From NCBI RefSeq assembly GCF_003399445.1, contig NZ_QUQO01000001.1, positions 2,477,001 through 2,541,000 on the forward strand: a DNA stretch of 64,000 nucleotides, written 5' to 3'. A program made the position numbers and the translations under genes. The notes under the pieces were generated by a model that was given only the letters and a program-made list of their open reading frames with translations, ran no database searches and was not told where the DNA came from. Below, one piece after another: positions 1-64,000 of the stretch; within the stretch, counting starts at the first letter, position 1; each line of letters starts with the position of its first letter. This stretch comes from Parvularcula marina (lineage in GTDB: Bacteria; Pseudomonadota; Alphaproteobacteria; Caulobacterales; Parvularculaceae).

Positions 1-477
1 CTGCGCGCGGATGAAGCCGGGCTGTCGGTCGAGATCTCCGTTGCGCCGGGCATCGACAAGGCCATGCTGGATGCCAAGATCGTCCGGCAGATCCTTCTCA
101 ACCTTCTCTCCAATGCGCTCAAATTCACCGAAGAGGGCGGCATCATCGTGACGGCCGCACTCGATGGCGACATGCTCGAAATCTCGGTGATGGATTCAGG
201 CGTCGGGATGTCCCCGGATGATCTGGCGATTGTTGGCACGCGCTTCCGTCAGGCCCGTAAAGAAGGCGTGCGCGGCACGCGCGGCTCGGGCATCGGTCTT
301 GCACTTTCGAAAGCGCTGGCCCGTGTCCATGGCGGGGAGCTGATCCTGCAAAGCGCGGCAGGCGCTGGCACAACAGCGGTCCTGCGGCTGCCTTACCTGC
401 CGGTCGAGGAAAAACCGGCAGTCAAGAATATCCGGCATACGGATAATGTCGTGCCGCTGGCGGCAGCGCGGGCGTGA
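1..477 (+). CDS. Sensor histidine kinase, C-terminal ATPase part (5' truncated by window)
   Basis: The frame is open from base 1, so only the last 158 residues of a longer protein are present. They form a HATPase_c domain: an N box (NLLSNALKFTEEGG), a G1 box (DSGVGMS) and a G2 box (GSGIGLALSKAL), followed by a poorly conserved tail of about 30 residues. This is the ATP-binding part of a two-component kinase that would phosphorylate its own upstream HisKA histidine. The style resembles the PleC/DivJ group of alphaproteobacteria, but the sensor region lies outside the window. The stop overlaps the GTG start of the next gene (GTGA), so the two are probably translationally coupled. Confidence 0.9.
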   Translation: MRADEAGLSVEISVAPGIDKAMLDAKIVRQILLNLLSNALKFTEEGGIIVTAALDGDMLEISVMDSGVGMSPDDLAIVGTRFRQARKEGVRGTRGSGIGLALSKALARVHGGELILQSAAGAGTTAVLRLPYLPVEEKPAVKNIRHTDNVVPLAAARA

Positions 478-806
478 CCACGCGCCTCAGAAGCGATTTT
501 CAGGTATCGGCGATCCGGCAGGCGGCAAAAGCGCATGGCGCATTCTGCACCATCCTAAAACATGGCCATGACGAAGCCGGGATGATCCATCTTGTCTGGC
601 GCAAGGGAGGCTCGGTGTCGGTCTGGTCGGAAAGTTCAGGCGAGGGCGGTTCAAGGGGCTGGCGCCTCCGCGCTGCGGATGTCACCGAAGAGGCCGCCGA
701 TACGATGCTTGAAAAAGAGAAGAAGTTCGATCCCGATCTATGGGTTGTCGAGCTTGATGGCGACATCTCTCGCGACGCGCTGCCCGGCGACTTCTTCGAT
801 CAGTAA
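474..806 (+). CDS. DUF1491 family protein
   Basis: A 110-residue protein starting at GTG 474, which overlaps the TGA of the kinase gene by four bases. The opening (RLRSDFQVSAIRQAAKAHGA), the Trp-rich middle and the acidic end with DPDLWVVELD match my memory of the DUF1491 family, small soluble proteins found mainly in alphaproteobacteria. No catalytic motif or membrane segment is visible. The function is unknown. The coupling to a kinase gene suggests co-expression, not necessarily a shared pathway. It converges on the following minus-strand gene with an 18-base gap. Confidence 0.75.
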   Translation: MTTRLRSDFQVSAIRQAAKAHGAFCTILKHGHDEAGMIHLVWRKGGSVSVWSESSGEGGSRGWRLRAADVTEEAADTMLEKEKKFDPDLWVVELDGDISRDALPGDFFDQ

Positions 807-824
807 TGGGATGAAAATGCCCGC

Positions 825-1796
825 TTAGCTGGCTTCGGCAAGCGCCGGGTCTTCATGCCCGCCAGCAAGGTCGCTGACCCGGACGCGCAGGAAACGGATC
901 GCCCGCTCTGCTGATTCCGGCATCAGCCGGTCATAAAGCGGCAGCACGGTTTCGGACACATCATGGTCCGTCCGGCGGTCCTGAAAACCGGAGATGACCT
1001 TGGCAAAGGTCGCCCGACGGATATTGTTCGACTTCATCAGGATCGCAAGGCTCTGAAAGCTCGTATCATTCACCGTGCGGATCATCGTTGCGGGGTCGAT
1101 ATCGAACATCGCGGAGGCGGCAAGGACGAACTCGGTCATCGCACGCGCTTCGAGCAGCTCGGTCAGGACCTGCTCGGTCATCGATTGCCGCCGTGTCCAG
1201 TCAGCTATGGTCCGTCTTGCCACGACCAACTCGTCACGGCCTGACTCGCTTGCATGCTTGATGATCTGCTCGCGGAACCTTTTCGCCGTGCGCTCCATCA
1301 GGCCGACACGGTCGACACCGATCTTGGGCGTCAACGCATCGCGATAGACGGTGAGCTGGTAATGAAACATCCAGGTGAGAATTGCGGAAGGCAATTGCAC
1401 GGAATTGCCGTCATCAAGGCTCAAGCTCTCTGGCAGTTCGTTCTCTGCGACATCGGCATTTTCCTCAAGGAAGGTCTGGATGTCCTTCACCGTTTGCAAC
1501 ACGCTGCGGCGAAGCAGGCGCTCATTCGCGGACGGCACTTTGAGGAGGGCGAGTTTGACATGCTCGTCGCGCGCACCCGCACGGATGAGGGTCAGGACGA
1601 TGAGCTTTTTGAGCCTCAGATCCATCGCATTTGCGGTGCGCGAGAGCAGAAGGTCGAACAGGGCCATGTGACGCCGGCCATAACGGTCGGGCGCGACGAT
1701 GAAGCTGTCTGTCACTTCCCGCAAAACCTCGCGGCGTTCTTCGCTTGAGGTCTTGGGATCGAGAGCGATCAGCCGTTCTAATGGGCCCGTGCTCAT
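825..1796 (-). CDS. DUF2336 domain-containing protein
   Basis: A 323-residue, largely helical protein with no signal peptide or membrane segment. The repeated short helices, the N-terminal pattern RLIALDPKTSSEERREVLREV and the internal LFDLLLSRT region resemble DUF2336, an alphaproteobacterial family of HEAT-like, probably protein-binding proteins. I see no enzyme motif. It lies downstream of the penicillin-binding protein gene on the same strand, but with the opposite gene order needed for tight coupling (87-base gap), so it may have its own promoter. The family call is from memory of the pattern and is moderately secure; the role is unknown. Confidence 0.65.
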   Translation of the reverse strand: MSTGPLERLIALDPKTSSEERREVLREVTDSFIVAPDRYGRRHMALFDLLLSRTANAMDLRLKKLIVLTLIRAGARDEHVKLALLKVPSANERLLRRSVLQTVKDIQTFLEENADVAENELPESLSLDDGNSVQLPSAILTWMFHYQLTVYRDALTPKIGVDRVGLMERTAKRFREQIIKHASESGRDELVVARRTIADWTRRQSMTEQVLTELLEARAMTEFVLAASAMFDIDPATMIRTVNDTSFQSLAILMKSNNIRRATFAKVISGFQDRRTDHDVSETVLPLYDRLMPESAERAIRFLRVRVSDLAGGHEDPALAEAS

Positions 1797-1883
1797 GGAT
1801 CTCCCCCGGCTAGACGGACTTCTGCAACCGCCAGTATCGCGAAATACGGTTTCAAAACCCTGAAGATTGGCCGAAACGGGGCG

Positions 1884-4259
1884 TTACTGCCCGTCGTTTT
1901 CAGGCTCAGTTTCCAGTCCTGGCGCTGCATTGCCGACGACACCTGGGCTTTGCGGCTGGACCGGGCCTTGCGGCTCGGGATCGGGCCGAGAACCGAGCCC
2001 GAAAAAGCCGCGCCGCCGACGCGGGGCAGGTTCTTCGATCACAGCCCAGTCAACTTGCGGGATCGGATAGGCGGTGTTGATCAGGTCGCTTCTCAGGCTC
2101 GCATAAAGCCCTGCAACGTCCCGGATATTGCCGCTTTCGAGATTGGGGTCATCGAGAAGCGGCACAGGCGAGAGGTCCTCATGTGCCCGCTCCATGAAAT
2201 CCTTCCAGATCGTCAGCGGGATGGTCGCGCCCGACACTTTGTCCATGCCGCGCGCCTCGTCGTTCCCGACCCAGACCCCGGCGGTGTAATAATGGGTAAA
2301 CCCGATGAACCACGCATCGCGCCAGTTATTGGTCGTGCCCGTCTTGCCGCCGACGGGGTGGCTGCCGAACTTGCCGCGCGCGCCGGTGCCGTGATCCATG
2401 ACCCCGATCAGCAGGCGAGCCGTGTCATCGGCCTTGGCCGGTTCGATGACGTTAAAGCCGGGAATGGGCTCATACTCGTAAAGGACCTCACCGCTCCGTG
2501 TCCGGATTTCCATGACGGCATGTGCCGGCGTCTCCGCGCCGTGATGAGCGAAGGGCATATAGGCGGCGGTCAACTCGAGCAGGGGCACGCCGACAGAGCC
2601 AAGCGCGAGGGAGGCGACAGGATCGAGCGCGGTCGTGATGCCTGCCCGCTGGGCTGCATCAATCACCCGGTCACGGCCAATGCCTTCGGTGATTTGCACG
2701 GCGACCGAGTTGGTTGACCGCGCCGCCGCATCCGCAAGCCGCAAGGGGCCGATATGTTTCTCATTATAGTTCGTAGGCGCCCAATCGCCGACCTTGATCG
2801 GCCGGTCAATGACGATCGAGCCGGGCTGCATCCCTGCTTCAAGCGCCGCAAGGAAGACAAAGGGCTTGAAGGCAGAGCCGGGCTGGCGCCGGGCCTGTGA
2901 AGCGCGGTTGAACTGGCTTTCCTCGTAATCAAGCCCGCCCGCCATGGCGACGATGCCGCCTTCGCGGTCAAAGGCGATGAGGGCTGCCTGTTCGGCGCCG
3001 CGCGCGCGGGCCGCATCATCGATCCCGAAGACAACCGCATCTTCGGCATGGATCTGAAGCTGTTTGTCGAGCGAGGTCGTCACGACAAGATCGCGGTCGA
3101 GCGAGCCGAGGCGCTGCTCGATCCGCTGGGCAACATAATCGAGGAAATAGCCGTAGGCGGTCTCACGCTGGGCAAGGTTGAGGTCGGGCGGGACTTCCTT
3201 TGCCATCCGGCCCTCGACCTCATCGATCCGCCTCGTCTCGATCAGATTGTCGATGACTTCGCGAGAGCGGGCGACGGCGCCGTCGGGATTGATCGTCGGG
3301 GCGAGCGTCGAGGGCGCTTTGGGCAGGCCAGCGAGAAGCGCAGCCTCGCCAATCGTCAGATCACGGGCGGATTTCGAGAAATACGCCTGCGACGCTGCTT
3401 CAACCCCATAGGTGCCGGCCCCCAGATAGGTCCGGTTGAGATAAAGCGACAGGATCTCGTCTTTCGACAGGCGCGCTTCGAGCCAGAGAGCGAACTGCAG
3501 CTCCTCCAGCTTTCTCTTCAGTGTACGGTCAGGCTCAAGAAAGAGGTTCTTGGCAAGCTGCTGGGTAATCGTCGAGCCGCCTTCAACGACACCGCCGGCG
3601 CGCAGATTGGCGATCCCGGCGCGCATCAGGCCGCGCAGATCATATCCGCGGTGGCCATAGAACCGGCGGTCTTCCGTCGCGAGGAACGCATCCCTGAGGT
3701 AGGGCGGCATCTCTTCGAGCGGCACAGGGTCGGCATAACGGATGCCCCGCTGGCCGAGGAACTCGCCGTTGCGGTCAAGAAAGGTCAGGCTGGTCGGCCG
3801 GTTGATCGTCCAGAGATCGACCTCATCATCCGGCAGGACGGTGGCCGCAAACCGCAGATTGACGATGAGCCCCGCCATCAGGAGGGCGAAGCCCGCACTC
3901 CCGGCGGCGGACAGGAAATGCCAGCGTTTCTTGGTGACGCGTTTTGACGGTTTCTTCTTCACGGGCGGTCCATCACTTGTGGCGGCATCCGCCTCCAGTT
4001 CGGCTTCAATCTCGGAGAGATAAGCCTCATGTTCTTCATCGCTTGGCAGGCTTGGGTCATCCGACCGCTTCTTCGGCCTTGGCGGCACGGCGATCTCGTC
4101 ATCCCCGCCAGAGAGCTGGGATTTAAACTCGACCGTCTTGTCGCCAAGCATCCGGGCAACGGATTTGAGCCCCTTCCACGCGCCAACGCTCATGGCGACG
4201 AGCCCCGAAAGGAAATCCTTCGTGGCGCTCGTGATCATGCGTTGAAAGTAGCGCGACAT
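1884..4259 (-). CDS. Class A penicillin-binding protein (PBP1A-type glycosyltransferase/transpeptidase)
   Basis: A 791-residue bifunctional cell-wall enzyme. A charged cytoplasmic tail (about 1-113) precedes a single membrane segment (about 114-137). The glycosyltransferase 51 domain shows ATEDRRFYGHRG (from about 195, with the catalytic Glu) and GGSTITQQLAKN (about 227-238). The transpeptidase domain shows SAFK (SxxK), STNS (SxN) and KTGTT. It polymerises lipid II and cross-links peptidoglycan in the periplasm. The cytoplasmic tail is longer than in typical PBP1A proteins and is rich in Glu and Asp. The C-terminus ends in a Pro/Arg/Gln-rich low-complexity stretch. It is transcribed divergently from the YcgN-like gene; 118 bases lie between them. 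Confidence 0.93.
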   Translation of the reverse strand: MSRYFQRMITSATKDFLSGLVAMSVGAWKGLKSVARMLGDKTVEFKSQLSGGDDEIAVPPRPKKRSDDPSLPSDEEHEAYLSEIEAELEADAATSDGPPVKKKPSKRVTKKRWHFLSAAGSAGFALLMAGLIVNLRFAATVLPDDEVDLWTINRPTSLTFLDRNGEFLGQRGIRYADPVPLEEMPPYLRDAFLATEDRRFYGHRGYDLRGLMRAGIANLRAGGVVEGGSTITQQLAKNLFLEPDRTLKRKLEELQFALWLEARLSKDEILSLYLNRTYLGAGTYGVEAASQAYFSKSARDLTIGEAALLAGLPKAPSTLAPTINPDGAVARSREVIDNLIETRRIDEVEGRMAKEVPPDLNLAQRETAYGYFLDYVAQRIEQRLGSLDRDLVVTTSLDKQLQIHAEDAVVFGIDDAARARGAEQAALIAFDREGGIVAMAGGLDYEESQFNRASQARRQPGSAFKPFVFLAALEAGMQPGSIVIDRPIKVGDWAPTNYNEKHIGPLRLADAAARSTNSVAVQITEGIGRDRVIDAAQRAGITTALDPVASLALGSVGVPLLELTAAYMPFAHHGAETPAHAVMEIRTRSGEVLYEYEPIPGFNVIEPAKADDTARLLIGVMDHGTGARGKFGSHPVGGKTGTTNNWRDAWFIGFTHYYTAGVWVGNDEARGMDKVSGATIPLTIWKDFMERAHEDLSPVPLLDDPNLESGNIRDVAGLYASLRSDLINTAYPIPQVDWAVIEEPAPRRRRGFFGLGSRPDPEPQGPVQPQSPGVVGNAAPGLETEPENDGQ

Positions 4260-4377
4260 TCCCGGCGCTTCGCTCCATCATACCCTGCGCAAAGGCGCTT
4301 AGCCCCATAGTGGCCCACGTGCCACCGGCATTTGCGGGCACTCGATTTGGCCGGGGCTTATGTCCTAACTAAGGCAG
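4260..4377. promoter_or_regulatory. Divergent intergenic region between PBP1A and YcgN-like genes
   Basis: This 118-base stretch separates two divergent starts, so it must hold promoters for both directions. I could not pick out a convincing -35/-10 pair. An AAGG sits four to five bases before the + strand ATG at 4378 and can serve as its ribosome binding site. No good site precedes the minus-strand ATG at 4259. Confidence 0.4.
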
Positions 4378-4845
4378 ATGACCGTGGAGAAAACCGCCGA
4401 CGCGCCGTTTTGGCAGGAAAAATCCCTCGCAGAGATGTCGGCCGAGGAGTGGGAATCGCTCTGCGATGGCTGCGGGAAATGCTGTCTCGTCCTGCTTGAA
4501 GACGAGGAAGAGGGCGGCTTTGCCGAAACCTCGCTCTGCTGCTGGCTGTTCGATCCCAAAACCCGGCGCTGCACCCGGTATGAGGAGCGAAAGACGCTGG
4601 TACCGGATTGCGTGCAGGTGACGCCGGAGAATGCAGGCGCGCTCGAATGGATGCCGCAAAGCTGCGCCTATCGCCGGCTGGCCGAGGGGCGGGGGCTCGC
4701 TGACTGGCATCCTTTGATTTCGGGCCGTCCCGAAAGCGTCGTTGAGGCCGGGATCGCCGTCCGTGAGAACCTGACCAATGAGCGAAAGGTCCGTGCCCGC
4801 CATCTGTGGCGCTATGTGACCGGCAAGCGCGACGAAGAAACCTGA
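4378..4845 (+). CDS. YcgN-type (UPF0260) cysteine-cluster protein
   Basis: A 155-residue protein with the conserved cysteine pattern of the YcgN/UPF0260 family: CDGCGKCC near residue 30, then CCWLFDPKTRRCTRYEER, a further Cys in VPDCVQV and one in PQSCAYR. The family belongs to the larger group of putative Zn or Fe chelating cysteine-cluster proteins; the biochemical role is not known. The length matches the family (about 145-155). It is followed after about 100 bases by the serine hydrolase gene on the same strand. Confidence 0.85.
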   Translation: MTVEKTADAPFWQEKSLAEMSAEEWESLCDGCGKCCLVLLEDEEEGGFAETSLCCWLFDPKTRRCTRYEERKTLVPDCVQVTPENAGALEWMPQSCAYRRLAEGRGLADWHPLISGRPESVVEAGIAVRENLTNERKVRARHLWRYVTGKRDEET

Positions 4846-4951
4846 TCATTTCCTTTGCGCGGCTGAAACGTCTTGAGCCCTGAGAGACCCGTTTGGCAGG
4901 GTGCCGCTCATCGTGGGCTTTTGCCTCACGCCCGACAGGAGCTGATGATCC

Positions 4952-6397
4952 ATGCGGCAGTCCTTTACCGGTACCTTACTGCTTCTCCTGGCCATGTTGA
5001 GCATTCTTTCCTGTGGATCAGGAGAAGACAAAGCCGCGCGCCTGATCGAGAAAAGCTTTGATGACGGCGTGCTGCATGGCGCTGCGTCCCTGACCGTCGA
5101 CGGACAGATCGTGACCCGGCACCTCTCGCTAGATGTGTCAGAGGCATCGGCTTTCAGGCTCGCCTCCCTGACAAAGGTTTTCACGCAGCTCGCCATACTT
5201 CGGCTGGTCGATGAAGGTGAGCTTGGTCTCGATCAAACCCTCGCCGATGCGCTGCCCGGCATGGAAGCAGATTGGTCCCGGCAGGTAACAATCCGGCAGC
5301 TTCTGAATTTCTCATCCGGCCTGCCTTCAGAAGTTCCTGATACAGAAGAAGGCGAAGGGGTCGTTTTTGACGAAAATGGGATGGCGGCGTCGTTCCTGAT
5401 CTCGCTTGAGATTGGCCAGCTGGATTTTGAACCGGGCACGAGAACGCAATATTCGAACCTTGGATATTTCTACCTCGGTGCAGTCCTTGAGGCCCATGCA
5501 GGCGGGACATATGCGCAAGCGATTGAGGAGCTTGTCATTCGCCCCGCTGGGCTGAAGAATACAGGATTTGGTGCCGATCAGCTCGATGGCGAAGTGCACC
5601 TCAAAGGCTATGAGACGAACCCCGAAGGCGACATCGTCGAGGCCGTTCTGGATAGCGTTTCTGCACGGTATAGCTCGGGTGGGATGTTCGGCTCCCTGCA
5701 AGATCTCGAGCGGCTCAGCGCCATTGTGCTTGGCGATGATTTTCTATCCGTCAGCGGACGAGACGAGTTTTTCACTCAGTGCGGGCGCGCGGGCGCGGAT
5801 GATCCTGCCTATGTCACATTCACTGGCCATGTCCCCGGATTTGCAAACGGCTGGGTTCTCTCGCGGCAGCCTCATGTCGTCATGATCAGCCTCAACAATA
5901 GGGTTGGGGAGAACCCCCGCGCCTTCATGACGCCTGTGCTGGAGGCCGCGCGGCTGGCGGGGGTTGCGTTGCCGGAGAACCGCGAGCGATACCAGCCGAC
6001 GGAGGCTGAAGGCTGGATGGCGATTTCATCGCTTCGGGAAATCCCCGAATACGAAATGAACGCGGTCACTTTCCCCTTCATCGAGGCGATGCAGAGCGGT
6101 GACCGGGAAGAAGCCTTCCTTGCAATGACGGCCATGTTCGGACTCGACCCCGCCGAAATGGCAGCGGGGGATATCGAGGATTATCGCGGCTTTGTAGAGC
6201 TTGAGCAGGGAATTTTCGACCGGTTCGGTCCCTTCATCGTCAGTGCTTGGCGGCCGCAGGGCAATGGATATGAGGTTTTCCTCGAAACCGAAGACGACGC
6301 CCGAGGCGTTCGCTACCGCTTTGATCCGTCCTCGACCAATCCAGGGTTTGTCAGCGGCAAGCGGCTTGGCACCTATGGGTTCGAGCTGACAGACTAA
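4952..6397 (+). CDS. Lipoprotein serine hydrolase, beta-lactamase/class C fold
   Basis: A 481-residue protein with a signal peptide and lipobox (LSILSC, Cys at about 21), so probably lipid-anchored. The class C beta-lactamase-like (DUF/Beta-lactamase) domain has the active-site SLTK at 72-75 and YSN at 167-169, plus the typical QLLNFSSGLP segment. A separate C-terminal domain from about residue 370 has no match I recognise. Members of this group act as D-amino-acid peptidases, esterases or related hydrolases; the substrate cannot be told here. AGGAG at 4937-4941 precedes the ATG by ten bases. Confidence 0.82.
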   Translation: MRQSFTGTLLLLLAMLSILSCGSGEDKAARLIEKSFDDGVLHGAASLTVDGQIVTRHLSLDVSEASAFRLASLTKVFTQLAILRLVDEGELGLDQTLADALPGMEADWSRQVTIRQLLNFSSGLPSEVPDTEEGEGVVFDENGMAASFLISLEIGQLDFEPGTRTQYSNLGYFYLGAVLEAHAGGTYAQAIEELVIRPAGLKNTGFGADQLDGEVHLKGYETNPEGDIVEAVLDSVSARYSSGGMFGSLQDLERLSAIVLGDDFLSVSGRDEFFTQCGRAGADDPAYVTFTGHVPGFANGWVLSRQPHVVMISLNNRVGENPRAFMTPVLEAARLAGVALPENRERYQPTEAEGWMAISSLREIPEYEMNAVTFPFIEAMQSGDREEAFLAMTAMFGLDPAEMAAGDIEDYRGFVELEQGIFDRFGPFIVSAWRPQGNGYEVFLETEDDARGVRYRFDPSSTNPGFVSGKRLGTYGFELTD

Positions 6398-6502
6398 TCT
6401 CCTTATATCTGCGGCGCGGGCAATCCGCTCGAGTGCTTCCCCCACGGCAAACTTATCCCCGCCCCTCAGGGCCGACCTATAGTGCTCCTTATCGGGAGGA
6501 CT

Positions 6503-6892
6503 ATGCGTCGAATGTCGTTTGACCACATCGCGTTCAGGAACAGCCTCGGCATGCTCACCATGGAGCTGCAGGACAGGCTTTTGGGCACTGACTGGTCGTC
6601 TCCCGAAGAAGTGCAGCATGCGGACAGGCTCATGCGTGTCCTGTCAGCCTATGGACGAAACATCGAGAAATGCATTGCTATGACAGAAGATACTCAACAT
6701 CGTGACGACACCACTGCAGCCGATGAAGCCGAAGCGGAACGACTCCGAGGTCTACTTTACGATAAGCTCGTTCGCTACGCAGATCGCCTCGGGGAAGAAG
6801 AACTGGCTCGACGACTTGAGCTTGATCGAGCTGATGCGGGCACTGAGCGAGTGGAAATTTTCCGCCCGCAGGGATCAATTCCATCCGGATAA
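6503..6892 (+). CDS. GTA g1-like protein, candidate small terminase subunit
   Basis: A 129-residue helical, charged protein at the head of the GTA cluster, in the position of gene g1 of the Rhodobacter capsulatus GTA, whose product acts as the small terminase. GGGAGG at 6494-6499 favours ATG 6503 or ATG 6512. The assignment rests on position and general character (short, helical, charged); I do not see a diagnostic motif. Its last 20 or so codons run over the start of the terminase gene in another frame, so the extreme C-terminus is constrained by both proteins. Confidence 0.6.
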   Translation: MRRMSFDHIAFRNSLGMLTMELQDRLLGTDWSSPEEVQHADRLMRVLSAYGRNIEKCIAMTEDTQHRDDTTAADEAEAERLRGLLYDKLVRYADRLGEEELARRLELDRADAGTERVEIFRPQGSIPSG

Positions 6893-8054
6893 TGACTGGA
6901 CGACCTGGCTCATTCTGGGCGGGCGCGGCGCGGGGAAAACCCGTGCTGGGGCGGAGTGGATCCGCCGCGCCGTCGCGAATGGCGCCCGTCGTCTCGCGCT
7001 GGTCGGGGAAACCTATGAGGACGCACGCGAAGTGATGATCGACGGACAATCGGGCCTGCTTCACATCGGTGATGCGCCGTCCCGGCCGAGTTATGAACCC
7101 TCGCGGCACCGGCTCTCATGGCCGAACGGGGCCGAGGCGCATATTTTCTCCGCTGATGATCCCGACGGCCTGCGCGGGCATCAGTTTGAGGCTGCCTGGG
7201 CCGATGAGCTTTGCAAATGGCGGTACCCGGAAGAGGCATGGAGCAATCTGCAGCTCGGCCTGCGGCTGGGGCAGCGCCCGCAACAGGTGGTGACCACAAC
7301 GCCACGCCCGATCAAGCTCCTCCGGCAACTGATGGATGCGGAGACGACGCATCTCTCCCGCGCGACGACAAGGGATAACAAGGCTGAGCTGGCCGATGCC
7401 TTTCTGACCGAGATCATCCGCACCTATGAGGGAACGGCGCTTGGCCGTCAGGAAATCGACGGCGAGATCATCGAAGATCATGGCGGGGCCTTGTGGAGCC
7501 GGGCGATGATCGAGAGGGCCCGCGTCAAAGACACGCCGCCCCTTTCGCGCATCATCGTCGCGGTCGACCCACCTGTCAGCACCGGCCCCGATGCCGATGA
7601 ATGCGGCATCATCGTTGCGGGCATTGCGGGCGAGGGCAGGGCAGCCACCGCCTTTATCCTCAAAGATGCCTCCGTTGGCGGATTATCGCCTTCCGGCTGG
7701 GCGGCGCGGGTGGTGGAGATTGCCTATTCCTACGCCGCGGACCGGGTCGTGGCGGAGGTCAATCAGGGCGGCGACCTCGTTGAGGAAGTCCTGCGCCTTC
7801 ATGATCCGAACCTGCCCTTCCGCGCCGTTCGGGCCACGCGCGGCAAGACCGTCCGCGCAGAACCCGTTGCCGCGCTTTATGAGCAAGGCCGCGTCAAACA
7901 CGCGGGCGCGTTCCCTGATCTCGAAGATCAGCTCACCTCCTTTACCGGCCTTGGGGGCGAGGCGAGCCCCGACCGGCTCGACGCCCTCGTCTGGGCGGTA
8001 ACCGACCTTTTGCTGGGGCCGGCGCCATCCGCCCCCGCCATCCGCTATCTCTGA
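6834..8054 (+). CDS. GTA g2, large terminase subunit
   Basis: DNA-packaging motor of the GTA: ATPase plus nuclease. The Walker A motif GGRGAGKTRAGAEW begins about 29 residues from ATG 6834, and the Walker B region reads FEAAWADEL. The nuclease domain carries IVAVDPPVS and DRVVAEVNQGGD. The frame is open upstream to GTG 6702. The family N-terminus (pattern like LSLIELMRALSEW followed by a KFSARRDQF-type stretch) suggests a true start near 6816-6834; an ATG at 6834 gives a 59-base overlap with g1. TTG 6816, ATG 6723 and GTG 6702 are alternatives. Terminases of this GTA class package host DNA at near-random sites. Confidence 0.9.
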   Translation: MRALSEWKFSARRDQFHPDNDWTTWLILGGRGAGKTRAGAEWIRRAVANGARRLALVGETYEDAREVMIDGQSGLLHIGDAPSRPSYEPSRHRLSWPNGAEAHIFSADDPDGLRGHQFEAAWADELCKWRYPEEAWSNLQLGLRLGQRPQQVVTTTPRPIKLLRQLMDAETTHLSRATTRDNKAELADAFLTEIIRTYEGTALGRQEIDGEIIEDHGGALWSRAMIERARVKDTPPLSRIIVAVDPPVSTGPDADECGIIVAGIAGEGRAATAFILKDASVGGLSPSGWAARVVEIAYSYAADRVVAEVNQGGDLVEEVLRLHDPNLPFRAVRATRGKTVRAEPVAALYEQGRVKHAGAFPDLEDQLTSFTGLGGEASPDRLDALVWAVTDLLLGPAPSAPAIRYL

Positions 8055-8068
8055 AAGGACTGCCAGAT

Positions 8069-9232
8069 ATGTTCGGGTTTAAAACCAAGCCGCGCCAGTT
8101 GGCGCGCGAAGAAAAAGGCAGCGTTCTGGGGGACCTCATCGCGCTGCATGGCGGCATGGGGGCGAGCTGGTCCTCGCGCAGCAATGTCTCGCTCGCTCGG
8201 ACCGGATATGCAAAGAATCCGGTCGTCTATCGCTGTGTGCAGATGATTGCCGAGGCGGCATCCTCCGTACCGCTTTTCGCCCAGCAGGGGCGGGAGCGGC
8301 TGGAGGCGCACCCCCTGACCGCGCTCTTGCGAAAGCCGAACCCGGATCAGCCGGGCCAGTCCTTCCTTGAACACCTTTATGGCCATCTGCAGATCAGTGG
8401 GAATGCCTATGCGGAAGTGATTGAGGGTCTGTCCGTTCCGGCCGCGCTTTATCTTCTCAGGCCCGATCAGGTGACGGCGGAGACTGGCCCAGATGGCTGG
8501 CCGCGCGCCTATCTGCACAAGGTCGGCGGCAAGACTCGCCGTCTTCCGCGGGATACGGACGGTCAGCCCGGCCTGATCCATATACGGCTTTTCAATCCGC
8601 TCGATGACCGCGAGGGGCAGTCGCCACTATGCGTCGCGGGCAATGCGATTGATCTGCACAATGCAGCGACGGCCTGGAACAAGTCTCTCCTCGACAATGC
8701 GGCGCGTCCGTCCGGGGCGCTGATCTATCGGGGCCCGGAAGGGGCCTCCAGCCTCACTGGCGAACAGTTCGACCGCCTGAAGAGTGAGCTTGCCGACACC
8801 TATCAGGGACAGCGCCAGGCGGGGCGCCCCATGGTGCTTGATGGCGGGCTCGACTGGAAGCCGATGAGCCTCAGCCCGGCGGAAATGGATTTCCGTGAGC
8901 TGAAGAATGGGGCGGCGCGAGAGATCGCGCTCGCTTTCGGCGTGCCGCCCATGTTGCTCGGCATTCCCGGCGACAACACCTATTCGAATTATGCCCAGGC
9001 GCATCTTGCCTTCTGGCGGCACACGATCCTGCCGCTGATCACCAAGGTGGCGGACAGCTTCTCCCTTGCGCTGGCAGGGGAGGGCGTCTCGATCGGCTTT
9101 GATACCGACGCCATTGATGCCTTGCAGCAGGGCCGGATCGAGCGGTTGCGGCTGCTCCTTGATGCGGATGTCATCACCGATAGTGAAAAGCGGATCCTGC
9201 TCGGCTTTCCAGCCGATCCGGAGGTAAGCTGA
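8069..9232 (+). CDS. GTA g3, portal protein (HK97 family)
   Basis: A 387-residue phage portal protein. Typical portal features are visible: VVYRCVQMIAEAASSVP near the N-terminus, PNPDQPGQSFLEHLYGHL, GNAYAEVI, and the C-terminal region REIALAFGVPPMLLGIPGDNTYSNYAQA. The portal ring sits at one capsid vertex and is the channel for DNA entry and exit. It starts 14 bases after the terminase stop and its TGA overlaps the next ATG, as expected in a single long transcription unit. Confidence 0.95.
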   Translation: MFGFKTKPRQLAREEKGSVLGDLIALHGGMGASWSSRSNVSLARTGYAKNPVVYRCVQMIAEAASSVPLFAQQGRERLEAHPLTALLRKPNPDQPGQSFLEHLYGHLQISGNAYAEVIEGLSVPAALYLLRPDQVTAETGPDGWPRAYLHKVGGKTRRLPRDTDGQPGLIHIRLFNPLDDREGQSPLCVAGNAIDLHNAATAWNKSLLDNAARPSGALIYRGPEGASSLTGEQFDRLKSELADTYQGQRQAGRPMVLDGGLDWKPMSLSPAEMDFRELKNGAAREIALAFGVPPMLLGIPGDNTYSNYAQAHLAFWRHTILPLITKVADSFSLALAGEGVSIGFDTDAIDALQQGRIERLRLLLDADVITDSEKRILLGFPADPEVS

Positions 9233-9474
9233 TGATTTCCGCGCGTGACCGGCGGCTGGTGCTCGCCATGATCGGGGTACTCCTGGCGCAAACGCTCACC
9301 GGCCTTGTCTGGGCTGGCGGGGCAGCCGCTCGGCTTGATTATCTCGAAACAGAGATTGCGCGCGCGCACCTTTTGTCTGAGCGAACCGCGCGGCTTGAGA
9401 CGCAATCGAACCACATTCTTGAATCGCTGGAGCGGATCGAACGCAAGATCGATGAACGCGGAGGAGAGCAATAA
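9232..9474 (+). CDS. GTA g3.5-like small membrane/coiled-coil protein
   Basis: An 80-residue protein with one hydrophobic segment (about 10-28, LVLAMIGVLLAQTLTGLVWA) followed by a charged helix (LETEIARAHLLSERTARLE) that is likely a coiled coil. It sits exactly where RcGTA has the small ORF between portal and protease. Its start overlaps the portal stop and its stop overlaps the protease start. The role in particle production is not known to me. Confidence 0.75.
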   Translation: MISARDRRLVLAMIGVLLAQTLTGLVWAGGAAARLDYLETEIARAHLLSERTARLETQSNHILESLERIERKIDERGGEQ

Positions 9475-9974
9475 TGGCGCAGCCCATCTCTCCTGAAACC
9501 GTTGCTGTGGCTGGCTATGCGGCTGTCTTCGGCCAGCCGGACCTGACCGGCGACATTATCCGTCCGGGCGCTTTTCAGCAATCGATCAAAAAAATGCGGA
9601 AACTTATCCCCGCCGCCTCATCCCGTGTGATGATGCTTTATCAGCATGCGGCTGACCGTCCGGTCGGGCGTTGGGATGAATTGAAGGAAGACAGTCATGG
9701 CCTGTTCGTCAGGGGACATCTTTTTGCCGATACGCGGGACGGACGTGACCTCGTCCAGCTCCTGTCAGGGCGAGCGGTCAATGGTCTGTCTATCGGTTTC
9801 CGGCCGCGCCGTGCCCGGCGGGGTCGGGATGGCCGGCGGGAGCTCTTCGATATCGACCTCTGGGAGATTTCGATTGTGACCTTCCCCATGGCGCCCGGAG
9901 CCCGCCTGACAGAAATCGGCTCCGCCTCCAGGAAACCCCGAAACCTTCTCCATACGACAGATAGAGGACAATGA
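9474..9974 (+). CDS. GTA g4, prohead protease (HK97 type)
   Basis: A 166-residue serine protease of the HK97 prohead family, which cleaves the delta domain from the capsid protein during maturation. Visible hallmarks are GYAAVFGQPDLTGDIIRPGAF near the N-terminus, the likely catalytic His in YQHAADRPVGRW and the likely catalytic Ser in NGLSIGFRP. Length is normal for the GTA version. It overlaps the preceding and following genes by four bases each. Confidence 0.93.
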   Translation: MAQPISPETVAVAGYAAVFGQPDLTGDIIRPGAFQQSIKKMRKLIPAASSRVMMLYQHAADRPVGRWDELKEDSHGLFVRGHLFADTRDGRDLVQLLSGRAVNGLSIGFRPRRARRGRDGRRELFDIDLWEISIVTFPMAPGARLTEIGSASRKPRNLLHTTDRGQ

Positions 9975-11164
9975 TGGAACTCGAAACCAAGGCTCATGAC
10001 GGCGGCGATGCCGCAACCATGCAGGATATTCTGTACACTTTCGAACAGTTCAAACAGGCGAATGACGAACGCCTCAACGGGCTTGAAAAGCGCAGCGCCG
10101 ATCCGCTGATGGCCGAAAAGGTCGACCGTATCGGCGAGGAGCTTTCCCGCCAGCAGGCCGTGCTCGACCGTCTGGCGGCCCGCTCGGCCCGGCCGGCCCT
10201 TGATACGGCGGCCGATACCGGCAGCGAGGCGAAAAGCGCGTTTGACACCTATATGCGGACGGGCGCGATGACCGCACCGGAGCTCAAATCCATTGCTGCC
10301 GGGGATTCGAGCGGCGGGATTATCGCGCCGGATGAAACCGCCAGCCTGATCGATGCGCGGCTGAAGGACATCTCGCCGATCCGCCAGATTGCGACGGTGC
10401 GCCAGATCAGCGGGAACTCATACCGCAAGCCTTATCCGACCACGGATTTTGGGGCCGCCTGGGTCGGTGAGACCGGCGACCGGGACGAGACGACGACGCC
10501 GACCCTGATGGCGCTCGATTTCCCGGCCATGGAGCTTTACGCCATGCCGGCGGCGACCCAGGCCCTGCTTGACGATTCGGTCGTCGATATCGGCCAGTGG
10601 ATCGCCGATGAGGTGCAGACGGAATTTGCGGTTCAGGAAAGCGCGGCTTTCGTGGCCGGCAATTCCTCCAGCAAACCCAAAGGCTTCCTCTCCTATGATC
10701 AGGCGGCTGATGCGAGCCGGGATGCGGACGAAATCGGCACGGTGGCATCGGATGGCGCCGCGATCATTGCCGATGACCTGATCGATCTGGTCTACACCCT
10801 GCCGCAATCCTATCGCCAGAATGGCCGTTTCATCATGAACCGGACGGTCGCGTCCTCCATCCGCAAGCTGAAGGATCTTGAGGGCAACTATATCTGGTCG
10901 CCGGGCCTTGCCGCCGGGCAACCCTCGACACTGCTCGGCTTCCCGGTGACGGAATCCGAAGACATGCCGGATGTTGGTACGTCCACGACGCCAGTGGCTT
11001 TCGGTGATTTTGCCCGCGGCTATCTCATCGTCGACCGTGCCGGCATTCAGGTCCTGCGTGATCCGTACTCGGCCAAGCCTTACGTCCTCTTCTACACGAC
11101 CAAACGTGTCGGCGGCGGCGTTCAGGATTTCTCGGCCATCAAACTTCTCTCCATGTCGGCCTGA
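9971..11164 (+). CDS. GTA g5, major capsid protein (HK97 fold)
   Basis: A 397-residue capsid protein, matching RcGTA g5 in length. Residues up to about 85 form a charged, coiled-coil-like scaffolding (delta) domain. The rest shows HK97-fold landmarks: SSGGIIAPDETA, DFGAAWVGETG, ELYAMPAATQALLDDS and FIMNRTVASSIRKLKD. The adjacent g4 protease would remove the delta domain. The start ATG overlaps the stop of the protease gene. Confidence 0.96.
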   Translation: MMELETKAHDGGDAATMQDILYTFEQFKQANDERLNGLEKRSADPLMAEKVDRIGEELSRQQAVLDRLAARSARPALDTAADTGSEAKSAFDTYMRTGAMTAPELKSIAAGDSSGGIIAPDETASLIDARLKDISPIRQIATVRQISGNSYRKPYPTTDFGAAWVGETGDRDETTTPTLMALDFPAMELYAMPAATQALLDDSVVDIGQWIADEVQTEFAVQESAAFVAGNSSSKPKGFLSYDQAADASRDADEIGTVASDGAAIIADDLIDLVYTLPQSYRQNGRFIMNRTVASSIRKLKDLEGNYIWSPGLAAGQPSTLLGFPVTESEDMPDVGTSTTPVAFGDFARGYLIVDRAGIQVLRDPYSAKPYVLFYTTKRVGGGVQDFSAIKLLSMSA

Positions 11165-11236
11165 CGGCTGGCAGCCAACTGGTGGCGGGCTTTCCGGCCC
11201 GCCATCCCTTTCATCTTTACCAGGACAGAGCTACTC
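11165..11236 (+). promoter_or_regulatory. Short intercistronic spacer after the capsid gene
   Basis: A 72-base spacer and the largest gap inside the GTA operon. It contains the inverted pair GGCGGGC / GCCCGCC (about 11185-11201), which can fold into a hairpin but is not followed by a T run. It could stabilise the capsid message or partly reduce downstream transcription. Function is inferred only from position. Confidence 0.4.
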
Positions 11237-11785
11237 ATGTATACGCTGCTGACCCCACCGGCCTCGGAACCTTTGTCTCTGAGCGATGTGAAGACCGCCC
11301 TGCGGATCGATCATGATGATGACGATACGGCGCTGGCGGGCATGATCGCGACGGCAAGAACATTCCTTGAGCGCCGCCTCGACCATGCCTTTCTGGATCA
11401 GAGCTGGCAGGCGAGGGTGGAGGGCGCGCCCGATGGGCCTGTGCCGCTCCGTCCCGGCGCGGTCACGGCGGTCACCTCCGTCACCATCACCGATGAGGAT
11501 GGCGCAACAACCGCTCTCTCCAGTGATGACTGGCGCTTATGCGGCTCAAAGCCTGAGAGCATCCAGTTCCTGACGCCATTACCGTCCAGCACATCTCATA
11601 TCGATGTCGTCTACTCATCGGGCGCAGCGGACACGGATGATATTCCTGCTGACCTCCTTCGCGCGCTCTATCTCTTGACCGCGCATTATTATGAGGAACG
11701 CGAGCTCTTCCGGGAGCGGCGATATGTGCCGGTCCCCCTCGGTGTCGAAGCGCTCATCGAAGCCTATAAGGAGGTGCGGCTGTGA
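11237..11785 (+). CDS. GTA g6, head-tail connector (phiE125 gp8 / HK97 gp6-like)
   Basis: A 182-residue protein with the usual family opening (LSLSDVKTALRIDHDDDDTA then a LAGMIATARTFLERRL helix) and the conserved RALYLLTAHYYEERE segment near the C-terminus. These proteins form the first ring below the portal and connect the head to the tail. It follows the capsid gene after 72 bases and overlaps g7 by four bases (GTGA). Confidence 0.9.
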   Translation: MYTLLTPPASEPLSLSDVKTALRIDHDDDDTALAGMIATARTFLERRLDHAFLDQSWQARVEGAPDGPVPLRPGAVTAVTSVTITDEDGATTALSSDDWRLCGSKPESIQFLTPLPSSTSHIDVVYSSGAADTDDIPADLLRALYLLTAHYYEERELFRERRYVPVPLGVEALIEAYKEVRL

Positions 11786-12096
11786 TCAGTAGTCTGCGTG
11801 ATCGCCTGACCCTCCTGTCGCCGGTCCGCACTGCGGATGCAGGCGGCGGCTATGAGGTCAGCTATACTCCGAAAGCCACCGTTGCGGCGCGCGGCACTTC
11901 CCTCTCAGGCGCAAGGAGACCCCTTGCTGATCGCGACATCCCCGTCAGGCGGCGAAGATTTGTCCTTCGGTACAGGGATGATCTTATCTTTGAAATGCGG
12001 CTGACCCATCAGGATACGACCTACCAGATCACCGATATCCAGGAAGATGAGCAGCGCCGGTTCCATACCGTGACGGCAGAGGAGCTTCGGCCATGA
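11782..12096 (+). CDS. GTA g7, head closure / head-tail adaptor protein
   Basis: A 104-residue SPP1 gp16-type adaptor. The pattern LRDRLTLLSPVRTADAGGGY and the central ARGTSLSGARR are typical of phage head-tail joining proteins. It is expected to form the ring that seals the DNA exit channel. It starts at GTG 11782 within the g6 stop and its own stop overlaps the g8 start. Confidence 0.87.
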   Translation: MISSLRDRLTLLSPVRTADAGGGYEVSYTPKATVAARGTSLSGARRPLADRDIPVRRRRFVLRYRDDLIFEMRLTHQDTTYQITDIQEDEQRRFHTVTAEELRP

Positions 12097-12509
12097 CCCT
12101 GCCTGCCGCCTGGGCCCTGCAGGTGGGCTTGCGCAGCCATCTTGGCGCCAGCGCCGCGCTTGCCACCCACCTTGGCTCCCCGCCACGGATTTATGACCGG
12201 GTGCCGGAGGACGCCATCTTTCCCCTGCTGACGATTGGGGAGTCCCGCATCCGCCCGCTCGATGGCCGTGATCAAGCCATGGAGCACGATATCCGGCTCA
12301 ATGCCTGGTCACGCTGGGGCGGGCACAAGGAGCTGCGCGAGATCGCGGATGCGGTTCATGACGCACTTCATGATGCGGATTTCACGGTCGATGGCTTTGA
12401 CGTCATCAGTACCCGTTTTGTTTTTGCCGACATGTTCCGGCAACCCGAAAGCGACACCTATCAGGCGGTGATGCGATATCGCATCGTCACCGACAGAACC
12501 GCCGAATAA
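12093..12509 (+). CDS. GTA g8, tail terminator (DUF3168)
   Basis: A 138-residue DUF3168 protein. Features include LPAAWALQVGLRSHLGAS at the start, PRIYDRVPEDAIFPLLTIGE, and the MEHDIRLNAWSRWGG strand. In the RcGTA particle this protein caps the tail tube below the head closure ring. The four-base overlap with g7 and the 11-base gap to g9 fit one operon. Confidence 0.88.
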   Translation: MTLPAAWALQVGLRSHLGASAALATHLGSPPRIYDRVPEDAIFPLLTIGESRIRPLDGRDQAMEHDIRLNAWSRWGGHKELREIADAVHDALHDADFTVDGFDVISTRFVFADMFRQPESDTYQAVMRYRIVTDRTAE

Positions 12510-12520
12510 GGAGAAAACCA

Positions 12521-12934
12521 ATGACAGTGACCAGCGGCAAGGACATGCTGCTTCGGCTTGCCGACGGCGAAGGCGGATATGACACGATCGGGGGCTTGCG
12601 AACGAAAACATTCTCGCTCGCCTCCGGCACGGTGGATATCACCCATGCGGACAGCCCCGGCTGGCGCGAACTGCTCCCCTGCGGCGGCATCCGCCAGGCG
12701 AATGTATCCGGCAACGGATTATTCATTGATGATGATGCGGCGGAGCGTGCCAGATCCCTGTTTTTCTCTGGCGAGCATGAAACATGGCAACTCCAGATCC
12801 CCGGATTTGGCGACCTTGTGGGCGCGTTTCAGATCACCAATCTCGATTATGCCGGTGAGTTCCGGGGGGAGGCGAGCTTCTCTTTGACCCTCGCCTCGGC
12901 AGGCGAGGTAACCTTCACGGCGGCAGTATCATGA
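12521..12934 (+). CDS. GTA g9, major tail tube protein
   Basis: A 137-residue tail tube protein of the TP901-1 major tail type. It begins with SGKDMLLRLADGEGGYDTIG and contains SGTVDITHADSPGWRELLP and FQITNLDYAGEFRGEASFSL, all standard for this family. GGAG precedes the ATG (ataaggagaaaacca). It stacks in rings to form the tube. Its stop overlaps the ATG of g10. Confidence 0.9.
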   Translation: MTVTSGKDMLLRLADGEGGYDTIGGLRTKTFSLASGTVDITHADSPGWRELLPCGGIRQANVSGNGLFIDDDAAERARSLFFSGEHETWQLQIPGFGDLVGAFQITNLDYAGEFRGEASFSLTLASAGEVTFTAAVS

Positions 12935-13269
12935 GCGCGGCCGCCCCTCCCGCCCTGACGATTGACGGCGAACCGGTGCCGGTTCGACTGACACTTGGCG
13001 CGCTTGCCGAGATCGAGGATGCGCTCGGCGCCGATACGCTCAGCGATCTTGCGCGGATGCTCGCCAATCCATCGGTCAGGCAGATCCTCCTTATTCTGCC
13101 GGTTCTGATCCGGGCGGCGGGCGGCACAGCGGCCGTCCCGCGTATCAGTGAGGGGACGGTTCATCTGGGGGAGGCGATGCGCGTCATGGCGCATCTCTTC
13201 CGGGATCTGATGGCTGGGGAGGTGCCGGGAAAGCCGAAGCCGCCCGGGCCCGATGGGGCGCCTGGCTGA
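12931..13269 (+). CDS. GTA g10, tail assembly chaperone N-terminal (G-like) protein
   Basis: A 112-residue protein of the GTA tail assembly chaperone group. It starts IDGEPVPVRLTLGALAEIED and ends with a Pro/Gly-rich tail (KPKPPGPDGAPG). Phage chaperones of this kind bind tape measure protein while the tail tube assembles. The last 12 codons overlap an open frame shifted by -1 that encodes the partner domain, and they contain the heptamer G GGA AAG in the right phase for slippage. The protein is therefore probably the unshifted, major product of a G/GT-type pair. Confidence 0.85.
   Translation: MSAAAPPALTIDGEPVPVRLTLGALAEIEDALGADTLSDLARMLANPSVRQILLILPVLIRAAGGTAAVPRISEGTVHLGEAMRVMAHLFRDLMAGEVPGKPKPPGPDGAPG
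13227..13233 (+). promoter_or_regulatory. Candidate -1 ribosomal frameshift site (G GGA AAG)
   Basis: The heptamer GGGAAAG is read G GGA AAG in the g10 frame, the same site that lambda uses for its G/GT tail proteins. A slip keeps Gly-Lys paired and moves into the downstream frame, which has no ATG, GTG or TTG before 13293. Seven bases downstream, CGCCC (13241-13245) can pair with GGGCG (13256-13260) in a GC-only stem. I see the site and phase directly; that slippage happens is inference. Confidence 0.65.
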
Positions 13270-13424
13270 CTTTCTGGCTCGCCCGCTTTGGCGTGACGCC
13301 AGCCGTCTTCTGGCAATTGGAGGCAAGGGATTTCGTCCTCTGCCTTGAGGCGTGGCAGCAATCGCAAGACGAGCCTTTTGACCGCGGGGCGCTTGAAAAG
13401 CTCCTGGAACGGAACGGACAATAA
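13233..13424 (+). CDS. GTA g10.1, tail assembly chaperone C-terminal (T-like) domain, likely made by frameshift
   Basis: An open frame from 13152 to TAA 13422-13424 encodes a 60-odd-residue domain with WLTFWLARFGVTPAVFWQLE and an acidic, leucine-rich end (FDRGALEKLLERNGQ). This matches the small tail assembly chaperone normally found here in GTA clusters (rcc01693-type). It lacks a conventional start codon upstream of the conserved part; the first GTG (13293) would cut off the opening helix. Reading from g10 by a -1 slip at 13227-13233 gives a 164-residue fusion. The stop is one base before the ATG of the tape measure gene. Confidence 0.7.
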   Translation, partial: AEAARARWGAWLTFWLARFGVTPAVFWQLEARDFVLCLEAWQQSQDEPFDRGALEKLLERNGQ

Positions 13425-13425
13425 T

Positions 13426-13959
13426 ATGAGCGAAACACTCACCCTTACGCTGGCAACGGATGATTTCCGGGAAGGCCTCGACGCCCTTCGCCGGGAGATC
13501 GAGACGCTGGTCGAAGACGACCTCAATCCGCTGGCCGCCAGTGTCGAAGAGACCTTCTCCTCGCTTGGCCAGTCGATTGGGGACAATCTTGAAGACGCAG
13601 CAGCGAGAGGACGCCTTTCGGTTAAGGGGCTCGTCAATGACGTGCTCGCCGATCTGTCGCGGCTTGCCGCGGACCAATTCGTCCGGGCGCCTCTTGAAGA
13701 AATCTTAGGCTCCGTCTTTGGCGGCGCAAGAGCGGGCGGCGGCGGGGTGGCGCGCGGCGTGCCCTATCTCGTTGGGGAACAGGGGCCGGAGCTGTTTGTG
13801 CCCGCAGGCGCTGGCAATGTTGTCCCGCAAGGGGCCGGGCCGGTGACCGTCAATATCTCCATGCCATCGAGCTCGCCGGGGGATCCCCTTGGTCGGTCGG
13901 AAGGTCAGCTTTCGGGCGCCGTGCTCCGGGGGCTGAGAAAGGCGATGCGCAATGGCTGA
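13426..13959 (+). CDS. GTA g11, short tail tape measure protein
   Basis: A 177-residue protein starting at ATG 13426 (the frame is open further upstream but that part overlaps g10.1). It has an amphipathic helical first half and the C-terminal signature GVPYLVGEQGPELFVP, common at the end of tape measure proteins, then a Gly/Ala-rich link to VTVNISMPSS. The very short length fits the short tail of the GTA particle. It overlaps g12 by eight bases. Confidence 0.85.
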   Translation: MSETLTLTLATDDFREGLDALRREIETLVEDDLNPLAASVEETFSSLGQSIGDNLEDAAARGRLSVKGLVNDVLADLSRLAADQFVRAPLEEILGSVFGGARAGGGGVARGVPYLVGEQGPELFVPAGAGNVVPQGAGPVTVNISMPSSSPGDPLGRSEGQLSGAVLRGLRKAMRNG

Positions 13960-14587
13960 AGCCTTTCATGATGTTCTGTTCCCTGTCGATATTGCCCTCG
14001 GCTCCCGTGGCGGACCCATCCGCCGCACGGAAATTGTCACGCTCGCCTCGGGGCAGGAGCGCCGTCTTGCGCGCTGGGCGCAAAGCCGCCGCCGCTATGA
14101 TGCGGGATATGGTGTGCGCTGCCGGGCCGATATCGACGCCCTGATCGCGTTTTTCGAAGTGCGCGAAGGCCGCCGCTATGCTTTCCGGTTCCGCGATCCT
14201 TTCGACCATGTCTCCGGCGTCAGCGGATCGGCACCGGCCCCCGGCGACCAGCCGTTAGGGACGGGCGATGGCACTGAGACCGTCTTTCAACTGACGAAAA
14301 CCTATTCGAGTGGCGCGATAGATGCGGCCCGCGTAATCACCCTGCCGGTGGCTGGAACGGTGCGTGTCGCGGCGGATAACAGTGAGCTGACCGAGGGCGA
14401 GGACTTCACGCTCAACGCGCTCACCGGTGAAGTAACGTTCACCGCAGCGCCGGGCGCAGGCGTCGTTCTGACCGCAGGCTTTGTTTTCGATACGCCGGTT
14501 CGGTTCGACACGGATCAATTGATCATCGAGGCGCGGACGGGTGGCGGAGACGCACCGGATATCCCGTTGATCGAGGTGAGGCGCTGA
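13952..14587 (+). CDS. GTA g12, distal tail protein (DUF2460)
   Basis: A 211-residue DUF2460 protein. It opens with FHDVLFPVDIALGSRGGP and has the family stretch RYDAGYGVRCRADIDALIAF followed by GRRYAFRFRDPFDH. In the RcGTA particle this protein forms the ring joining tube and baseplate. Stop and next start overlap by one base (TGATG). Confidence 0.93.
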   Translation: MAEAFHDVLFPVDIALGSRGGPIRRTEIVTLASGQERRLARWAQSRRRYDAGYGVRCRADIDALIAFFEVREGRRYAFRFRDPFDHVSGVSGSAPAPGDQPLGTGDGTETVFQLTKTYSSGAIDAARVITLPVAGTVRVAADNSELTEGEDFTLNALTGEVTFTAAPGAGVVLTAGFVFDTPVRFDTDQLIIEARTGGGDAPDIPLIEVRR

Positions 14588-15453
14588 TGCGGCCAGAAGA
14601 TCCCTATACAAAAGACCGGTTTGACGAAGAGGCGCCGTCGCTCTGCACCTGTTGGCGGATCATCCGTCAGGACGACGCCGAAATCGGGCTGACTGACCAT
14701 GACCGGGATATCAGTTTTACGGGCACGCTCTTCCGCTCGGCGGGCGGCGCTATGGGCAGCTCCCTTGAGGCAACGGCGTCGCTGAGCCCGGATAATGCAG
14801 ATATTATCGGTGTTCTTGACCCCGACCTTCTTGGTGCGGATGCGCTGGAGGCCGGCTTTTTTGATGAAGCGGATATCCAGGTCTGGCGCGTTGACTGGGC
14901 GGATCCTGATGCGCGGCTGCTTCTGCGGACCGGGCGGCTGGGGGAGGTCGAGCGGACAGGCGAAGGGTTCCGCGCGGAATTCCGCTCTCTCAAGGCGCAG
15001 CTCGGGCAAGTGGCGGGCCGGATCTATGGCCGCACTTGCGATGCGGCGCTGGGCGATACGCGCTGCGGCGTCGATCTTCAGGATACATCCTATCATATGG
15101 ATGGGGTGATCTCGGGCGGTGATTCAAGGCGGCTGGAGGTCACGGTCGGCACAAAACGCACCGCCGGATTTTATACAGGCGGCGCGGTCATTATCGATGA
15201 TGGCCCGCTGGCAGGCGTCATCCGCGCTATCCGGGAACATGGCGATGCGGGCGAGGATGAGAGCATCCTTCTCTGGGAAGCGCTGCCGCAGGAGCTCAGC
15301 CCCGGCACCTCTGTCCGGCTGATCGCGGGGTGCGACAAGCAGTTTGGTACATGCGCTTCGAAATTTTCCAACCAACTGAATTTCAGGGGGTTCCCACATA
15401 TTCCGGGCAATGATGTCCTGATGGCAACGGCCCGTCCGGGGGATGGGTCTTGA
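14587..15453 (+). CDS. GTA g13, baseplate hub protein (DUF2163)
   Basis: A 288-residue DUF2163/BR0599-type protein. An N-terminal domain includes CTCWRIIRQDDAEIGLTDHD, and the C-terminal half carries four cysteines in two pairs: C151 and C160 (TCDAALGDTRC), C249 and C256 (CDKQFGTC), then FRGFPHIPG. As I recall, the RcGTA hub protein binds an iron-sulfur cluster through such cysteines. It forms the trimeric baseplate hub. It is overlapped by the TTG start of g14. Confidence 0.93.
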   Translation: MRPEDPYTKDRFDEEAPSLCTCWRIIRQDDAEIGLTDHDRDISFTGTLFRSAGGAMGSSLEATASLSPDNADIIGVLDPDLLGADALEAGFFDEADIQVWRVDWADPDARLLLRTGRLGEVERTGEGFRAEFRSLKAQLGQVAGRIYGRTCDAALGDTRCGVDLQDTSYHMDGVISGGDSRRLEVTVGTKRTAGFYTGGAVIIDDGPLAGVIRAIREHGDAGEDESILLWEALPQELSPGTSVRLIAGCDKQFGTCASKFSNQLNFRGFPHIPGNDVLMATARPGDGS

Positions 15454-15887
15454 ACAGGCAGGCGGCGGCAGAACTCGCGCGCGGCTGGATTGGCACGCCC
15501 TACCGGCATCAGGCAAGCGCGAAAGGCGCGGGCACGGACTGCCTCGGCCTCATCCGGGGAGTGTGGCGTGAATTATGCGGGCCGGAGCCTGCCGCTTTGC
15601 CGCCCTATACGCCCAGATGGGATGAGGCAGGGACGGAGCACCTCCTTCAGGCCGCGCGCAGCTTTCTGATCGAAGCTGAGAACGCCGCCCCGCAAACTGG
15701 GCAGGTTCTCGTCTTTCGCATGAAAAAGGAGGGGCCCGCCAAACATTGCGGGATCGCGCTGGGTCCTGATCTCTTCCTTCATGCCTATGATGGCCGGGCG
15801 GTCAGTACGACCCGTTATTCACCTTGGTGGGCCGATCGCCTTGCCGGCATTTTTGATTATCCGTTAGCAGAGGATAAAAGCGCATGA
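15450..15887 (+). CDS. GTA g14, NlpC/P60-type cell-wall peptidase
   Basis: A 145-residue peptidase of the NlpC/P60 family. The catalytic Cys lies in GTDCLGLIRG (about residue 30) and the catalytic His is likely the one in KHCGIAL or LFLHAYDG. The baseplate-associated enzyme is expected to cut peptidoglycan cross-links so the tail can reach the inner membrane of the recipient. The start is TTG 15450, inside the TGA of g13; its TGA overlaps the ATG of g15. Confidence 0.9.
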   Translation: MNRQAAAELARGWIGTPYRHQASAKGAGTDCLGLIRGVWRELCGPEPAALPPYTPRWDEAGTEHLLQAARSFLIEAENAAPQTGQVLVFRMKKEGPAKHCGIALGPDLFLHAYDGRAVSTTRYSPWWADRLAGIFDYPLAEDKSA

Positions 15888-18800
15888 CCGTAGCCGCCGC
15901 TGCTGCCAGCCAGTTCGTCGTCAGTGCCGCGAATGCGGCCGCACCCTATATCGCCAATGCGGCGGCAAATTATGCCGCGTCGCAAGCGCTGACGGCGGCC
16001 CAGAATCTCATCTTCGGTCCGGTGGTCCGCCGGCATGAAGGGCCACGCCGTGAGGAGATCCGCTTCCACAATGCCGCCGAAGGGGCAGGGATCCCCCGCG
16101 TCTATGGACGCCAGCGGATTGGCGGGCAGACCTTGTGGATCACTGACTTTCAGGAAGTCACAGAAGTCATCAAACAATCGAGCGGCGGCAAGGGGATCAC
16201 CCGCAGCGTCGAAACGCAGCATACGGTTTACCGTTATACCGTGTCGATCGCCATCGGGCTTTGCGAGGGGGAAATTTCTCGCCTCGCGCGGGTCTGGGCC
16301 GATGGCCGCCCTGTGTCGATGAAGGACTGGAATGTCCGGATTTATAAGGGCACGGAAGACCAGTTGCCGGACCCGCTGATCGAAGCGGTCGAGGGGGTGG
16401 GGGCCGCCCCTGCCTATCGCGGGCTTGCCTATCTCGTGATCGAGAATCTGCCGCTCGACGATTTCGGCAATCGCGTACCGCAATTTAATTTCGAGGTGGA
16501 ACGGCAGCTTCTTACCGATCATCCAGAGGCGCTTGAAAATCTGGTGACGGCGGTGACCCTAATTCCGGGGTCGGGGGAAAGCGTCTATTCAACGACGCCT
16601 CTATTCCTTGAGGCAGAGGAAGGTGTAACGCAGCCGGACAATGTTCATAACAGTCCGGGCGAGACGGATGCCGCCGTCTCGATTGACCATCTGGTCAGCA
16701 CTTTCCCCCATCTGGAAGCCGTCTCGCTGGTCGTCTCCTGGTTCGGCAGTGATCTGCGGGCCGGGGACTGTGTGATTGAGCCCCGAATCGAGGACAGCAC
16801 CCGCGTGCTGGTGCCGGATGAATGGTCCGTGGCCGGTGTGGATCGGGAGGCGGCAACGGAGGTCAGCCGGATCGATGGCGCACCCGCCTATGGCGGCACG
16901 ACTTCCGATCAGGGGGTCACTGAAATGATCGCCGCCCTTCATGACCGGGGGCTCGAGGTGATGTTCCACCCCTTCATCCTGATGGATATTCCGGCCGGGA
17001 ACGGTCTGGCTGACCCTTATGGCGGGGGCGAGCAGGGCGCTTATCCATGGCGGGGACGGATCACCGCTCATCCACTGGCAAGCGTAGACAAGACAGCCGC
17101 CGCCCGCACGCAGGTTTCGAGCTTTTTCGCCACCTACCGGCCGATGATCCTTCATTATGCGGCGCTTTGTGCCGAAGCAGGGGGCGTAGAGAGCTTCCTC
17201 ATTGGTTCTGAATTGAGAGGGCTCACACGCCTGCGCGATGAGACGGGCACTTTTCCTGCCGTTGATGAGCTTGTGACGCTGGCGAGCGAAGTGCGCGCTA
17301 TTCTGGGGGCGGGCACGAAGATATCCTACGGTGCGGACTGGTCCGAATATGGCGCCTACCAACCCGGTGATGGCAGCGGAGATGTGCTCTTCCCGCTTGA
17401 TGATCTCTGGGCAGATGAAGACGTCGATTTTATCGGCATCGACAATTATATGCCGCTGACGGACTGGCGCGACGGGGGCGGGCATCTCGATGCCGAAGAC
17501 TGGGACAGCCCCTATGATCGCGACTATCTTCAGGCGCGCATCGCGGGCGGTGAGAATTATGACTGGTACTATGCGGACCTGACAGCGCGCGATGCGCAGA
17601 CAAGAACCCCGATTAGCGATACGGCGCATGGGGAGGATTGGATCTTCCGGTCAAAGGACCTAACGGGCTGGTGGGGCGAGGCACATTATCCGCGGCCCGA
17701 TGGTGTACGGGCGGCGACCCCCACCGCATGGGTGCCGGAATCAAAGCCGATCCGCTTCACGGAGATCGGCTGCGCGGCAATCGACAAGGGCGCGAACCAG
17801 CCCAATGTTTTTCTCGACCCCAAATCGGCCGAAAGCGCCGTGCCCTATTATTCCAGCGGCGAGCGCGATGATCTTGCGGCCCGCCGGTTTCTGGAGGCAC
17901 AGCTTTCTTACTGGCCGGAGGAGGAGAACAATCCTGTCTCTTCCCTTTACGCGGGGCCGATGCTGTCCTCTGACAGGCTCTATCTTTATGCATGGGATGC
18001 CCGTCCGTTCCCTGACTTTCCGGCGCGCGGCGATATCTGGGCGGATTGGCGGAACTGGGTCACGGGGCACTGGCTGAATGGCCGGGCCGGTCGGGTGCCG
18101 CTCTCCGCTCTCATCCAGCATATCGCGGCGGATGCAGGGCTTACGCAGGTTGATGCGTCGGCCTGCGAAGCGCTCGTCACGGGCTATATGCTGGGCCAGC
18201 CCATGACGGGCCGCGCCGCGCTGGAGCCGTTGTTCGAGCTCTACCAGCTTGATGCCGTCGAGCGGGCCGGGGTGCTGATCGTCAAGCCGCGAACGGGCAT
18301 ATCCTCTGTCAGTATCACTGAGGACGACATGGTCATCACGGATGAAAATCCGCCGCTGACCATCGCGCGGGCGCAAGAATCAGACCTGCCAGCTCAGCTT
18401 ATTGTTACCTATACGGATGGATTATCCGATTATCAGCCGGGGGTCGCGACCGTCACGGCGCCCGGGGCGCATGGGGTCAGTGCGGCCCGCATCGACACGG
18501 CAGTCGTGCTCGAAGCCGGGGAAGCGGAGGGGCGGGCGGAAACCCTGCTGGTGGAGGCGCGCGCCTTGCGGACATCGCTGAGCTTTGCGCTGCCTTCCGG
18601 CGATATGACGATTGAGCTGAGCGATGTGCTGACGGTTGAGGCCTTATCCGGCGAGCTTCACGATTGCAGGATTACATCAATTACGGATGGTCCCTATCGC
18701 GCCATTGAAGCGGTACGGACCGATCGCGGGCTTTTTACCCCGCGATACACAGGGCTGAGCACACGGCCGGGCGAGCTGCCCCGGATTGCCGGGCCCGCCG

Positions 18801-19693
18801 CCTTTGAAATTCTGGACATTCCGCTGCTCCCTGCGGGGCAGGATGGCGCCTTCCTCAGGGCCGCTGCCTATGCGGCGCCCTGGCCCGGCCGGGTGAATGT
18901 CTATCGGGGCAGCGGAACGGAAGCGGCCCTCATTGGCGGCGTCAGCCATCCAGCCAGCCTCGGGCGGCTCGTCGCGGCGCTCAGCCCCGGCCCGGTCTCG
19001 CGCTGGGATGAAGGGAATGTGCTCCGGGTCAGGATGGTCTCTGGCCACCTTGCGTCTCTCACAGAAGAGGCGGCCTTGAGCGGGGCGGGTCAACTTGCCG
19101 TCAGATCCACGACCGGTGAGTGGGAAATTCTCAGCTTCCGCGATGCGGTGCTCGAAGAGGATGGATCCTACACGCTGCGTCACCTCTTGCGCGGTCAGCG
19201 GGGCACAGAAGAAGAAGCCCTTGCCGGGGCGGCGTACGGCGCGCGCGTCGTCATGCTGGGTACGGGGCTTGAGGCCGAGCCGCTTGATCCCTCGCTCTGG
19301 GGGACCGAAGGCATCTGGCAAGCGGGACCGGCGGGAAAGCCGCCCGGCGCCTTTCCCTATCGCGAACAGACTGTCCGCCTCACCGGCAGTGGCGCCCGTC
19401 CATTTGCCCCGGCGCATGTGACCGCCACGCCCTCCGGCGATGATCTGATGATCAGCTGGGTTCGTCGCTCTCGGATCGGCGGCGATGGATGGTCTGCGGG
19501 CGATATCCCGCTCGGGGAGTCGTCAGAGCGCTATCTGGTGCGCGCACGCGCGGAGGACGACACGATCCTTCACGAAGAGGAGGTGACCACGCCTTCGCTG
19601 ACCATTGCGGCAAGCGGTGTTGCCCGCGTTGAAGTCAGGCAGATATCGGCGAGTTTCGGGGCCGGTCGGGCAGCGTCTGTCGATATTGCCTGA
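15884..19693 (+). CDS. GTA g15, host-specificity / baseplate 'megatron' protein
   Basis: A 1269-residue protein, close to the size of RcGTA g15. The N-terminus is Ala-rich and hydrophobic (about 1-45). A TIM-barrel-like domain spans roughly 270-700, with YGADWSEYG near 482 and FTEIGCAAIDKGANQPN near 623. A phage tail_3-type domain follows (about 705-905), then beta-rich C-terminal domains including LRHLLRGQRGTE. It forms the tip of the tail that contacts the recipient. It ends the GTA cluster and is followed by a stem-loop. Confidence 0.94.
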   Translation: MTVAAAAASQFVVSAANAAAPYIANAAANYAASQALTAAQNLIFGPVVRRHEGPRREEIRFHNAAEGAGIPRVYGRQRIGGQTLWITDFQEVTEVIKQSSGGKGITRSVETQHTVYRYTVSIAIGLCEGEISRLARVWADGRPVSMKDWNVRIYKGTEDQLPDPLIEAVEGVGAAPAYRGLAYLVIENLPLDDFGNRVPQFNFEVERQLLTDHPEALENLVTAVTLIPGSGESVYSTTPLFLEAEEGVTQPDNVHNSPGETDAAVSIDHLVSTFPHLEAVSLVVSWFGSDLRAGDCVIEPRIEDSTRVLVPDEWSVAGVDREAATEVSRIDGAPAYGGTTSDQGVTEMIAALHDRGLEVMFHPFILMDIPAGNGLADPYGGGEQGAYPWRGRITAHPLASVDKTAAARTQVSSFFATYRPMILHYAALCAEAGGVESFLIGSELRGLTRLRDETGTFPAVDELVTLASEVRAILGAGTKISYGADWSEYGAYQPGDGSGDVLFPLDDLWADEDVDFIGIDNYMPLTDWRDGGGHLDAEDWDSPYDRDYLQARIAGGENYDWYYADLTARDAQTRTPISDTAHGEDWIFRSKDLTGWWGEAHYPRPDGVRAATPTAWVPESKPIRFTEIGCAAIDKGANQPNVFLDPKSAESAVPYYSSGERDDLAARRFLEAQLSYWPEEENNPVSSLYAGPMLSSDRLYLYAWDARPFPDFPARGDIWADWRNWVTGHWLNGRAGRVPLSALIQHIAADAGLTQVDASACEALVTGYMLGQPMTGRAALEPLFELYQLDAVERAGVLIVKPRTGISSVSITEDDMVITDENPPLTIARAQESDLPAQLIVTYTDGLSDYQPGVATVTAPGAHGVSAARIDTAVVLEAGEAEGRAETLLVEARALRTSLSFALPSGDMTIELSDVLTVEALSGELHDCRITSITDGPYRAIEAVRTDRGLFTPRYTGLSTRPGELPRIAGPAAFEILDIPLLPAGQDGAFLRAAAYAAPWPGRVNVYRGSGTEAALIGGVSHPASLGRLVAALSPGPVSRWDEGNVLRVRMVSGHLASLTEEAALSGAGQLAVRSTTGEWEILSFRDAVLEEDGSYTLRHLLRGQRGTEEEALAGAAYGARVVMLGTGLEAEPLDPSLWGTEGIWQAGPAGKPPGAFPYREQTVRLTGSGARPFAPAHVTATPSGDDLMISWVRRSRIGGDGWSAGDIPLGESSERYLVRARAEDDTILHEEEVTTPSLTIAASGVARVEVRQISASFGAGRAASVDIA

Positions 19694-19711
19694 TCACTCA
19701 CATTTGAGTGA
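19694..19711 (+). terminator. Stem-loop just after the GTA cluster
   Basis: TCACTCA (19694-19700) pairs with TGAGTGA (19705-19711) around a CATT loop, beginning immediately after the g15 stop. There is no T run, so it is not a textbook intrinsic terminator; it may end or protect the long GTA transcript. Confidence 0.45.
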
Positions 19712-19719
19712 ATCTCTTA

Positions 19720-19761
19720 AACGAATTCTGAAGTTAATTCGTTGATAGTCGAAGCTAATTC
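19720..19761 (+). repeat. Overlapping inverted and direct repeats upstream of the GAF-PAS gene
   Basis: AACGAATT (19720-19727) and AATTCGTT (19736-19743) form a perfect 8-base inverted repeat. In addition GAAGTTAATTC (19730-19740) recurs as GAAGCTAATTC (19751-19761), start to start 21 bases, about two helical turns. The arrangement looks like an operator and lies 23 bases upstream of the likely start of the next gene. The binding protein is unknown. Confidence 0.5.
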
Positions 19762-19783
19762 TATTCTTAAAGGAGAATTGCGA

Positions 19784-20692
19784 GTGGCTATCGGGGCGAA
19801 CAGAACCGAGAATGCAGATATCGACGCCGATGAGAAAATCCTGAATGTGGATTTTTCAGGAGCAACGGAGCCGCCCGCCAGTCTCAATCGCCTCGCCATG
19901 CGGCTTGCAAATGTGCCGGATGAAGATTTCATCGATGCGCTGACCATCGCACTCTCTGAGGAGCTGGATTTCGATCTTGTTCTGATTGGACGGCTGAATC
20001 AGTACACGAATATGATCCGTACGCTGTCCCTTTATCATGAGGGTCAGATGAATGAGAATATCATCTATAGTCTTGCAGATACGCCCTGCGCTCGAGCGAT
20101 GGAAAGCAATGTCTGTGTGTATCCGGACAATGTCTGCGAGTTGTTCCCGCGCGACCAGATGCTGATTGATATGCAGATCCGCGGTTACGTGGGCATTGCA
20201 CTCTTTTCTGAAAGCGGTCACCCGATCGGTATTATTGTTGGCGTTTCAAAACATGAGATTGCGGATGTGAAAATTCACACATCGATCTTCGAATTCTTCC
20301 GTGAACGTGTGGCGCGCCGGCTCGAAACGGCTGAAAAGCTGGAGCGCTATCACCGCGCATTCTCTGGCAGCCGGGAAGGCTTCTGGGACTGGGATATAGA
20401 GACGGGCAACATGGTCCTGTCTGAAAGTATCGGCAACATGTTGGGCTTCAGCCCGGCAGAGGCGCCAGAAGATCTCGCCGAGATCGAAAACCTTCTGCAT
20501 AAGGATGACAGAGCCAATTTCAAGGTATTCATCCAGGACCATCTGAAGACGGACGCCACTCATGACATGGACTTTCGGCTTCGCGCCGGGGATGGAACTT
20601 ACCGGACTATCCGCCTGCGCGTGCATAAGAACGTCAATGCGTCGGGGCGGGCGGTTCGCCTGATTGGCAGCCTCACGCTGCTCGCTGCCTGA
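19784..20692 (+). CDS. GAF-PAS sensory protein without output domain
   Basis: A protein of about 302 residues. I chose GTG 19784 because AGGAG (19771-19775) lies eight bases upstream; TTG 19778 and TTG 19742 are alternatives. Residues about 40-180 look like a GAF domain (LALIGRLNQY-type core, here LVLIGRLNQYTNMIRTLSLY, with a GYVGIALF strand). Residues about 185-300 form a PAS domain (GFWDWDIETGNMVLSESIG, LLHKDDRANFKVFI, RAGDGTYRTIRLRV). No kinase, GGDEF or EAL part follows, so it must act through a partner. Bases here look poorer in G+C than the GTA genes. It sits directly after the GTA cluster. Confidence 0.75.
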   Translation: MAIGANRTENADIDADEKILNVDFSGATEPPASLNRLAMRLANVPDEDFIDALTIALSEELDFDLVLIGRLNQYTNMIRTLSLYHEGQMNENIIYSLADTPCARAMESNVCVYPDNVCELFPRDQMLIDMQIRGYVGIALFSESGHPIGIIVGVSKHEIADVKIHTSIFEFFRERVARRLETAEKLERYHRAFSGSREGFWDWDIETGNMVLSESIGNMLGFSPAEAPEDLAEIENLLHKDDRANFKVFIQDHLKTDATHDMDFRLRAGDGTYRTIRLRVHKNVNASGRAVRLIGSLTLLAA

Positions 20693-20781
20693 CGGTTCAG
20701 AAGGCCCGTTTCGCTGCCAAGACTTGAAATCCGCTCCCGGACGGGCAGATAACCGCCATCTTGCCCCTTTCGGAGACGTTT

Positions 20782-21708
20782 TTGGCTCAGGATCCTTATC
20801 AAGTGCTCGGTGTCAGCCGGTCGGCCTCTGCGGATGAAATCCGCAAAGCCTACCGCAAGCTCGCCAAGCAGTTTCACCCGGACCACAATCCGGGGGACAA
20901 AAAGGCCGAGGACCGCTTCAAGCAGATCAGTGCCGCCTTCGACATTCTCGGCGACGAGGAAAAGAAGGGGAAGTTCGACCGCGGGGAGATCGACGCGGAC
21001 GGCAATGAGCAGGCAGCGTTCCGGCGCGGTCCCTATGGCGGAGCCGCCGGTGGCGGTGGCTACCGGCCTCGCGGCGGCCAGCAGGGCGGCTTTGATGATA
21101 TCGGCGACATTTTCTCTGAATTCTTTGGCCGGGGCGCTGGTGGGCCCCGCCGTCCCCAGCCCCAGCGCGGGCAGGATATCCGCTATCGCCTGACGGTCGA
21201 TTTCCTTGAAGCCGCTAGAGGCGCGGCAAAGCGCGTGACGCTACAAGATGGCCGAACGGTCGATGTAACGATCCCCGAAGGCTTGCGCGATGGCCAGACC
21301 CTTCGCTTGCGCGGTCGCGGCGGGCAGGGGGTGGCAGGCGGGCCTTCCGGTGATGTCCTGGTCGAGGTGACGGTGCGTTCGCACCCGGTTTATCAGCTCA
21401 ATGGAGATGACCTGACGCTCGATCTGCCGATCACCCTCAAGGAGGCCGTGAACGGCGCCAAGGTCACGGTGCCGACCCTGACCGGGCCGCTGACGATCAA
21501 GCTGCCGCCGAACACCAGTTCAGGCGTTTCATTTCGCCTTCGCGGCAAGGGGCTGAAGAATCCGAAGACCGGCGAATATGGCGATCTTTATGCGAAAACG
21601 CGCATCATGCTGCCCGAAAAGCCGGACACTGACCTCAAATCCTTCGTCGAAAGCTGGCCGGGAGGGGGCGAAGACCCTCGCGCCAAGCTCCGGTCGGATA
21701 CCGCTTAA
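20782..21708 (+). CDS. DnaJ-class co-chaperone (CbpA-like)
   Basis: A protein of 308 residues from TTG 20782, which GGAG at 20772-20775 supports (the open frame begins at TTG 20761). It starts AQDPYQVLGVSRSASADEIR, and the J domain has the HPD motif (KQFHPDHNPGD). A Gly-rich linker (about 80-135) follows, then two C-terminal substrate-binding domains. There is no cysteine-rich zinc finger, so this is a CbpA-type rather than true DnaJ protein. It stimulates DnaK ATPase and delivers substrates. It is followed by the HtrA gene. Confidence 0.9.
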   Translation: MAQDPYQVLGVSRSASADEIRKAYRKLAKQFHPDHNPGDKKAEDRFKQISAAFDILGDEEKKGKFDRGEIDADGNEQAAFRRGPYGGAAGGGGYRPRGGQQGGFDDIGDIFSEFFGRGAGGPRRPQPQRGQDIRYRLTVDFLEAARGAAKRVTLQDGRTVDVTIPEGLRDGQTLRLRGRGGQGVAGGPSGDVLVEVTVRSHPVYQLNGDDLTLDLPITLKEAVNGAKVTVPTLTGPLTIKLPPNTSSGVSFRLRGKGLKNPKTGEYGDLYAKTRIMLPEKPDTDLKSFVESWPGGGEDPRAKLRSDTA

Positions 21709-21851
21709 GTGGCTGATATTTTGGTAATAATGGCGCTCAAACCCGTGCCGTTACACAAGTTTAAGTCCGCCTTCATCGATCCGTTAGTTCCCGGAGCGCA
21801 AAGGAAGCTCCTAAATAGGTGGGAACGAGTTCAATGATCCAAGGGAAATCC

Positions 21852-23399
21852 ATGCTGAAATCTGCCCAACTCAGAAAACTGCTTGTCGTCTCTACGGCGG
21901 CATTCGTCCTCGGCGGCGCGACTGTCGGGTCGCTCATGGCGCAGGAAAACAATCGTCCGCAGGCAGCCAAGCCCCAGCTGATGGCCCCCAATCCGAGCTT
22001 CATCCAGCAGCTCTCATTCGCCGACCTTGTCGAAGAGGTCAGCCCGGCCGTCGTGTCGATCCGTACCGAAGCGGATGTCGCTGTCCGTGACCGCATGCAG
22101 CTGCCGCCAGGTATCGAGCGCATGCTGCCGCCCGAGCTTCGCGATGAGCTTGAGCAACAACAGCAGGAAGAAGAAGACCCCGATGGTCGTTCAGTCCGTC
22201 GGCCGCTCGGTCAGGGCTCTGGCTTCTTCATCAATGATCAGGGCCATATCGTTACGAACAGTCACGTCATTGATGGCGCAGACGAAATCACGGTCGTCCT
22301 GAATAATGGCGATGAGCTGACGGCGGAGCTGGTCGGCACGGACCCGGCAACGGATCTGGCTGTCCTCAAGGTCGAGCCGTCCTCAGAGCAGCGCTATGTT
22401 CAGTTCTCTGAAGAAACTGACCTGCGGGTTGGTGATTACGTTCTCGCCGTCGGCAACCCGTTTGGCCTTGGTGGCTCGGTGACCTCCGGCATCGTCTCGG
22501 CGATGAACCGCGAGAGTAATTCCGCCTACGCCAATTTCATTCAGATCGACGCTTCGATCAACAGAGGCAACTCTGGTGGGCCGACCTTTGACCTGCGCGG
22601 CAATGTCGTTGGGGTGAACACGGCCATTATCTCGCCAACCGGCGGGAATGTCGGGATAGGCCTTGCCGTTCCGGCGAATGTGGCAACAGATATCGTCCAG
22701 CAATTGATTGATGAAGGCGCAGTGACGCGGGGCTGGCTCGGTGTTGGCATCGGCAGCCTGAATGATCGTCTTGCCGCCGCTGTTGGCACTGACTCAACCG
22801 AAGGCGCGCTCGTTCAATCCGTGACCGAAGGATCGCCTGCGGAGAAAGCCGGCTTTGAAGAAGGGGACGTCGTCCTCGAATTCGACCGCACGCCAGTTGC
22901 CGATGCAACGTCCCTGACCCGCATCGTCGGCGCGCTGCCGCCGGGTAAAAAGGTCAAGGCGAAAGTCCTGCGCAATGGTGAGGAGAAAAACCTGACCGTG
23001 ACGCTCGCCAAGCGTGATCCTCTCGAAGCTCGTCAGGCTTCGGATGAAAATGAGGAATCTGAAGCGCCGGCCGCAAGCGAAGATCGTGAAATGTCCGCTG
23101 GCCTTACCCTGTCCAGCCTCAGTGACCAGTCTCGCCGCCGTCTTGGTCTCGATGATGATGTCGAGGGCGTCCTCGTCTCGGATGTCGAGCTTGGGTCTGA
23201 AGCTGCCGAAGCCGGTTTCCGGCGCGGCATGGTTCTGACCCGTGCGGACAATATGCCGGTCAAATCAGTCAAGGATCTGGAAAAAGCGCTTCAGGCTGCG
23301 GAAAAGCGCGGCAAGGAGGCGGTTCTGGTCCGCGTGCAGACTGGCCAGCAAGGGGCATTCTTCCTCGCCATGCCAGTCGAAGCAGCCGATAAAGGCTAA
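21852..23399 (+). CDS. Periplasmic serine protease DegP/HtrA (Do family)
   Basis: A 515-residue protease. AAGGG (21841-21845) supports ATG 21852, which is followed by a signal-anchor-like segment LLVVSTAAFVLGGATVG and an AQEN cleavage region. The catalytic triad is His138 (NSHVIDG), Asp168 (ATDLAVLKV) and Ser241 (NRGNSGGP). Two PDZ domains follow (about 270-370 and 420-505). It degrades or refolds misfolded envelope proteins. An acidic Gln/Glu-rich stretch at 97-113 lies in the LA loop. It is followed by a two-component system that may share its envelope-stress context. Confidence 0.95.
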   Translation: MLKSAQLRKLLVVSTAAFVLGGATVGSLMAQENNRPQAAKPQLMAPNPSFIQQLSFADLVEEVSPAVVSIRTEADVAVRDRMQLPPGIERMLPPELRDELEQQQQEEEDPDGRSVRRPLGQGSGFFINDQGHIVTNSHVIDGADEITVVLNNGDELTAELVGTDPATDLAVLKVEPSSEQRYVQFSEETDLRVGDYVLAVGNPFGLGGSVTSGIVSAMNRESNSAYANFIQIDASINRGNSGGPTFDLRGNVVGVNTAIISPTGGNVGIGLAVPANVATDIVQQLIDEGAVTRGWLGVGIGSLNDRLAAAVGTDSTEGALVQSVTEGSPAEKAGFEEGDVVLEFDRTPVADATSLTRIVGALPPGKKVKAKVLRNGEEKNLTVTLAKRDPLEARQASDENEESEAPAASEDREMSAGLTLSSLSDQSRRRLGLDDDVEGVLVSDVELGSEAAEAGFRRGMVLTRADNMPVKSVKDLEKALQAAEKRGKEAVLVRVQTGQQGAFFLAMPVEAADKG

Positions 23400-23507
23400 G
23401 TTTTGGAAAGGCTGCGGGATTCGGCATGGATCCCGCACGCTGACAGCGATACCGGGGACGAACCGGAACCAAGCTCACCATCGCCGGTGAACGGCGAGGA
23501 GGATAAA

Positions 23508-24185
23508 ATGAAAATTCTTGTGGTCGAAGATGACGCCGATGCCGCCACCTTCCTCGTAAAGGGCTTGCGCGAAGCGGGCCACGCCGTGGATCACGCCCTT
23601 GATGGCAATACCGGCAAACACATGGCCGAAGGCGGCGGATATGATGCTTACGTCATCGACCGGATGCTGCCCGGCATTGACGGGCTGACCATGCTCGAAA
23701 CCCGGCGCAATGATGGGGATGAAACCCCGGCACTGTTTCTCTCTGCCCTCGGCGAAGTCGATGACCGTGTTGCGGGCCTGAAAGCGGGCGGCGATGACTA
23801 TCTCGTCAAACCCTATGCCTTCTCGGAGCTGATTGCGCGGGTTGAGGCGCTGGGCCGTCGCCGTGGGCCGACGAATATCCAGACGACCTTTACCGTTGGC
23901 GATCTTGAAATGGATGTCCTGACGCGGGCCGTTCGCCGCGCAGGCAAGAAGATTGACCTGCAGCCGCGCGAATTCCGGCTGCTCGAATATCTTATCCGCC
24001 ATTCGGGCCAGGTCGTGACGCGTACCATGCTGCTCGAAAATGTCTGGGAATATCACTTTGATCCGCAGACCAATGTGATCGATGTGCATATTTCGCGGCT
24101 GCGCTCGAAGATCGACAAGGATTTTGATAAACCCTTGCTGAAAACCGTTCGCGGTGCCGGCTATACGCTGACAGACGAAGATTAG
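23508..24185 (+). CDS. OmpR-family response regulator
   Basis: A 225-residue regulator with a receiver domain (acidic pair at 8-9, phospho-acceptor Asp51 in VIDRMLPG, Lys in DYLVKPY) and a winged-helix DNA-binding domain (QPREFRLLEYLIRHSG, DVHISRLRSKID, VRGAGYTL). The start is ATG 23508, fixed by GAGGAGG at 23496-23502; the frame is open further upstream without a good site. It is the partner of the kinase that follows. The AT-poor region before it holds no separate gene. Confidence 0.95.
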   Translation: MKILVVEDDADAATFLVKGLREAGHAVDHALDGNTGKHMAEGGGYDAYVIDRMLPGIDGLTMLETRRNDGDETPALFLSALGEVDDRVAGLKAGGDDYLVKPYAFSELIARVEALGRRRGPTNIQTTFTVGDLEMDVLTRAVRRAGKKIDLQPREFRLLEYLIRHSGQVVTRTMLLENVWEYHFDPQTNVIDVHISRLRSKIDKDFDKPLLKTVRGAGYTLTDED

Positions 24186-24237
24186 GACAGGCGGGATTCC
24201 ATTGGACCCCGCGTCCGAAATGGAGGGCAACAGGGGC

Positions 24238-25842
24238 ATGGGTGCGACCGCCGAAATCAGGCGACGGCTTGGCCATTCGCGGTTTCTGCCCCGGGCCATC
24301 CGTACAAGTGCCTTTCGCTACACGCTTGCCTATTTCATTGTCTTTATCGTCTCGTTTGCGGGCATCGGGCTGATCGTTTTTGCCTCGACCCTGAATGCAA
24401 CGATGAAGCGGCTCGATCTCGAGCTTGAAGCGGACCTCGCCTATTTCGCGCAGGTGAATATAAGCCAGGGGCCGGATGGATGGGCGGGCCTGACGGCGGT
24501 GGCCAGCGAAGTGGCGCGCCTCAAAGTGATTGAGCGCGACTCACTTTACGCGGTTTATGTTGGGCCTAAGCTCCGTCAGCTGACGAGTGATATCGGGATT
24601 TTGCCGCCCAAGGCGATCAATAACCCCAACATGTTCCGCTTCGAATACCCTGCGCGGGTACTCAATTATGAGACGGGGCAAATCGAAACCGAAACCCGCC
24701 CCGCGGTCGGTCGGGTTGCAACCTTCCTTTATGCCGGTGCTGAAGGCGAAGAAAAGGTGCCGGCCATCATTCTGACGGCACGGGACACAAGCGAGATCAG
24801 CCGTGTGACCGATGCGGCCAGCGCCATTGCCATCCGGGTGATGATCTTTGCGCCGTTCCTTGCGCTCATCCTCGGACTTTTATTCTCCTCGACCTTCCTT
24901 CGTCGGGTGGACCGGATTGGCCAGACGGTGAAGGCCATCCGCGACGGGGATCTGACAAAGCGTATTGCCCTGACCGGCACGCGCGATGAATTCGATACGC
25001 TGTCTGATAATATCAACGCCATGCTCGACCAGATCGAGCGGCTGATGACGGGCATGCGGCAGGTCTCTGATAACATCGCGCATGATTTGCGTTCGCCCCT
25101 GACAAGGATCAAGGCAAGGCTCGACAGTGCACTGAATGACCCTGAGGCCAATCTAGAGGACATCCTCGACCGGACAAATCTCGATGTCGAACGACTTCTT
25201 GCGACCTTCAACGCGCTCCTATCGATCACGCGGATTGAATCAGGGGAGGGCGGCGGCTCTCGCGTGTCGGTCGATATCGCCGAGGTCGCAGAAGAGATGC
25301 TCGAGCTCTATGAACCGGCAGCGGATGATGCAGGCTTTACGCTCATCAGCAATATCGTGCCTGCCCCTGAGGTTCTTGGCTCGCGCGAGTTGATCAGTCA
25401 GGCGATCGCCAACCTTCTGGACAATGCCTTTAAATATGCACGCCACCCGGACGATGTGGATATCGAGCCGACGATCGAGCTGACGGTTGCGCCCCGTCCC
25501 GGTGGCGGCGCGCTTCTCTCGGTCATGGATAATGGGCCTGGCGTTTCCGAAGAAGATCAGGAGCGGATTCTTCAGCGCTTTGTCCGTCTGGAACGCAGCC
25601 GGTCGACCATGGGGAACGGGCTTGGGCTCTCGCTTGTCTCGGCCATTGCCCGGCGGCACAGCGCGCAATTGTCCATTGGTCGCGGCTTGCCGCAGCATCC
25701 GGGCGGGCGTGCACTGACGACCAATAGCGATTATGGCCTTGGGGTCCGAATCGCCTTCCCGCCACCTCCGCGCGAGACCAAGACGCCTCTGGCGGCGGCG
25801 GCGGAGAAAAATGCGGCCACGATTTCACAAAATGCAGGCTGA
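24238..25842 (+). CDS. Sensor histidine kinase, partner of the OmpR-type regulator
   Basis: A protein of about 534 residues from ATG 24238 (GGAGGG at 24222-24227; TTG 24202 and ATG 24220 are alternatives). Two membrane segments flank a periplasmic region: LAYFIVFIVSFAGIGLIVFA and MIFAPFLALILGLLF. A HAMP domain follows (VKAIRDGDLTKRI), then HisKA with the phospho-acceptor in ADNIAHDLRSPLTR-type sequence (here DNIAHDLRSPLTRIKARL) and HATPase_c (NLLDNAFKYA, DNGPGVS, GNGLGLSLV). It ends in a Lys/Ala-rich tail. It starts 52 bases after the regulator stop, so they form one operon. Confidence 0.93.
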   Translation: MGATAEIRRRLGHSRFLPRAIRTSAFRYTLAYFIVFIVSFAGIGLIVFASTLNATMKRLDLELEADLAYFAQVNISQGPDGWAGLTAVASEVARLKVIERDSLYAVYVGPKLRQLTSDIGILPPKAINNPNMFRFEYPARVLNYETGQIETETRPAVGRVATFLYAGAEGEEKVPAIILTARDTSEISRVTDAASAIAIRVMIFAPFLALILGLLFSSTFLRRVDRIGQTVKAIRDGDLTKRIALTGTRDEFDTLSDNINAMLDQIERLMTGMRQVSDNIAHDLRSPLTRIKARLDSALNDPEANLEDILDRTNLDVERLLATFNALLSITRIESGEGGGSRVSVDIAEVAEEMLELYEPAADDAGFTLISNIVPAPEVLGSRELISQAIANLLDNAFKYARHPDDVDIEPTIELTVAPRPGGGALLSVMDNGPGVSEEDQERILQRFVRLERSRSTMGNGLGLSLVSAIARRHSAQLSIGRGLPQHPGGRALTTNSDYGLGVRIAFPPPPRETKTPLAAAAEKNAATISQNAG

Positions 25843-25945
25843 GCCTTGTTATTTGCGAAGATATTGCTTGAACCCCAGAAAAAATCAGCTCTCTATGACG
25901 CCCAATCCCGCACGTGGCGCGGGGTCTCGTTCATGGAGATAAATA

Positions 25946-26233
25946 ATGAGCAAAGCAGAATTCATCGCCAACGTGGCGGCGTCCGGCAACATGACGAACG
26001 CGGAAGCCAAGCGGGTGGTGGAACTGGTTTTCGGCGAAATCGAAACCGGTCTCAAGAAAGCCAAGAAAGAAGGCAAATACACGATCGGCACGCTCGGCAC
26101 CTTCACGATCACCAAGCGTCCTGCTCGCAAAGGCCGCAACCCGCGGACCGGCGAAGAGATCAAGATCAAGGCATCGAAGTCGCTGCGCTTCCGCCCTGCG
26201 GCCAATCTGAAGACCGCTGCCGGCACGAAGTAA
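25946..26233 (+). CDS. hup: HU family DNA-binding protein
   Basis: A 95-residue nucleoid protein of the HU/IHF family: SKAEFIANVAASGNMTNAEA, GKYTIGTLGTFTITKRPAR, and the DNA-inserting arm RKGRNPRTGEEIKI followed by RFRPA. It bends and packages DNA as a dimer. GGAG and an A-rich stretch precede the ATG. The basic C-terminal tail (NLKTAAGTK) is slightly longer than the E. coli version. It lies between the kinase gene and glnE on the same strand. Confidence 0.93.
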   Translation: MSKAEFIANVAASGNMTNAEAKRVVELVFGEIETGLKKAKKEGKYTIGTLGTFTITKRPARKGRNPRTGEEIKIKASKSLRFRPAANLKTAAGTK

Positions 26234-26255
26234 TCCTGACACGGAAGGGCGCGAT

Positions 26256-29081
26256 ATGACCGCGCCATTGCGAGATCTTTTGGCCGCGTCCCTTGATGAG
26301 GGCGCGGCCAAATCTATTCTGGCCTATGCGGAAGAGGGGGAGACCCCGCTTGACCGTTTCCTTGATGGCGTCGGGCATTTATGCCCCTTCCTTGGCCGGA
26401 TCATGCGGCGAAGTCCCGCCCGGCTGGAGCGGGTGTTGGATGCGACACCTGAGGGGGAGTTCCCGGCCCTGATGCCGGATCCGGCTTCTGGTGAGCTACC
26501 GCTCGAGGAGCTCAAATCCTATCTTCGCAATGCCAGGAATGACATCGCCCTTGCCGTGGCGCTGGGCGATCTCTGCGGTGTGCTGACGCTCAGTGAGGTG
26601 ACCGAATGCCTGACGGTCCTGGGCGACAAAGCCATCGCGCTGGCGCTAGAGGGCGGCGCGCGAGCGGCATCAGAGTTGCGCGGTGTCGAGTTCGAAGAAG
26701 AGCCGACCCTCCATCACGGGCTGTCGATCATTGCCATGGGCAAGCTCGGCGCACGCGAGCTCAATTATTCAAGCGATATTGATCTTGTCGCGATCTATGA
26801 TCCCAGCCGCGCTGGGCTGTCCCCGGACAGCCGGCTCGATGCCAAGGCGGTTGCGATCAAGACCGTGCAGATCATGGTCGATATCCTGAACCAGCAGACC
26901 GTCGAAGGCTTTGTTTTCAGAACCGATTTGCGGCTCCGGCCCAATCCAGGCGCGACCAATGTCGCCGTCAGCCTGTCGGCGGCAGAACGCTATTACGAAG
27001 AATACGGACAGAATTGGGAGCGGGCGGCCTTTATCAAGGCGCGCGCCTGTGCCGGGGATCAGAAAACGGGCGAGACGTTCATGCGCCTGATCCGGCCTTT
27101 TGTCTGGCGGCGGACGCTTGATTTCGGCGCGGTGGCCGACATCCACGCGGTCAAGAAACAGATCCATGCGGAAAAGGGTCGGCCTGACCTTGAGGTCCCC
27201 GGCGCGGACGTCAAGCTCGGCCCCGGCGGTATCCGCGAGATCGAATTCTTTGCCCAGACCCAGCAATTGCTCCTCGGCGGTCGTGACAAATCCTTGCGCA
27301 GTCCCCGCACGGAGGAAGCGCTCTTTGCCCTCGCAAAAGACGGCCATATTGACGAGGCGACGGCGGAGGATCTCTGCAAAGCCTATCAGCATTTGCGGGC
27401 AACAGAGCACCGCCTGCAGATGCGCGAAGACGCCCAGACGCAGGAATTGCCAGAGGATGAGGAAGGGCTGTCGCGGATCGCCGCCCTGATGAATGCGCCC
27501 GGCCGGGACGAGTTCGTCAACGAGACCGAGGCGCATATGCGGCTTGTGCATGATGCCTATGCGGATCTCTTTGACACACCAGAGCCGCATGAGCCGGTGC
27601 CCGGCAGCCTCGTTTTCACCGGCGTCGAGGATGATCCGCGTACCCTTCAGACGCTTCGCAATATCGGGTTCGAAGCGCCGGAGGTCGTCACCGACAAGAT
27701 CCGCCGTTGGCATATGGGCGCCTTGCGTGCGACCAAATCGGCGCGGGCGCGGGAGCTTTTGACGGGGCTTGTGCCGCGCATCCTGATGCAGCTGGGGGAG
27801 CTTGCCTCTCCCGATCAGGGGTTCCTTGCGCTTGATTCGCTTCTCACCCGCCTGCCGGCCGGGTTTCAGGTCTTCTCTCTCTTCACGGCTGAGCCTGAAA
27901 TTCTCGATGACGTTCTCGTCCTCTGTCAGGCGTCGCCTGAATTCACACGCAAATTCGGGGAGCGCCCGGCGCTGATCGAAGGGCTGCTCGAAGGCGTCGA
28001 TATCACCCCGCCAGATCCTCCCTATGCGCCGGAAGATGCAGATATGGAGGAGCGGCTTGATGCTGTCCGCCGGGTGATCAATGAGCACCGGATCAGGACC
28101 TCCGCCGGGCTCGTCCTTGGGCAGACAAGTCCGATCGCCACCGCTCGAGCGTTGAGTGATGCGGCGGATGGGGCGATTGAAGACCTCACTGCCGCCGTGC
28201 GGCAGGAAGCAGAGGCGGCAGGTAAAGCACCGCTCGGTGAGCTGGCCGTGCTTGGATTCGGGCGGCTGGGGATTGAGGCGTTGACGACCCTGTCCGATCT
28301 CGATCTCGTCTTCATCTATGATCTCGAAGAAAAATCCCATGAGGGCGAACAGCTTTTCGCCCGGCTGGTCCGGCGGATCGTCAGTGCCCTGTCGGTGCCA
28401 ACTCAGCAGGGCGAGCTCTTCAAGATTGATATGCAGTTGCGGCCCTCCGGCGGGGCCGGGCCAACGGCGGTCTCTTTCTCCGCCTATGAACAATACTACA
28501 CCGAGACCGCATGGACGTGGGAGATGATGGCCTTCACCAAGGCGCGTGTCGTCTATGGTGATGAAGGGATTTCACAGCGCATCGAGGCCGTCCAGAAGCA
28601 GGTTCTGACGCGCCCGCGGGATCCGGCCGAGATCGCAAAAGACGTCATTGATATGAGGGCGCGCCTTCTGGCCGAGAAAGCGCCGCGCACGCTTTATGAT
28701 GTCAAACGACTGCCGGGCGGGCTGACCGATATCGATTTCATCACGCAATATCTTTCGCTGATCCATGCAGAGCATCTGGGGCTCCTTCCGCGTCATCCGC
28801 GCGATGCGATCAATACCTTCTGCCAGCACGGTATACTGACCGAAGAGCAGGCGGAGATACTGCTCGATGCCCATGAGCTGGTTGAATGCACGATCCATTA
28901 CCTACGGGCGACAGAGGGCGGCGCGCCGCCTGAGAGCCTTCTTTCCGGCGCGCATTCACGCCTGCGCAAGCTCTCCGATCTGTGGGATGACAGCCCGCTC
29001 GATGAACAGCTGACCACACACAGGCGCGCGGTGAAGGCGTTGTTCGATGAGCTGGTCGGGCCTTATTCCGCCGAAATCTGA
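26256..29081 (+). CDS. glnE: Bifunctional glutamine synthetase adenylyltransferase/deadenylase GlnE
   Basis: A 941-residue enzyme that adenylylates and deadenylylates glutamine synthetase in response to PII, tuning nitrogen assimilation. Two nucleotidyltransferase domains are visible, each with a GxxDxDxxxxYD pattern: SSDIDLVAIYDP (first, about 170) and LSDLDLVFIYDL (second, about 680), each followed by an RLRPN/QLRPSG motif (FRTDLRLRPNPG and DMQLRPSGGAG). The length is typical. The last 19 bases overlap the end of the convergent kinase gene. Confidence 0.96.
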   Translation: MTAPLRDLLAASLDEGAAKSILAYAEEGETPLDRFLDGVGHLCPFLGRIMRRSPARLERVLDATPEGEFPALMPDPASGELPLEELKSYLRNARNDIALAVALGDLCGVLTLSEVTECLTVLGDKAIALALEGGARAASELRGVEFEEEPTLHHGLSIIAMGKLGARELNYSSDIDLVAIYDPSRAGLSPDSRLDAKAVAIKTVQIMVDILNQQTVEGFVFRTDLRLRPNPGATNVAVSLSAAERYYEEYGQNWERAAFIKARACAGDQKTGETFMRLIRPFVWRRTLDFGAVADIHAVKKQIHAEKGRPDLEVPGADVKLGPGGIREIEFFAQTQQLLLGGRDKSLRSPRTEEALFALAKDGHIDEATAEDLCKAYQHLRATEHRLQMREDAQTQELPEDEEGLSRIAALMNAPGRDEFVNETEAHMRLVHDAYADLFDTPEPHEPVPGSLVFTGVEDDPRTLQTLRNIGFEAPEVVTDKIRRWHMGALRATKSARARELLTGLVPRILMQLGELASPDQGFLALDSLLTRLPAGFQVFSLFTAEPEILDDVLVLCQASPEFTRKFGERPALIEGLLEGVDITPPDPPYAPEDADMEERLDAVRRVINEHRIRTSAGLVLGQTSPIATARALSDAADGAIEDLTAAVRQEAEAAGKAPLGELAVLGFGRLGIEALTTLSDLDLVFIYDLEEKSHEGEQLFARLVRRIVSALSVPTQQGELFKIDMQLRPSGGAGPTAVSFSAYEQYYTETAWTWEMMAFTKARVVYGDEGISQRIEAVQKQVLTRPRDPAEIAKDVIDMRARLLAEKAPRTLYDVKRLPGGLTDIDFITQYLSLIHAEHLGLLPRHPRDAINTFCQHGILTEEQAEILLDAHELVECTIHYLRATEGGAPPESLLSGAHSRLRKLSDLWDDSPLDEQLTTHRRAVKALFDELVGPYSAEI

Positions 29082-31327
29082 AGCGGCAGATCACCTTCCT
29101 GCGGCGCGGTCAGACGGGACGGCTTGTCCGATTTCGTCAGTATGCGCGCGCGATCCCGCAGCATGGAGGGCAGCATGACATCGACACCGGCCCGGCGAGG
29201 CAGGGTGATCGCTGCGACCGTGCCGCGGCGGATTTCGCTGGCGATAGCGAGAATGCCGTTCTGCGCTTCCATCAGGGATTTCGAAAGAGCGATGCCGAGC
29301 CCCGTGCCGCGTTTGGTCCGCGCGAAATGATCCTCGATCATCTCAAACGGCGCCCCCAGACGGTGGAGCTGTTCCTCGGTCATCCCGATGCCGGTATCGG
29401 CCACAAGGATTGTCACGCTCGTCAGATCGACAAGGGTCGTCACCGAGATCGAGCCGCCGCGCGGCGTGAATTTCTCCGCATTCGACAGAAGATTGATGAA
29501 GACCTGCTTGATCGCGCGGGCATCGGCCCAGACGCTCGGCACGTGATCGATCATGGCGGTCAGGTTGAGGCCGGATTCCCGAAGCTGCGGCTCGATGAAG
29601 CGCAGGCCTTCTTTCAGGGACCGTTCAAGATCCGTCTGGCCAAGCTTGAGTTCGAGCTTGCCGGCCTCGATCTTGGAAAGGTCGAGAATGTCATCAATCA
29701 GAGTCAGGAGATGGCTGCCGCTCGAATTGATGTCGCGGATATATTCGTCATATTTCTCGTGGCCGAGCGGGCCGTAGAGTTCTTCGCGCATCAGCTCGGA
29801 GAAGCCGATAATGGCATTGAGCGGCGTGCGCAGCTCATGGCTCATATTGGCGAGGAATTCCGATTTGGCGCGGTTGGCATTCTCGGCACGGAGCTTTTCA
29901 TTCTCATAAGACCGCATGGCCTGGCGCAGGTCCTTGCGGGAGCGCTCGAGAATATCGACTGTCATCTGCAACTCGCGCTCATTGCGCGCGCGGCGCTCTT
30001 CCTCGACCCGCATATCGGTGATGTCGTGACCGATCGAGACCCAGCCTTCACCAATCGTACGCTGACGGATGAGTTTCAGGATGCGGTCACCAGGGAAGAC
30101 CATCTCTGTCTCGGGCTCGACCATGCCGTCGCTCGGCGGCGCGAAATAGTCGTAGAGAAAATGCGGTTCGATGCCGATAACGCGCGCCAATTCCCGCACC
30201 GTCATGCCCTCTGAGATGTCGTCAGGATGGGCCTCGAACATCTGAACGAAGGTATCGTTCCACGCGACGAGCCGGCCAACAGAATCCCACAGAAGAAAAC
30301 ATTGCGGCAGCGCTTCGAGCGTCTCGCGGAGGCGCATGACAAGCTCATCCGTCCGGCGGCTTTCCATCCCCTCATTGGAGACCGGGATCATGATCCCTTC
30401 ACGGCAATCGGTCGGCGGGAAGGAAGTGATCCACACCATTTGCCAGTCGCCGTCCGCCTTCATGAAGCGAACGACACCTTCAGTCCGGGTGCCATTGCCT
30501 AAAAACAGGCCGAGGAGGGCAGAGAGATCATCGGGGTGCGTAATCTCCCGCAGCTCAGCATAATCAGCCGGTTCATCAGAACGCGGATAACCTAGTGCGG
30601 CGAGGGTTGCGGCGGGGAAGATGACGCCTTTGGCGTCCGCGAGCCAGGTGCCGCAACCGGCACGTTCCGGGCCGAGAAGGCGATCAAGCAATTGCTGGCG
30701 GTTGCCTTCGGTTTGGGCCTGAAGGCGCCGTGCGCGCGCCGCCATGGCAAGGAACAGCCCGGCGAGAGTGAGGATCGACACCGACGCCACAAGATAAGGC
30801 ATCAGGGCACGGAATACATTTTTCTTGTAAGGCGACAGGCTGACGATGCGCTGGTCACCGCGCAAGGGGCGGGCAGCCGCGATCCATGTTCTGCCGCGCG
30901 TATCCTTCAGCCGCCGGGCTTCACCGGTGGCCGGCACGGCGCGCAGCATCTCGTAATCGAACGACGCATTCGGCGCAGGCGCTGGGGCGACATATGATCC
31001 CTTGGGCAGATCGAGCAGATAGGTGCCGCCATCATCGCCTGCGCCAGCGGTCAGGAGATTGCGCACAGCCTGCGGTAGGGGAGTGGAAGGTCCGAAGGCA
31101 ACGGGTGTTGCAGGCGACAGACGATCCGCCGTTGTTAAGGTGCGTACGGATAAATCGAGCGCCGCCTCGCGCGTCAGACGCTGCTGATCCTCGACCGCCG
31201 CATAGCCAAGCATGCCAATGCAGGCACCGGTCAAAAGGAGGGTAAGAGATGTCAGCCGACCGAGATTCGGTGCGGTGAGCGTTTGAAAACGCCTGATCCC
31301 TGCCTTTAACGGGAGGCCGAGCTGCAT
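29063..31327 (-). CDS. PAS-domain membrane histidine kinase
   Basis: A 754-residue kinase. Start ATG 31327 is supported by AGGAAA just upstream; GTG 31381 is an alternative. An N-terminal membrane segment (SLTLLLTGACIGMLGYAAV) and a second (ALMPYLVASVSILTLAGLF, about 230) flank a periplasmic region. PAS-type sensing segments follow, including FLLWDSVGRLVAWNDTF. The kinase core has SHELRTPLNAIIGFSELM (HisKA) and HATPase_c boxes NLLSNAEKFTPRGG, DTGIGM and GTGLGIALSKSL. It resembles PleC-type kinases. No response regulator gene is adjacent. Two GGTTAACG repeats lie upstream. Confidence 0.9.
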   Translation of the reverse strand: MQLGLPLKAGIRRFQTLTAPNLGRLTSLTLLLTGACIGMLGYAAVEDQQRLTREAALDLSVRTLTTADRLSPATPVAFGPSTPLPQAVRNLLTAGAGDDGGTYLLDLPKGSYVAPAPAPNASFDYEMLRAVPATGEARRLKDTRGRTWIAAARPLRGDQRIVSLSPYKKNVFRALMPYLVASVSILTLAGLFLAMAARARRLQAQTEGNRQQLLDRLLGPERAGCGTWLADAKGVIFPAATLAALGYPRSDEPADYAELREITHPDDLSALLGLFLGNGTRTEGVVRFMKADGDWQMVWITSFPPTDCREGIMIPVSNEGMESRRTDELVMRLRETLEALPQCFLLWDSVGRLVAWNDTFVQMFEAHPDDISEGMTVRELARVIGIEPHFLYDYFAPPSDGMVEPETEMVFPGDRILKLIRQRTIGEGWVSIGHDITDMRVEEERRARNERELQMTVDILERSRKDLRQAMRSYENEKLRAENANRAKSEFLANMSHELRTPLNAIIGFSELMREELYGPLGHEKYDEYIRDINSSGSHLLTLIDDILDLSKIEAGKLELKLGQTDLERSLKEGLRFIEPQLRESGLNLTAMIDHVPSVWADARAIKQVFINLLSNAEKFTPRGGSISVTTLVDLTSVTILVADTGIGMTEEQLHRLGAPFEMIEDHFARTKRGTGLGIALSKSLMEAQNGILAIASEIRRGTVAAITLPRRAGVDVMLPSMLRDRARILTKSDKPSRLTAPQEGDLPLQISAE

Positions 31328-31433
31328 CGCTATTTCCTGCGGACTGTTAACACTTTTCGAATCATAGGGGCGTTTCTGCACCTATGTCACGTCCCGGTTT
31401 CGGGCTTTTTCAGTTATCTGCCGCAGGCGGAAT

Positions 31434-31454
31434 GGTTAACGCAAAAGGTTAACG
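31434..31454. repeat. Tandem GGTTAACG repeats upstream of the PAS kinase gene
   Basis: GGTTAACG occurs at 31434-31441 and again at 31447-31454, 13 bases apart. The reverse strand reads TTAACC with an ATT next to one copy, giving TTAACCAT, which resembles half of the CtrA site of alphaproteobacteria (TTAA-N7-TTAA); the spacing here is nine bases, not seven. The second copy overlaps the tolC stop codon. This may be a control site for the kinase gene. Confidence 0.4.
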
Positions 31455-32828
31455 AAGGCCGTCTTCTGACAGGAGCCCCATCGCCGAATAAAGCTGGATC
31501 AGGGAGGAGTAGAAACCGTAGCGGGCATCGATCTCCTGCGACGCTGTGGTGAAGTACTCATCACTCGCCAGAACCAGATCGGTCAGGGTCTTTGTGCCGC
31601 GCAGATATTCCTTCTGGGTCGACTCAAACTGCACGCGGGCATGCGCGCGGGCCTCGTAGAATTCCTCGCCAGCAGTCTTGCGCGATGAGGCGCGCGCCAT
31701 GGCGCCGCGGATCTGATCGTCGATCGCAAGGCGCTGAAGGTCTTCTTCTGCGCGGGCGGATCTCAGCTGGGCAACGGCTTGCGCCTTGCGGGCCTTGGTG
31801 CGGCCGCCATTCCAGAGCTCCTGATTGAGAGACAGGCCGACGCGGGCGTCTTCATCCTCAGTACGAGAGATAACGTCGCCGGCGATATCGGTCTCGACTT
31901 CCTGAAAGTGCTGATAAAACGCCGTCAGGTTCAGCGTCGGCAGATTGCTGCGCGAGGCTTCGTTGGCGCGGGCGCGGGCGGCCGCGGATTGCGAGCGGGC
32001 CCGGCGGAGGCGCGGAGAATTGGACATGGCCTCTTCGACAGCCTGTTCCGGGCTGAGGGCGAGGATACGCGGCGCTTCGGGTGCAACGAAGCCGCGGATC
32101 GATTGCTCATCAAGGCATTCAAGGCCGACTGTGTCTGTCAGGACTTCGAGCCGGGTGCGGGCGATAGCTTCGGCCTCGCGAGCACTGGCAAGCTGGGCGC
32201 GGGTGCTGGCCGCGCGAGAGCGCAGCTGGCTGGCATCGGTCAGTGTGATGACCCGACGCTCAAGGCGCTTCTCAGCGGATTCAGCCTCCTGCCGGAAAGC
32301 GGCCGCCTGCTCGGTCGCCAGCTCAAGCACGCTGCTGGCACGGGCATATTCGAGATAGGCGAGGGCCACAGCTTCGGCGATGCCGTTCTGCTGTTCGTCG
32401 ATGCCGTAATTGGCCGCCTGAAAGCTGTGCTGGGAAGCCTGTTTTGCGTATTTGCGCTGGCCGAAGGAGTAGAGCTCCTGACGCAGCTCAATGCCGATCT
32501 GGTCATCACGGCGCCGGTCGAGAGGCGGCGTATCGCCAAAACCGGTCTGCCCGAAGAGGGAGACTTGCGGCAGGTTCCTTGAGTAAGTCGCGATGACATC
32601 AGCACCAGCGGCATCCCGCCGGGCGCGGGCGCCATCGATCCTTGGGTCAAAGTTCAGTGCCTCTTCGACCGCTGCTGCCATGGTCAGGCAGCCATCGCCG
32701 GTGAAGATCTCTGAGGTCTCGCGCGTGTTGATCGGCGGCAATTCCCCACCGACCTCTTGCGCAATGCCCTGTGAGCCGATCGTAAGAGCCGCAAGAATCG
32801 CGGTGCCGGCTTGGTAACGATGTCTCAT
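31449..32828 (-). CDS. TolC-family outer membrane efflux protein (type I secretion)
   Basis: A 459-residue TolC-type protein with a signal peptide (ILAALTIGSQGIAQ) and two repeated outer membrane efflux domains, each rich in long coiled-coil helices. Landmarks are LTMAAAVEEALNFDPRIDGA near the start, NLPQVSLFGQTGFG, QELYSFGQRKYAKQ, and in the second repeat LPTLNLTAFYQHF and LNQELWNGGRT. It forms the outer membrane channel of the type I secretion system encoded upstream (minus strand). It is 18 bases after the HlyD gene. Confidence 0.9.
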   Translation of the reverse strand: MRHRYQAGTAILAALTIGSQGIAQEVGGELPPINTRETSEIFTGDGCLTMAAAVEEALNFDPRIDGARARRDAAGADVIATYSRNLPQVSLFGQTGFGDTPPLDRRRDDQIGIELRQELYSFGQRKYAKQASQHSFQAANYGIDEQQNGIAEAVALAYLEYARASSVLELATEQAAAFRQEAESAEKRLERRVITLTDASQLRSRAASTRAQLASAREAEAIARTRLEVLTDTVGLECLDEQSIRGFVAPEAPRILALSPEQAVEEAMSNSPRLRRARSQSAAARARANEASRSNLPTLNLTAFYQHFQEVETDIAGDVISRTEDEDARVGLSLNQELWNGGRTKARKAQAVAQLRSARAEEDLQRLAIDDQIRGAMARASSRKTAGEEFYEARAHARVQFESTQKEYLRGTKTLTDLVLASDEYFTTASQEIDARYGFYSSLIQLYSAMGLLSEDGLR

Positions 32829-32846
32829 GTTCGGCCTTAGTTCCTG

Positions 32847-34145
32847 TCAGCTCATCCGCGTGCCGCGCTGCATGGTCGAACGGATCGGCTCAAAGACGTA
32901 ATCGAAAAAGCTACGTTTGCTCCCCGAGGCGATAAATGTATCGACCGGCATGCCCGGAATAATCTGGATTCGGCCGTTCGGATCAAGTGAAGACGCATCG
33001 AGCTGTACGCGAGTCTCGTAGAAGAAGGCGCCAGAGACTTCGTCCTGAATAAGGTCGGCGCTCACACCCAGGACCTTACCGTCCAGCCGTTGCACCTGAA
33101 ATGACTTATAGGCGGTGAACTGGGCTTCAACGTCCTGACCGGGCTGAACCGCGTCACGGTCCGTCGGGGAGAGCCTAACGATGACGATCAGGTCATCCGT
33201 GTCCGGCACGATTTCCATGACGGTCTGGCCCGGGCTGACGACCCCACCAATGGTGGTCGCCGCAAGATTGAGCACAGTGCCGCTTTGTGGTGCACGAAGG
33301 ACGGTACGGGCAAGGCGGTCATCCATTGCGAGCAGCCGTTCGCGGGAGGCAAGTGACGTGGCCTGAGCTTCAAGCAGTTCCCGGCCGACACGCTCCTGAA
33401 AGCGGGCTTTGGCTTCGCGGATCTGGTTGGTGACTTCCTCACTATTCCGGATCGCCTGGTTGCGCTCGCCTTTCAGCCCCGAAAGCTGGGCCTCAAGGTT
33501 TGAAACTTCACGCTCGAGACGGCTGACATTGCCGATGGTCTCGAGTTTTTCCTCAAGCAGCTCGCGGCGCAAAGCGAGATCTTCGCGGGCGGTTGTCAGG
33601 GCCCGTTCGGTGGCGTCGATCTCACCGGCAACGTCATTGCGACGTGTACGCAACGCTGTCCGGCGGCTTTCCAGAACGGAAAGCTCCGCATTCAGGGCAG
33701 CCCATTGCTGATTGAAGAGAGACTGCTGGCGCTCAATGATATCGACACGAGTAATGTCATCGATCGGAATATCGTTCAGCGGAGCGAAATCGACCGTCTT
33801 CTCTTCGGAGCGAAGAGCGGTGAGGCGGATCATGTTCGCCGAGCTGACCGCAAATTCCTGTGCGAGTTCGTCGCGAGCGGATTCAGATTGAAGGGGCGCC
33901 AGTTCCATGAGGACATCGCCCTCTTTGACCATCTGACCTTCCTTGACGTGGACAGCGCTGATCATGCCGCCTTCAAGGTGCTGGATTTCCTTGCGGTTAT
34001 CCTGAACCACAATCTGGCCGGAGGCAGTGACGCCCTCGTCGAGCTTGGCAAATGTGCCCCAGATAACGAAGCCGCCGAAGCCGATGATGATGGCGAGAAC
34101 GGAGAGCCGGATCGAGCGATCCGAGAATGCGGTAGCCGTATTCAT
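32847..34145 (-). CDS. HlyD-family type I secretion adaptor
   Basis: A 432-residue membrane fusion protein. A single membrane segment (about 10-32, LSVLAIIIGFGGFVIWGTFA) precedes a lipoyl-type motif (GQIVVQDNRKEIQHLEGGMI) and a long coiled coil (about 100-280). The C-terminal beta-barrel has RTVLRAPQSGTVLNLA. It bridges the inner membrane ABC transporter and the TolC channel. Its start overlaps the ABC gene stop by four bases, so the three genes form an operon in the order ABC, HlyD, TolC. Confidence 0.93.
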   Translation of the reverse strand: MNTATAFSDRSIRLSVLAIIIGFGGFVIWGTFAKLDEGVTASGQIVVQDNRKEIQHLEGGMISAVHVKEGQMVKEGDVLMELAPLQSESARDELAQEFAVSSANMIRLTALRSEEKTVDFAPLNDIPIDDITRVDIIERQQSLFNQQWAALNAELSVLESRRTALRTRRNDVAGEIDATERALTTAREDLALRRELLEEKLETIGNVSRLEREVSNLEAQLSGLKGERNQAIRNSEEVTNQIREAKARFQERVGRELLEAQATSLASRERLLAMDDRLARTVLRAPQSGTVLNLAATTIGGVVSPGQTVMEIVPDTDDLIVIVRLSPTDRDAVQPGQDVEAQFTAYKSFQVQRLDGKVLGVSADLIQDEVSGAFFYETRVQLDASSLDPNGRIQIIPGMPVDTFIASGSKRSFFDYVFEPIRSTMQRGTRMS

Positions 34146-36040
34146 GACTTGTCCTCCGTGACGCCGCGATCAAGCGTGATCTGGCCGACCTGACCGGCCG
34201 CAGGACGCGGCTTTTGGGCCGGCTGGGCGCCGGGCTGTCCGCGCCGGAGATCAGAGACCTTGCGCAGATAATCTTCGCGGTTGGAGACAGCGATTTTGCG
34301 ATCCTTGATGATCATGACCTTGTCGGCCGCATTGATCAGGCGAAGGTCGTGTGTCGCGATAATGGCCGTCAACGGACGGTCACTCTGCGGCGCTCGTGCA
34401 AGGTCACCGAAGAACTTCATCAGCTCAGCGGCAAGATTGGCATCAAGGTGAGCCGTCGGCTCATCGAGCAGGAGCAGGGCGGGTTCTGCAAACATCGCCC
34501 GGGCGAGTCCGACAATCTGGCGTTGACCTGCGGAGAGGTGGACCCCGCCTTCGCCGATTGGCGTGTCATAGCCTTTGGGCAGGGTCAGGATCATGTCATG
34601 CGCACCGATCCTACGGGCGGCCGTGAAGACTTCTTCCGGGTCCGGATCGGTAAAGCGTGAGATGTTCTCAAAGACAGTGCCGGTGAGCAGTTCCACATGC
34701 TGCGGCAGGTAGCCGACATAACGGCCCCGGTCGCGCGCATCCCAGGTCGCGATGTCGCGGCCGCCGAGGCGGGCGGAGCCGTGATGAGCTGGCCAAGCGC
34801 CTGCGCAGGATTGCAGGAAGGAGGTCTTACCTGAGCCTGACGGCCCGAGAAGGGCGACGATGGTGCCCGGCTCAAAGTCGAGGCTCATCTGCGGCAGGAG
34901 AGGTTTGTCCGCCCCCGGAACGCCGACCGAGAACTCCTCAAATTTGAGGACAGGTTCCGGCCGCGGCATGGCGGTCACGGTATCGTGCTCAAGCGGGACG
35001 GAGCCTTCTGCAGAAGAGTCGATCCACTCCTTGAGCTCTTTCCAGCTGCGACCGGCCATGATGACTTGGCGCCAGATGGCAACCGTCTGGTCGATCGGCG
35101 CAAGGCCGCGACCCATGATGATCGAGCCCGCGATGATCGTGCCCGGCGTCACCTGACCGGAAACTGCGAGTGCGGCACCGGTGCCGAGAATGCCGACCTG
35201 AAGGATCTGACGCAGCGAGCGGGTTGAGGCTGACATGTAGGTCGACTTGGCCATCGACTCGACATTGCCGTCAGCCGCATCGCGGCGAAGTTTTTGCCAG
35301 TGGCCAACCGCCCGGTCGCTCATGCCCATCGAGACGATGGCAGCACGCTGACGAACAAGGTGCGAAAGGTGGTTCTGCGCGCGTTGATCGCGCTTGCCAG
35401 CTTCCTGAACGGACTCACGGCTCATCTTGTCGGTGACAACAGCCAGCACGAGAAGCATCCCAGCGCCGATTGTACCGAAGGCGCCGAGGACAGGGTGGAT
35501 CAACCAGAGAATGCCAAGGAAGAAAACAACAAAGGGAATGTCGAACAGTGGGGCGAGGGCACCTTGCATCATCAGTGTCTGAAGACGGGACAGGTTACCG
35601 ACGGCGTTCACCGTCTCTGTCGAGGTCGTGCTCGCAGAGGCAAGACCGCGGCGCAGGGTCAGGCCATCAAGCGCTTGACCCATATACTGGCCAGCCCGTG
35701 TCAGGGTCCGGCGGCGGCCGCCATCGGCAGCAATGTAAATGAGGAGCAGGAAGACAGCGATAATACTGAGGACGATCAGCGTCTCATAAGAGCCTGACGA
35801 CATCACGCGGTCATAGACCTGCAGCATGTACATCGGGCTGATCAGGAACAGGAGGTTCGTGATCACTGAAAAGCCAAAGACCGTCCAGAAATAGCGCCGC
35901 ATCTGCTTTTCAAGCTTCCGGCTGGGCTTTTCATCACCGGGAAGAGATTCGATGCCGCGCAGGTCATCACTCTCGGCGCCATTTGTCGGCGTCACAGCCG
36001 CAGGCGTTGTATCCGTCATCATAGGACGTTCTTCACTCAT
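34142..36040 (-). CDS. Type I secretion ABC transporter (permease plus ATPase)
   Basis: A 632-residue half-transporter. Six membrane segments lie in about residues 50-350, including FSVITNLLFLISPMYMLQVY. The ATPase has Walker A LLGPSGSGKTSF, the signature LSAGQRQ and Walker B ALLLLDEPTAHLD. The PrtD/RsaD-like subtype lacks an N-terminal C39 peptidase domain, so the substrate should carry an uncleaved C-terminal signal. It powers export across both membranes with the HlyD and TolC partners downstream. The C-terminal tail is Pro/Arg-rich. No RTX-type substrate gene is seen nearby. Confidence 0.93.
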   Translation of the reverse strand: MSEERPMMTDTTPAAVTPTNGAESDDLRGIESLPGDEKPSRKLEKQMRRYFWTVFGFSVITNLLFLISPMYMLQVYDRVMSSGSYETLIVLSIIAVFLLLIYIAADGGRRRTLTRAGQYMGQALDGLTLRRGLASASTTSTETVNAVGNLSRLQTLMMQGALAPLFDIPFVVFFLGILWLIHPVLGAFGTIGAGMLLVLAVVTDKMSRESVQEAGKRDQRAQNHLSHLVRQRAAIVSMGMSDRAVGHWQKLRRDAADGNVESMAKSTYMSASTRSLRQILQVGILGTGAALAVSGQVTPGTIIAGSIIMGRGLAPIDQTVAIWRQVIMAGRSWKELKEWIDSSAEGSVPLEHDTVTAMPRPEPVLKFEEFSVGVPGADKPLLPQMSLDFEPGTIVALLGPSGSGKTSFLQSCAGAWPAHHGSARLGGRDIATWDARDRGRYVGYLPQHVELLTGTVFENISRFTDPDPEEVFTAARRIGAHDMILTLPKGYDTPIGEGGVHLSAGQRQIVGLARAMFAEPALLLLDEPTAHLDANLAAELMKFFGDLARAPQSDRPLTAIIATHDLRLINAADKVMIIKDRKIAVSNREDYLRKVSDLRRGQPGAQPAQKPRPAAGQVGQITLDRGVTEDKS

Positions 36041-36217
36041 GTCCGCTCACTCTCCCCACCGATCAGCATGCTAGCCGATCGGGTTCAGTCAAAAAAGAGG
36101 CGGCGTAGCAATAACTTGCCAGTCTCGCGTGTGCGAAGTGGATGCGAAGGAGCTGCATCCAGTCTGCCCCCGAAAGTCTATGGCCGCGCAATCTCCGGAA
36201 CGCAAATGTCGTGCCGG
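36041..36217. promoter_or_regulatory. Intergenic region between phoD and the type I secretion operon
   Basis: A 177-base gap in which both neighbours are on the minus strand. It must hold the promoter of the secretion operon's ABC gene upstream region (at the 36041 side) and the end of phoD. CCGATC and GATCGG flank an AGCATGCT palindrome at about 36058-36081. I see no gene here and no convincing promoter. Confidence 0.35.
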
Positions 36218-37933
36218 TTAATGTGCAGCGAATACAACGCGCTCCTTAAACCCAAGACCCCGTTTGGCCCCGAATTCGACCGAACCGCCGCGCCGAATGA
36301 GATCAAGCGAGGCAACTGTGGTGGCTTCATACTGGGGCGACAGGATCGTTGAAAGGCCGACATAGTCGACACGTCCTTCATCCCCGTTAAGCTCGAGCGT
36401 GAAATATCCATGGTGAAGCGGATCATGGAAACGGACGTCGCGGTTCTCCTTTCTGAGAAGGAGAGAATAGTCAAAAGCCGCCGTGCCGAGATATTTCGAG
36501 CCGCCCGGCGAGGTGACCGACGTGGTGCCGAGCTCAACACCCATCCGCGTGTCATCATCAGCGTAGAGGTCATTGCCCCAGGCTTCATGCGTGTCGCCCG
36601 TCAGGACGATCAGGTCGCGGGCGCCTGCTGAGCGGGCGACATTATAGAAGCGCTCGCGAGCGGCAGGGTATCCATCCCACGCATCAAGATTATAGGGCAG
36701 GCCAAGGGTCGAGAATTCGATGAAAGCGCGGACCTGATCCCATTCTTTCTCCAGCTCGACGATTTTCTCTTCGCTGACCCGGTCTTTGAGGTTCGGGGCA
36801 AAGACCCGCGCCATAATGATCTGGTTGGCGACGACCCGCCATGTCTGGCCGGCCGCAACGGAGCGTTTGAAGACCTTCTCGAAATAATCGAGCTGCACCC
36901 GGCCCATCATTTCGCGGGAGGGATTATTGAGCACTTCGCGTTTGAAACGCTCGATGTCCTCAGGCGTTTTCAGGCCGGGGACAATTTCGGAATATTCAAG
37001 CTGCTGGCCGCGCGCAAAAAGGCGCGTCTCGATTGCGGACAGCGAGAGGAAGCCGCCCCAGTCAAAATCGCGGAACAGGGCTTCGCGGCTCTTGCCGGGC
37101 TCGGGCTCGCGGACCGGCATCCATTCATAATAGGCAATCAGCGCCGCGGTCCGGCGGTCATCCCAAGTGCCTTCACTGTCAGGCTGGTGGTTCTGGGCGC
37201 CGCCTTCCCAGGAATTGTTCGACGTCTCATGGTCATCCCAGATCGGAATGATCGGATGCATGGCATGGGCTGCGCGAGAGCCGGGGTCGGCTTTATACTG
37301 AGCATGGCGTTTGCGGTAATCGTCGAGCGTGACGATCTCATGCAGGGGGGAGTGGTCACGCCCAAGCTCGCGGCCCGTGTCGCCGCCGTAAGCATCGGAG
37401 CTATATTCATAGATATAGTCGCCCAGATGGATCATCGCATCGATGTCGTCGCGGCGGGCCATGTGGTCGTAAGCATTGAAATAGCCGAACGGGTAGTTCG
37501 AGCAGGACATGACCGCGAATTTCACCGCCTCGGCATTCTCCGGCAATGTCCGTGTGCGGCCTGTCGGGGAAGTCTCGCCGGCGGCAAGGAAGCGGTAGAA
37601 ATAGGTGCGGCCGGGCTCAAGCGCGTCGGGGACGACTTTCACCGTATGGTCGCGGGCAGGGGAGGCCTCTGTCGCGATGGTCCTGATGATCTGGCCGAAG
37701 GCGGGATCGGCGGCGATCTCGACGGTGACGGGAAGCGTGCCCTGATCCTCGGTCGTCACGCGGGTCCAGAGAACGACACTCTCCCGCGCCGGATCGCCTG
37801 AGGCGACCCCATGCCGGAAGGCTGCGCTGGTCGCCGGGGCGAGCCCCGTGAACATTTTGCCGCCCGTACTGGCGCAGGCAGAGAGCCCGCCTGCCAATGT
37901 GCCCATCAGGGCCTGACGCCGTGAAATCCGCAT
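36218..37933 (-). CDS. PhoD-like alkaline phosphatase/phosphodiesterase, Tat-exported
   Basis: A 571-residue enzyme from ATG 37933, supported by GGAGG eight bases upstream. It starts with a Tat-type signal (RISRRQALMG, then a Gly/Ala-rich stretch). The N-terminal beta domain (SGDPARESVVLWTRV) is followed by the PhoD catalytic core: SCSNYPFGYFNAYDHMA, MIHLGDYIYEY, PIWDDHETSNN and LTGDTHEAW. It hydrolyses phosphodiesters in the periplasm or outside, using metal ions. It diverges from the polyamine operon with a 269-base gap between starts. Confidence 0.93.
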   Translation of the reverse strand: MRISRRQALMGTLAGGLSACASTGGKMFTGLAPATSAAFRHGVASGDPARESVVLWTRVTTEDQGTLPVTVEIAADPAFGQIIRTIATEASPARDHTVKVVPDALEPGRTYFYRFLAAGETSPTGRTRTLPENAEAVKFAVMSCSNYPFGYFNAYDHMARRDDIDAMIHLGDYIYEYSSDAYGGDTGRELGRDHSPLHEIVTLDDYRKRHAQYKADPGSRAAHAMHPIIPIWDDHETSNNSWEGGAQNHQPDSEGTWDDRRTAALIAYYEWMPVREPEPGKSREALFRDFDWGGFLSLSAIETRLFARGQQLEYSEIVPGLKTPEDIERFKREVLNNPSREMMGRVQLDYFEKVFKRSVAAGQTWRVVANQIIMARVFAPNLKDRVSEEKIVELEKEWDQVRAFIEFSTLGLPYNLDAWDGYPAARERFYNVARSAGARDLIVLTGDTHEAWGNDLYADDDTRMGVELGTTSVTSPGGSKYLGTAAFDYSLLLRKENRDVRFHDPLHHGYFTLELNGDEGRVDYVGLSTILSPQYEATTVASLDLIRRGGSVEFGAKRGLGFKERVVFAAH

Positions 37934-38100
37934 GAAACCGTCCTCCCGAAACTGCCTTCTTTTAAGCAGCCCTTTGTGTCGGTTTGGCAACAAAAGGGGC
38001 ATCGGGACAGCCCTCTATGCGGTGCGGAATGGAAATCTTTTCGGCGATCTCTTTACATGGGCTGTCGTCATCTATATCTGGCCGCTTCGCCGCGACCCGA

Positions 38101-38202
38101 TTAACGTCCGGAGGACGCCCCTCAGGGGGACGGCGCTTTTTGTTGAATGGTGGTCAGGGTGCCCTCGCGCAGTAGCCACTGTCCAAAAGGAGGCCCCATG
38201 AG
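38101..38202 (+). promoter_or_regulatory. Structured leader before the ornithine decarboxylase gene (candidate speF-type leader)
   Basis: CGTCC (38105-38109) can pair with GGACG at 38113-38117 or with GGACG at 38128-38132, so two folds exclude each other. A CCCC/GGGG hairpin lies between, and TTTTT (38137-38141) follows, as in an attenuator. A strong AAAGGAGG site (about 38185-38192) comes before the gene. A conserved speF leader RNA is known upstream of alphaproteobacterial ornithine decarboxylase genes; I cannot confirm membership by eye. Confidence 0.45.
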
Positions 38203-38233
38203 GTGGACCAATTTCATAGTTCCCAACACGTAG
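38198..38233 (+). CDS. Short overlapping reading frame at the ornithine decarboxylase start
   Basis: ATG 38198 lies five bases after the strong AAGGAGG site and opens an 11-codon frame (MRWTNFIVPNT, stop TAG 38231-38233). The decarboxylase GTG at 38203 is in another frame, ten bases from the same site. Ribosomes could start at either, so the short frame may reduce or time expression of the enzyme. Whether it is translated is unknown. Confidence 0.35.
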   Translation: MRWTNFIVPNT

Positions 38234-39375
38234 TTCGTGCGCTTGCGCCGTCGAACCCGGTTCTGTGTCAACGCCCCCATGCCGCCACGCGCGCGGCCCG
38301 GTGGTTCGTGGACAATTTCCCGGGCAAGACTTTCTATGCCGTAAAAGCCAACCCTGACCGGGTGATGCTGAACGCTATCCGCGCCGGCGGTGTCGAGCAT
38401 TTCGACGTTGCCAGCCTCGTTGAGGTGCGTGCGGTCCGCGCGCAGTTCCCGGATGCGACGCTTGCTTTCATGAACCCGGTCAAATCGTCCGAGGCGATCC
38501 GGGAGGCTTATTTCGAGCATGGCGTGCGGATCTATTCGCTCGACTGCGAGAGTGAGCTGACCAAGATCATGGCAGCGACCGACAATGCCCGCGACCTGAC
38601 TCTTTGCGTCCGGCTGGGTGTCGACAACTCTAACGCCAAAGTCTCGCTCGGCCGGAAATTCGGTGCGCGCGGTCATGCGGCGCCGGAGCTGCTGCGCCAT
38701 ACCCGTCTGCTCGCGCACAAGCTTGGGCTCTGCTTCCATGTGGGCAGCCAGACGCTCGATCCGACAGCTTATGTCCGGGCGCTCGATATGGTCGAGCAGG
38801 TCGTGATCCAGTCAGGCGTGCTCGTTGATGTCGTCGATGTCGGCGGCGGCTTCCCTGCGCGCTATCCGGATATGGAACCCGAAGCCATGTCGCGCTTCGT
38901 TGAAGAGATCGAAGCCCGCTTCGAGACTTTCCTTTCGACGGACACGACCGAGCTGTGGTGCGAGCCGGGCCGGGCACTGGTCGCAGAAGCGACCAGCCTG
39001 ATCGTCCGTGTGGAAAGCCAGCGCGACTTTGACCTCTATATCAATGATGGGGTCTACGGCACGCTTTATGATGCCGGCCACCTTGGCTGGCGGTTCCCGG
39101 CAAAAACGCTGGGCCGCGACGGCATGGCTGCGCCTTTCCGGTTTTATGGTCCGACCTGTGATGACGCGGACCACATGCCGGGCCCGTTCTTCCTGCCGGC
39201 TGAAACCAGCCCCGGCGACTTTATCGAGATTGGCATGCTGGGCGCCTATGGGCGCACAATGGCCGGTCATTTTAACGGATACGGATCGTACATCGAAGTG
39301 ACATGTACGGACGATCCTTTTGGTACCATCTTTCTGCCGGCCGATACGGAGAGCCGGGTGGAGGTCTCCCAATGA
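38203..39375 (+). CDS. Ornithine/lysine-type decarboxylase (fold III PLP enzyme)
   Basis: A 390-residue alanine-racemase-fold decarboxylase. The PLP lysine is K48 in FYAVKANP, a glycine-rich stretch is VDVGGGFPARYP, the WCEPGRALVAEAT segment binds the PLP phosphate, and Cys319 in GPTCDDAD corresponds to the catalytic cysteine of ornithine decarboxylase. It makes putrescine from ornithine; lysine may also be used, as in some relatives. GTG 38203 is the best start by homology. It overlaps the next gene (ATGA), in a spermidine operon. Confidence 0.92.
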   Translation: MDQFHSSQHVVRALAPSNPVLCQRPHAATRAARWFVDNFPGKTFYAVKANPDRVMLNAIRAGGVEHFDVASLVEVRAVRAQFPDATLAFMNPVKSSEAIREAYFEHGVRIYSLDCESELTKIMAATDNARDLTLCVRLGVDNSNAKVSLGRKFGARGHAAPELLRHTRLLAHKLGLCFHVGSQTLDPTAYVRALDMVEQVVIQSGVLVDVVDVGGGFPARYPDMEPEAMSRFVEEIEARFETFLSTDTTELWCEPGRALVAEATSLIVRVESQRDFDLYINDGVYGTLYDAGHLGWRFPAKTLGRDGMAAPFRFYGPTCDDADHMPGPFFLPAETSPGDFIEIGMLGAYGRTMAGHFNGYGSYIEVTCTDDPFGTIFLPADTESRVEVSQ

Positions 39376-39833
39376 GCCAGGTTCTGCAATTCCCAACCGA
39401 AGTCGCCAATGATGAACTTGGCCAGCCGCTTGATCATTTCATCGAGCGGGACGGTAAGAAATATGCGGGCACGCATCTGACCATCGACCTCTATGGCGCC
39501 GAAGGGCTGACCGACAAGGCGCGGATGGAAAAGGCGTTCAAGCAATGCGTTGAAGAATGCGGCGCAACGCTTCTGCACATGCATCTTCACACCTTCCTGC
39601 CGTCGGGCGGGCTGTCGGGCGTGGCTGTCCTCGCGGAGAGCCACATCTCGGTCCACACCTGGCCGGAAGCCAATTACGCGGCCTTTGACGTCTTCATGTG
39701 CGGCGATGCCAAGCCTGAGCGGGCAATCGGCATTCTGCAGAATGCCTTCAAAGCCGAGAATGTCAGTGTGGGAACGCATCTGCGCGGTGACCGCATTGAA
39801 GAAATGCTCAGCGATGAGGCGGCGTCCCTGTGA
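39372..39833 (+). CDS. speD: S-adenosylmethionine decarboxylase proenzyme
   Basis: A 153-residue protein from ATG 39372, overlapping the decarboxylase stop. The self-cleavage motif AESHISVHTWPE places the pyruvoyl-forming Ser at 90. Other landmarks are GTHLTIDLYGAEGL and FDVFMCGDAKPE. Processing would yield a pyruvoyl enzyme that makes decarboxylated AdoMet, the aminopropyl donor for the next enzyme. The N-terminal extension of about 25 residues is longer than in the minimal bacterial type. Its stop overlaps the speE start. Confidence 0.95.
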   Translation: MSQVLQFPTEVANDELGQPLDHFIERDGKKYAGTHLTIDLYGAEGLTDKARMEKAFKQCVEECGATLLHMHLHTFLPSGGLSGVAVLAESHISVHTWPEANYAAFDVFMCGDAKPERAIGILQNAFKAENVSVGTHLRGDRIEEMLSDEAASL

Positions 39834-40717
39834 GCCGCTTCATTTTCGAAATCGACGGGCAGAAATGGTTCAAGGAGCAGGTGACCGATGAGATCGGTCA
39901 CTCGCTTCGTATCGACAACATCCTTTTCGAAGGGGAAGTCGATCACCAGCACCTGATCGTTTTTGAAAATGAAGTCTTCGGACGGCTTTTCGCGCTTGAG
40001 GGCTTCATTCAGGTCTCAACGCGCGATGAGTTCATCTATCACGAGATGCTCGTCCATGTGCCGCTGTTCGCCCATGGCAACGCGAAACGCGTGCTCGTCA
40101 TTGGCGGCGGTGATGGCGGCGCGATCCGCGAAGTCTTCCGTCATCAGACGGTCGAGCATTGCACCATGGTCGAGATCGAAGGCTCGGTTGTCGATTTCTC
40201 CAAAGAATGGTTCCCGACGATTTCGGACGGGGCGTTCGATGATCCGCGCCTCAACCTCGTGATCGCGGACGGCGCGAAATTCGTGAAGGACACGGACCAG
40301 AAGTTCGACGTCATCCTTGTCGATTCAACCGACCCTGTTGGCCCCGGCAAAGTCCTCTTCACCGAAGAGTTCTATCGCGACTGCCGCCCCTGCCTCACAG
40401 AGGAGGGCATCATGATTACGCAATGCGGTCTGCCCTTCTTGCAGCCGAATGAGCTGCGCACCGCTTATCTGAACCAGAAGGCCAGTTTTGAGGCCCCTAC
40501 ATTCTACTCGATTGCGGTCCCGGCCTATTCGGGGGGAATCATGACGCTCGGTTTTGCGCGGGCCGGAGGGGAAAATCCGGACCTTGAGACCCTCAGCGAA
40601 CGTGTAAAATCCGCAAACATTCATCCTTTCAGATATTACTCTGCGGCGGCCCATCAGGGGGCATTTGCCCTGCCGGCCTATATTTCTCACATTCTAGACA
40701 CTGGCGAATTTGGCTGA
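39830..40717 (+). CDS. speE: Spermidine synthase
   Basis: A 295-residue aminopropyltransferase. It shows VLVIGGGDGGAIREVFRH (AdoMet-type nucleotide loop), VDSTDPVGPGKVLF (catalytic region), and TQCGLPFLQPNEL. It joins the aminopropyl group of decarboxylated AdoMet to putrescine. The start is GTG 39830, inside the TGA of speD. It closes the three-gene polyamine operon. A 7-bp inverted repeat without a T run lies about 70 bases after its stop. Confidence 0.95.
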   Translation: MSRFIFEIDGQKWFKEQVTDEIGHSLRIDNILFEGEVDHQHLIVFENEVFGRLFALEGFIQVSTRDEFIYHEMLVHVPLFAHGNAKRVLVIGGGDGGAIREVFRHQTVEHCTMVEIEGSVVDFSKEWFPTISDGAFDDPRLNLVIADGAKFVKDTDQKFDVILVDSTDPVGPGKVLFTEEFYRDCRPCLTEEGIMITQCGLPFLQPNELRTAYLNQKASFEAPTFYSIAVPAYSGGIMTLGFARAGGENPDLETLSERVKSANIHPFRYYSAAAHQGAFALPAYISHILDTGEFG

Positions 40718-40786
40718 GGGATCAGGCGGTTGCCTTGTTTCAGCCTCGACTCGTGACGATTACGGATGTAGTTGCCCAATTACAAC

Positions 40787-40808
40787 AGCTCTTGCGCTTG
40801 AAAGAGCT
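40787..40808 (+). repeat. Inverted repeat after speE
   Basis: AGCTCTT (40787-40793) and AAGAGCT (40802-40808) form a 7-base stem with an 8-base loop, between speE and the next gene. No T run follows. It could be a weak terminator or part of the leader of the downstream gene. Confidence 0.4.
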
Positions 40809-40857
40809 ATACCCTGCGACAAAGTGATATGCATCGGCAGATGATGGGGAAAAGATA

Positions 40858-41283
40858 ATGTCACAAGACACAGGATCAGACGACGTTCCTTCAGGGAAGA
40901 CAGCGTCTTCTAAAGGACAGGCATGGAGCCTGATTGGTCCAGTTACCGCTGCTTTCGCACTTGTGGTCACCGCGGCAGCTGTTGCCGCGTACCGTTTCGG
41001 TGAAGGCATCGTCTATATCGGCGATCGCACGATCAGCGAGATGAATTTCGTAGAAGTCACCGGCGGTGCCGCTCTTGGCGTGCTGGGTGCGCTGGCAAGC
41101 GTTGGTGCAGCAGGCCTTGGCGCAGTTGTCGCGCTGGTCGCCACCATTGTGGCAACGGCGATGGGCGCCCTTGGGGTTGCTCTCGGCTCGCTGCTGGTCA
41201 TCGGTTTCGTCAGCGGCCCGATCCTGCTGGTCGTGGTGATCGGTATCCTGATCAAGCGGCGCTACTGGCCGGATGTGATCTAA
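40858..41283 (+). CDS. Hypothetical small membrane protein
   Basis: A 141-residue protein that I do not recognise. A hydrophilic Ser/Asp-rich head (about 1-25) precedes a hydrophobic segment (VTAAFALVVTAAAVAAYRF) and a long Gly/Ala/Val-rich hydrophobic region (about 68-132) that could be two or three further membrane helices, ending in KRRYWPDVI. GGGG precedes the ATG by about eight bases. It is followed by a strong terminator and stands alone. The function is unknown. Confidence 0.7.
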   Translation: MSQDTGSDDVPSGKTASSKGQAWSLIGPVTAAFALVVTAAAVAAYRFGEGIVYIGDRTISEMNFVEVTGGAALGVLGALASVGAAGLGAVVALVATIVATAMGALGVALGSLLVIGFVSGPILLVVVIGILIKRRYWPDVI

Positions 41284-41311
41284 GCTTTAGGCGCATCCAA
41301 CCTGACAGGAA

Positions 41312-42154
41312 TTACGAACCCGCCTCATCGAGGCGGGTTTTTTGTGGCAGCTTCGCAAACTGTCCGGGCTGCCCGCTCTGTTTTGCGGCGGCTGCGGTCA
41401 TCAGCTCTGACGGGTTCAGCATGGAGGCATTCCACAGCCCGATATAATCGAGCGCTTCCTTCGTCTTGTGGTCGCGGGAATAGGTGATCGCCCGTTTGCA
41501 GCCATGAACGGCCATCGGGGCTTTGGTCGCGATATCCCGGGCCATGTCTTGTGCGGCGCTGATCACATCCTCGTGTGTCTCATGGACATGATTGACGAGG
41601 CCGTAGCGCAAGGCTTCCTCGGCGCCCATCTCGCGGCCCGTATAGGCAAGCTCGCGCACCAGCCCTTCGGGCAGATGGTTGAGAAGGCGCGGGAAGGTGC
41701 CGACATCGGCCGTCATGCCGATATGGATCTCATAGACAGAGAAGGCTGCATCCTTCGTGGCCAGCCGGATGTCGCAGGCCGTGATCATGTCGACCCCGGC
41801 GCCAAGGCATTTGCCGTGAATGGCAGCAATCACCGGCACGCGCGCTTCTTCGAGGACGGTGAACGTCCTCTGCATACGGCCGACTTTCTCGATGAAGTCG
41901 AGCGGGGCGGCAGCGCCCAGTTTCGAGCGGTCGCCTGCGACCCCGGCAAAGGCGGAAAGGTCGATCCCGGCACAAAAGAGCGGACCGTTGGCGGCAATCA
42001 CGATGGCGCGGATGTCGCCGGACTTATCAAGCTCCTCGATCGCGGCAGGGAAATCCTCCCAGAAGGGAAGGGCGAGGGCGTTGCGCTTCTCGGCGCGGTC
42101 AAGCGTGAGCGTGGCGACCGGGCCGTCCGTCTCAATCGTGAATTGCTGCGTCAT
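41312..42154 (-). CDS. Crotonase/enoyl-CoA hydratase family protein
   Basis: A 280-residue crotonase-fold protein. Landmarks are LTLDRAEKRNALALPF, the oxyanion-hole segment PLFCAGIDLSAF and IHGKCLGAGVDMITACDIRL, and the DVGTFPRLLNHLPEGLVREL stretch that resembles delta(3,5)-delta(2,4)-dienoyl-CoA isomerases. It acts on acyl-CoA thioesters, by hydration or isomerisation. The C-terminal ten or so codons coincide with a terminator of the opposite gene. It overlaps the dihydrofolate reductase gene by 23 bases. Confidence 0.9.
   Translation of the reverse strand: MTQQFTIETDGPVATLTLDRAEKRNALALPFWEDFPAAIEELDKSGDIRAIVIAANGPLFCAGIDLSAFAGVAGDRSKLGAAAPLDFIEKVGRMQRTFTVLEEARVPVIAAIHGKCLGAGVDMITACDIRLATKDAAFSVYEIHIGMTADVGTFPRLLNHLPEGLVRELAYTGREMGAEEALRYGLVNHVHETHEDVISAAQDMARDIATKAPMAVHGCKRAITYSRDHKTKEALDYIGLWNASMLNPSELMTAAAAKQSGQPGQFAKLPQKTRLDEAGS
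41317..41343 (+). terminator. Intrinsic terminator after the 141-aa membrane protein gene
   Basis: AACCCGCCTC (41317-41326) pairs with GAGGCGGGTT (41330-41339) around an ATC loop, and T residues run 41338-41343. It should stop + strand transcription. The hairpin lies inside the 3' end of the convergent crotonase gene. Confidence 0.9.
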
Positions 42155-42674
42155 GTTCTGCTTCTGCCTCGCGGTCCCATTGTTCGATCACCGCAGGGTA
42201 ATCGTTCCGGTCCGAAGCGTCGATGCGACGGATCTGTTTGACCGTCCACTCATCCCGAGAAGGCAGCTCAAACATAGTGTCACCATCGATATCGGCCTCG
42301 ATCTGCGTCACATAAAGCCGCTCGGCGCGGGGGAGGGCGAGGGCGTAGATGGCAGCCCCCCCGATGACGCAGATTTCTTCCGCCGCGCCGGCGAGCAGGA
42401 TTGCTTCATCGAGGCTGTTTGCGAGCAGCACGCCTTCGGGCAGGTCGGGCCTGCCGCGCGAGATCACGATATTGAGCCGACCGGGCAAAGGCCGCCCAAG
42501 GCTGTCCCAGGTCGTCCGTCCCATGATGATGGGTTTGCCGGTCGTAATTTCCTTGAACCATTTAAGATCGTCCCGCATCCGCCAGGGAAGATCGCCTTCG
42601 CGCCCGATGACACCATTGCGGGCAATTGCCACGACGAGGCTGAGGATCGGCTCTGGAGAAATGGCCGGGATCAC
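42132..42674 (-). CDS. folA: Dihydrofolate reductase
   Basis: A 180-residue enzyme. Typical sequence: [41 protein letters not shown] and [20 protein letters not shown]. It reduces dihydrofolate to tetrahydrofolate using NADPH. The start is GTG 42674, overlapping the thyA stop (GTGA), so thyA and folA are translationally coupled. An Asp/Glu pair in the [11 protein letters not shown] region is also conserved. A short C-terminal tail is Glu/Ala-rich. Confidence 0.95.
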
Positions 42675-43465
42675 ACGGCCACCGGGGCCTTGATGGCCGG
42701 GTGCGGATCATATCCCGTGACCTTGATGTCGTCATAGGTCCAGCCGAAAATGTCGGTGATCTCCGGGTTCAGCTCGAGCTGCGGCAGTGCGCGCGGGGTG
42801 CGTGAGAGCTGCTCTTTCGCCTGCTCGATATGATTGAGATAGAGATGCGCATCCCCAAAGGAATGGACGAAATCGCCGGGCTCCAGCCCGCAGGATTGCG
42901 CCATCATATGGGTGAGAAGCGCGTAGGACGCGATATTGAACGGCACGCCGAGGAAGATATCCGCCGACCGCTGATAAAGCTGGCAAGAAAGCTTGCCGTC
43001 CGCGACATAGAACTGAAAGAGGCAGTGGCAGGGGGCGAGTGCCATCTGGTCCAGCTGTCCGGGGTTCCATGCGGAGACAACTAGCCGCCGCGAATTGGGA
43101 TTGGTGCGGATTTCATTCTGCACCCACGCGATCTGATCGACCGTGCCGCCATCCGGCTTTGGCCATGACCGCCATTGCTGTCCGTAGACAGGCCCGAGAT
43201 CGCCATTCTCATCCGCCCACTCATCCCAGATCGAGACCTTGTTCTCGGTGAGATAGCCGATATTCGTATCGCCCTTCAGGAACCATAAAAGTTCGTGCAC
43301 GATGGATCGGATATGGCACTTCTTGGTGGTGACCAGCGGGAACCCCTCTGAGAGGTCAAAGCGCATCTGATGGCCGAAGACGCCGCGCGTCCCCGTGCCG
43401 GTGCGGTCGCCGCGTTCCACCCCGTCGTGAAGCGCGCGGGCGAGAAGATCGAGATAGGCTTGCAT
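42671..43465 (-). CDS. thyA: Thymidylate synthase
   Basis: A 264-residue enzyme starting at ATG 43465 (the open frame extends upstream but without homology). Landmarks are [33 protein letters not shown], the active-site Cys in [12 protein letters not shown], and [20 protein letters not shown]. It methylates dUMP to dTMP, making dihydrofolate that the coupled folA product recycles. The length equals that of E. coli ThyA. The upstream gene on the + strand diverges. Confidence 0.97.
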
Positions 43466-43568
43466 GCCCCCAATGTGGCGAAGGCCAGCGCGATTCGAAA
43501 GGGGGCATTGCGCCAGATTGACTTCATTCCGGCCAAGGCAGCATGATCGGCCCGAGGGGACATGGGCC

Positions 43569-44543
43569 ATGCGCGCGATATTCGTATTTCTGCTGATCAG
43601 CGCAGGCATTGTGGCGCTTGCCTTCAATGCCCCCGTCCGCGGATTTGCGGCGGCAACGGCGCTGATCACGCTGATCCTTTCCCTGCCGATGGACCTCAAG
43701 CGCCTTCGGATCGAGCGGCCCTTTTTCTATGGCGATGACGCGTTCGAGCTGGGGGCGATGGCGGCCTGGACGCTCGCTATCGGCAGCGGGATCGCGCGGG
43801 CGCTGGCTGTTGGCGCGGCGGCGCTTTTCACCTTCCCGGCTTTCCTCAGCGAGCCGCAGCTCAAAGTCGTCGGGCTGACCGTCGCCGATCTAGAGATGGA
43901 ACGGATGAGCACGCTTTACGTCTTTCTGATCGTCCTCTTTCTGGCGGTTGTCTCAGGGATGCTGGTCAACCGGTTCACCCAAGGGCTCGGCTATCGCTGG
44001 TCGATGTTCCGCTTCATCTGGCTTTATTGCCTCCTCTTTTCCGTCGGCGCCTTTGCCGCACAAGCAATCTCGCCGGTCGAGCGGCCATCCGCTTTCGCGC
44101 TCGTCGATGTCATCCGCGATGCCGATGATGTGCGGAATGACGCGGTCTGTCCTGATCTTGAAGACGAGATGGCGGCGCTGGAGGCAAAAGAGATCAAGGG
44201 GCCGATTGACTGGCTTTTCGGGACGGGCGCGGATCGCCGCAAGAAAGAGCAGGCCCTGCGCCGGAACCATTGCGGCGTGACACTGGATGCGAGTTTCTCG
44301 AACATCATCTTGGCGGTCTCGACCATGGATGATTTCGTCGACGAGCTGACCCAAAGCGTCGTGGCCGGAACAACATCGACGATTGGGGCGGGGGAAGGGC
44401 CGGGACGGCTGTTCGCCGGGATATTCCTCTCCTCAAACCTCGTTCAGGGGTTTGTCATCGCCATCTATGCGAGCCTGATCCTGATGCTGGCCGCGCCTGT
44501 GCCGGGCCGTGAGCAGGATGGGGGACACGGTCCCTGGTATTGA
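43569..44543 (+). CDS. Hypothetical multi-pass membrane protein
   Basis: A protein of 324 residues from ATG 43569 (GAGGGG about 11 bases upstream). I do not recognise the family. Hydrophobic segments include [78 protein letters not shown] and near the end [14 protein letters not shown] soluble loop of about 100 residues (from about 200) has two Cys residues (DAVCPDLED and RRNHCGVTL). The function is unknown. It precedes the M16 peptidase gene on the same strand. Confidence 0.65.
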
Positions 44544-44631
44544 GGGGACTAAACGGCTCCGCTCAGGGCCGGATGACAGGCTACGCTTTATCGTATAGCA
44601 ATAATTTTTTCGGCGATAGAGGATCGGGCAG

Positions 44632-47493
44632 ATGTCAAAATGGATGATTAGTGCGGGCGGTCTCGCGCTCGTTATGGCGCTTGCGGCCTGTGCTTCAGAC
44701 GAGGGAGGCGCGCGGAGTGCAGACGCCGCCCAGTCGAGCGCGGCGGCGCCTGTCCTCAATGTCTCCTATGAGAAATTCGTCCTCGATAACGGACTGCAAG
44801 TGATCCTGCATCAGGACAGCTCCGATCCTGTCGTCGCCATCAATATCGCCGCCCATGTCGGCTCCTCCCGCGAACTGCCGGGCCGCACCGGCTTTGCGCA
44901 TCTGTTCGAGCACCTCCTTTTCATGGACTCCGAGAATCTCGGCTATGGCGGGCTCGATGAGATGAACACCCGCATCGGCGGGACGACGGTCAACGGTTTT
45001 ACGACCTCTGACATGACCCAGTATTACCAGGATGCCCCGGCCGACGGGCTCGAGAAGATCATCTGGGCCGAGGCCGAGAAGCTCGGCTTTTTCATCAAGA
45101 CTGTCAGCGCCGATGTCCTCGCCAATGAAAAGCAGGTGGTGAAGAACGAGAAGCGGCAAAGTTATGACAACCAGCCTTACGGCTATATGTATCCGCTTTT
45201 CTCCGAACTTCTCTACCCGGAGGATCACCCCTATAGTTGGCCGGTCATCGGATCGCTTGAAGACCTTGATGCCGCAGCCCTCGAAGATGTCGTTGCCTTC
45301 TATAAGCGCTGGTATGTACCGAATAATGTGACGCTGACGATTGCCGGAGATATTGATCCCGCACAGGCGAAGATCTGGGTCGAGAAATACTTCGGTGATA
45401 TTCCGCGCGGGGAAGATATCGCGCCCCTGCCGCCAAGAGCCGCGGAGCTCGAAGACACCGTCTCGCTCTATCACGAGGACCAGTTCGCGCGCGCGCCCCG
45501 GCTGGCGATGGCCTGGCCGTCGGTCGAGCAGTTCCATAAGGACGCATACGCGCTCGATATCCTCACCACCTATCTTGCCGAGGGCAAGAAGGCGCCGCTC
45601 AACATGGTGCTGATCGATGAGGAGAAACTCACCTCCGGTGTCACCATGTATAATTCGACCTCGGAGATTGCAGGGGAGCTCTATCTCATCGTCACGGCGC
45701 AGGAAGGCGGCGATCTTGATGAGCTGATGCCCGCGATTGAGGAAGGCTTCCGGCGCTTTGAGGAAAACGGGATCAGCGAAGACGATCTCAAGCGGATCAA
45801 GGCCGGTATCGAGGTCGAGTTCTATGGGAACCTGCAAAGCGTCGTCGGCAAGGCGATCAGCCTCAGCCAGTATAATCTGTTCACGGGCAATCCCGGTTTC
45901 GTCAGCACGGATATCGAACGCACGCTTGCCGTGACCGCCGATGATGTGATGCGGGTCTATGAGACCTATCTTAAGGACCGCAACTATGTCGCCCTGTCCT
46001 TCGTGCCGCAGGGCCAGCTTGACCTCGTGCTTGAGGGCGCGGGCAAAGCGGACATCAAGGAAGAGGTGATCGTTGAGGGGGAAGGCGCGCCGGTCGATTT
46101 CGATCCGACGGCCCGCACTTTCGAACCGACTCCGTCCGCCTTTGACCGATCGGTGGAGCCGCCCTTCGGTGAGCCCTATGATCTACCGAAACCTGAAATC
46201 TACAAGGCCAACCTGAAAAATGGCATTGCCGTCTATGGCATCACGACGAGCGAAGTGCCGGTCGTGCAATTCAGCCTACGGATTGATGCCGGGCAGGACC
46301 GTGCCGATATCGAGAAGGTCGGGGTGCCGGCCTTAACGGCGGATCTCCTCACGCGCGGGACGGCGAACAAAACCGTCGCGGAGCTTGAAGAGGCCCTTCA
46401 ATTGCTCGGGGCAGAGATCAATATTTCGGCGGGCAGCACGGCGACCTTCATCAGCGGGACGACGTTGGCGCGGAATTTTGACGAGACGGTTGCTCTGCTT
46501 GAGGAAATGCTGCTCGAGCCGCGCTGGGACGAGGAAGAGTTCGATCTTCTCAAGCGCCGGGTGGCGCAGCAATTCGTCCTTGCCAAGGCCAATCCGAATG
46601 CGCTGGCCGGCCGGGTGTCACGCGAGCTTTTCTATGGGGAGGATCACATCTTCCACTATGACAGCTACGGCACCGAGGCGCAGCTTGAGACCATCACGAT
46701 GGAGGACCTCAAGGACTTCCATGCGGCGGCCTACAAGCCGGGCCGTGCGGCTCTGCGGGTCGTGGGCGATGTTAAATTGGTAGACGTCAAAGCCGCTTTC
46801 GCGCCGCTTGCCGCGGACTGGAAAGGCGAGGCGCCTGAAACGGACGCTCCGGCCCAGCCGCAAGATGTGAGCGAGGCGGCTCTATATTTCTATGATGTGC
46901 CGGGCGCGAAGCAATCGGTCATCAGGGCGCAGCGGCCCTCCCTGAGCGCGGTTGATGCGGATTATCCACTGGCGCAGGCGATCAATTATTATCTCGGCGG
47001 CACCTTCACCTCCGATCTCAATAATGAGCTGCGGGTGAACAAGGGTTACACCTATGGGGCCCGCTCTTTCTTCTCCGGCACGGAGGATCGCGGGTTCTAT
47101 ACCGTCTCCACCAGTGTGCGGACGAATGTAACCCTCGAGTCGCTTGAGCTGATCCGGGATCTGCTCGCCAGCTATGGCGAGAGTTTCGATGAGGACCGGC
47201 TGCAGGAAATGAAAGAAGCGCTGCTGCGTCAGCAGGCGCTTCAGACCGAAACACTGGGCGAGAAGCTCGGCGTACTCTCCGAGATCAGCACTTATGGCTA
47301 TCCGGAAGATTATCAGGCGCAGAACGCAGCCCGGCTAGAGGCGGTGGATCTTGCGGAATTCCGCCGTCTTGCGACCACCTATATTCTTCCGGGCGCGATG
47401 AATTATGTCGTGGTCGGAGATGCCGAAACCCAAGCCGGGCGCCTCGGCGACCTTGGCTTCGGTGAGCCGGTGATGGTCGATCCTGTCGAGTAG
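44632..47493 (+). CDS. M16-family zinc peptidase lipoprotein (two-domain, 953 aa)
   Basis: A 953-residue insulinase/pitrilysin-type protease. A lipobox (LAACAS, Cys at about 23) suggests a lipid anchor. The first half has the inverse zinc motif HLFEH (FAHLFEHLLFMD) and the distal Glu in the NEKQVVKNEKRQSY region; the second half has the inactive homologous domain (YKANLKNGIAVYGI, then TADLLTRGT). It likely degrades peptides in the periplasm. Its stop is only two bases from the stop of the convergent NACHT gene, which suggests that something was inserted here. Confidence 0.93.
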   Translation: MSKWMISAGGLALVMALAACASDEGGARSADAAQSSAAAPVLNVSYEKFVLDNGLQVILHQDSSDPVVAINIAAHVGSSRELPGRTGFAHLFEHLLFMDSENLGYGGLDEMNTRIGGTTVNGFTTSDMTQYYQDAPADGLEKIIWAEAEKLGFFIKTVSADVLANEKQVVKNEKRQSYDNQPYGYMYPLFSELLYPEDHPYSWPVIGSLEDLDAAALEDVVAFYKRWYVPNNVTLTIAGDIDPAQAKIWVEKYFGDIPRGEDIAPLPPRAAELEDTVSLYHEDQFARAPRLAMAWPSVEQFHKDAYALDILTTYLAEGKKAPLNMVLIDEEKLTSGVTMYNSTSEIAGELYLIVTAQEGGDLDELMPAIEEGFRRFEENGISEDDLKRIKAGIEVEFYGNLQSVVGKAISLSQYNLFTGNPGFVSTDIERTLAVTADDVMRVYETYLKDRNYVALSFVPQGQLDLVLEGAGKADIKEEVIVEGEGAPVDFDPTARTFEPTPSAFDRSVEPPFGEPYDLPKPEIYKANLKNGIAVYGITTSEVPVVQFSLRIDAGQDRADIEKVGVPALTADLLTRGTANKTVAELEEALQLLGAEINISAGSTATFISGTTLARNFDETVALLEEMLLEPRWDEEEFDLLKRRVAQQFVLAKANPNALAGRVSRELFYGEDHIFHYDSYGTEAQLETITMEDLKDFHAAAYKPGRAALRVVGDVKLVDVKAAFAPLAADWKGEAPETDAPAQPQDVSEAALYFYDVPGAKQSVIRAQRPSLSAVDADYPLAQAINYYLGGTFTSDLNNELRVNKGYTYGARSFFSGTEDRGFYTVSTSVRTNVTLESLELIRDLLASYGESFDEDRLQEMKEALLRQQALQTETLGEKLGVLSEISTYGYPEDYQAQNAARLEAVDLAEFRRLATTYILPGAMNYVVVGDAETQAGRLGDLGFGEPVMVDPVE

Positions 47494-47495
47494 GA

Positions 47496-50324
47496 CTATT
47501 CGTCAGACGGTGGTTGGCAGGTCTCAAGTGCGGGATCGACCAGCGCTTTCTGCCAGTTTTTCGCCGAGGTCAGTTGTGCTTTGGTGAACCCACGGGCCCC
47601 GCGGAAATCAGCGCCGTGAATATTAGCTCCGTGAAAGTTTGTATCGATTAGGTCGGCGCCTCTTAGGTCCGCGCCGCTTAGGTCCGCGCCTCTTAGGTCC
47701 GCGAATCTCAGGTCGGCGTGATTCAGGTTTGCATCTATTAGATCCGTGGCCATCATATCCGCGTGATGCAGGACTGCGTTTGTTAGAACCGCGAGACTCA
47801 GGTGCGCGGTACTTAGACCCGCGTGAGGCAAGACCGCGTCTATCAGGCTTGCTTCCATCAGATTCGCGGCCCCCAGCTGCGCTCCTTTCAAGTTCGAGCG
47901 TGTCAGGTCTGCCTCGGTTAGGGACGCCCCTGTAAAGTTTGCGTGGCTAAAATTTGAATCTCTCAGATCTGCGCCGTATAAGTTTAAGGCCTCCAGATTA
48001 CCATTACTAAGGTTTATTCCATCCAGTCGAGCACTACTGGTGCCAGATCGATCACCAGTCAGATAAAGGCGATCGAGAAGTTGCCGCGATGTGTAATCAA
48101 CCGCGTCATCCGGTAAAGGAGAAATCGGCTCCGCATCGTTATTTTTCTGCATCAAGACGAAACTGACCAAGCTTAAGGCCTGAAGCAGGGTGCCTTCCGC
48201 ATGACGTTGCCGGGTTTCCGCTGCCCGCCAAGTCTCCTTATCGCCGATTTTGACCGGCATGCCCTCCTTCACGGTGACCCTCATGGCATGGGCTAGCGCT
48301 TCGCGGAGATTGTCGAGTTCATCAACGGAACGCAGCATCATCTCACCTTCGATGAAGCCAGCGATTTCTTCTGTCAGAGCCGCGTCGCCTGTCAGCGACA
48401 ACCACTCCTGAAGTTTCTGACTGGTACGGATTTTTCTGAAAGTTGAGAGTGTATTGGGGTCCTTCAGGAAACGGGTGATGCATCTTGCGGCGAGGTATTC
48501 ACCAAAAGTCTTATGGCTAAACTCAAAACCCTTGTTCTGCGCGGATGAGTTCCTGAAAAAGAAGCTCAGTGCCAGTGTCGAGAAGCCCTCCGTCGAAGGC
48601 TCAAGGCTGTTCGGGCCTGCCATTTCATTGAGAAATTTTTCCCAGATCGCTTCAGCATCCTGATTCTCGATTGCGCTTAAGAAGCCGTTGTAATCAGCAG
48701 ACCGTGGATCACCGCTCCGCCACGCAGCGAGGGCAATAAATTCAAGAACCTGTTCAAATTCATCTTGATTATCGAAAGCTAAAATAGGCCCCTTCTTACC
48801 TTCCCGCTCGCGCCGTTCCCAGACTTCATCAATCAAACTCTGATAGACAACATTTCGGTTCGTAATTTCCTTATCAAAGCTTTCCTTGGCGAGGCCCGTA
48901 AGGGCGAGGAGATAGCAGAGCAGTGGTTCAAATGTCAGTGTGCCGAGGCTTTGATCGCTGAGAACCGGCGGCGTTCTTGAGCGGAGTTTTTCGTTCTTGA
49001 GAGCCGTGACATATCTTGACCAGAATAGGCTGCGCTGATCGCTGTTATCAACCGGCTCTGCTGCTTCGAATTCCTCCAGGTTTTCATATCCGCAGACATG
49101 GTAAATTTGTGTGCGCGGCATTTCTCTGGCGAGGTAGTGACCTAACGCAGCCTGGATGATGGGATCGCGGCCCGAGACGATTGCCCGCGCCCGGATCTCA
49201 CCTCCATCGTTCATCAATTTCATGAGTTTGTTGAGGCTGACCCAGAAAGACTCAGCGACTTCTTTCGCGCCGCCGCTTTGAGGAAATACCAGTTCATCCA
49301 AGCCGTCGAAAATCAGGACAAACGGCCTGCTAGCACTCGCATCGGCTAATGGGTGCGACTCGAAATGCCGCTTTTCATCGCAAAATCGTGTTTCTATCCT
49401 TGCTCTCAAATCGTCGGTGTCTTCAATGTGCTGAAGATCGACAAAGATCGGGCGATAATTCGCGTTCTTCGCAAGTTTGGCAGCGTACATTTTCGCGAAG
49501 GAAGATTTTCCACAACCCGGACCGCCCGAAAGCACGGCAACAGCGTGATCCTTGGAACACTGCGTCGAGAGCCACTTGTCCAAATCGTGCGCCAAGCTGA
49601 CCAAGTACTCTGGTAGTGCGTCTTTCTTGTCGACCTTGGCTCGTCGGGCTCTTGTATCGATGTAGAGATCACTCAGTGTGACGCCGGTTTCCTCTTGTCC
49701 CCAAATTGGCTCTTTTTCAACCATGTCAATCAGATGTTGGCGGTAGGCGAACCAATCGTCTTCCAACTTGGCGGCCTCGAAGCCGCTGGCCGCGCGTTCG
49801 CGCAAGTCACCAAACAAATCACCACCATCAGCCGTCAGAAAGTGGAGGGCAGTCGACATGACGCCATGCAATTGTCCGTAGGCATCGGATGGAATATTCT
49901 TCTCGCCGTCAATCGCCGCGAAAAACCCATCCCGCAAGAGATTATATAGAGGGGTATCAGCTGGCTTCTCAAAAAATTTCGGTGTCAGGAAGAAATCCTG
50001 CGTGCGAAGTTCTTCGACCGCAGTTTCCATGGACGCAATCGCCGCGTCATGTTTGTTTGTGTGTTCATCGCCGGGGAACACCTGATCTACGGCGTGCGAA
50101 AAGCAGAGTCCGACCAAGTACCAAGCTCGGCTCCCCGGCGGTTCCTCCAGAACAACTGTTTTGCGAAGTGATTTGATGAACGTCGCCAGGGCGCGCGGAG
50201 ATGTCGCCCCGCTCATTGCTGTGATCGCGCCGACCGCACTCGCGTCTACGGATGAGTCGAACAATGCTCCCCAGTTGATTTCGATCGATTTCTGCGGCGG
50301 TAAAATCTGGATACCGACTGACAT
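47496..50324 (-). CDS. NACHT (STAND) ATPase with C-terminal pentapeptide repeats
   Basis: A 942-residue protein. Residues 1-250 form a helical N-terminal region I do not recognise. The NTPase has Walker A GGPGCGKSS (267-275), Walker B FVLIFDGLDEL (335-345) and IVSGRD (382-387), typical of NACHT/STAND proteins. A helical region follows (about 430-760). Residues 763-908 are about 29 pentapeptide repeats (A[DN]LXX type), ending FTKAQLTSAKNW. STAND proteins sense ligands and oligomerise; many bacterial NACHT proteins act in phage defence. Bases are poor in G+C for the window (24/60 at 48721-48780). The gene lies downstream of an XRE gene. Confidence 0.85.
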   Translation of the reverse strand: MSVGIQILPPQKSIEINWGALFDSSVDASAVGAITAMSGATSPRALATFIKSLRKTVVLEEPPGSRAWYLVGLCFSHAVDQVFPGDEHTNKHDAAIASMETAVEELRTQDFFLTPKFFEKPADTPLYNLLRDGFFAAIDGEKNIPSDAYGQLHGVMSTALHFLTADGGDLFGDLRERAASGFEAAKLEDDWFAYRQHLIDMVEKEPIWGQEETGVTLSDLYIDTRARRAKVDKKDALPEYLVSLAHDLDKWLSTQCSKDHAVAVLSGGPGCGKSSFAKMYAAKLAKNANYRPIFVDLQHIEDTDDLRARIETRFCDEKRHFESHPLADASASRPFVLIFDGLDELVFPQSGGAKEVAESFWVSLNKLMKLMNDGGEIRARAIVSGRDPIIQAALGHYLAREMPRTQIYHVCGYENLEEFEAAEPVDNSDQRSLFWSRYVTALKNEKLRSRTPPVLSDQSLGTLTFEPLLCYLLALTGLAKESFDKEITNRNVVYQSLIDEVWERREREGKKGPILAFDNQDEFEQVLEFIALAAWRSGDPRSADYNGFLSAIENQDAEAIWEKFLNEMAGPNSLEPSTEGFSTLALSFFFRNSSAQNKGFEFSHKTFGEYLAARCITRFLKDPNTLSTFRKIRTSQKLQEWLSLTGDAALTEEIAGFIEGEMMLRSVDELDNLREALAHAMRVTVKEGMPVKIGDKETWRAAETRQRHAEGTLLQALSLVSFVLMQKNNDAEPISPLPDDAVDYTSRQLLDRLYLTGDRSGTSSARLDGINLSNGNLEALNLYGADLRDSNFSHANFTGASLTEADLTRSNLKGAQLGAANLMEASLIDAVLPHAGLSTAHLSLAVLTNAVLHHADMMATDLIDANLNHADLRFADLRGADLSGADLRGADLIDTNFHGANIHGADFRGARGFTKAQLTSAKNWQKALVDPALETCQPPSDE

Positions 50325-50416
50325 AGACGCTCCTTCAATTGAGCATTATGCCTATTTCTCCCGGTGATATAAGTGAACCCAAATCTACACCTTTACGGCG
50401 AAATTGAATTGTCACC

Positions 50417-50731
50417 TCAGGCAGCCTTGTCGGTGTCCTCTTTTTCGTCCTTGGGGTCTTTGACCTCTTTGACTTCTTTTGCGTCCTTGCCGTCTTCGGC
50501 GCGGTCGACCTTTTTGGACGGCCCCCGATAATTGGTGACGCCAACAGAGAGGGCATAACAGGCAAGGGCGACAGAAAGGGGGATGTGAACGTTTTCGCCG
50601 TCCCGCTCGCCCTTTTCATAATACTGGATCATCCGCCGTTTCAGCCCGAGGGCGTCCGCGGCGTCTTTCTGCGAGTATCCAAGTGACTTTCGCCACTTTT
50701 TGAAATCGTGAGGCTCCATCCGTTTTCCCAC
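50417..50731 (-). CDS. XRE-type helix-turn-helix regulator
   Basis: A 104-residue protein from GTG 50731 (GGGGAG eight bases upstream) or ATG 50719. Residues about 8-35 hold an XRE/Cro helix-turn-helix (KKWRKSLGYSQKDAADALGL, then KRRMIQYYEKGE). The last 35 residues are an unusual Lys/Asp/Glu-rich low-complexity tail (KDAKEVKEVKDPKDEKEDTD). It likely represses its own promoter and the NACHT gene about 90 bases downstream. The tail is probably disordered. Confidence 0.8.
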   Translation of the reverse strand: MGKRMEPHDFKKWRKSLGYSQKDAADALGLKRRMIQYYEKGERDGENVHIPLSVALACYALSVGVTNYRGPSKKVDRAEDGKDAKEVKEVKDPKDEKEDTDKAA

Positions 50732-50889
50732 CGGTCGAGCTCCCCGCTATCGACTGTCCATGCCCGCTATATAAGGGATTTTTGTTGCAGACTCGTAACA
50801 GACAGGCGCGCGATGTGCGTATTTTTTCGACAGTTGTCGGTGCGTTACGGGCCGCGCGCTCTTCAAACCTTCACCCTTGGACGCTATAT
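50732..50889. promoter_or_regulatory. Divergent promoter region between XRE gene and ssrA
   Basis: About 160 bases with no gene. For the minus-strand XRE gene, TTACGA and TTATAT are spaced by 18 bases (about 50775-50804), a possible promoter. CTATATAAG at about 50767-50776 also stands out. For ssrA I cannot choose a promoter with certainty. Control sites for both units should be here. Confidence 0.4.
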
Positions 50890-51236
50890 GTGTCCGTGAT
50901 GCTTCGGTATCTATGGCGATAAATGGCGCTCGTAATAAGCGGCCCGGACCCGGGGGCGGTACCCGGCGGCTCCACCAGAGGCCTCACGACGATAAGTGGT
51001 GTGAGGATTGTGGCGGGGCCGAAATAGTATCGACGGACGTGTAAAGGTTCTGCTTTCGCTCGGATGGTCTCCGTTATTGGGCCACTTAGAATAGTTGCAA
51101 ATGACAACTCTTCGGAAGGTTTCGCTCTCGCTGCGTAACGCAGTGCGAGAAAACCGCATTTAAGTCCCAGACCCATCCCGGTCTGGGCGGGGTCCCGGCG
51201 AACCTGGCAACAGAATCGCCGACTTTATCCCTCTCC
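50890..51236 (+). ncRNA. ssrA: tmRNA, permuted two-piece form
   Basis: The acceptor piece comes first, ending GGCTCCACCA at 50977. An intervening segment of about 37 bases follows, then the coding piece begins GGGGCCGAAA at 51015. GGGGCCG (51015-51021) pairs with CGGCTCC (50967-50973), the acceptor stem. The tag frame lies at 51097-51138. The CCGGG/CCCGG T stem has the unusual T loop GGCGGTA. An 8-bp hairpin is at 51166-51187. The ends 50890 and 51236 are estimates. tmRNA rescues stalled ribosomes and tags the nascent chain for degradation. Confidence 0.9.
51097..51138 (+). other. tmRNA tag-encoding frame
   Basis: GCA at 51097 starts the tag ANDNSSEGFALAA and TAA is at 51136-51138. The Ala-Ala end is the usual signal for ClpXP-type proteases. 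The stop lies in a stem formed by CTCGC and GCGAG around TGCGTAACGCA. Confidence 0.92.
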
Positions 51237-51237
51237 A

Positions 51238-51278
51238 AAGCTTTCTCGCTGAGCTGCACTCGTATGCGGTGAAAGCTT
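51238..51278 (+). terminator. Possible end structure of ssrA
   Basis: AAGCTTTC (51238-51245) pairs with GAAAGCTT (51271-51278) across a 25-base loop. TTTTT follows at about 51295. This may end the ssrA transcript or be part of the coding RNA; I cannot decide. Confidence 0.4.
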
Positions 51279-51335
51279 GCGCGTTGGCGTCTCCTTTTTA
51301 GGGTGTCACCAAGGTGGGCTCACGGGGAGGGTGTC

Positions 51336-52454
51336 ATGAAGTCAAAAAAACGAATTTGCGCGATCTTGCTTGCCGCGACGGCGTTCGGTGTGGCGCAGGC
51401 GCAGGAGGAGCCGGTCGAACCGGTTGAGCCGTCAGAATTCCCGCCGCTTTATGAAGATCTCGAGCGCGAGGAAATCGAGCGGAATATTCCGATCCCGGAG
51501 CGGATCGAAGAAGAGGATACAGGCTCTGAGAATGCCGAGGCAATGGAGCTTGAGCTTGATCTCTCACCCGATCCAGCACTGATGTCGTTCGCCGCCCTGC
51601 TGGAGGAGGGCAAGGCGGAAATCGTCCTTGAGGGGACAAAGACGCAAAGTGAGGCGATGCTACTGGCCGCAGAATACGGCATCGCGATGAGCCAGATGCC
51701 AGAGGCGTTGCAAATCCTCGGCACGCGGGCGCTTCTTTTTCAGAAATCAACAGGCCGGGTTCTGGCCGCCATCCGGCTGCCCGATGGGGTGCGCCGGAAC
51801 AAGGAGAAGGTGAATCCTGAAATCCGCATGTTCGGCCGGGAGAATGGCCAGATCGCTATCGAGTATCGCGGGTGGCATACGGATAAATATGAATTCGAAA
51901 AATGCACCATCATCTTTGAATATCAGGTGAATGTCGTTGACCGGAACCTTGCGTCAAAGAAAACCTTCGGGCGCATCCAGCGGCCTTATGAATATATCAA
52001 GGTGCTCTCCCAGCCGGTTGACGGCACGAACGGACTATATGTCCTCGTGATCCCCACGGTTGAGGTGAACAAGAAAAAGATCGGCCAGCCTTTCACCGAA
52101 ACGCATCTGGCGATTACGCAAAGCCGGAAAGGCGCCAATCCCGCAAAGACGATCGACATGCCTAAGGTCGAACGGTGGCTGGTCGTGGAGCATGAGCTTG
52201 TCCATGCCGAGCAGATCTATCGCGCCTATACGCAGACCGTCCGTAAGCTGGTGAGTGATAACAAGCTCTGTAATCCAACTAAACCGATCGCGCGGCACAG
52301 GGCGATCCTGCAGAAAACCTTCACCGCCAATTGGATAAAAATGACAGCATCCGGTCATGGCGGCAGTCATGAGCAGGGCACCTATCCGAACACGCCGGCT
52401 GAAACGGAAGCCCGTGAAGTGATGTGGCGGCTATGGGATGCGCGTAACCCGTGA
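51336..52454 (+). CDS. Secreted protein with HELVH motif, possible metalloprotease
   Basis: A 372-residue protein from ATG 51336 (GGGGAGG five bases upstream). A signal peptide ends AQA, followed by a Pro/Glu-rich stretch (about 25-80). The rest is a mixed domain; near the end the motif is EHELVHAEQ with His286, Glu287 and His290, the form of a zinc HExxH site. The third ligand is not evident; later Glu and His residues (EQGTYPNTPAETEARE) are candidates. I do not recognise the family (DUF922-like is one guess). It may be a periplasmic peptidase. Confidence 0.65.
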   Translation: MKSKKRICAILLAATAFGVAQAQEEPVEPVEPSEFPPLYEDLEREEIERNIPIPERIEEEDTGSENAEAMELELDLSPDPALMSFAALLEEGKAEIVLEGTKTQSEAMLLAAEYGIAMSQMPEALQILGTRALLFQKSTGRVLAAIRLPDGVRRNKEKVNPEIRMFGRENGQIAIEYRGWHTDKYEFEKCTIIFEYQVNVVDRNLASKKTFGRIQRPYEYIKVLSQPVDGTNGLYVLVIPTVEVNKKKIGQPFTETHLAITQSRKGANPAKTIDMPKVERWLVVEHELVHAEQIYRAYTQTVRKLVSDNKLCNPTKPIARHRAILQKTFTANWIKMTASGHGGSHEQGTYPNTPAETEAREVMWRLWDARNP

Positions 52455-52465
52455 GCGGGGGATGA

Positions 52466-53065
52466 TCAGCTTGCGGAGGGGCTTTTAAAGGCTGCAAGCC
52501 TCTTCTCCAGCCTTGCACGCACGCCCGGCCATTCGTGCGGCAGCATCGAGAAAAAGACGCTGTCCCGCCGCTCGCCCGTCCACGTCATAACATGGCTGCG
52601 CAGGACGCCTTCGCGGGCGAGCCCCAGCTTGGTCATCGCACGCTGGGAGCGGAAATTCTTGGCGCCTGTTTTCAATTCGATCCGGGCCGCACCCGCTTCA
52701 ATCGCGCGGGTGAAAAGGAGGAGCTTTGCGGCCGGGTTGATCGCCGTGCCGCGCGCGGCGGCGGTGTAATAGGTCCAGCCGACTTCGACGCGGTCCTGGG
52801 ACGGCGCGATTGCAAGAAAAGAGCTGTGGCCGACGCAATCGGACGTCGCTTTGTCAAAGACCGCATGGCCGATCAGGCTGCCCGCGGCCTGGTCGGCAAG
52901 TCGCCGGTCGAACCAGCCATCAAAATGGGGGCCGTCCCCGCGCTCTGACATCAGCGCCCAGATTTCGGGGTCATCCGACGCCGCGCGAAGAATGTCGCGA
53001 TGGCTTTCGGTCAACGGCTCCAGCCGGACAAAGTCATTTTCAAGAAGCTTCGGCGTCAGCTCCAT
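52466..53065 (-). CDS. GNAT N-acetyltransferase (RimJ/RimL type)
   Basis: A 199-residue acetyltransferase. Features are LEPLTESHRDILRAASDDPE, GHSSFLAIAPSQDRVEVGWT, the acetyl-CoA region with TYYTAAARGTAINPAAKLL, and RIELKTGAKNFRSQRAMTKLG followed by LAREGVLRSH. The family acetylates proteins, amino groups of small molecules or ribosomal proteins; the substrate cannot be read. It lies next to the cytochrome gene on the same strand. Confidence 0.9.
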   Translation of the reverse strand: MELTPKLLENDFVRLEPLTESHRDILRAASDDPEIWALMSERGDGPHFDGWFDRRLADQAAGSLIGHAVFDKATSDCVGHSSFLAIAPSQDRVEVGWTYYTAAARGTAINPAAKLLLFTRAIEAGAARIELKTGAKNFRSQRAMTKLGLAREGVLRSHVMTWTGERRDSVFFSMLPHEWPGVRARLEKRLAAFKSPSAS

Positions 53066-53070
53066 GGAAA

Positions 53071-53532
53071 TTACTCGGCGTTAGCAGTGCCGGCAGTCTC
53101 GTCGGTCAGGGTTTTGAGATATTCGATCAGCGCCTTGCGCTTTTCAGGATCGCTCTGGCCGCGATAGGCCATGCGCCCGCCGCGAACATATTTGGCCGGG
53201 TTCTCAAGATAGGGATCGAGCGTTTCCTCGGTCCAAACGATGCCCGAATTCTGCATGGCCTTCGAATAACGGAAATCCGCGTGCCGGGCGGCAGGCGAGC
53301 CGTAAACGCCATAAAGATTGGGGCCAATCCTGTGGCCCTTCGACGGATCTACCTGATGACAGATGCCGCATTCGCCAAAAAGGACGCGGCCTTCTGCGGC
53401 CTGCGCGCTCATCGACGGGGCGCTGGCGCCTCCTGCAGACATTACATTGGCGGACGGGGCCTCTGTCTCGCCGCCGCAAGCAGCAAGGATCAGGGCAAAA
53501 AGCGGTGTCAGCAGGACAAAACGCATGTTCAT
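53071..53532 (-). CDS. Lipoprotein cytochrome c
   Basis: A 153-residue class I cytochrome c. It has a signal peptide with lipobox (ILAACG), heme attachment CGICH (GECGICHQVDPS), and a likely Met ligand in GGRMAYRGQ. A Thr/Glu/Ala-rich C-terminus follows. It should carry electrons in the periplasm, lipid-anchored. Five bases separate it from the GNAT gene on the same strand; it diverges from apt. Confidence 0.92.
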   Translation of the reverse strand: MNMRFVLLTPLFALILAACGGETEAPSANVMSAGGASAPSMSAQAAEGRVLFGECGICHQVDPSKGHRIGPNLYGVYGSPAARHADFRYSKAMQNSGIVWTEETLDPYLENPAKYVRGGRMAYRGQSDPEKRKALIEYLKTLTDETAGTANAE

Positions 53533-53630
53533 GCCCAGTCATCTGCCGCAAAATCGCTTGACCGTCGAGGCCGGAAGAGGCTCTTTCAGGACTTTGCTGC
53601 AGGCGCGAAAACGCCGCAAGGAGATGACAC

Positions 53631-54161
53631 ATGGTTGATCTCAAAGCCGCCGTCAGGGCGATCCCCGATTTTCCCAAACCCGGCATCGTCTTCCGGGATG
53701 TGACCACCCTGATGGGCGATCCGCTGGCCTTCAGCGAGACCATCGATCTGCTCTGCGATGCCTATAAGGCGCATGAGATCGATCAGATTGCCGGGATCGA
53801 GGCGCGCGGGTTCGTCTTTGGCGCCGCGCTCGCCCACCGGCTCGGCATCGGGTTCGTGCCGGTCCGCAAGAAGGGCAAGCTGCCGGGCGATACCTATTCG
53901 CAAACCTATGATCTTGAATATGGTCAGGACACGCTCGAAATGCACAAGGATGCACTGTCGCAGGGCCAGCGGGTGCTGATGATTGATGATCTGCTGGCAA
54001 CCGGCGGGACGGCACTGGCCGCGCTTGATCTTGTCGAGAAGGCCGGCGGCAAGGTTGTCGGCGCGGCATTCGTTGTCGACCTCCCTGAGCTTGGCGGCAG
54101 GAAAAAGCTGGAAGCGCGGGGGCTTGATGTTCTGACGCTGATCGAATTCGAAGGACACTGA
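53631..54161 (+). CDS. apt: Adenine phosphoribosyltransferase
   Basis: A 176-residue enzyme of purine salvage that makes AMP from adenine and PRPP. Sequence: DFPKPGIVFRDVTTLMGDP, GIEARGFVFGAALAHRLGI, RKKGKLPGDTYSQTYDLEYG and the PRPP loop LMIDDLLATGGTALAAL. Length is normal. It is followed after two bases by the TerB-like gene. Confidence 0.96.
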   Translation: MVDLKAAVRAIPDFPKPGIVFRDVTTLMGDPLAFSETIDLLCDAYKAHEIDQIAGIEARGFVFGAALAHRLGIGFVPVRKKGKLPGDTYSQTYDLEYGQDTLEMHKDALSQGQRVLMIDDLLATGGTALAALDLVEKAGGKVVGAAFVVDLPELGGRKKLEARGLDVLTLIEFEGH

Positions 54162-54163
54162 GC

Positions 54164-54607
54164 ATGTTGCATTGGCTCACTGACACGCATTTCAAGGGGG
54201 ATCCCAGTGACAGGCCGGGCCCCGTCAGCCCCGAAGTGGCGGCGGCGGCCCTCCTGATCGAGGCGGCACACAGGGACAGCAATTACACCGAGATCGAACG
54301 CGACCTTGCGACCAGCGCGATCATGAAAATGTTCCGCAAGGACAATGCGGAGGCCGTGGCGCTCCGGCGCGAAGCCGAGGCGGCGCAGGCGAGTGCGCCC
54401 TATATGATGCGGTATATGACGGCGGCGCGTGATCTTGATCCGGATACGAAAGAGAAATTCATTACCCAGCTTTGGTGCGTTATTGATTCGGACCGGGAAG
54501 AAACGGTAGCCGAAAGCATGCTGGTCAGCTCCGTGATCGATGTGCTGGGCATCTCGCGGGAGCGGGCAAGGAGCCTGCGCCCCGCACTGCCAAGAGGAGA
54601 GGGCTGA
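54164..54607 (+). CDS. TerB-like protein
   Basis: A 147-residue helical protein of the tellurite-resistance TerB-like type. Visible features are ALLIEAAHRDSNYTEIERDL and LWCVIDSDREETVAESMLV-like helices with conserved acidic residues (here VIDSDREE). These proteins bind metal or join membrane stress complexes in some bacteria; here the role is unknown. It is tightly placed between apt and panB. Confidence 0.8.
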   Translation: MLHWLTDTHFKGDPSDRPGPVSPEVAAAALLIEAAHRDSNYTEIERDLATSAIMKMFRKDNAEAVALRREAEAAQASAPYMMRYMTAARDLDPDTKEKFITQLWCVIDSDREETVAESMLVSSVIDVLGISRERARSLRPALPRGEG

Positions 54608-54608
54608 T

Positions 54609-55430
54609 ATGTCCGCGCAAACCAGATCCCGCCGCGTCACCTGCGCCGATATCATGAAGCGCAAGGGCGGTGAGCCGATTGTCTCCCTGACCGCCTATGA
54701 TGCGCCCATGGCATCGATCCTTGATCCGCATTGCGATTTCCTGCTGGTCGGGGATTCGGTTGGCATGGTCGTGCACGGATTGCCAACGACCGTCGGGGTC
54801 ACGCTCGACATGATGATCATGCACGGGCAGGCCGTGATGCGGGGCGCCAAGACGGCGCTGGTCGTCGTTGACCTCCCCTTTGGCTCATATGAAGCGGGGC
54901 CGCAGCAGGCATTTGAAAGCGCGTCGCGCGTGATGATGGAAACCGGCTGCGGCGCGGTGAAGATCGAGGCAGGTGTCTACACCGCCGATATCGTCCGCTT
55001 CCTGACCGATCGCGGGATTCCGGTCATGGCGCATGTGGGCCTGCGCCCGCAGGCGGTCAATGTGACCGGCGGGTTCAAGGCCAAGGGCCGCTCGAATGAT
55101 GAAACCGATACTGTCCTTGCCGAGGCGGAGGCCGCCGAAAAGGCAGGCGCCTTTGCTATGGTCGTCGAAGGCGTCGATGAGGCGCTGGCAGGACAGGTCA
55201 CAAACACGGTCAGTATCCCAACAATCGGGATCGGGGCGTCGGCCACCTGTGACGGGCAGATCCTCGTGACGCCCGACATGCTGGGGCTGTTCGACTGGAC
55301 ACCGAAATTTGTGCGGCGCTTCGGCAATGCCCGCGAGCGGATCGATGAGGCGATCGAAGCCTATGCCGCGGCTGTCCGTAACCGGACCTTCCCCGGTGAA
55401 GCGGAAGTCTATCGGGTGAAGAAGGACTGA
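54609..55430 (+). CDS. panB: 3-methyl-2-oxobutanoate hydroxymethyltransferase
   Basis: A 273-residue enzyme that makes ketopantoate for pantothenate and CoA synthesis. From ATG 54609 (AGAGGG upstream). Sequence: TAYDAPMASILDPHCDFLLV, GDSVGMVVHGLPTTVGVTLD, KIEAGVYTADIVRFLTDRGI and PVMAHVGLRPQAVNVTGGF. The Asp residues of GDS and the Glu of the KIE stretch bind metal in this family. No panC is adjacent. It follows the TerB-like gene by one base. Confidence 0.96.
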   Translation: MSAQTRSRRVTCADIMKRKGGEPIVSLTAYDAPMASILDPHCDFLLVGDSVGMVVHGLPTTVGVTLDMMIMHGQAVMRGAKTALVVVDLPFGSYEAGPQQAFESASRVMMETGCGAVKIEAGVYTADIVRFLTDRGIPVMAHVGLRPQAVNVTGGFKAKGRSNDETDTVLAEAEAAEKAGAFAMVVEGVDEALAGQVTNTVSIPTIGIGASATCDGQILVTPDMLGLFDWTPKFVRRFGNARERIDEAIEAYAAAVRNRTFPGEAEVYRVKKD

Positions 55431-55437
55431 AGCGGAC

Positions 55438-56820
55438 TTACGAGTCCTTCCGCGCAAGCTCCCGATAGGCGTTGATGATGGCGCTTGCCGCGCGTTCGAC
55501 ATCGCCTTTCGTCGTCGAATGATCGGCAACCGAGCAGCGCATGATGCGCTGGCCCTGCCAGTCGGCGGCCTGGACCCACGCTTCGCCACTTTGGCGGACG
55601 GCAAGGGCGACATCATCGGGGGAAGCGCCTTCGAAAGAGAAGACCGCCTGATTGAAGACAACATCATTGAGGCAGGTGATACCGTCCTCCGCTGTCAGCA
55701 GTTCAGCCATCAATTTCGTGTTGGCACAGAGTTTTTCAATGGCGTCCGCAACGCCATGCCGCCCGAGCTTTCGGATCGTCGCGTAAATCGCCGTGCCCCG
55801 TGCCCGGCGGGAGAGTTCGGGGACGAAATGCGAGGGATCGCGCGCGCCTTCCTGCTGCGGCAGGTAGGAGGCGGCAAGCGACATGGTGCCGGCATGGGCG
55901 TCCCTGTCTCTGACAATCGCAAAAGCGCCGTCATAGGGCGTGTTGAGAAGCTTGTGCGCATCGACCGACCAGCTGTCGGCGAGCTCAACGCCGTTCGTCA
56001 GATGACGAAGTGCCGGGCTTGCCTGTGCCCAGAGGCCGAAGGCGCCATCGATATGAACCCAGGCGCCATGCTCCTTGGCGAGGGCGCAAATCTCAGGGAA
56101 GGGATCAAAGGCAGAGGTGTTGATATGGCCTGCCTGTGCGCAGATCAGGATCGGCCCTTCAAGCCCCGCCAGTATCTCAGCGAGGGCATCGGCGCGGATC
56201 GCGCCATCCTCCGTCAACGGTACGATATGCCGCCGCGCGGCACCGAACCCGGCCATGCGCAGGGCAAGGAGCATTGTGGGGTGCGCATCCCCTGTGACGA
56301 CATGGATTTCGGGTGCACCGAAGAGGCCCTGCGCCTCGACATCCCAGCCCTCGCGACGGAGGAGGGCGTGACGCGCAGCGCAGGCGCCGACGAAATTCCC
56401 CATGGTCGCGCCGGTGACGATGCCGACGCTGGCCTCGCGCGGCAGATCCATGAGGTCGAGCGCCCATTCACCGGCGAGCCTGTCGACGGCGCAGCCGAAA
56501 GGCGCGGCAAGCGGCGTACCCGGCGCATCGTCCCAGGCAGATGAGAGCCAGTCGGCGGCCACCCCCGCCGGGTGAATGCCGCCCATGACAAAGCCGAAGA
56601 ACCGCCCGCCTGCCTGACGGGGGATGCCGCCCTTCGCCGCCGCGATCAGCTCCGCGATCACGTCTTCGTCCGGGAGCCCCGTATCCGGCAGGTCGGTGAC
56701 GAGCCGCGAGCGGGCCGTCGCCTGATCGATCTCGGCATCGGCAGGGCTGTCCCGCAGCTCTTCGAGAAAGCGTAAGCTCTCCTGATGGGCAAGATTGAGC
56801 GCCGCTTTGTAATCGTTCAT
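55438..56820 (-). CDS. PLP-dependent decarboxylase family protein
   Basis: A 460-residue protein from ATG 56820 (GGAGGG eight bases upstream). It belongs to the group II (aromatic amino acid/glutamate) decarboxylase fold. Landmarks are GGRFFGFVMGGIHPAGVAAD, IVTGATMGNFVGACAARHAL, HIDGAFGLWAQASPALRHL and VDAHKLLNTPYDG, with the PLP lysine in DAHK. The substrate is not obvious; it is a member of a subfamily seen widely in bacteria. It lies between panB (convergent) and the amidohydrolase gene. Confidence 0.88.
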   Translation of the reverse strand: MNDYKAALNLAHQESLRFLEELRDSPADAEIDQATARSRLVTDLPDTGLPDEDVIAELIAAAKGGIPRQAGGRFFGFVMGGIHPAGVAADWLSSAWDDAPGTPLAAPFGCAVDRLAGEWALDLMDLPREASVGIVTGATMGNFVGACAARHALLRREGWDVEAQGLFGAPEIHVVTGDAHPTMLLALRMAGFGAARRHIVPLTEDGAIRADALAEILAGLEGPILICAQAGHINTSAFDPFPEICALAKEHGAWVHIDGAFGLWAQASPALRHLTNGVELADSWSVDAHKLLNTPYDGAFAIVRDRDAHAGTMSLAASYLPQQEGARDPSHFVPELSRRARGTAIYATIRKLGRHGVADAIEKLCANTKLMAELLTAEDGITCLNDVVFNQAVFSFEGASPDDVALAVRQSGEAWVQAADWQGQRIMRCSVADHSTTKGDVERAASAIINAYRELARKDS

Positions 56821-56902
56821 GCGAAGGTCCCTCCGGGCCACATGATAGCCCAAAGCGGGCTAGAAATGCACAGCGGGATTTGCCTCAGGCGCTATAGGAA
56901 AA

Positions 56903-58213
56903 CTATTCGGAGAACAGCTCCAGCGCGGCAGCGATCATCGCCTCGGTGCCGGCCCGCAGCGTGGGTTCGGGATCGGGCGCGAACTTTGCCGAGTGAAGCC
57001 CCGGCAGCTTCGTTGCGTCCCCGCCTGCGGCTTCCCACGCATCGGCCTTGACCGCGCCGAGGCGGAAGAGGGTCGCTTCGACCTCGCGATCATAGCGGTG
57101 ATATTGCGAGAAATCCTCGCCGCCCATGACGGGGGTTACTTCATACATGCCGTCTGCGCCAAAGCGTTCCGTAAAGAGAGATTTGAGCCGGCTCGTCTGT
57201 TCGGGTGTGTTGTAGAGCGCGGGGGTATATTCGTCCTTCACCTCGACCTTGGGCAGTTGCTCCTTCGCAAGACCGGCGGAGAGGGCCTGTGCATAGGCGA
57301 TGCGGCGAATGCCCTTGAGCAAGTGATCGCGGGTTTCGTCCGAATAGGAACGAACGGTCAATTGCAGCTTTGCCTCATTCGGGATGATGTTGTGCTTGGC
57401 CCCGGCATGAAAGCTGCCGACCGTGACGACGGCGGCCGTCTGGGGGTTGGTCTCCCGGCTGACAAGGGTCTGGAGGGCATCGACGATGCGGGCGGCAATG
57501 ACGATGGGGTCAACCGTCGTATGCGGATAGGCGCCATGCCCGCCGCTGCCATAAACGGTGATGTCGACTGAATCGACATTGGCCATGACAAAGCCTTCGC
57601 CGACACCGATCGTCCCGGCCAGCGCATTGGCGGCATCATGCAGGGCGATGGCGTGATCGGGAGTGGGGAAGCGCTCATAAAGCCCATCGGCCAGCATGGC
57701 GCGGGCGCCTTGCCCGACTTCCTCGGCGGGCTGGGCGATCATCATCAGCGTGCCGGCCCATTCATCCTTGTGCCCGGCAAGATAGCGCGCGGTGCCGACC
57801 CATGTCGTCATGTGCACGTCATGCCCGCAGGCATGCATGACGCCGGTGGTGACGCCATTGGCTAGCGTGGCGGTCTTTTTACTGGCATAGGGGAGGCCGG
57901 TTTCCTCCGTCACCGGAAGGCCGTCCATATCCGCGCGGATCAGGACGACCGGTCCCTCACCATTTTTGAGCATCCCGACAACGCCCGTGCCGCCGACGCC
58001 TTCGGTCACCTCAAAGCCCAGCTCACGCAGCTCGGCGGCCATGCGGGCTGCGGTCTCGGTCTCTTCGTTCGAGAGCTCAGGGTTCGCGTGAAGATGCTTA
58101 TAAAGCTCGATCAGGTCCGGCAGGTCGGCATCGACCGCGTCGGAGACCGGATCGGCAAAGGCGGGCGTTGCGATAAGAAGAAGGCCAGCGGCAAGGCTGT
58201 GGCGGATGGACAT
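56903..58213 (-). CDS. M20-family amidohydrolase, exported
   Basis: A 436-residue enzyme from ATG 58213 with a signal peptide (LAAGLLLIATPAFA). Metal-binding motifs of the M20/amidohydrolase group are visible: VLIRADMDGLPVTEETGLPY, MHACGHDVHMTTWVG, IAQPAEEVGQGARAM and MGGEDFSQY. Hippurate hydrolase or N-acyl amino acid hydrolase activity is plausible. The start codon has only a weak ribosome site. It is transcribed divergently from valS. Confidence 0.9.
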   Translation of the reverse strand: MSIRHSLAAGLLLIATPAFADPVSDAVDADLPDLIELYKHLHANPELSNEETETAARMAAELRELGFEVTEGVGGTGVVGMLKNGEGPVVLIRADMDGLPVTEETGLPYASKKTATLANGVTTGVMHACGHDVHMTTWVGTARYLAGHKDEWAGTLMMIAQPAEEVGQGARAMLADGLYERFPTPDHAIALHDAANALAGTIGVGEGFVMANVDSVDITVYGSGGHGAYPHTTVDPIVIAARIVDALQTLVSRETNPQTAAVVTVGSFHAGAKHNIIPNEAKLQLTVRSYSDETRDHLLKGIRRIAYAQALSAGLAKEQLPKVEVKDEYTPALYNTPEQTSRLKSLFTERFGADGMYEVTPVMGGEDFSQYHRYDREVEATLFRLGAVKADAWEAAGGDATKLPGLHSAKFAPDPEPTLRAGTEAMIAAALELFSE

Positions 58214-58336
58214 GGCAGAAGAACCCCAATTTTGTGCTTTGGGCGGCATTGAGCCCGCCACCGGGCGCCGCCGTCAAGTAAAGGGCTCATGGAGGGCATT
58301 CCCTTTGGCCCCGCGCGCCCCTAAAGGCGGTGAGCT

Positions 58337-61138
58337 ATGACAGACGAAAACGACACGCTGCCCAAACAGTTCGATCACCAAGAGGCCGAGGCCCGGCTTT
58401 ATGCCGCCTGGGAGGATGCCGGCTGCTTTAAGCCGTCCGGGACGGGGGAGCCTTATTGCGTCGTCATCCCGCCGCCCAATGTGACGGGCAGCCTGCATAT
58501 GGGCCATGCGCTCAACAATACGCTGCAGGACATCCTGATCCGCTTTAACCGGATGCGCGGCAAGAATGTCTTGTGGCAGGTCGGGACCGACCATGCGGGG
58601 ATTGCGACCCAGATGGTCGTCGAGCGCCAGATGATGGAGCGCCAGGAGCCGCACCGCCGGGAGATCGGGCGCGAGAAATTCGTCGAACGGGTCTGGGAGT
58701 GGAAGGCCGAAAGCGCCGGCGCCATCCAGAACCAGCTGCGGCGCCTAGGCGCGTCCTGTGACTGGAGCCGTGAGCGCTTCACCATGGATGAGGGGCTGTC
58801 GGCGGCCGTCCGGAAAGTCTTTGTACAGCTCTATAATGAAGGGCTGATCTATCGTGACAAGCGGCTGGTCAATTGGGACCCCAAACTCCTCACCGCGATT
58901 TCCGACCTTGAGGTCGAGACGCGCGAAGTGAAAGGCCATATGTGGCACTTTGCCTATCCGTTGACGGATGGATCGGGCGAGATTGTGGTGGCGACGACAC
59001 GGCCCGAGACGATGCTCGGCGATACGGGCGTTGCCGTGCACCCGGACGATGAGCGCTACAAGCACCTGATCGGGAAGACCGTGACCCTGCCGATTGTCGG
59101 ACGGGAAATTCCGATTGTCGCCGATGAACATGCCGACCCCGAACAGGGGACAGGCGCGGTGAAGATCACCCCGGCGCACGACTTCAATGACTTTGAGGTC
59201 GGCAAGCGGGCGGGCCTTGAGCAGATCATCATTCTTGATTTCGAAGGCCGCATTGTGACGGACCGGGAGGATATTCCCGAGGATCTTCGCGGGCTCGACC
59301 GGTTCAAGGCGCGCGAGCGCGTCGTTGAGCTGATGGAAGCGGGCGGCCACCTCAAGGGGATTGAGGACAAGGTCATCCAGCAGCCCTTTGGCGATCGCTC
59401 GAATGTCGTCATCGAACCCATGCTGACGGATCAGTGGTATGTCGATGCCGAGACCATGGCCGAGCCGGCCCTGAAAGCCGTGCAGGAGGGGAAGACCAAA
59501 TTCATCCCCGAGAACTGGACCAAGACCTATTATCAGTGGCTGGAGAATATCCAGCCCTGGTGCATCTCCCGCCAGCTCTGGTGGGGGCACCAGATCCCGG
59601 TGTGGTATGGGTTACATCTCCAACCGATTCCCGACACTAACGGAAACCTGATTGAGCATCATCCCCGATTACATTCGGAGATTCCATTTTGTGCACTGAC
59701 AGTCGAGGAGATCGTTCGTGAAGCTGAAGAGTACTATGGTCGCAATGTAGTGATCATTGAAGACTACAGCGAATTTCAAAATGCATGCGAGCGGTTCGTG
59801 CTTAATTATAATGCAGATCCTGGTCCGGCGCCACTCTATCAAGATCCAGACGTTCTCGATACGTGGTTTTCGTCCGCGCTCTGGCCATTCTCGACACTGG
59901 GGTGGCCGGACGAAACGCCGGAGCTGGAGAAATTCTATCCGACCGCGACACTGTCGACGGCATTCGACATCATCTTCTTCTGGGTCGCCCGGATGATGAT
60001 GATGGGGATGCACTTCATGAAAGAAGTGCCGTTCAAGGATGTTTACATCCACGCCATCGTTCGTGACGAGCACGGACAGAAAATGTCCAAATCCAAGGGC
60101 AATGTCATCGACCCGCTCATCAAGATGGATGAGTATGGGACGGACTCACTCCGCTTCACGCTGGCCGCCATGGCGGCGCCCGGCCGGGATGTGAAACTCG
60201 CCGACCAGCGGATCGAGGGCTACCGGAATTTCCGCACCAAGCTGTGGAATGCCGCGCGCTTTGCCGAGATGAATGAATGCGCTGTCGCTGAGGGTTTTGA
60301 TCCGGCAAAGGTTCAAACCCCGCTCGCGCAATGGATCCTGCACGAGGCGTCAGCGGCGGAGGCGGCGATCACGACGGCACTCGACAATTACCGGTTCGAT
60401 GATGCGGCGAATGCGGTTTATCAGTTCACGTGGAATATCTATTGCGACTGGTTCCTCGAATTCGCAAAGCCTGTCTTCCATGGCGAGGATGAAGCCGCGA
60501 AAGCGGAGATCCGTTCGGTCGGGGCGTATGTGCTCGACCGCATCCTTGTCCTGCTCCACCCCTTCATGCCGTTTGTGACCGAAGAATTATGGGCGCAGAC
60601 GGGCAAGCGCGATGGCTTCGTGATGCTGGCGGACTGGCAGGGGCCGGGGATCGAGAACCCGCAGGCCGCGGCTGACCTCAACGCCGTCATTGAGCTGATT
60701 TCGGAAATCCGGTCGCTCAAGGCCGAGATGAATATTCCGCCTTCGGTCAAAATGCCGCTGACGGCGCTCTCTGCGGATGACGTGACCAAAGCCCGCCTGA
60801 CGGGCTTTACCGATCTTATCGAACGGCTCGCCCGGATCGAGGGGATCAGCTTTGCTGAGGAACCGCCCAAAGGCGCTGCGCAGCTGGTCGTTGGCGGCGT
60901 GTCATACGCGCTCGCCATTGCCGACTTCATTGATCTTGATGCGGAGAAAGCCCGCCTCACCAAGGAAATCGGTAAGACTGAAGGCGAGATCAAGAAGATC
61001 GACGGCAAGCTGTCGAATGAGAATTTCGTCTCTCGCGCCCCCAAAGAGGTCGTTGAGGAACAGCATGCCCGCCGTGAGGCCTTCACGGCGGATCTTGAAA
61101 AGCTGAAAGCCGCACTCAGCCGGCTGGAAGCGCTTTAA
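58337..61138 (+). CDS. valS: Valyl-tRNA synthetase
   Basis: A 933-residue class I synthetase. HMGH (54-57) and KMSKS (582-586) bind ATP; PPPNVTGSLHMGH and the CP1 editing domain (TTRPETMLGDTGVAVHPDD, FEGRIVTDREDIPEDL) are clear, and RQLWWGHQIPVWYG and DVLDTWFSSALWPFSTLGW frame the middle. A C-terminal coiled coil (about 840-930) binds tRNA. Between YG and PDVLDTW (about residues 426-502) is a stretch of roughly 77 residues that most relatives lack, coded by bases much poorer in G+C. The gene diverges from the amidohydrolase gene. Confidence 0.97.
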   Translation: MTDENDTLPKQFDHQEAEARLYAAWEDAGCFKPSGTGEPYCVVIPPPNVTGSLHMGHALNNTLQDILIRFNRMRGKNVLWQVGTDHAGIATQMVVERQMMERQEPHRREIGREKFVERVWEWKAESAGAIQNQLRRLGASCDWSRERFTMDEGLSAAVRKVFVQLYNEGLIYRDKRLVNWDPKLLTAISDLEVETREVKGHMWHFAYPLTDGSGEIVVATTRPETMLGDTGVAVHPDDERYKHLIGKTVTLPIVGREIPIVADEHADPEQGTGAVKITPAHDFNDFEVGKRAGLEQIIILDFEGRIVTDREDIPEDLRGLDRFKARERVVELMEAGGHLKGIEDKVIQQPFGDRSNVVIEPMLTDQWYVDAETMAEPALKAVQEGKTKFIPENWTKTYYQWLENIQPWCISRQLWWGHQIPVWYGLHLQPIPDTNGNLIEHHPRLHSEIPFCALTVEEIVREAEEYYGRNVVIIEDYSEFQNACERFVLNYNADPGPAPLYQDPDVLDTWFSSALWPFSTLGWPDETPELEKFYPTATLSTAFDIIFFWVARMMMMGMHFMKEVPFKDVYIHAIVRDEHGQKMSKSKGNVIDPLIKMDEYGTDSLRFTLAAMAAPGRDVKLADQRIEGYRNFRTKLWNAARFAEMNECAVAEGFDPAKVQTPLAQWILHEASAAEAAITTALDNYRFDDAANAVYQFTWNIYCDWFLEFAKPVFHGEDEAAKAEIRSVGAYVLDRILVLLHPFMPFVTEELWAQTGKRDGFVMLADWQGPGIENPQAAADLNAVIELISEIRSLKAEMNIPPSVKMPLTALSADDVTKARLTGFTDLIERLARIEGISFAEEPPKGAAQLVVGGVSYALAIADFIDLDAEKARLTKEIGKTEGEIKKIDGKLSNENFVSRAPKEVVEEQHARREAFTADLEKLKAALSRLEAL
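59612..59848 (+). other. Low-G+C insertion inside valS
   Basis: In 59641-59820, 80 of 180 bases are G or C, against 33 of 60 at 59401-59460. The stretch codes for residues about 426-502 of ValS, with rare codons (TTA, AAT, ATT), including EEIVREAEEYYGRNVVIIED. It interrupts the normal spacing between the VWYG strand and the DVLDTW motif but leaves the frame open. Confidence 0.65.
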
Positions 61139-61148
61139 GCCATCGTCA

Positions 61149-61259
61149 CCCCGGCTGACGCGAGGCAAGGCCGAGCGGAACGCCGGGGCCCATCTCTGAT
61201 CCCCTCATCCCGTCTCGATTGGTCGGGTCGGTGATGGACCCCGGGGCTTCGCCCGGGGT
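61149..61259. repeat. Palindromic intergenic element between valS and ggt
   Basis: CCCCGGC (61149-61155) and GCCGGGG (61182-61188) form one inverted repeat. ACCCCGGG (61238-61245) and CCCGGGGT (61252-61259) form a strong hairpin. The whole looks like the palindromic GTCACCCCGG... repeats common between genes in alphaproteobacteria. It may also act as a two-way terminator for the convergent genes. Confidence 0.6.
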
Positions 61260-61279
61260 GACGGGAAAATTATCCCCGC

Positions 61280-63067
61280 TTATTTCCCCGTCAGGCAGAC
61301 GCCTTCGCGGCGCGGGTCGGCACCGCATTCAACCTTGCCGTGATCGAGCCTGAATCCGTGTAGGGACGAGCTGATTTCCCGGACATTCACGGTGAGGCCA
61401 TAATCCTCCATCGCGGCGACGGTCTCGGCGGGGGCTGTGTCCTCGACAAAGACAAAGCCGACGCGGGTCGTCACATGGTAATGGCTGATCGCATCCTGCC
61501 ACGGCATGTCATAGCCGAGAGCGAGGAGGAGGGTTTTCGTGACATGGCCGATGATATTGGCGCCCCCGGCTGAGCCGATCGCGGCAACGGGCTTTCCGTC
61601 CTTATCCAGAACGATTGTTGGCGTCATGGAGCTGCGCGGGCGCTTGCCCGGACCAACCGCGTTGACGACGACCATGCCGTCCTGCACCGGCTCGAAGGAG
61701 AAATCCGTCAGCTCATTGTTGAGGAACATGCCCCCCGACATGAACTTGCTGCCAAAGGCCGATTCAACCGTGCCCGTCATCGAGACGATATTGCCGTACC
61801 GGTCCATGGTCGAGAAATGCGTCGTACCCGGCACTTCGTCCGATGCATCGGCCTGACGGTCCTCGTTCAGTTTGCCACCGAAAGGCTCTCCGGCGGAGAC
61901 TTCTGCTGCCGAGAAGGTGCCGATGAGCGCGGAACGCTCGCGAAGATAGGCAGGCTCGATAAGGGCTTCGGCGACTTCTTCGCTCGTGATTTCCGGCGTG
62001 CCCATGGCGGTCGGGTCGCCCAGATAATCCGCGCGGTCGGCATAGGCGAGGCGGCCTGCCTCCCCATACATCATCCACAGCTCAGGCCCCGGAGTTTCAG
62101 GCAGACCCTTGGCTTCCATCATGCCGAGGGTCTGGAGCATGGCGAGCGCGGAACTTGGCGGCGCCATGGTGCAGATCTCATAGCCCTTGAAGTCGCCGCA
62201 GACGGCCTCGCGGGCGACCGGCTCATATTCGAAGATGTCATCAAGCGCGATCAGCGGCTGGCCGGCGCGGGTGGCCACGGCATCGACAATGCCTTGCGCG
62301 ATATCGCCGGAATAAAAGGCCCCGGCGCCATTATCCGCAATGGTACGGACGGTTTCGGCATAGGGTGCATTCTTGAAGACGGCGCCTTCGGCAAGCGTTG
62401 ATCCGTCTTCTGAGAAATAAAGCGAATGGGCCATCTCGTCGGCGGCAAGGAAGCTTGCGCTATCTTTGAGAACCTTGGCCATGCGGGGGGAGACCTCGAA
62501 CCCTTCGCTAGCAAGGCGGTAGGCGTCGGCATAGAGCTCTGACCATTCAAGCCGCCCATGCTCCCTGTGCGCCATGTCCATCATCGCCACGACACCGGGC
62601 ACGCCGACGGCACGGCCCGAGCCGAGCGCCACGCGGTAGCTCATCCGGCTGCCGTCATCGTTCAGGAAGAGCTCGCGGCTGGCGGTGAAGGGGGCCGTCT
62701 CCCGGCCATCATAGGCGGTCACGGCGCCGGACTGCGCGTCATAATAGAGCATGAACGCGCCGCCCCCGAGGCCGGAGGATTGCGGCTCAACAAGGCCAAG
62801 GACCGCCTGCACGGCGATCGCGGCGTCTACCGCCGTGCCGCCTTCGCGCAAGATGCGGGCGCCGGCTTCGGTTGCGAGGGGGTGGGCCGAGGACACCGCC
62901 CATTTATGTGTGGCGTCGGTTTCATTGGCTTCCGGCTGGCCTTCATCTGAGCCGATCGGGGCTGCAGCGGGCGGATCTGCTGCATCTCCTGCCTCTGGGG
63001 TTTTCTCACCACCGCCACAGGCGGCTACAGCTAAGGCAAGGCAGGCAGGCAGAATGATGTTTTTCAT
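61280..63067 (-). CDS. ggt: Gamma-glutamyltransferase (lipoprotein)
   Basis: A 595-residue enzyme from ATG 63067 with a signal peptide and lipobox (AVAACGGG). The proenzyme self-cleaves before the catalytic Thr in GTTHFSTMD. Other landmarks are SAHPLATEAGARILREGGTA, LGGGAFMLYYD, FMSGGMFLNNELTDF and the C-terminal GSAGGANIIGHVT. It degrades glutathione and transfers gamma-glutamyl groups. The open frame upstream of 63067 has no homology. It converges with valS. Confidence 0.94.
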   Translation of the reverse strand: MKNIILPACLALAVAACGGGEKTPEAGDAADPPAAAPIGSDEGQPEANETDATHKWAVSSAHPLATEAGARILREGGTAVDAAIAVQAVLGLVEPQSSGLGGGAFMLYYDAQSGAVTAYDGRETAPFTASRELFLNDDGSRMSYRVALGSGRAVGVPGVVAMMDMAHREHGRLEWSELYADAYRLASEGFEVSPRMAKVLKDSASFLAADEMAHSLYFSEDGSTLAEGAVFKNAPYAETVRTIADNGAGAFYSGDIAQGIVDAVATRAGQPLIALDDIFEYEPVAREAVCGDFKGYEICTMAPPSSALAMLQTLGMMEAKGLPETPGPELWMMYGEAGRLAYADRADYLGDPTAMGTPEITSEEVAEALIEPAYLRERSALIGTFSAAEVSAGEPFGGKLNEDRQADASDEVPGTTHFSTMDRYGNIVSMTGTVESAFGSKFMSGGMFLNNELTDFSFEPVQDGMVVVNAVGPGKRPRSSMTPTIVLDKDGKPVAAIGSAGGANIIGHVTKTLLLALGYDMPWQDAISHYHVTTRVGFVFVEDTAPAETVAAMEDYGLTVNVREISSSLHGFRLDHGKVECGADPRREGVCLTGK

Positions 63068-63148
63068 GGATGTTCCCCAAGGGCAGATAAACCGGACCTT
63101 ACGGCCTGCCGCCACTTGCAAACAACCCAATAGCCTCTCTGGTTCCCT

Positions 63149-63619
63149 TTAGCGGGCCTCTATCGGCAAATTGACCTTGATCTCGCCTGCCTTCTCAAAG
63201 GTCAGGGTGATCTCGGCGGTCTCGGATTCGGCAAGCGCGGCGTCAGGATTGATGAGCATCAGGTGGTATCCGCCCGGCTTGAGCTGGACCTTGGACTGGC
63301 TGGGCAGATCGAGGTTTTCGACCTTGCGCATCTTCATCATGCCGTCATCCATCGACATTTCGTGGATCTCGACGGTGGCCAGCGGAGAGGACGCCGTCAG
63401 CAGCACATCATCCGCATCGGCGATGATATCGAGATAGGCGGCAGTCGTGAGCGAGCCGGGCTTGGGCGCTTTGACATAGCCATTCTCGATCGTGATGCCG
63501 GTTTCCGATGTCATCTCAGCATGTGTTTCGGCCGCGGGGGCGTCATCTTTGCCGCAGGCCGTGAGGGCGAAAAGCAGCGATGCAGCCGCCGCCTTGGCAA
63601 TCAGGTCAGTCCGGGCCAT
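63149..63619 (-). CDS. Copper chaperone PCu(A)C-like protein
   Basis: A 156-residue periplasmic protein with a lipobox-like signal (LLFALTACGKD). The copper motif is EIHEMSMDDGMMKMR followed by a distant GGYHLMLIN, as in the PCu(A)C family (His and Met ligands). It delivers Cu(I) to cytochrome c oxidase or handles excess copper. It is coded 81 bases upstream of ggt on the same strand (start 63619). Confidence 0.93.
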   Translation of the reverse strand: MARTDLIAKAAAASLLFALTACGKDDAPAAETHAEMTSETGITIENGYVKAPKPGSLTTAAYLDIIADADDVLLTASSPLATVEIHEMSMDDGMMKMRKVENLDLPSQSKVQLKPGGYHLMLINPDAALAESETAEITLTFEKAGEIKVNLPIEAR

Positions 63620-63720
63620 ATGCGGTCTCCTTGAAAGACATCAAAAACGTCCCGCGCCGATAGCGCCGACCCCTCCGGGCGGCAAGGCGGCAAGAGCGCG
63701 CGGGGGCGACAGGAGGCCCG

Positions 63721-64000
63721 ATGACCCCAGCTGAAATCACAAAACTCGAACGCTATTTGCGCAGCCGCTTCCATGATGACAGCCTCGCGCTGAAAAGCGT
63801 CGAAGGCGCGCCCGCCGCCGGGGTTTATATCGGCGAGGATTTCCAGGGCATTCTGACCCGTGACGAAGACGAGGGAGAGGTTTCCTATGACTTCGTGATG
63901 CGGCTCGAAAGCGAGGAAGAAACCCTGACCGCCTGGGAAATGATGCGCCTGCAGCAGGTGCTGGCCGAGAAACTCAAGGATCCGAAGATCCTGCTCAAGA
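63721..64000 (+). CDS. DUF3126 family protein (3' truncated by window)
   Basis: ATG 63721 follows AGGAGG (63711-63716) by four bases. The first 60 residues (TPAEITKLERYLRSRF, VYIGEDFQGILTRDEDEGEV) match my memory of DUF3126, a small alphaproteobacterial family. The frame continues past the family's usual length into a Glu/Lys-rich helix and has no stop before 64000, so the end is not seen. It diverges from the copper chaperone gene. Confidence 0.7.
   Translation, partial: MTPAEITKLERYLRSRFHDDSLALKSVEGAPAAGVYIGEDFQGILTRDEDEGEVSYDFVMRLESEEETLTAWEMMRLQQVLAEKLKDPKILLK

What the first reader, a model, noticed from the sequence alone, without database searches (positions are those of the whole stretch)
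47496..50731. XRE plus NACHT/pentapeptide module next to ssrA: candidate new defence or sensor system
A two-gene minus-strand unit: an XRE regulator with a charged tail and a 942-residue NACHT ATPase with a complete Walker A/B core, an N-terminal domain I cannot place (1-250) and about 29 pentapeptide repeats at the C-terminus. The NACHT gene is poorer in G+C (24 of 60 at 48721-48780, 27 of 60 at 48481-48540; a neighbouring line in the M16 gene, 47401-47460, has 37 of 60). It fills the space between a core-like M16 gene and ssrA, a usual integration site. NACHT proteins of bacteria have been shown to act in antiphage defence; pentapeptide repeats as the sensing end are uncommon in what I know.
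Basis: partly seen in the sequence, partly recalled or inferred. Interest (0 to 1): 0.78.

Follow-up and report, generated by a model that had tools for sequence, protein, structure and literature searches.

The report
Lone NLR-like receptor with pentapeptide solenoid
The finding is a stand-alone bacterial protein built like the NLR immune sensors of animals, apparently acquired on its own beside an ordinary resident regulator gene; it is an untested member of a known kind rather than a new two-gene defence system.

Summary
The large gene is real: a 942-aa STAND/NACHT protein with intact Walker A/B and about 30 pentapeptide repeats, in the two lowest-G+C kilobases of the window. The "XRE plus NACHT unit" is not supported. 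In all 31 other family loci examined that hold both, XRE lies divergently beside ssrA, and none has the NACHT gene there. The NACHT gene sits with two other genes between thyA and XRE, which lie 113-273 bp apart (alignment ends) in five relatives. It is on the 5' side of ssrA; the window shows no integrase and no second copy of the ssrA end.

The "unplaceable" N-terminus belongs with the domain Pfam calls NNH3: direct Pfam search misses it, but a profile of 43 homologous N-termini without it scores 82 bits (best of 1000 shuffles 6.8). I found 59 loci of a rare, patchy family of similar build, with no partner gene recurring across genera. The model resembles NLRC4 and NOD2. The pentapeptide end diverges fastest, as a sensor might.

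Best reading: a single-gene NLR-type receptor, probably antiphage, with a helical, apparently non-enzymatic effector/adaptor. Function is inferred. Against: no defence-model match, few defence genes nearby, and retention at fixed sites in two genera.

The parts
47496..50324 (-). NACHT-type STAND receptor gene, 942 aa, NNH3-like - NACHT - pentapeptide
49575..50324 (-). N-terminal all-helical region, residues 1-250, NNH3-like
   Evidence: Profile of 43 homologous N-termini without the window: 82 bits on 1-248, 50.8 on 1-190; best of 1000 shuffles 6.8. No direct Pfam NNH3 hit
48120..49574 (-). NACHT ATPase with helical and winged-helix parts, residues 251-735
   Evidence: Walker A 267-274, Walker B 339-344, R386, P467, H604 conserved in 50 members; Foldseek to NLRC4/NOD2
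47586..48035 (-). Pentapeptide solenoid, about residues 764-913, about 30 repeats
   Evidence: PF00805 E 1.7e-32; strand every 5 residues, block pLDDT about 95-98 for most of it
50417..50731 (-). XRE-type HTH gene; resident neighbour of ssrA, judged NOT part of the system by descent
   Evidence: 31 of 31 other family loci divergent from ssrA, no NACHT there
50883..51229 (+). ssrA (tmRNA)
   Evidence: ARAGORN
44632..47493 (+). M16 peptidase gene, convergent with the NACHT gene; part of the extra block between thyA and XRE
   Evidence: best genus match 42% and elsewhere
43569..44543 (+). ORF43k, no Pfam match; part of the same extra block
   Evidence: found in 1 of 10 genus genomes, the own one; no Pfam family
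42671..43465 (-). thyA, left border of the block
   Evidence: thyA homologs lie on XRE's strand in 21 fetched loci; name from my reading of the sequence

Best explanation
A single-gene STAND/NLR-type receptor, most likely acquired horizontally. SHOWN by sequence or model: NNH3-like helical N-terminus, intact NACHT ATPase with an NLR-like fold, pentapeptide solenoid; absence from nearly all family genomes searched; no partner gene recurring across genera; a fast-diverging C-terminal region among homologs. INFERRED: the protein rests in an ADP-bound, closed state; the solenoid recognises an intracellular trigger, most likely a phage protein or a phage-disturbed host protein; nucleotide exchange lets the NACHT parts oligomerise; the clustered N-terminal bundles then stop growth or recruit another factor, so that infection aborts. 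The neighbouring XRE gene is a resident ssrA-linked gene and not an inherited partner, although read-through from it across the 92-bp gap is possible.
For: Architecture and motifs; NLRC4 E 4.4e-11 and NOD2 E 2.8e-10 by Foldseek; 59 relatives with the receptor as a stand-alone gene; presence/absence and composition; in 16 of 16 homolog pairs with at least 60% NACHT identity the C-terminal region is less identical than NACHT, and dN is higher in 11 of 11 pairs tested. Bacterial NACHT proteins with this tripartite logic (effector-NACHT-sensor) protect against phage in E. coli (PMC12169576, passages).
Against: No PADLOC model at E<=0.001 for the window protein. Among 131 neighbour proteins of homologs only scattered defence or mobile-element matches, in lists capped at 25 families. 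Four Pseudoalteromonas and three Psychrobacter species keep the gene between the same neighbours, more like a resident gene than a shuttling defence gene. The fast C-terminal divergence could be relaxed constraint or repeat slippage: dN/dS stays below 1 where dS is defined and dS is saturated in several pairs. Whole-chain TM-scores to NLRs are only about 0.3. Absence from relatives could also be loss. No trigger or effector activity is known.
Confidence: 0.55

Rival explanations
1. A STAND-type signalling or stress-response protein that is not antiphage: it senses a cellular state through the solenoid and acts through the NNH3 region as an adaptor.
For: Ordinary neighbourhoods of homologs; conserved position in Pseudoalteromonas and Psychrobacter; three homologs (L170, L174, L186) carry roughly 150 further residues in front of the NNH3-like region, as if that region were a linker; one distant relative (L004) has a different, short N-terminus.
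Against: Rare and patchy: 4 of 385 class genomes including the own one; fast-diverging C-terminal region.
Confidence: 0.28
2. One reading: XRE and NACHT form one two-gene defence or sensor module inserted at ssrA.
For: Same strand with a 92-bp gap; no sigma-70-like promoter match between them in a simple scan.
Against: XRE lies beside ssrA without NACHT in 31 of 31 other loci; no partner recurs across genera at homologous receptor loci; no integrase or second copy of a 26-nt stretch near the ssrA 3' end in the window.
Confidence: 0.05
3. Inert or decaying cargo: a foreign gene kept by chance, without function in this host.
For: Divergent (at most 33% identity to any aligned relative) and of odd composition; some relatives are split by insertion sequences or stops.
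Against: The window frame is intact over 942 codons and keeps the conserved ATPase residues.
Confidence: 0.12

Closest known systems
Bacterial NACHT (bNACHT) antiphage proteins, e.g. bNACHT25 (PMC12169576, passages read; the founding paper PMC10294775 is not held)
   Same: Stand-alone protein with N-terminal domain, central NACHT, C-terminal sensor-like region; patchy distribution
   Different: bNACHT25 has a PD-(D/E)XK nuclease in front and a helical NCH1 domain behind; here a helical NNH3-like domain without obvious active site and a pentapeptide solenoid. Antiphage activity untested here
Pfam NNH3 (PF22735), NACHT N-terminal helical domain 3
   Same: 36 of 50 aligned family members match it; the window N-terminus matches a profile of its homologs
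   Different: The window N-terminus itself is not found by the Pfam model; I found no function for NNH3 in the papers searched
Animal NLRs (NLRC4, NOD2, NLRPs)
   Same: NACHT and following helical/winged-helix parts by Foldseek
   Different: [quoted passage not shown] NNH3-like region in place of CARD/PYD (recalled); whole-chain TM-scores about 0.3
Pentapeptide proteins HetL, MfpA, QnrB1, AlbG
   Same: Right-handed pentapeptide solenoid fold by sequence and structure
   Different: Here it is the C-terminal part of an ATPase; gyrase binding (recalled for MfpA and Qnr) is not tested, and scores are far below the NCBIfam cut-offs for those proteins
Avs/AVAST antiphage STAND ATPases
   Same: STAND ATPase as central switch (recalled)
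   Different: No PADLOC match of the window protein at E<=0.001; different N- and C-terminal parts

Membership tests
NACHT-type STAND NTPase (bNACHT / NLR-related) | Walker A, Walker B with DGLDE-type acidic cluster, downstream conserved P and winged-helix H | tested here: met
   Pfam NACHT below cut-off for the window alone, 43 of 50 members at E<=0.001
NACHT-type STAND NTPase (bNACHT / NLR-related) | NLR-like fold of the ATPase and following helical parts | tested here: met
   Foldseek NLRC4 4.4e-11, NOD2 2.8e-10, on a predicted model
NACHT-type STAND NTPase (bNACHT / NLR-related) | Demonstrated protection against phage | not testable with these tools
   needs experiment
NACHT-type STAND NTPase (bNACHT / NLR-related) | Placement in a published bNACHT clade | not tested
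   reference set not held
NNH3 (PF22735) | Score over the Pfam cut-off | tested here: not met
   no hit for residues 1-250 even at E<=10
NNH3 (PF22735) | Homology to proteins that do match NNH3 | tested here: met
   82 bits to a profile of 43 homologous N-termini excluding the window, shuffles at most 6.8
Pentapeptide repeat (PF00805) | Tandem pentapeptides folding as a solenoid | tested here: met
Avs/AVAST and other catalogued defence systems | Match to a PADLOC model | tested here: not met
   0 families at E<=0.001 for the window protein; best weak match mad8 E 0.0062
XRE-NACHT two-gene module | The two genes travel together | tested here: not met
Genomic island integrated at ssrA | Integrase and duplicated ssrA 3' end beside the insert | tested here: not met
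   one copy only of a 26-nt stretch near the 3' end, up to 3 mismatches; five integrase genes in the genome, none in the window stretch

The most novel reading that the evidence does not exclude
An NLR with a DNA-shaped bait: the pentapeptide solenoid, of the fold by which Qnr and MfpA imitate DNA for gyrase (recalled), serves as an integrated decoy that traps phage DNA-binding proteins or senses attack on gyrase, and switches the NACHT on. The window's C-terminal region is acidic (net -12 over 207 residues), but acidity is not a family rule (35 of 50 negative, 15 zero or positive).
Probability: 0.08. Interest if true: 0.8.

Novelty: new member of a known kind. Interest (0 to 1): 0.36.

Why it matters
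If it is antiphage, it would add a rare NLR-like family, found in at least 11 phyla in the tree made here, that may read its trigger with a beta-solenoid instead of leucine-rich or helical repeats. Homolog pairs with near-identical switches but different solenoids would make swapping tests of sensing direct. As a correction it shows how gene order beside ssrA can mislead: the XRE gene is resident, the NACHT gene is the newcomer.

Tried and rejected
Two-gene unit: not supported. ssrA integration: no sign in the window. Membrane-inserting N-terminus: the best 19-residue hydropathy in the region aligned to window residues 1-61 averages 0.97 against 1.10 in shuffles (48 of 50 rows, 2 dropped as too short; 5 of 48 reach 1.6), so not a family trait. 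Enzymatic N-terminus: no catalytic-type residue is near invariant; the best conserved polar ones are R225 (86%), R151 (74%, Q in the window) and E213 (68%, T in the window). Solved fold for the N-terminus: none at E<=0.001 by Foldseek; best by sequence profile E 0.41. Acidic DNA mimicry as a family trait: 35 of 50 negative. Recurring partner gene within 6 kb (568 neighbour proteins, blastp 1e-8): the largest groups are sequences like the receptor itself (split pieces or second copies, not each inspected; 8 loci), ABC-type ATPases (6 loci), and groups of at most 4 loci that are chiefly synteny within Pseudoalteromonas or Psychrobacter. First genome-contig scan with the whole protein found nothing; the second, with A2, gave 76 loci. 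I treat 59 (L129-L187) as family and 17 weaker ones (L188-L204) as more distant; 10 of the 59 with split, cut or partial frames were left out of A3. tblastn: 2 plasmid records, 0 phage records. Literature: searches; no functional study of an NNH3-NACHT-pentapeptide protein stood out in the listings (one search listed 30 of 44 papers). The main bNACHT paper is not held, so novelty in print is not established.

Full report
What is there. The 942-codon frame at 47496-50324 (-) is intact. Pfam finds strong pentapeptide repeats, an AAA match over its cut-off and a NACHT match below it (21.0 vs 26.7 bits); residues 1-245 match nothing. The XRE frame (50417-50731, -) has an HTH_3 match and a charged tail. 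ssrA lies at 50883-51229 (+). The two lowest of 64 one-kb G+C bins are 48001-50000 (0.510, 0.524). GC3 is 0.577 for the NACHT gene against 0.724 (M16), 0.755 (thyA), 0.751 (ORF43k), 0.657 (XRE) and 0.662 (the cytochrome-like ORF).

The pair is not a unit. XRE is found in 32 of 61 genomes searched, the own one included; all 32 are of the same family, of which 37 were searched. In 31 of the 34 other loci examined both XRE and ssrA were found; in 31 of 31 they are divergent, in 30 within 249 bp by alignment ends, in one 518 bp; the three without XRE are genus members G003, G005 and G009. None of those 34 loci holds a match to the NACHT region or to M16. The NACHT profile without repeats matches 2 of 62 family genomes: this one and a weak, partial match in G023, on another contig than its XRE gene. 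thyA lies on the same strand as XRE in 21 of the loci. Its distance by alignment ends is 113-128 bp in G006, G002, G008 and G023 and 273 bp in G024, but 986 bp in G007 and 5808 bp in G004, where unrelated genes lie between. The window has ORF43k, M16 and NACHT there. ORF43k is found in 1 of 10 genus genomes, its own; the best M16 relatives in the other 9 are 42% identical and elsewhere. So thyA-XRE is a variable spot and the NACHT gene most likely an acquisition, although loss in relatives is not excluded. It lies 5' of ssrA; the window has no second copy of a 26-nt stretch near the ssrA 3' end and no Phage_integrase gene.

The family. A profile scan of the genome-contig collection gave 76 loci; 59 (L129-L187) are clear relatives (tblastn E below 1e-20). 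49 complete frames and the window were aligned (A3); the tree rows fall in 11 named phylum-level groups. 48 of 50 match pentapeptides, 43 NACHT and 36 NNH3 (PF22735) at E<=0.001. The window N-terminus has no direct NNH3 hit, but a profile of 43 homologous N-termini that excludes it scores 82 bits on residues 1-248 and 50.8 on 1-190, against 6.8 for the best of 1000 shuffles. In the tree the window lies in a set of 15 rows (13 Pseudomonadota, one Ignavibacteriota and itself; support 99/95) on a long branch, at most 33% identical to any row; its exact place is unsure. Prevalence is low: 4 of 385 class genomes with the 732-aa query, 3 of 385 with the N-terminal profile, both counts including the own genome, which is in that profile; 5 of 398 phylum genomes with Pfam NNH3, which misses the own genome.

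Anatomy and mechanism. The model (mean pLDDT 83.0, pTM 0.76) has an all-helical N-terminus, a NACHT ATPase with helical and winged-helix parts, and a solenoid. Foldseek pairs it with pentapeptide proteins and with NLRC4 (E 4.4e-11), NOD2 (2.8e-10) and NLRPs, at whole-chain TM-scores near 0.3. The ATPase motifs are conserved; the N-terminus conserves mostly structural residues and has no hydrophobic helix above shuffles as a family trait; its own model has no PDB match at E<=0.001. That it works by clustering, as effector or adaptor, is inference.

Sensor evidence. In 16 of 16 homolog pairs with at least 60% NACHT identity (7 clusters, so not independent) the C-terminal region is less identical than NACHT, e.g. 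72 vs 94% and 59 vs 88%. dN is higher there in 11 of 11 pairs tested, e.g. 0.168 vs 0.035 at dS of about 0.5 in both. dN/dS stays below 1 where dS is defined and dS is saturated in several pairs, so this shows speed, not positive selection.

Against defence. The window protein has no PADLOC match at E<=0.001. Of 131 neighbour proteins of homologs, the tables (first 25 families only) show one type IV restriction-like match, one reverse transcriptase and three integrases among housekeeping families. Four Pseudoalteromonas and three Psychrobacter species keep the gene between the same neighbours. The lack of a partner recurring across genera fits a single-protein system but gives no functional hint.

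Known or new. The tripartite logic is that of bacterial NACHT proteins with shown antiphage activity (PMC12169576, passages). Pentapeptide repeats as superstructure-forming domains of conflict systems are discussed in PMC7159879 and PMC8195603 (passages). PMC10853773 notes Orc/CDC6 proteins fused to NACHT or to pentapeptides (passage), a different protein. No functional study of the NNH3-NACHT-pentapeptide build stood out in the nine searches, but the main bNACHT paper is not held. I file it as a new, diverged member of a known kind.

Noticed in passing
window 50417-51229; loci L063-L081, L109, L113-L123: An XRE-type gene lies divergently beside ssrA in 31 of 31 family loci holding both: a conserved pair whose reason is unknown, perhaps regulation linked to trans-translation.
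   Followed up: partly
window 43466-50416: The thyA-XRE junction is variable in the genus: 113-128 bp in G002, G006 and G008, 986 bp in G007, 5.8 kb of other genes in G004, three genes here.
   Followed up: partly
window 51336-52454 (+): ORF between ssrA and the GNAT-like ORF, 374 aa frame from 51330, no Pfam family over cut-off and no NCBIfam family; found in 1 of 10 genus genomes, its own. In G007 ssrA is followed directly by the GNAT gene.
   Followed up: partly
L150, L163, L178 (Psychrobacter): Mosaic receptors: L150/L163 are 82% identical in the N-terminus but 64% in NACHT; L163/L178 49% and 65%, which suggests domain exchange.
   Followed up: no
L088 5206-9345; L085 724-3392; L134, L146, L161, L185: Homologs split by an IS256-type element on a Skermanella plasmid, apparently by a transposase gene in G253, or into two frames in four MAG/genome loci.
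   Followed up: no
L170 3622-4104, L174 8831-9280, L186 8846-9310: Three related homologs carry roughly 150 extra residues in front of the NNH3-like region; no Pfam match at E<=1.
   Followed up: partly
L004 946-3579 (+): A distant relative in the same order with a NACHT core and degenerate pentapeptides but a shorter, different N-terminus.
   Followed up: no
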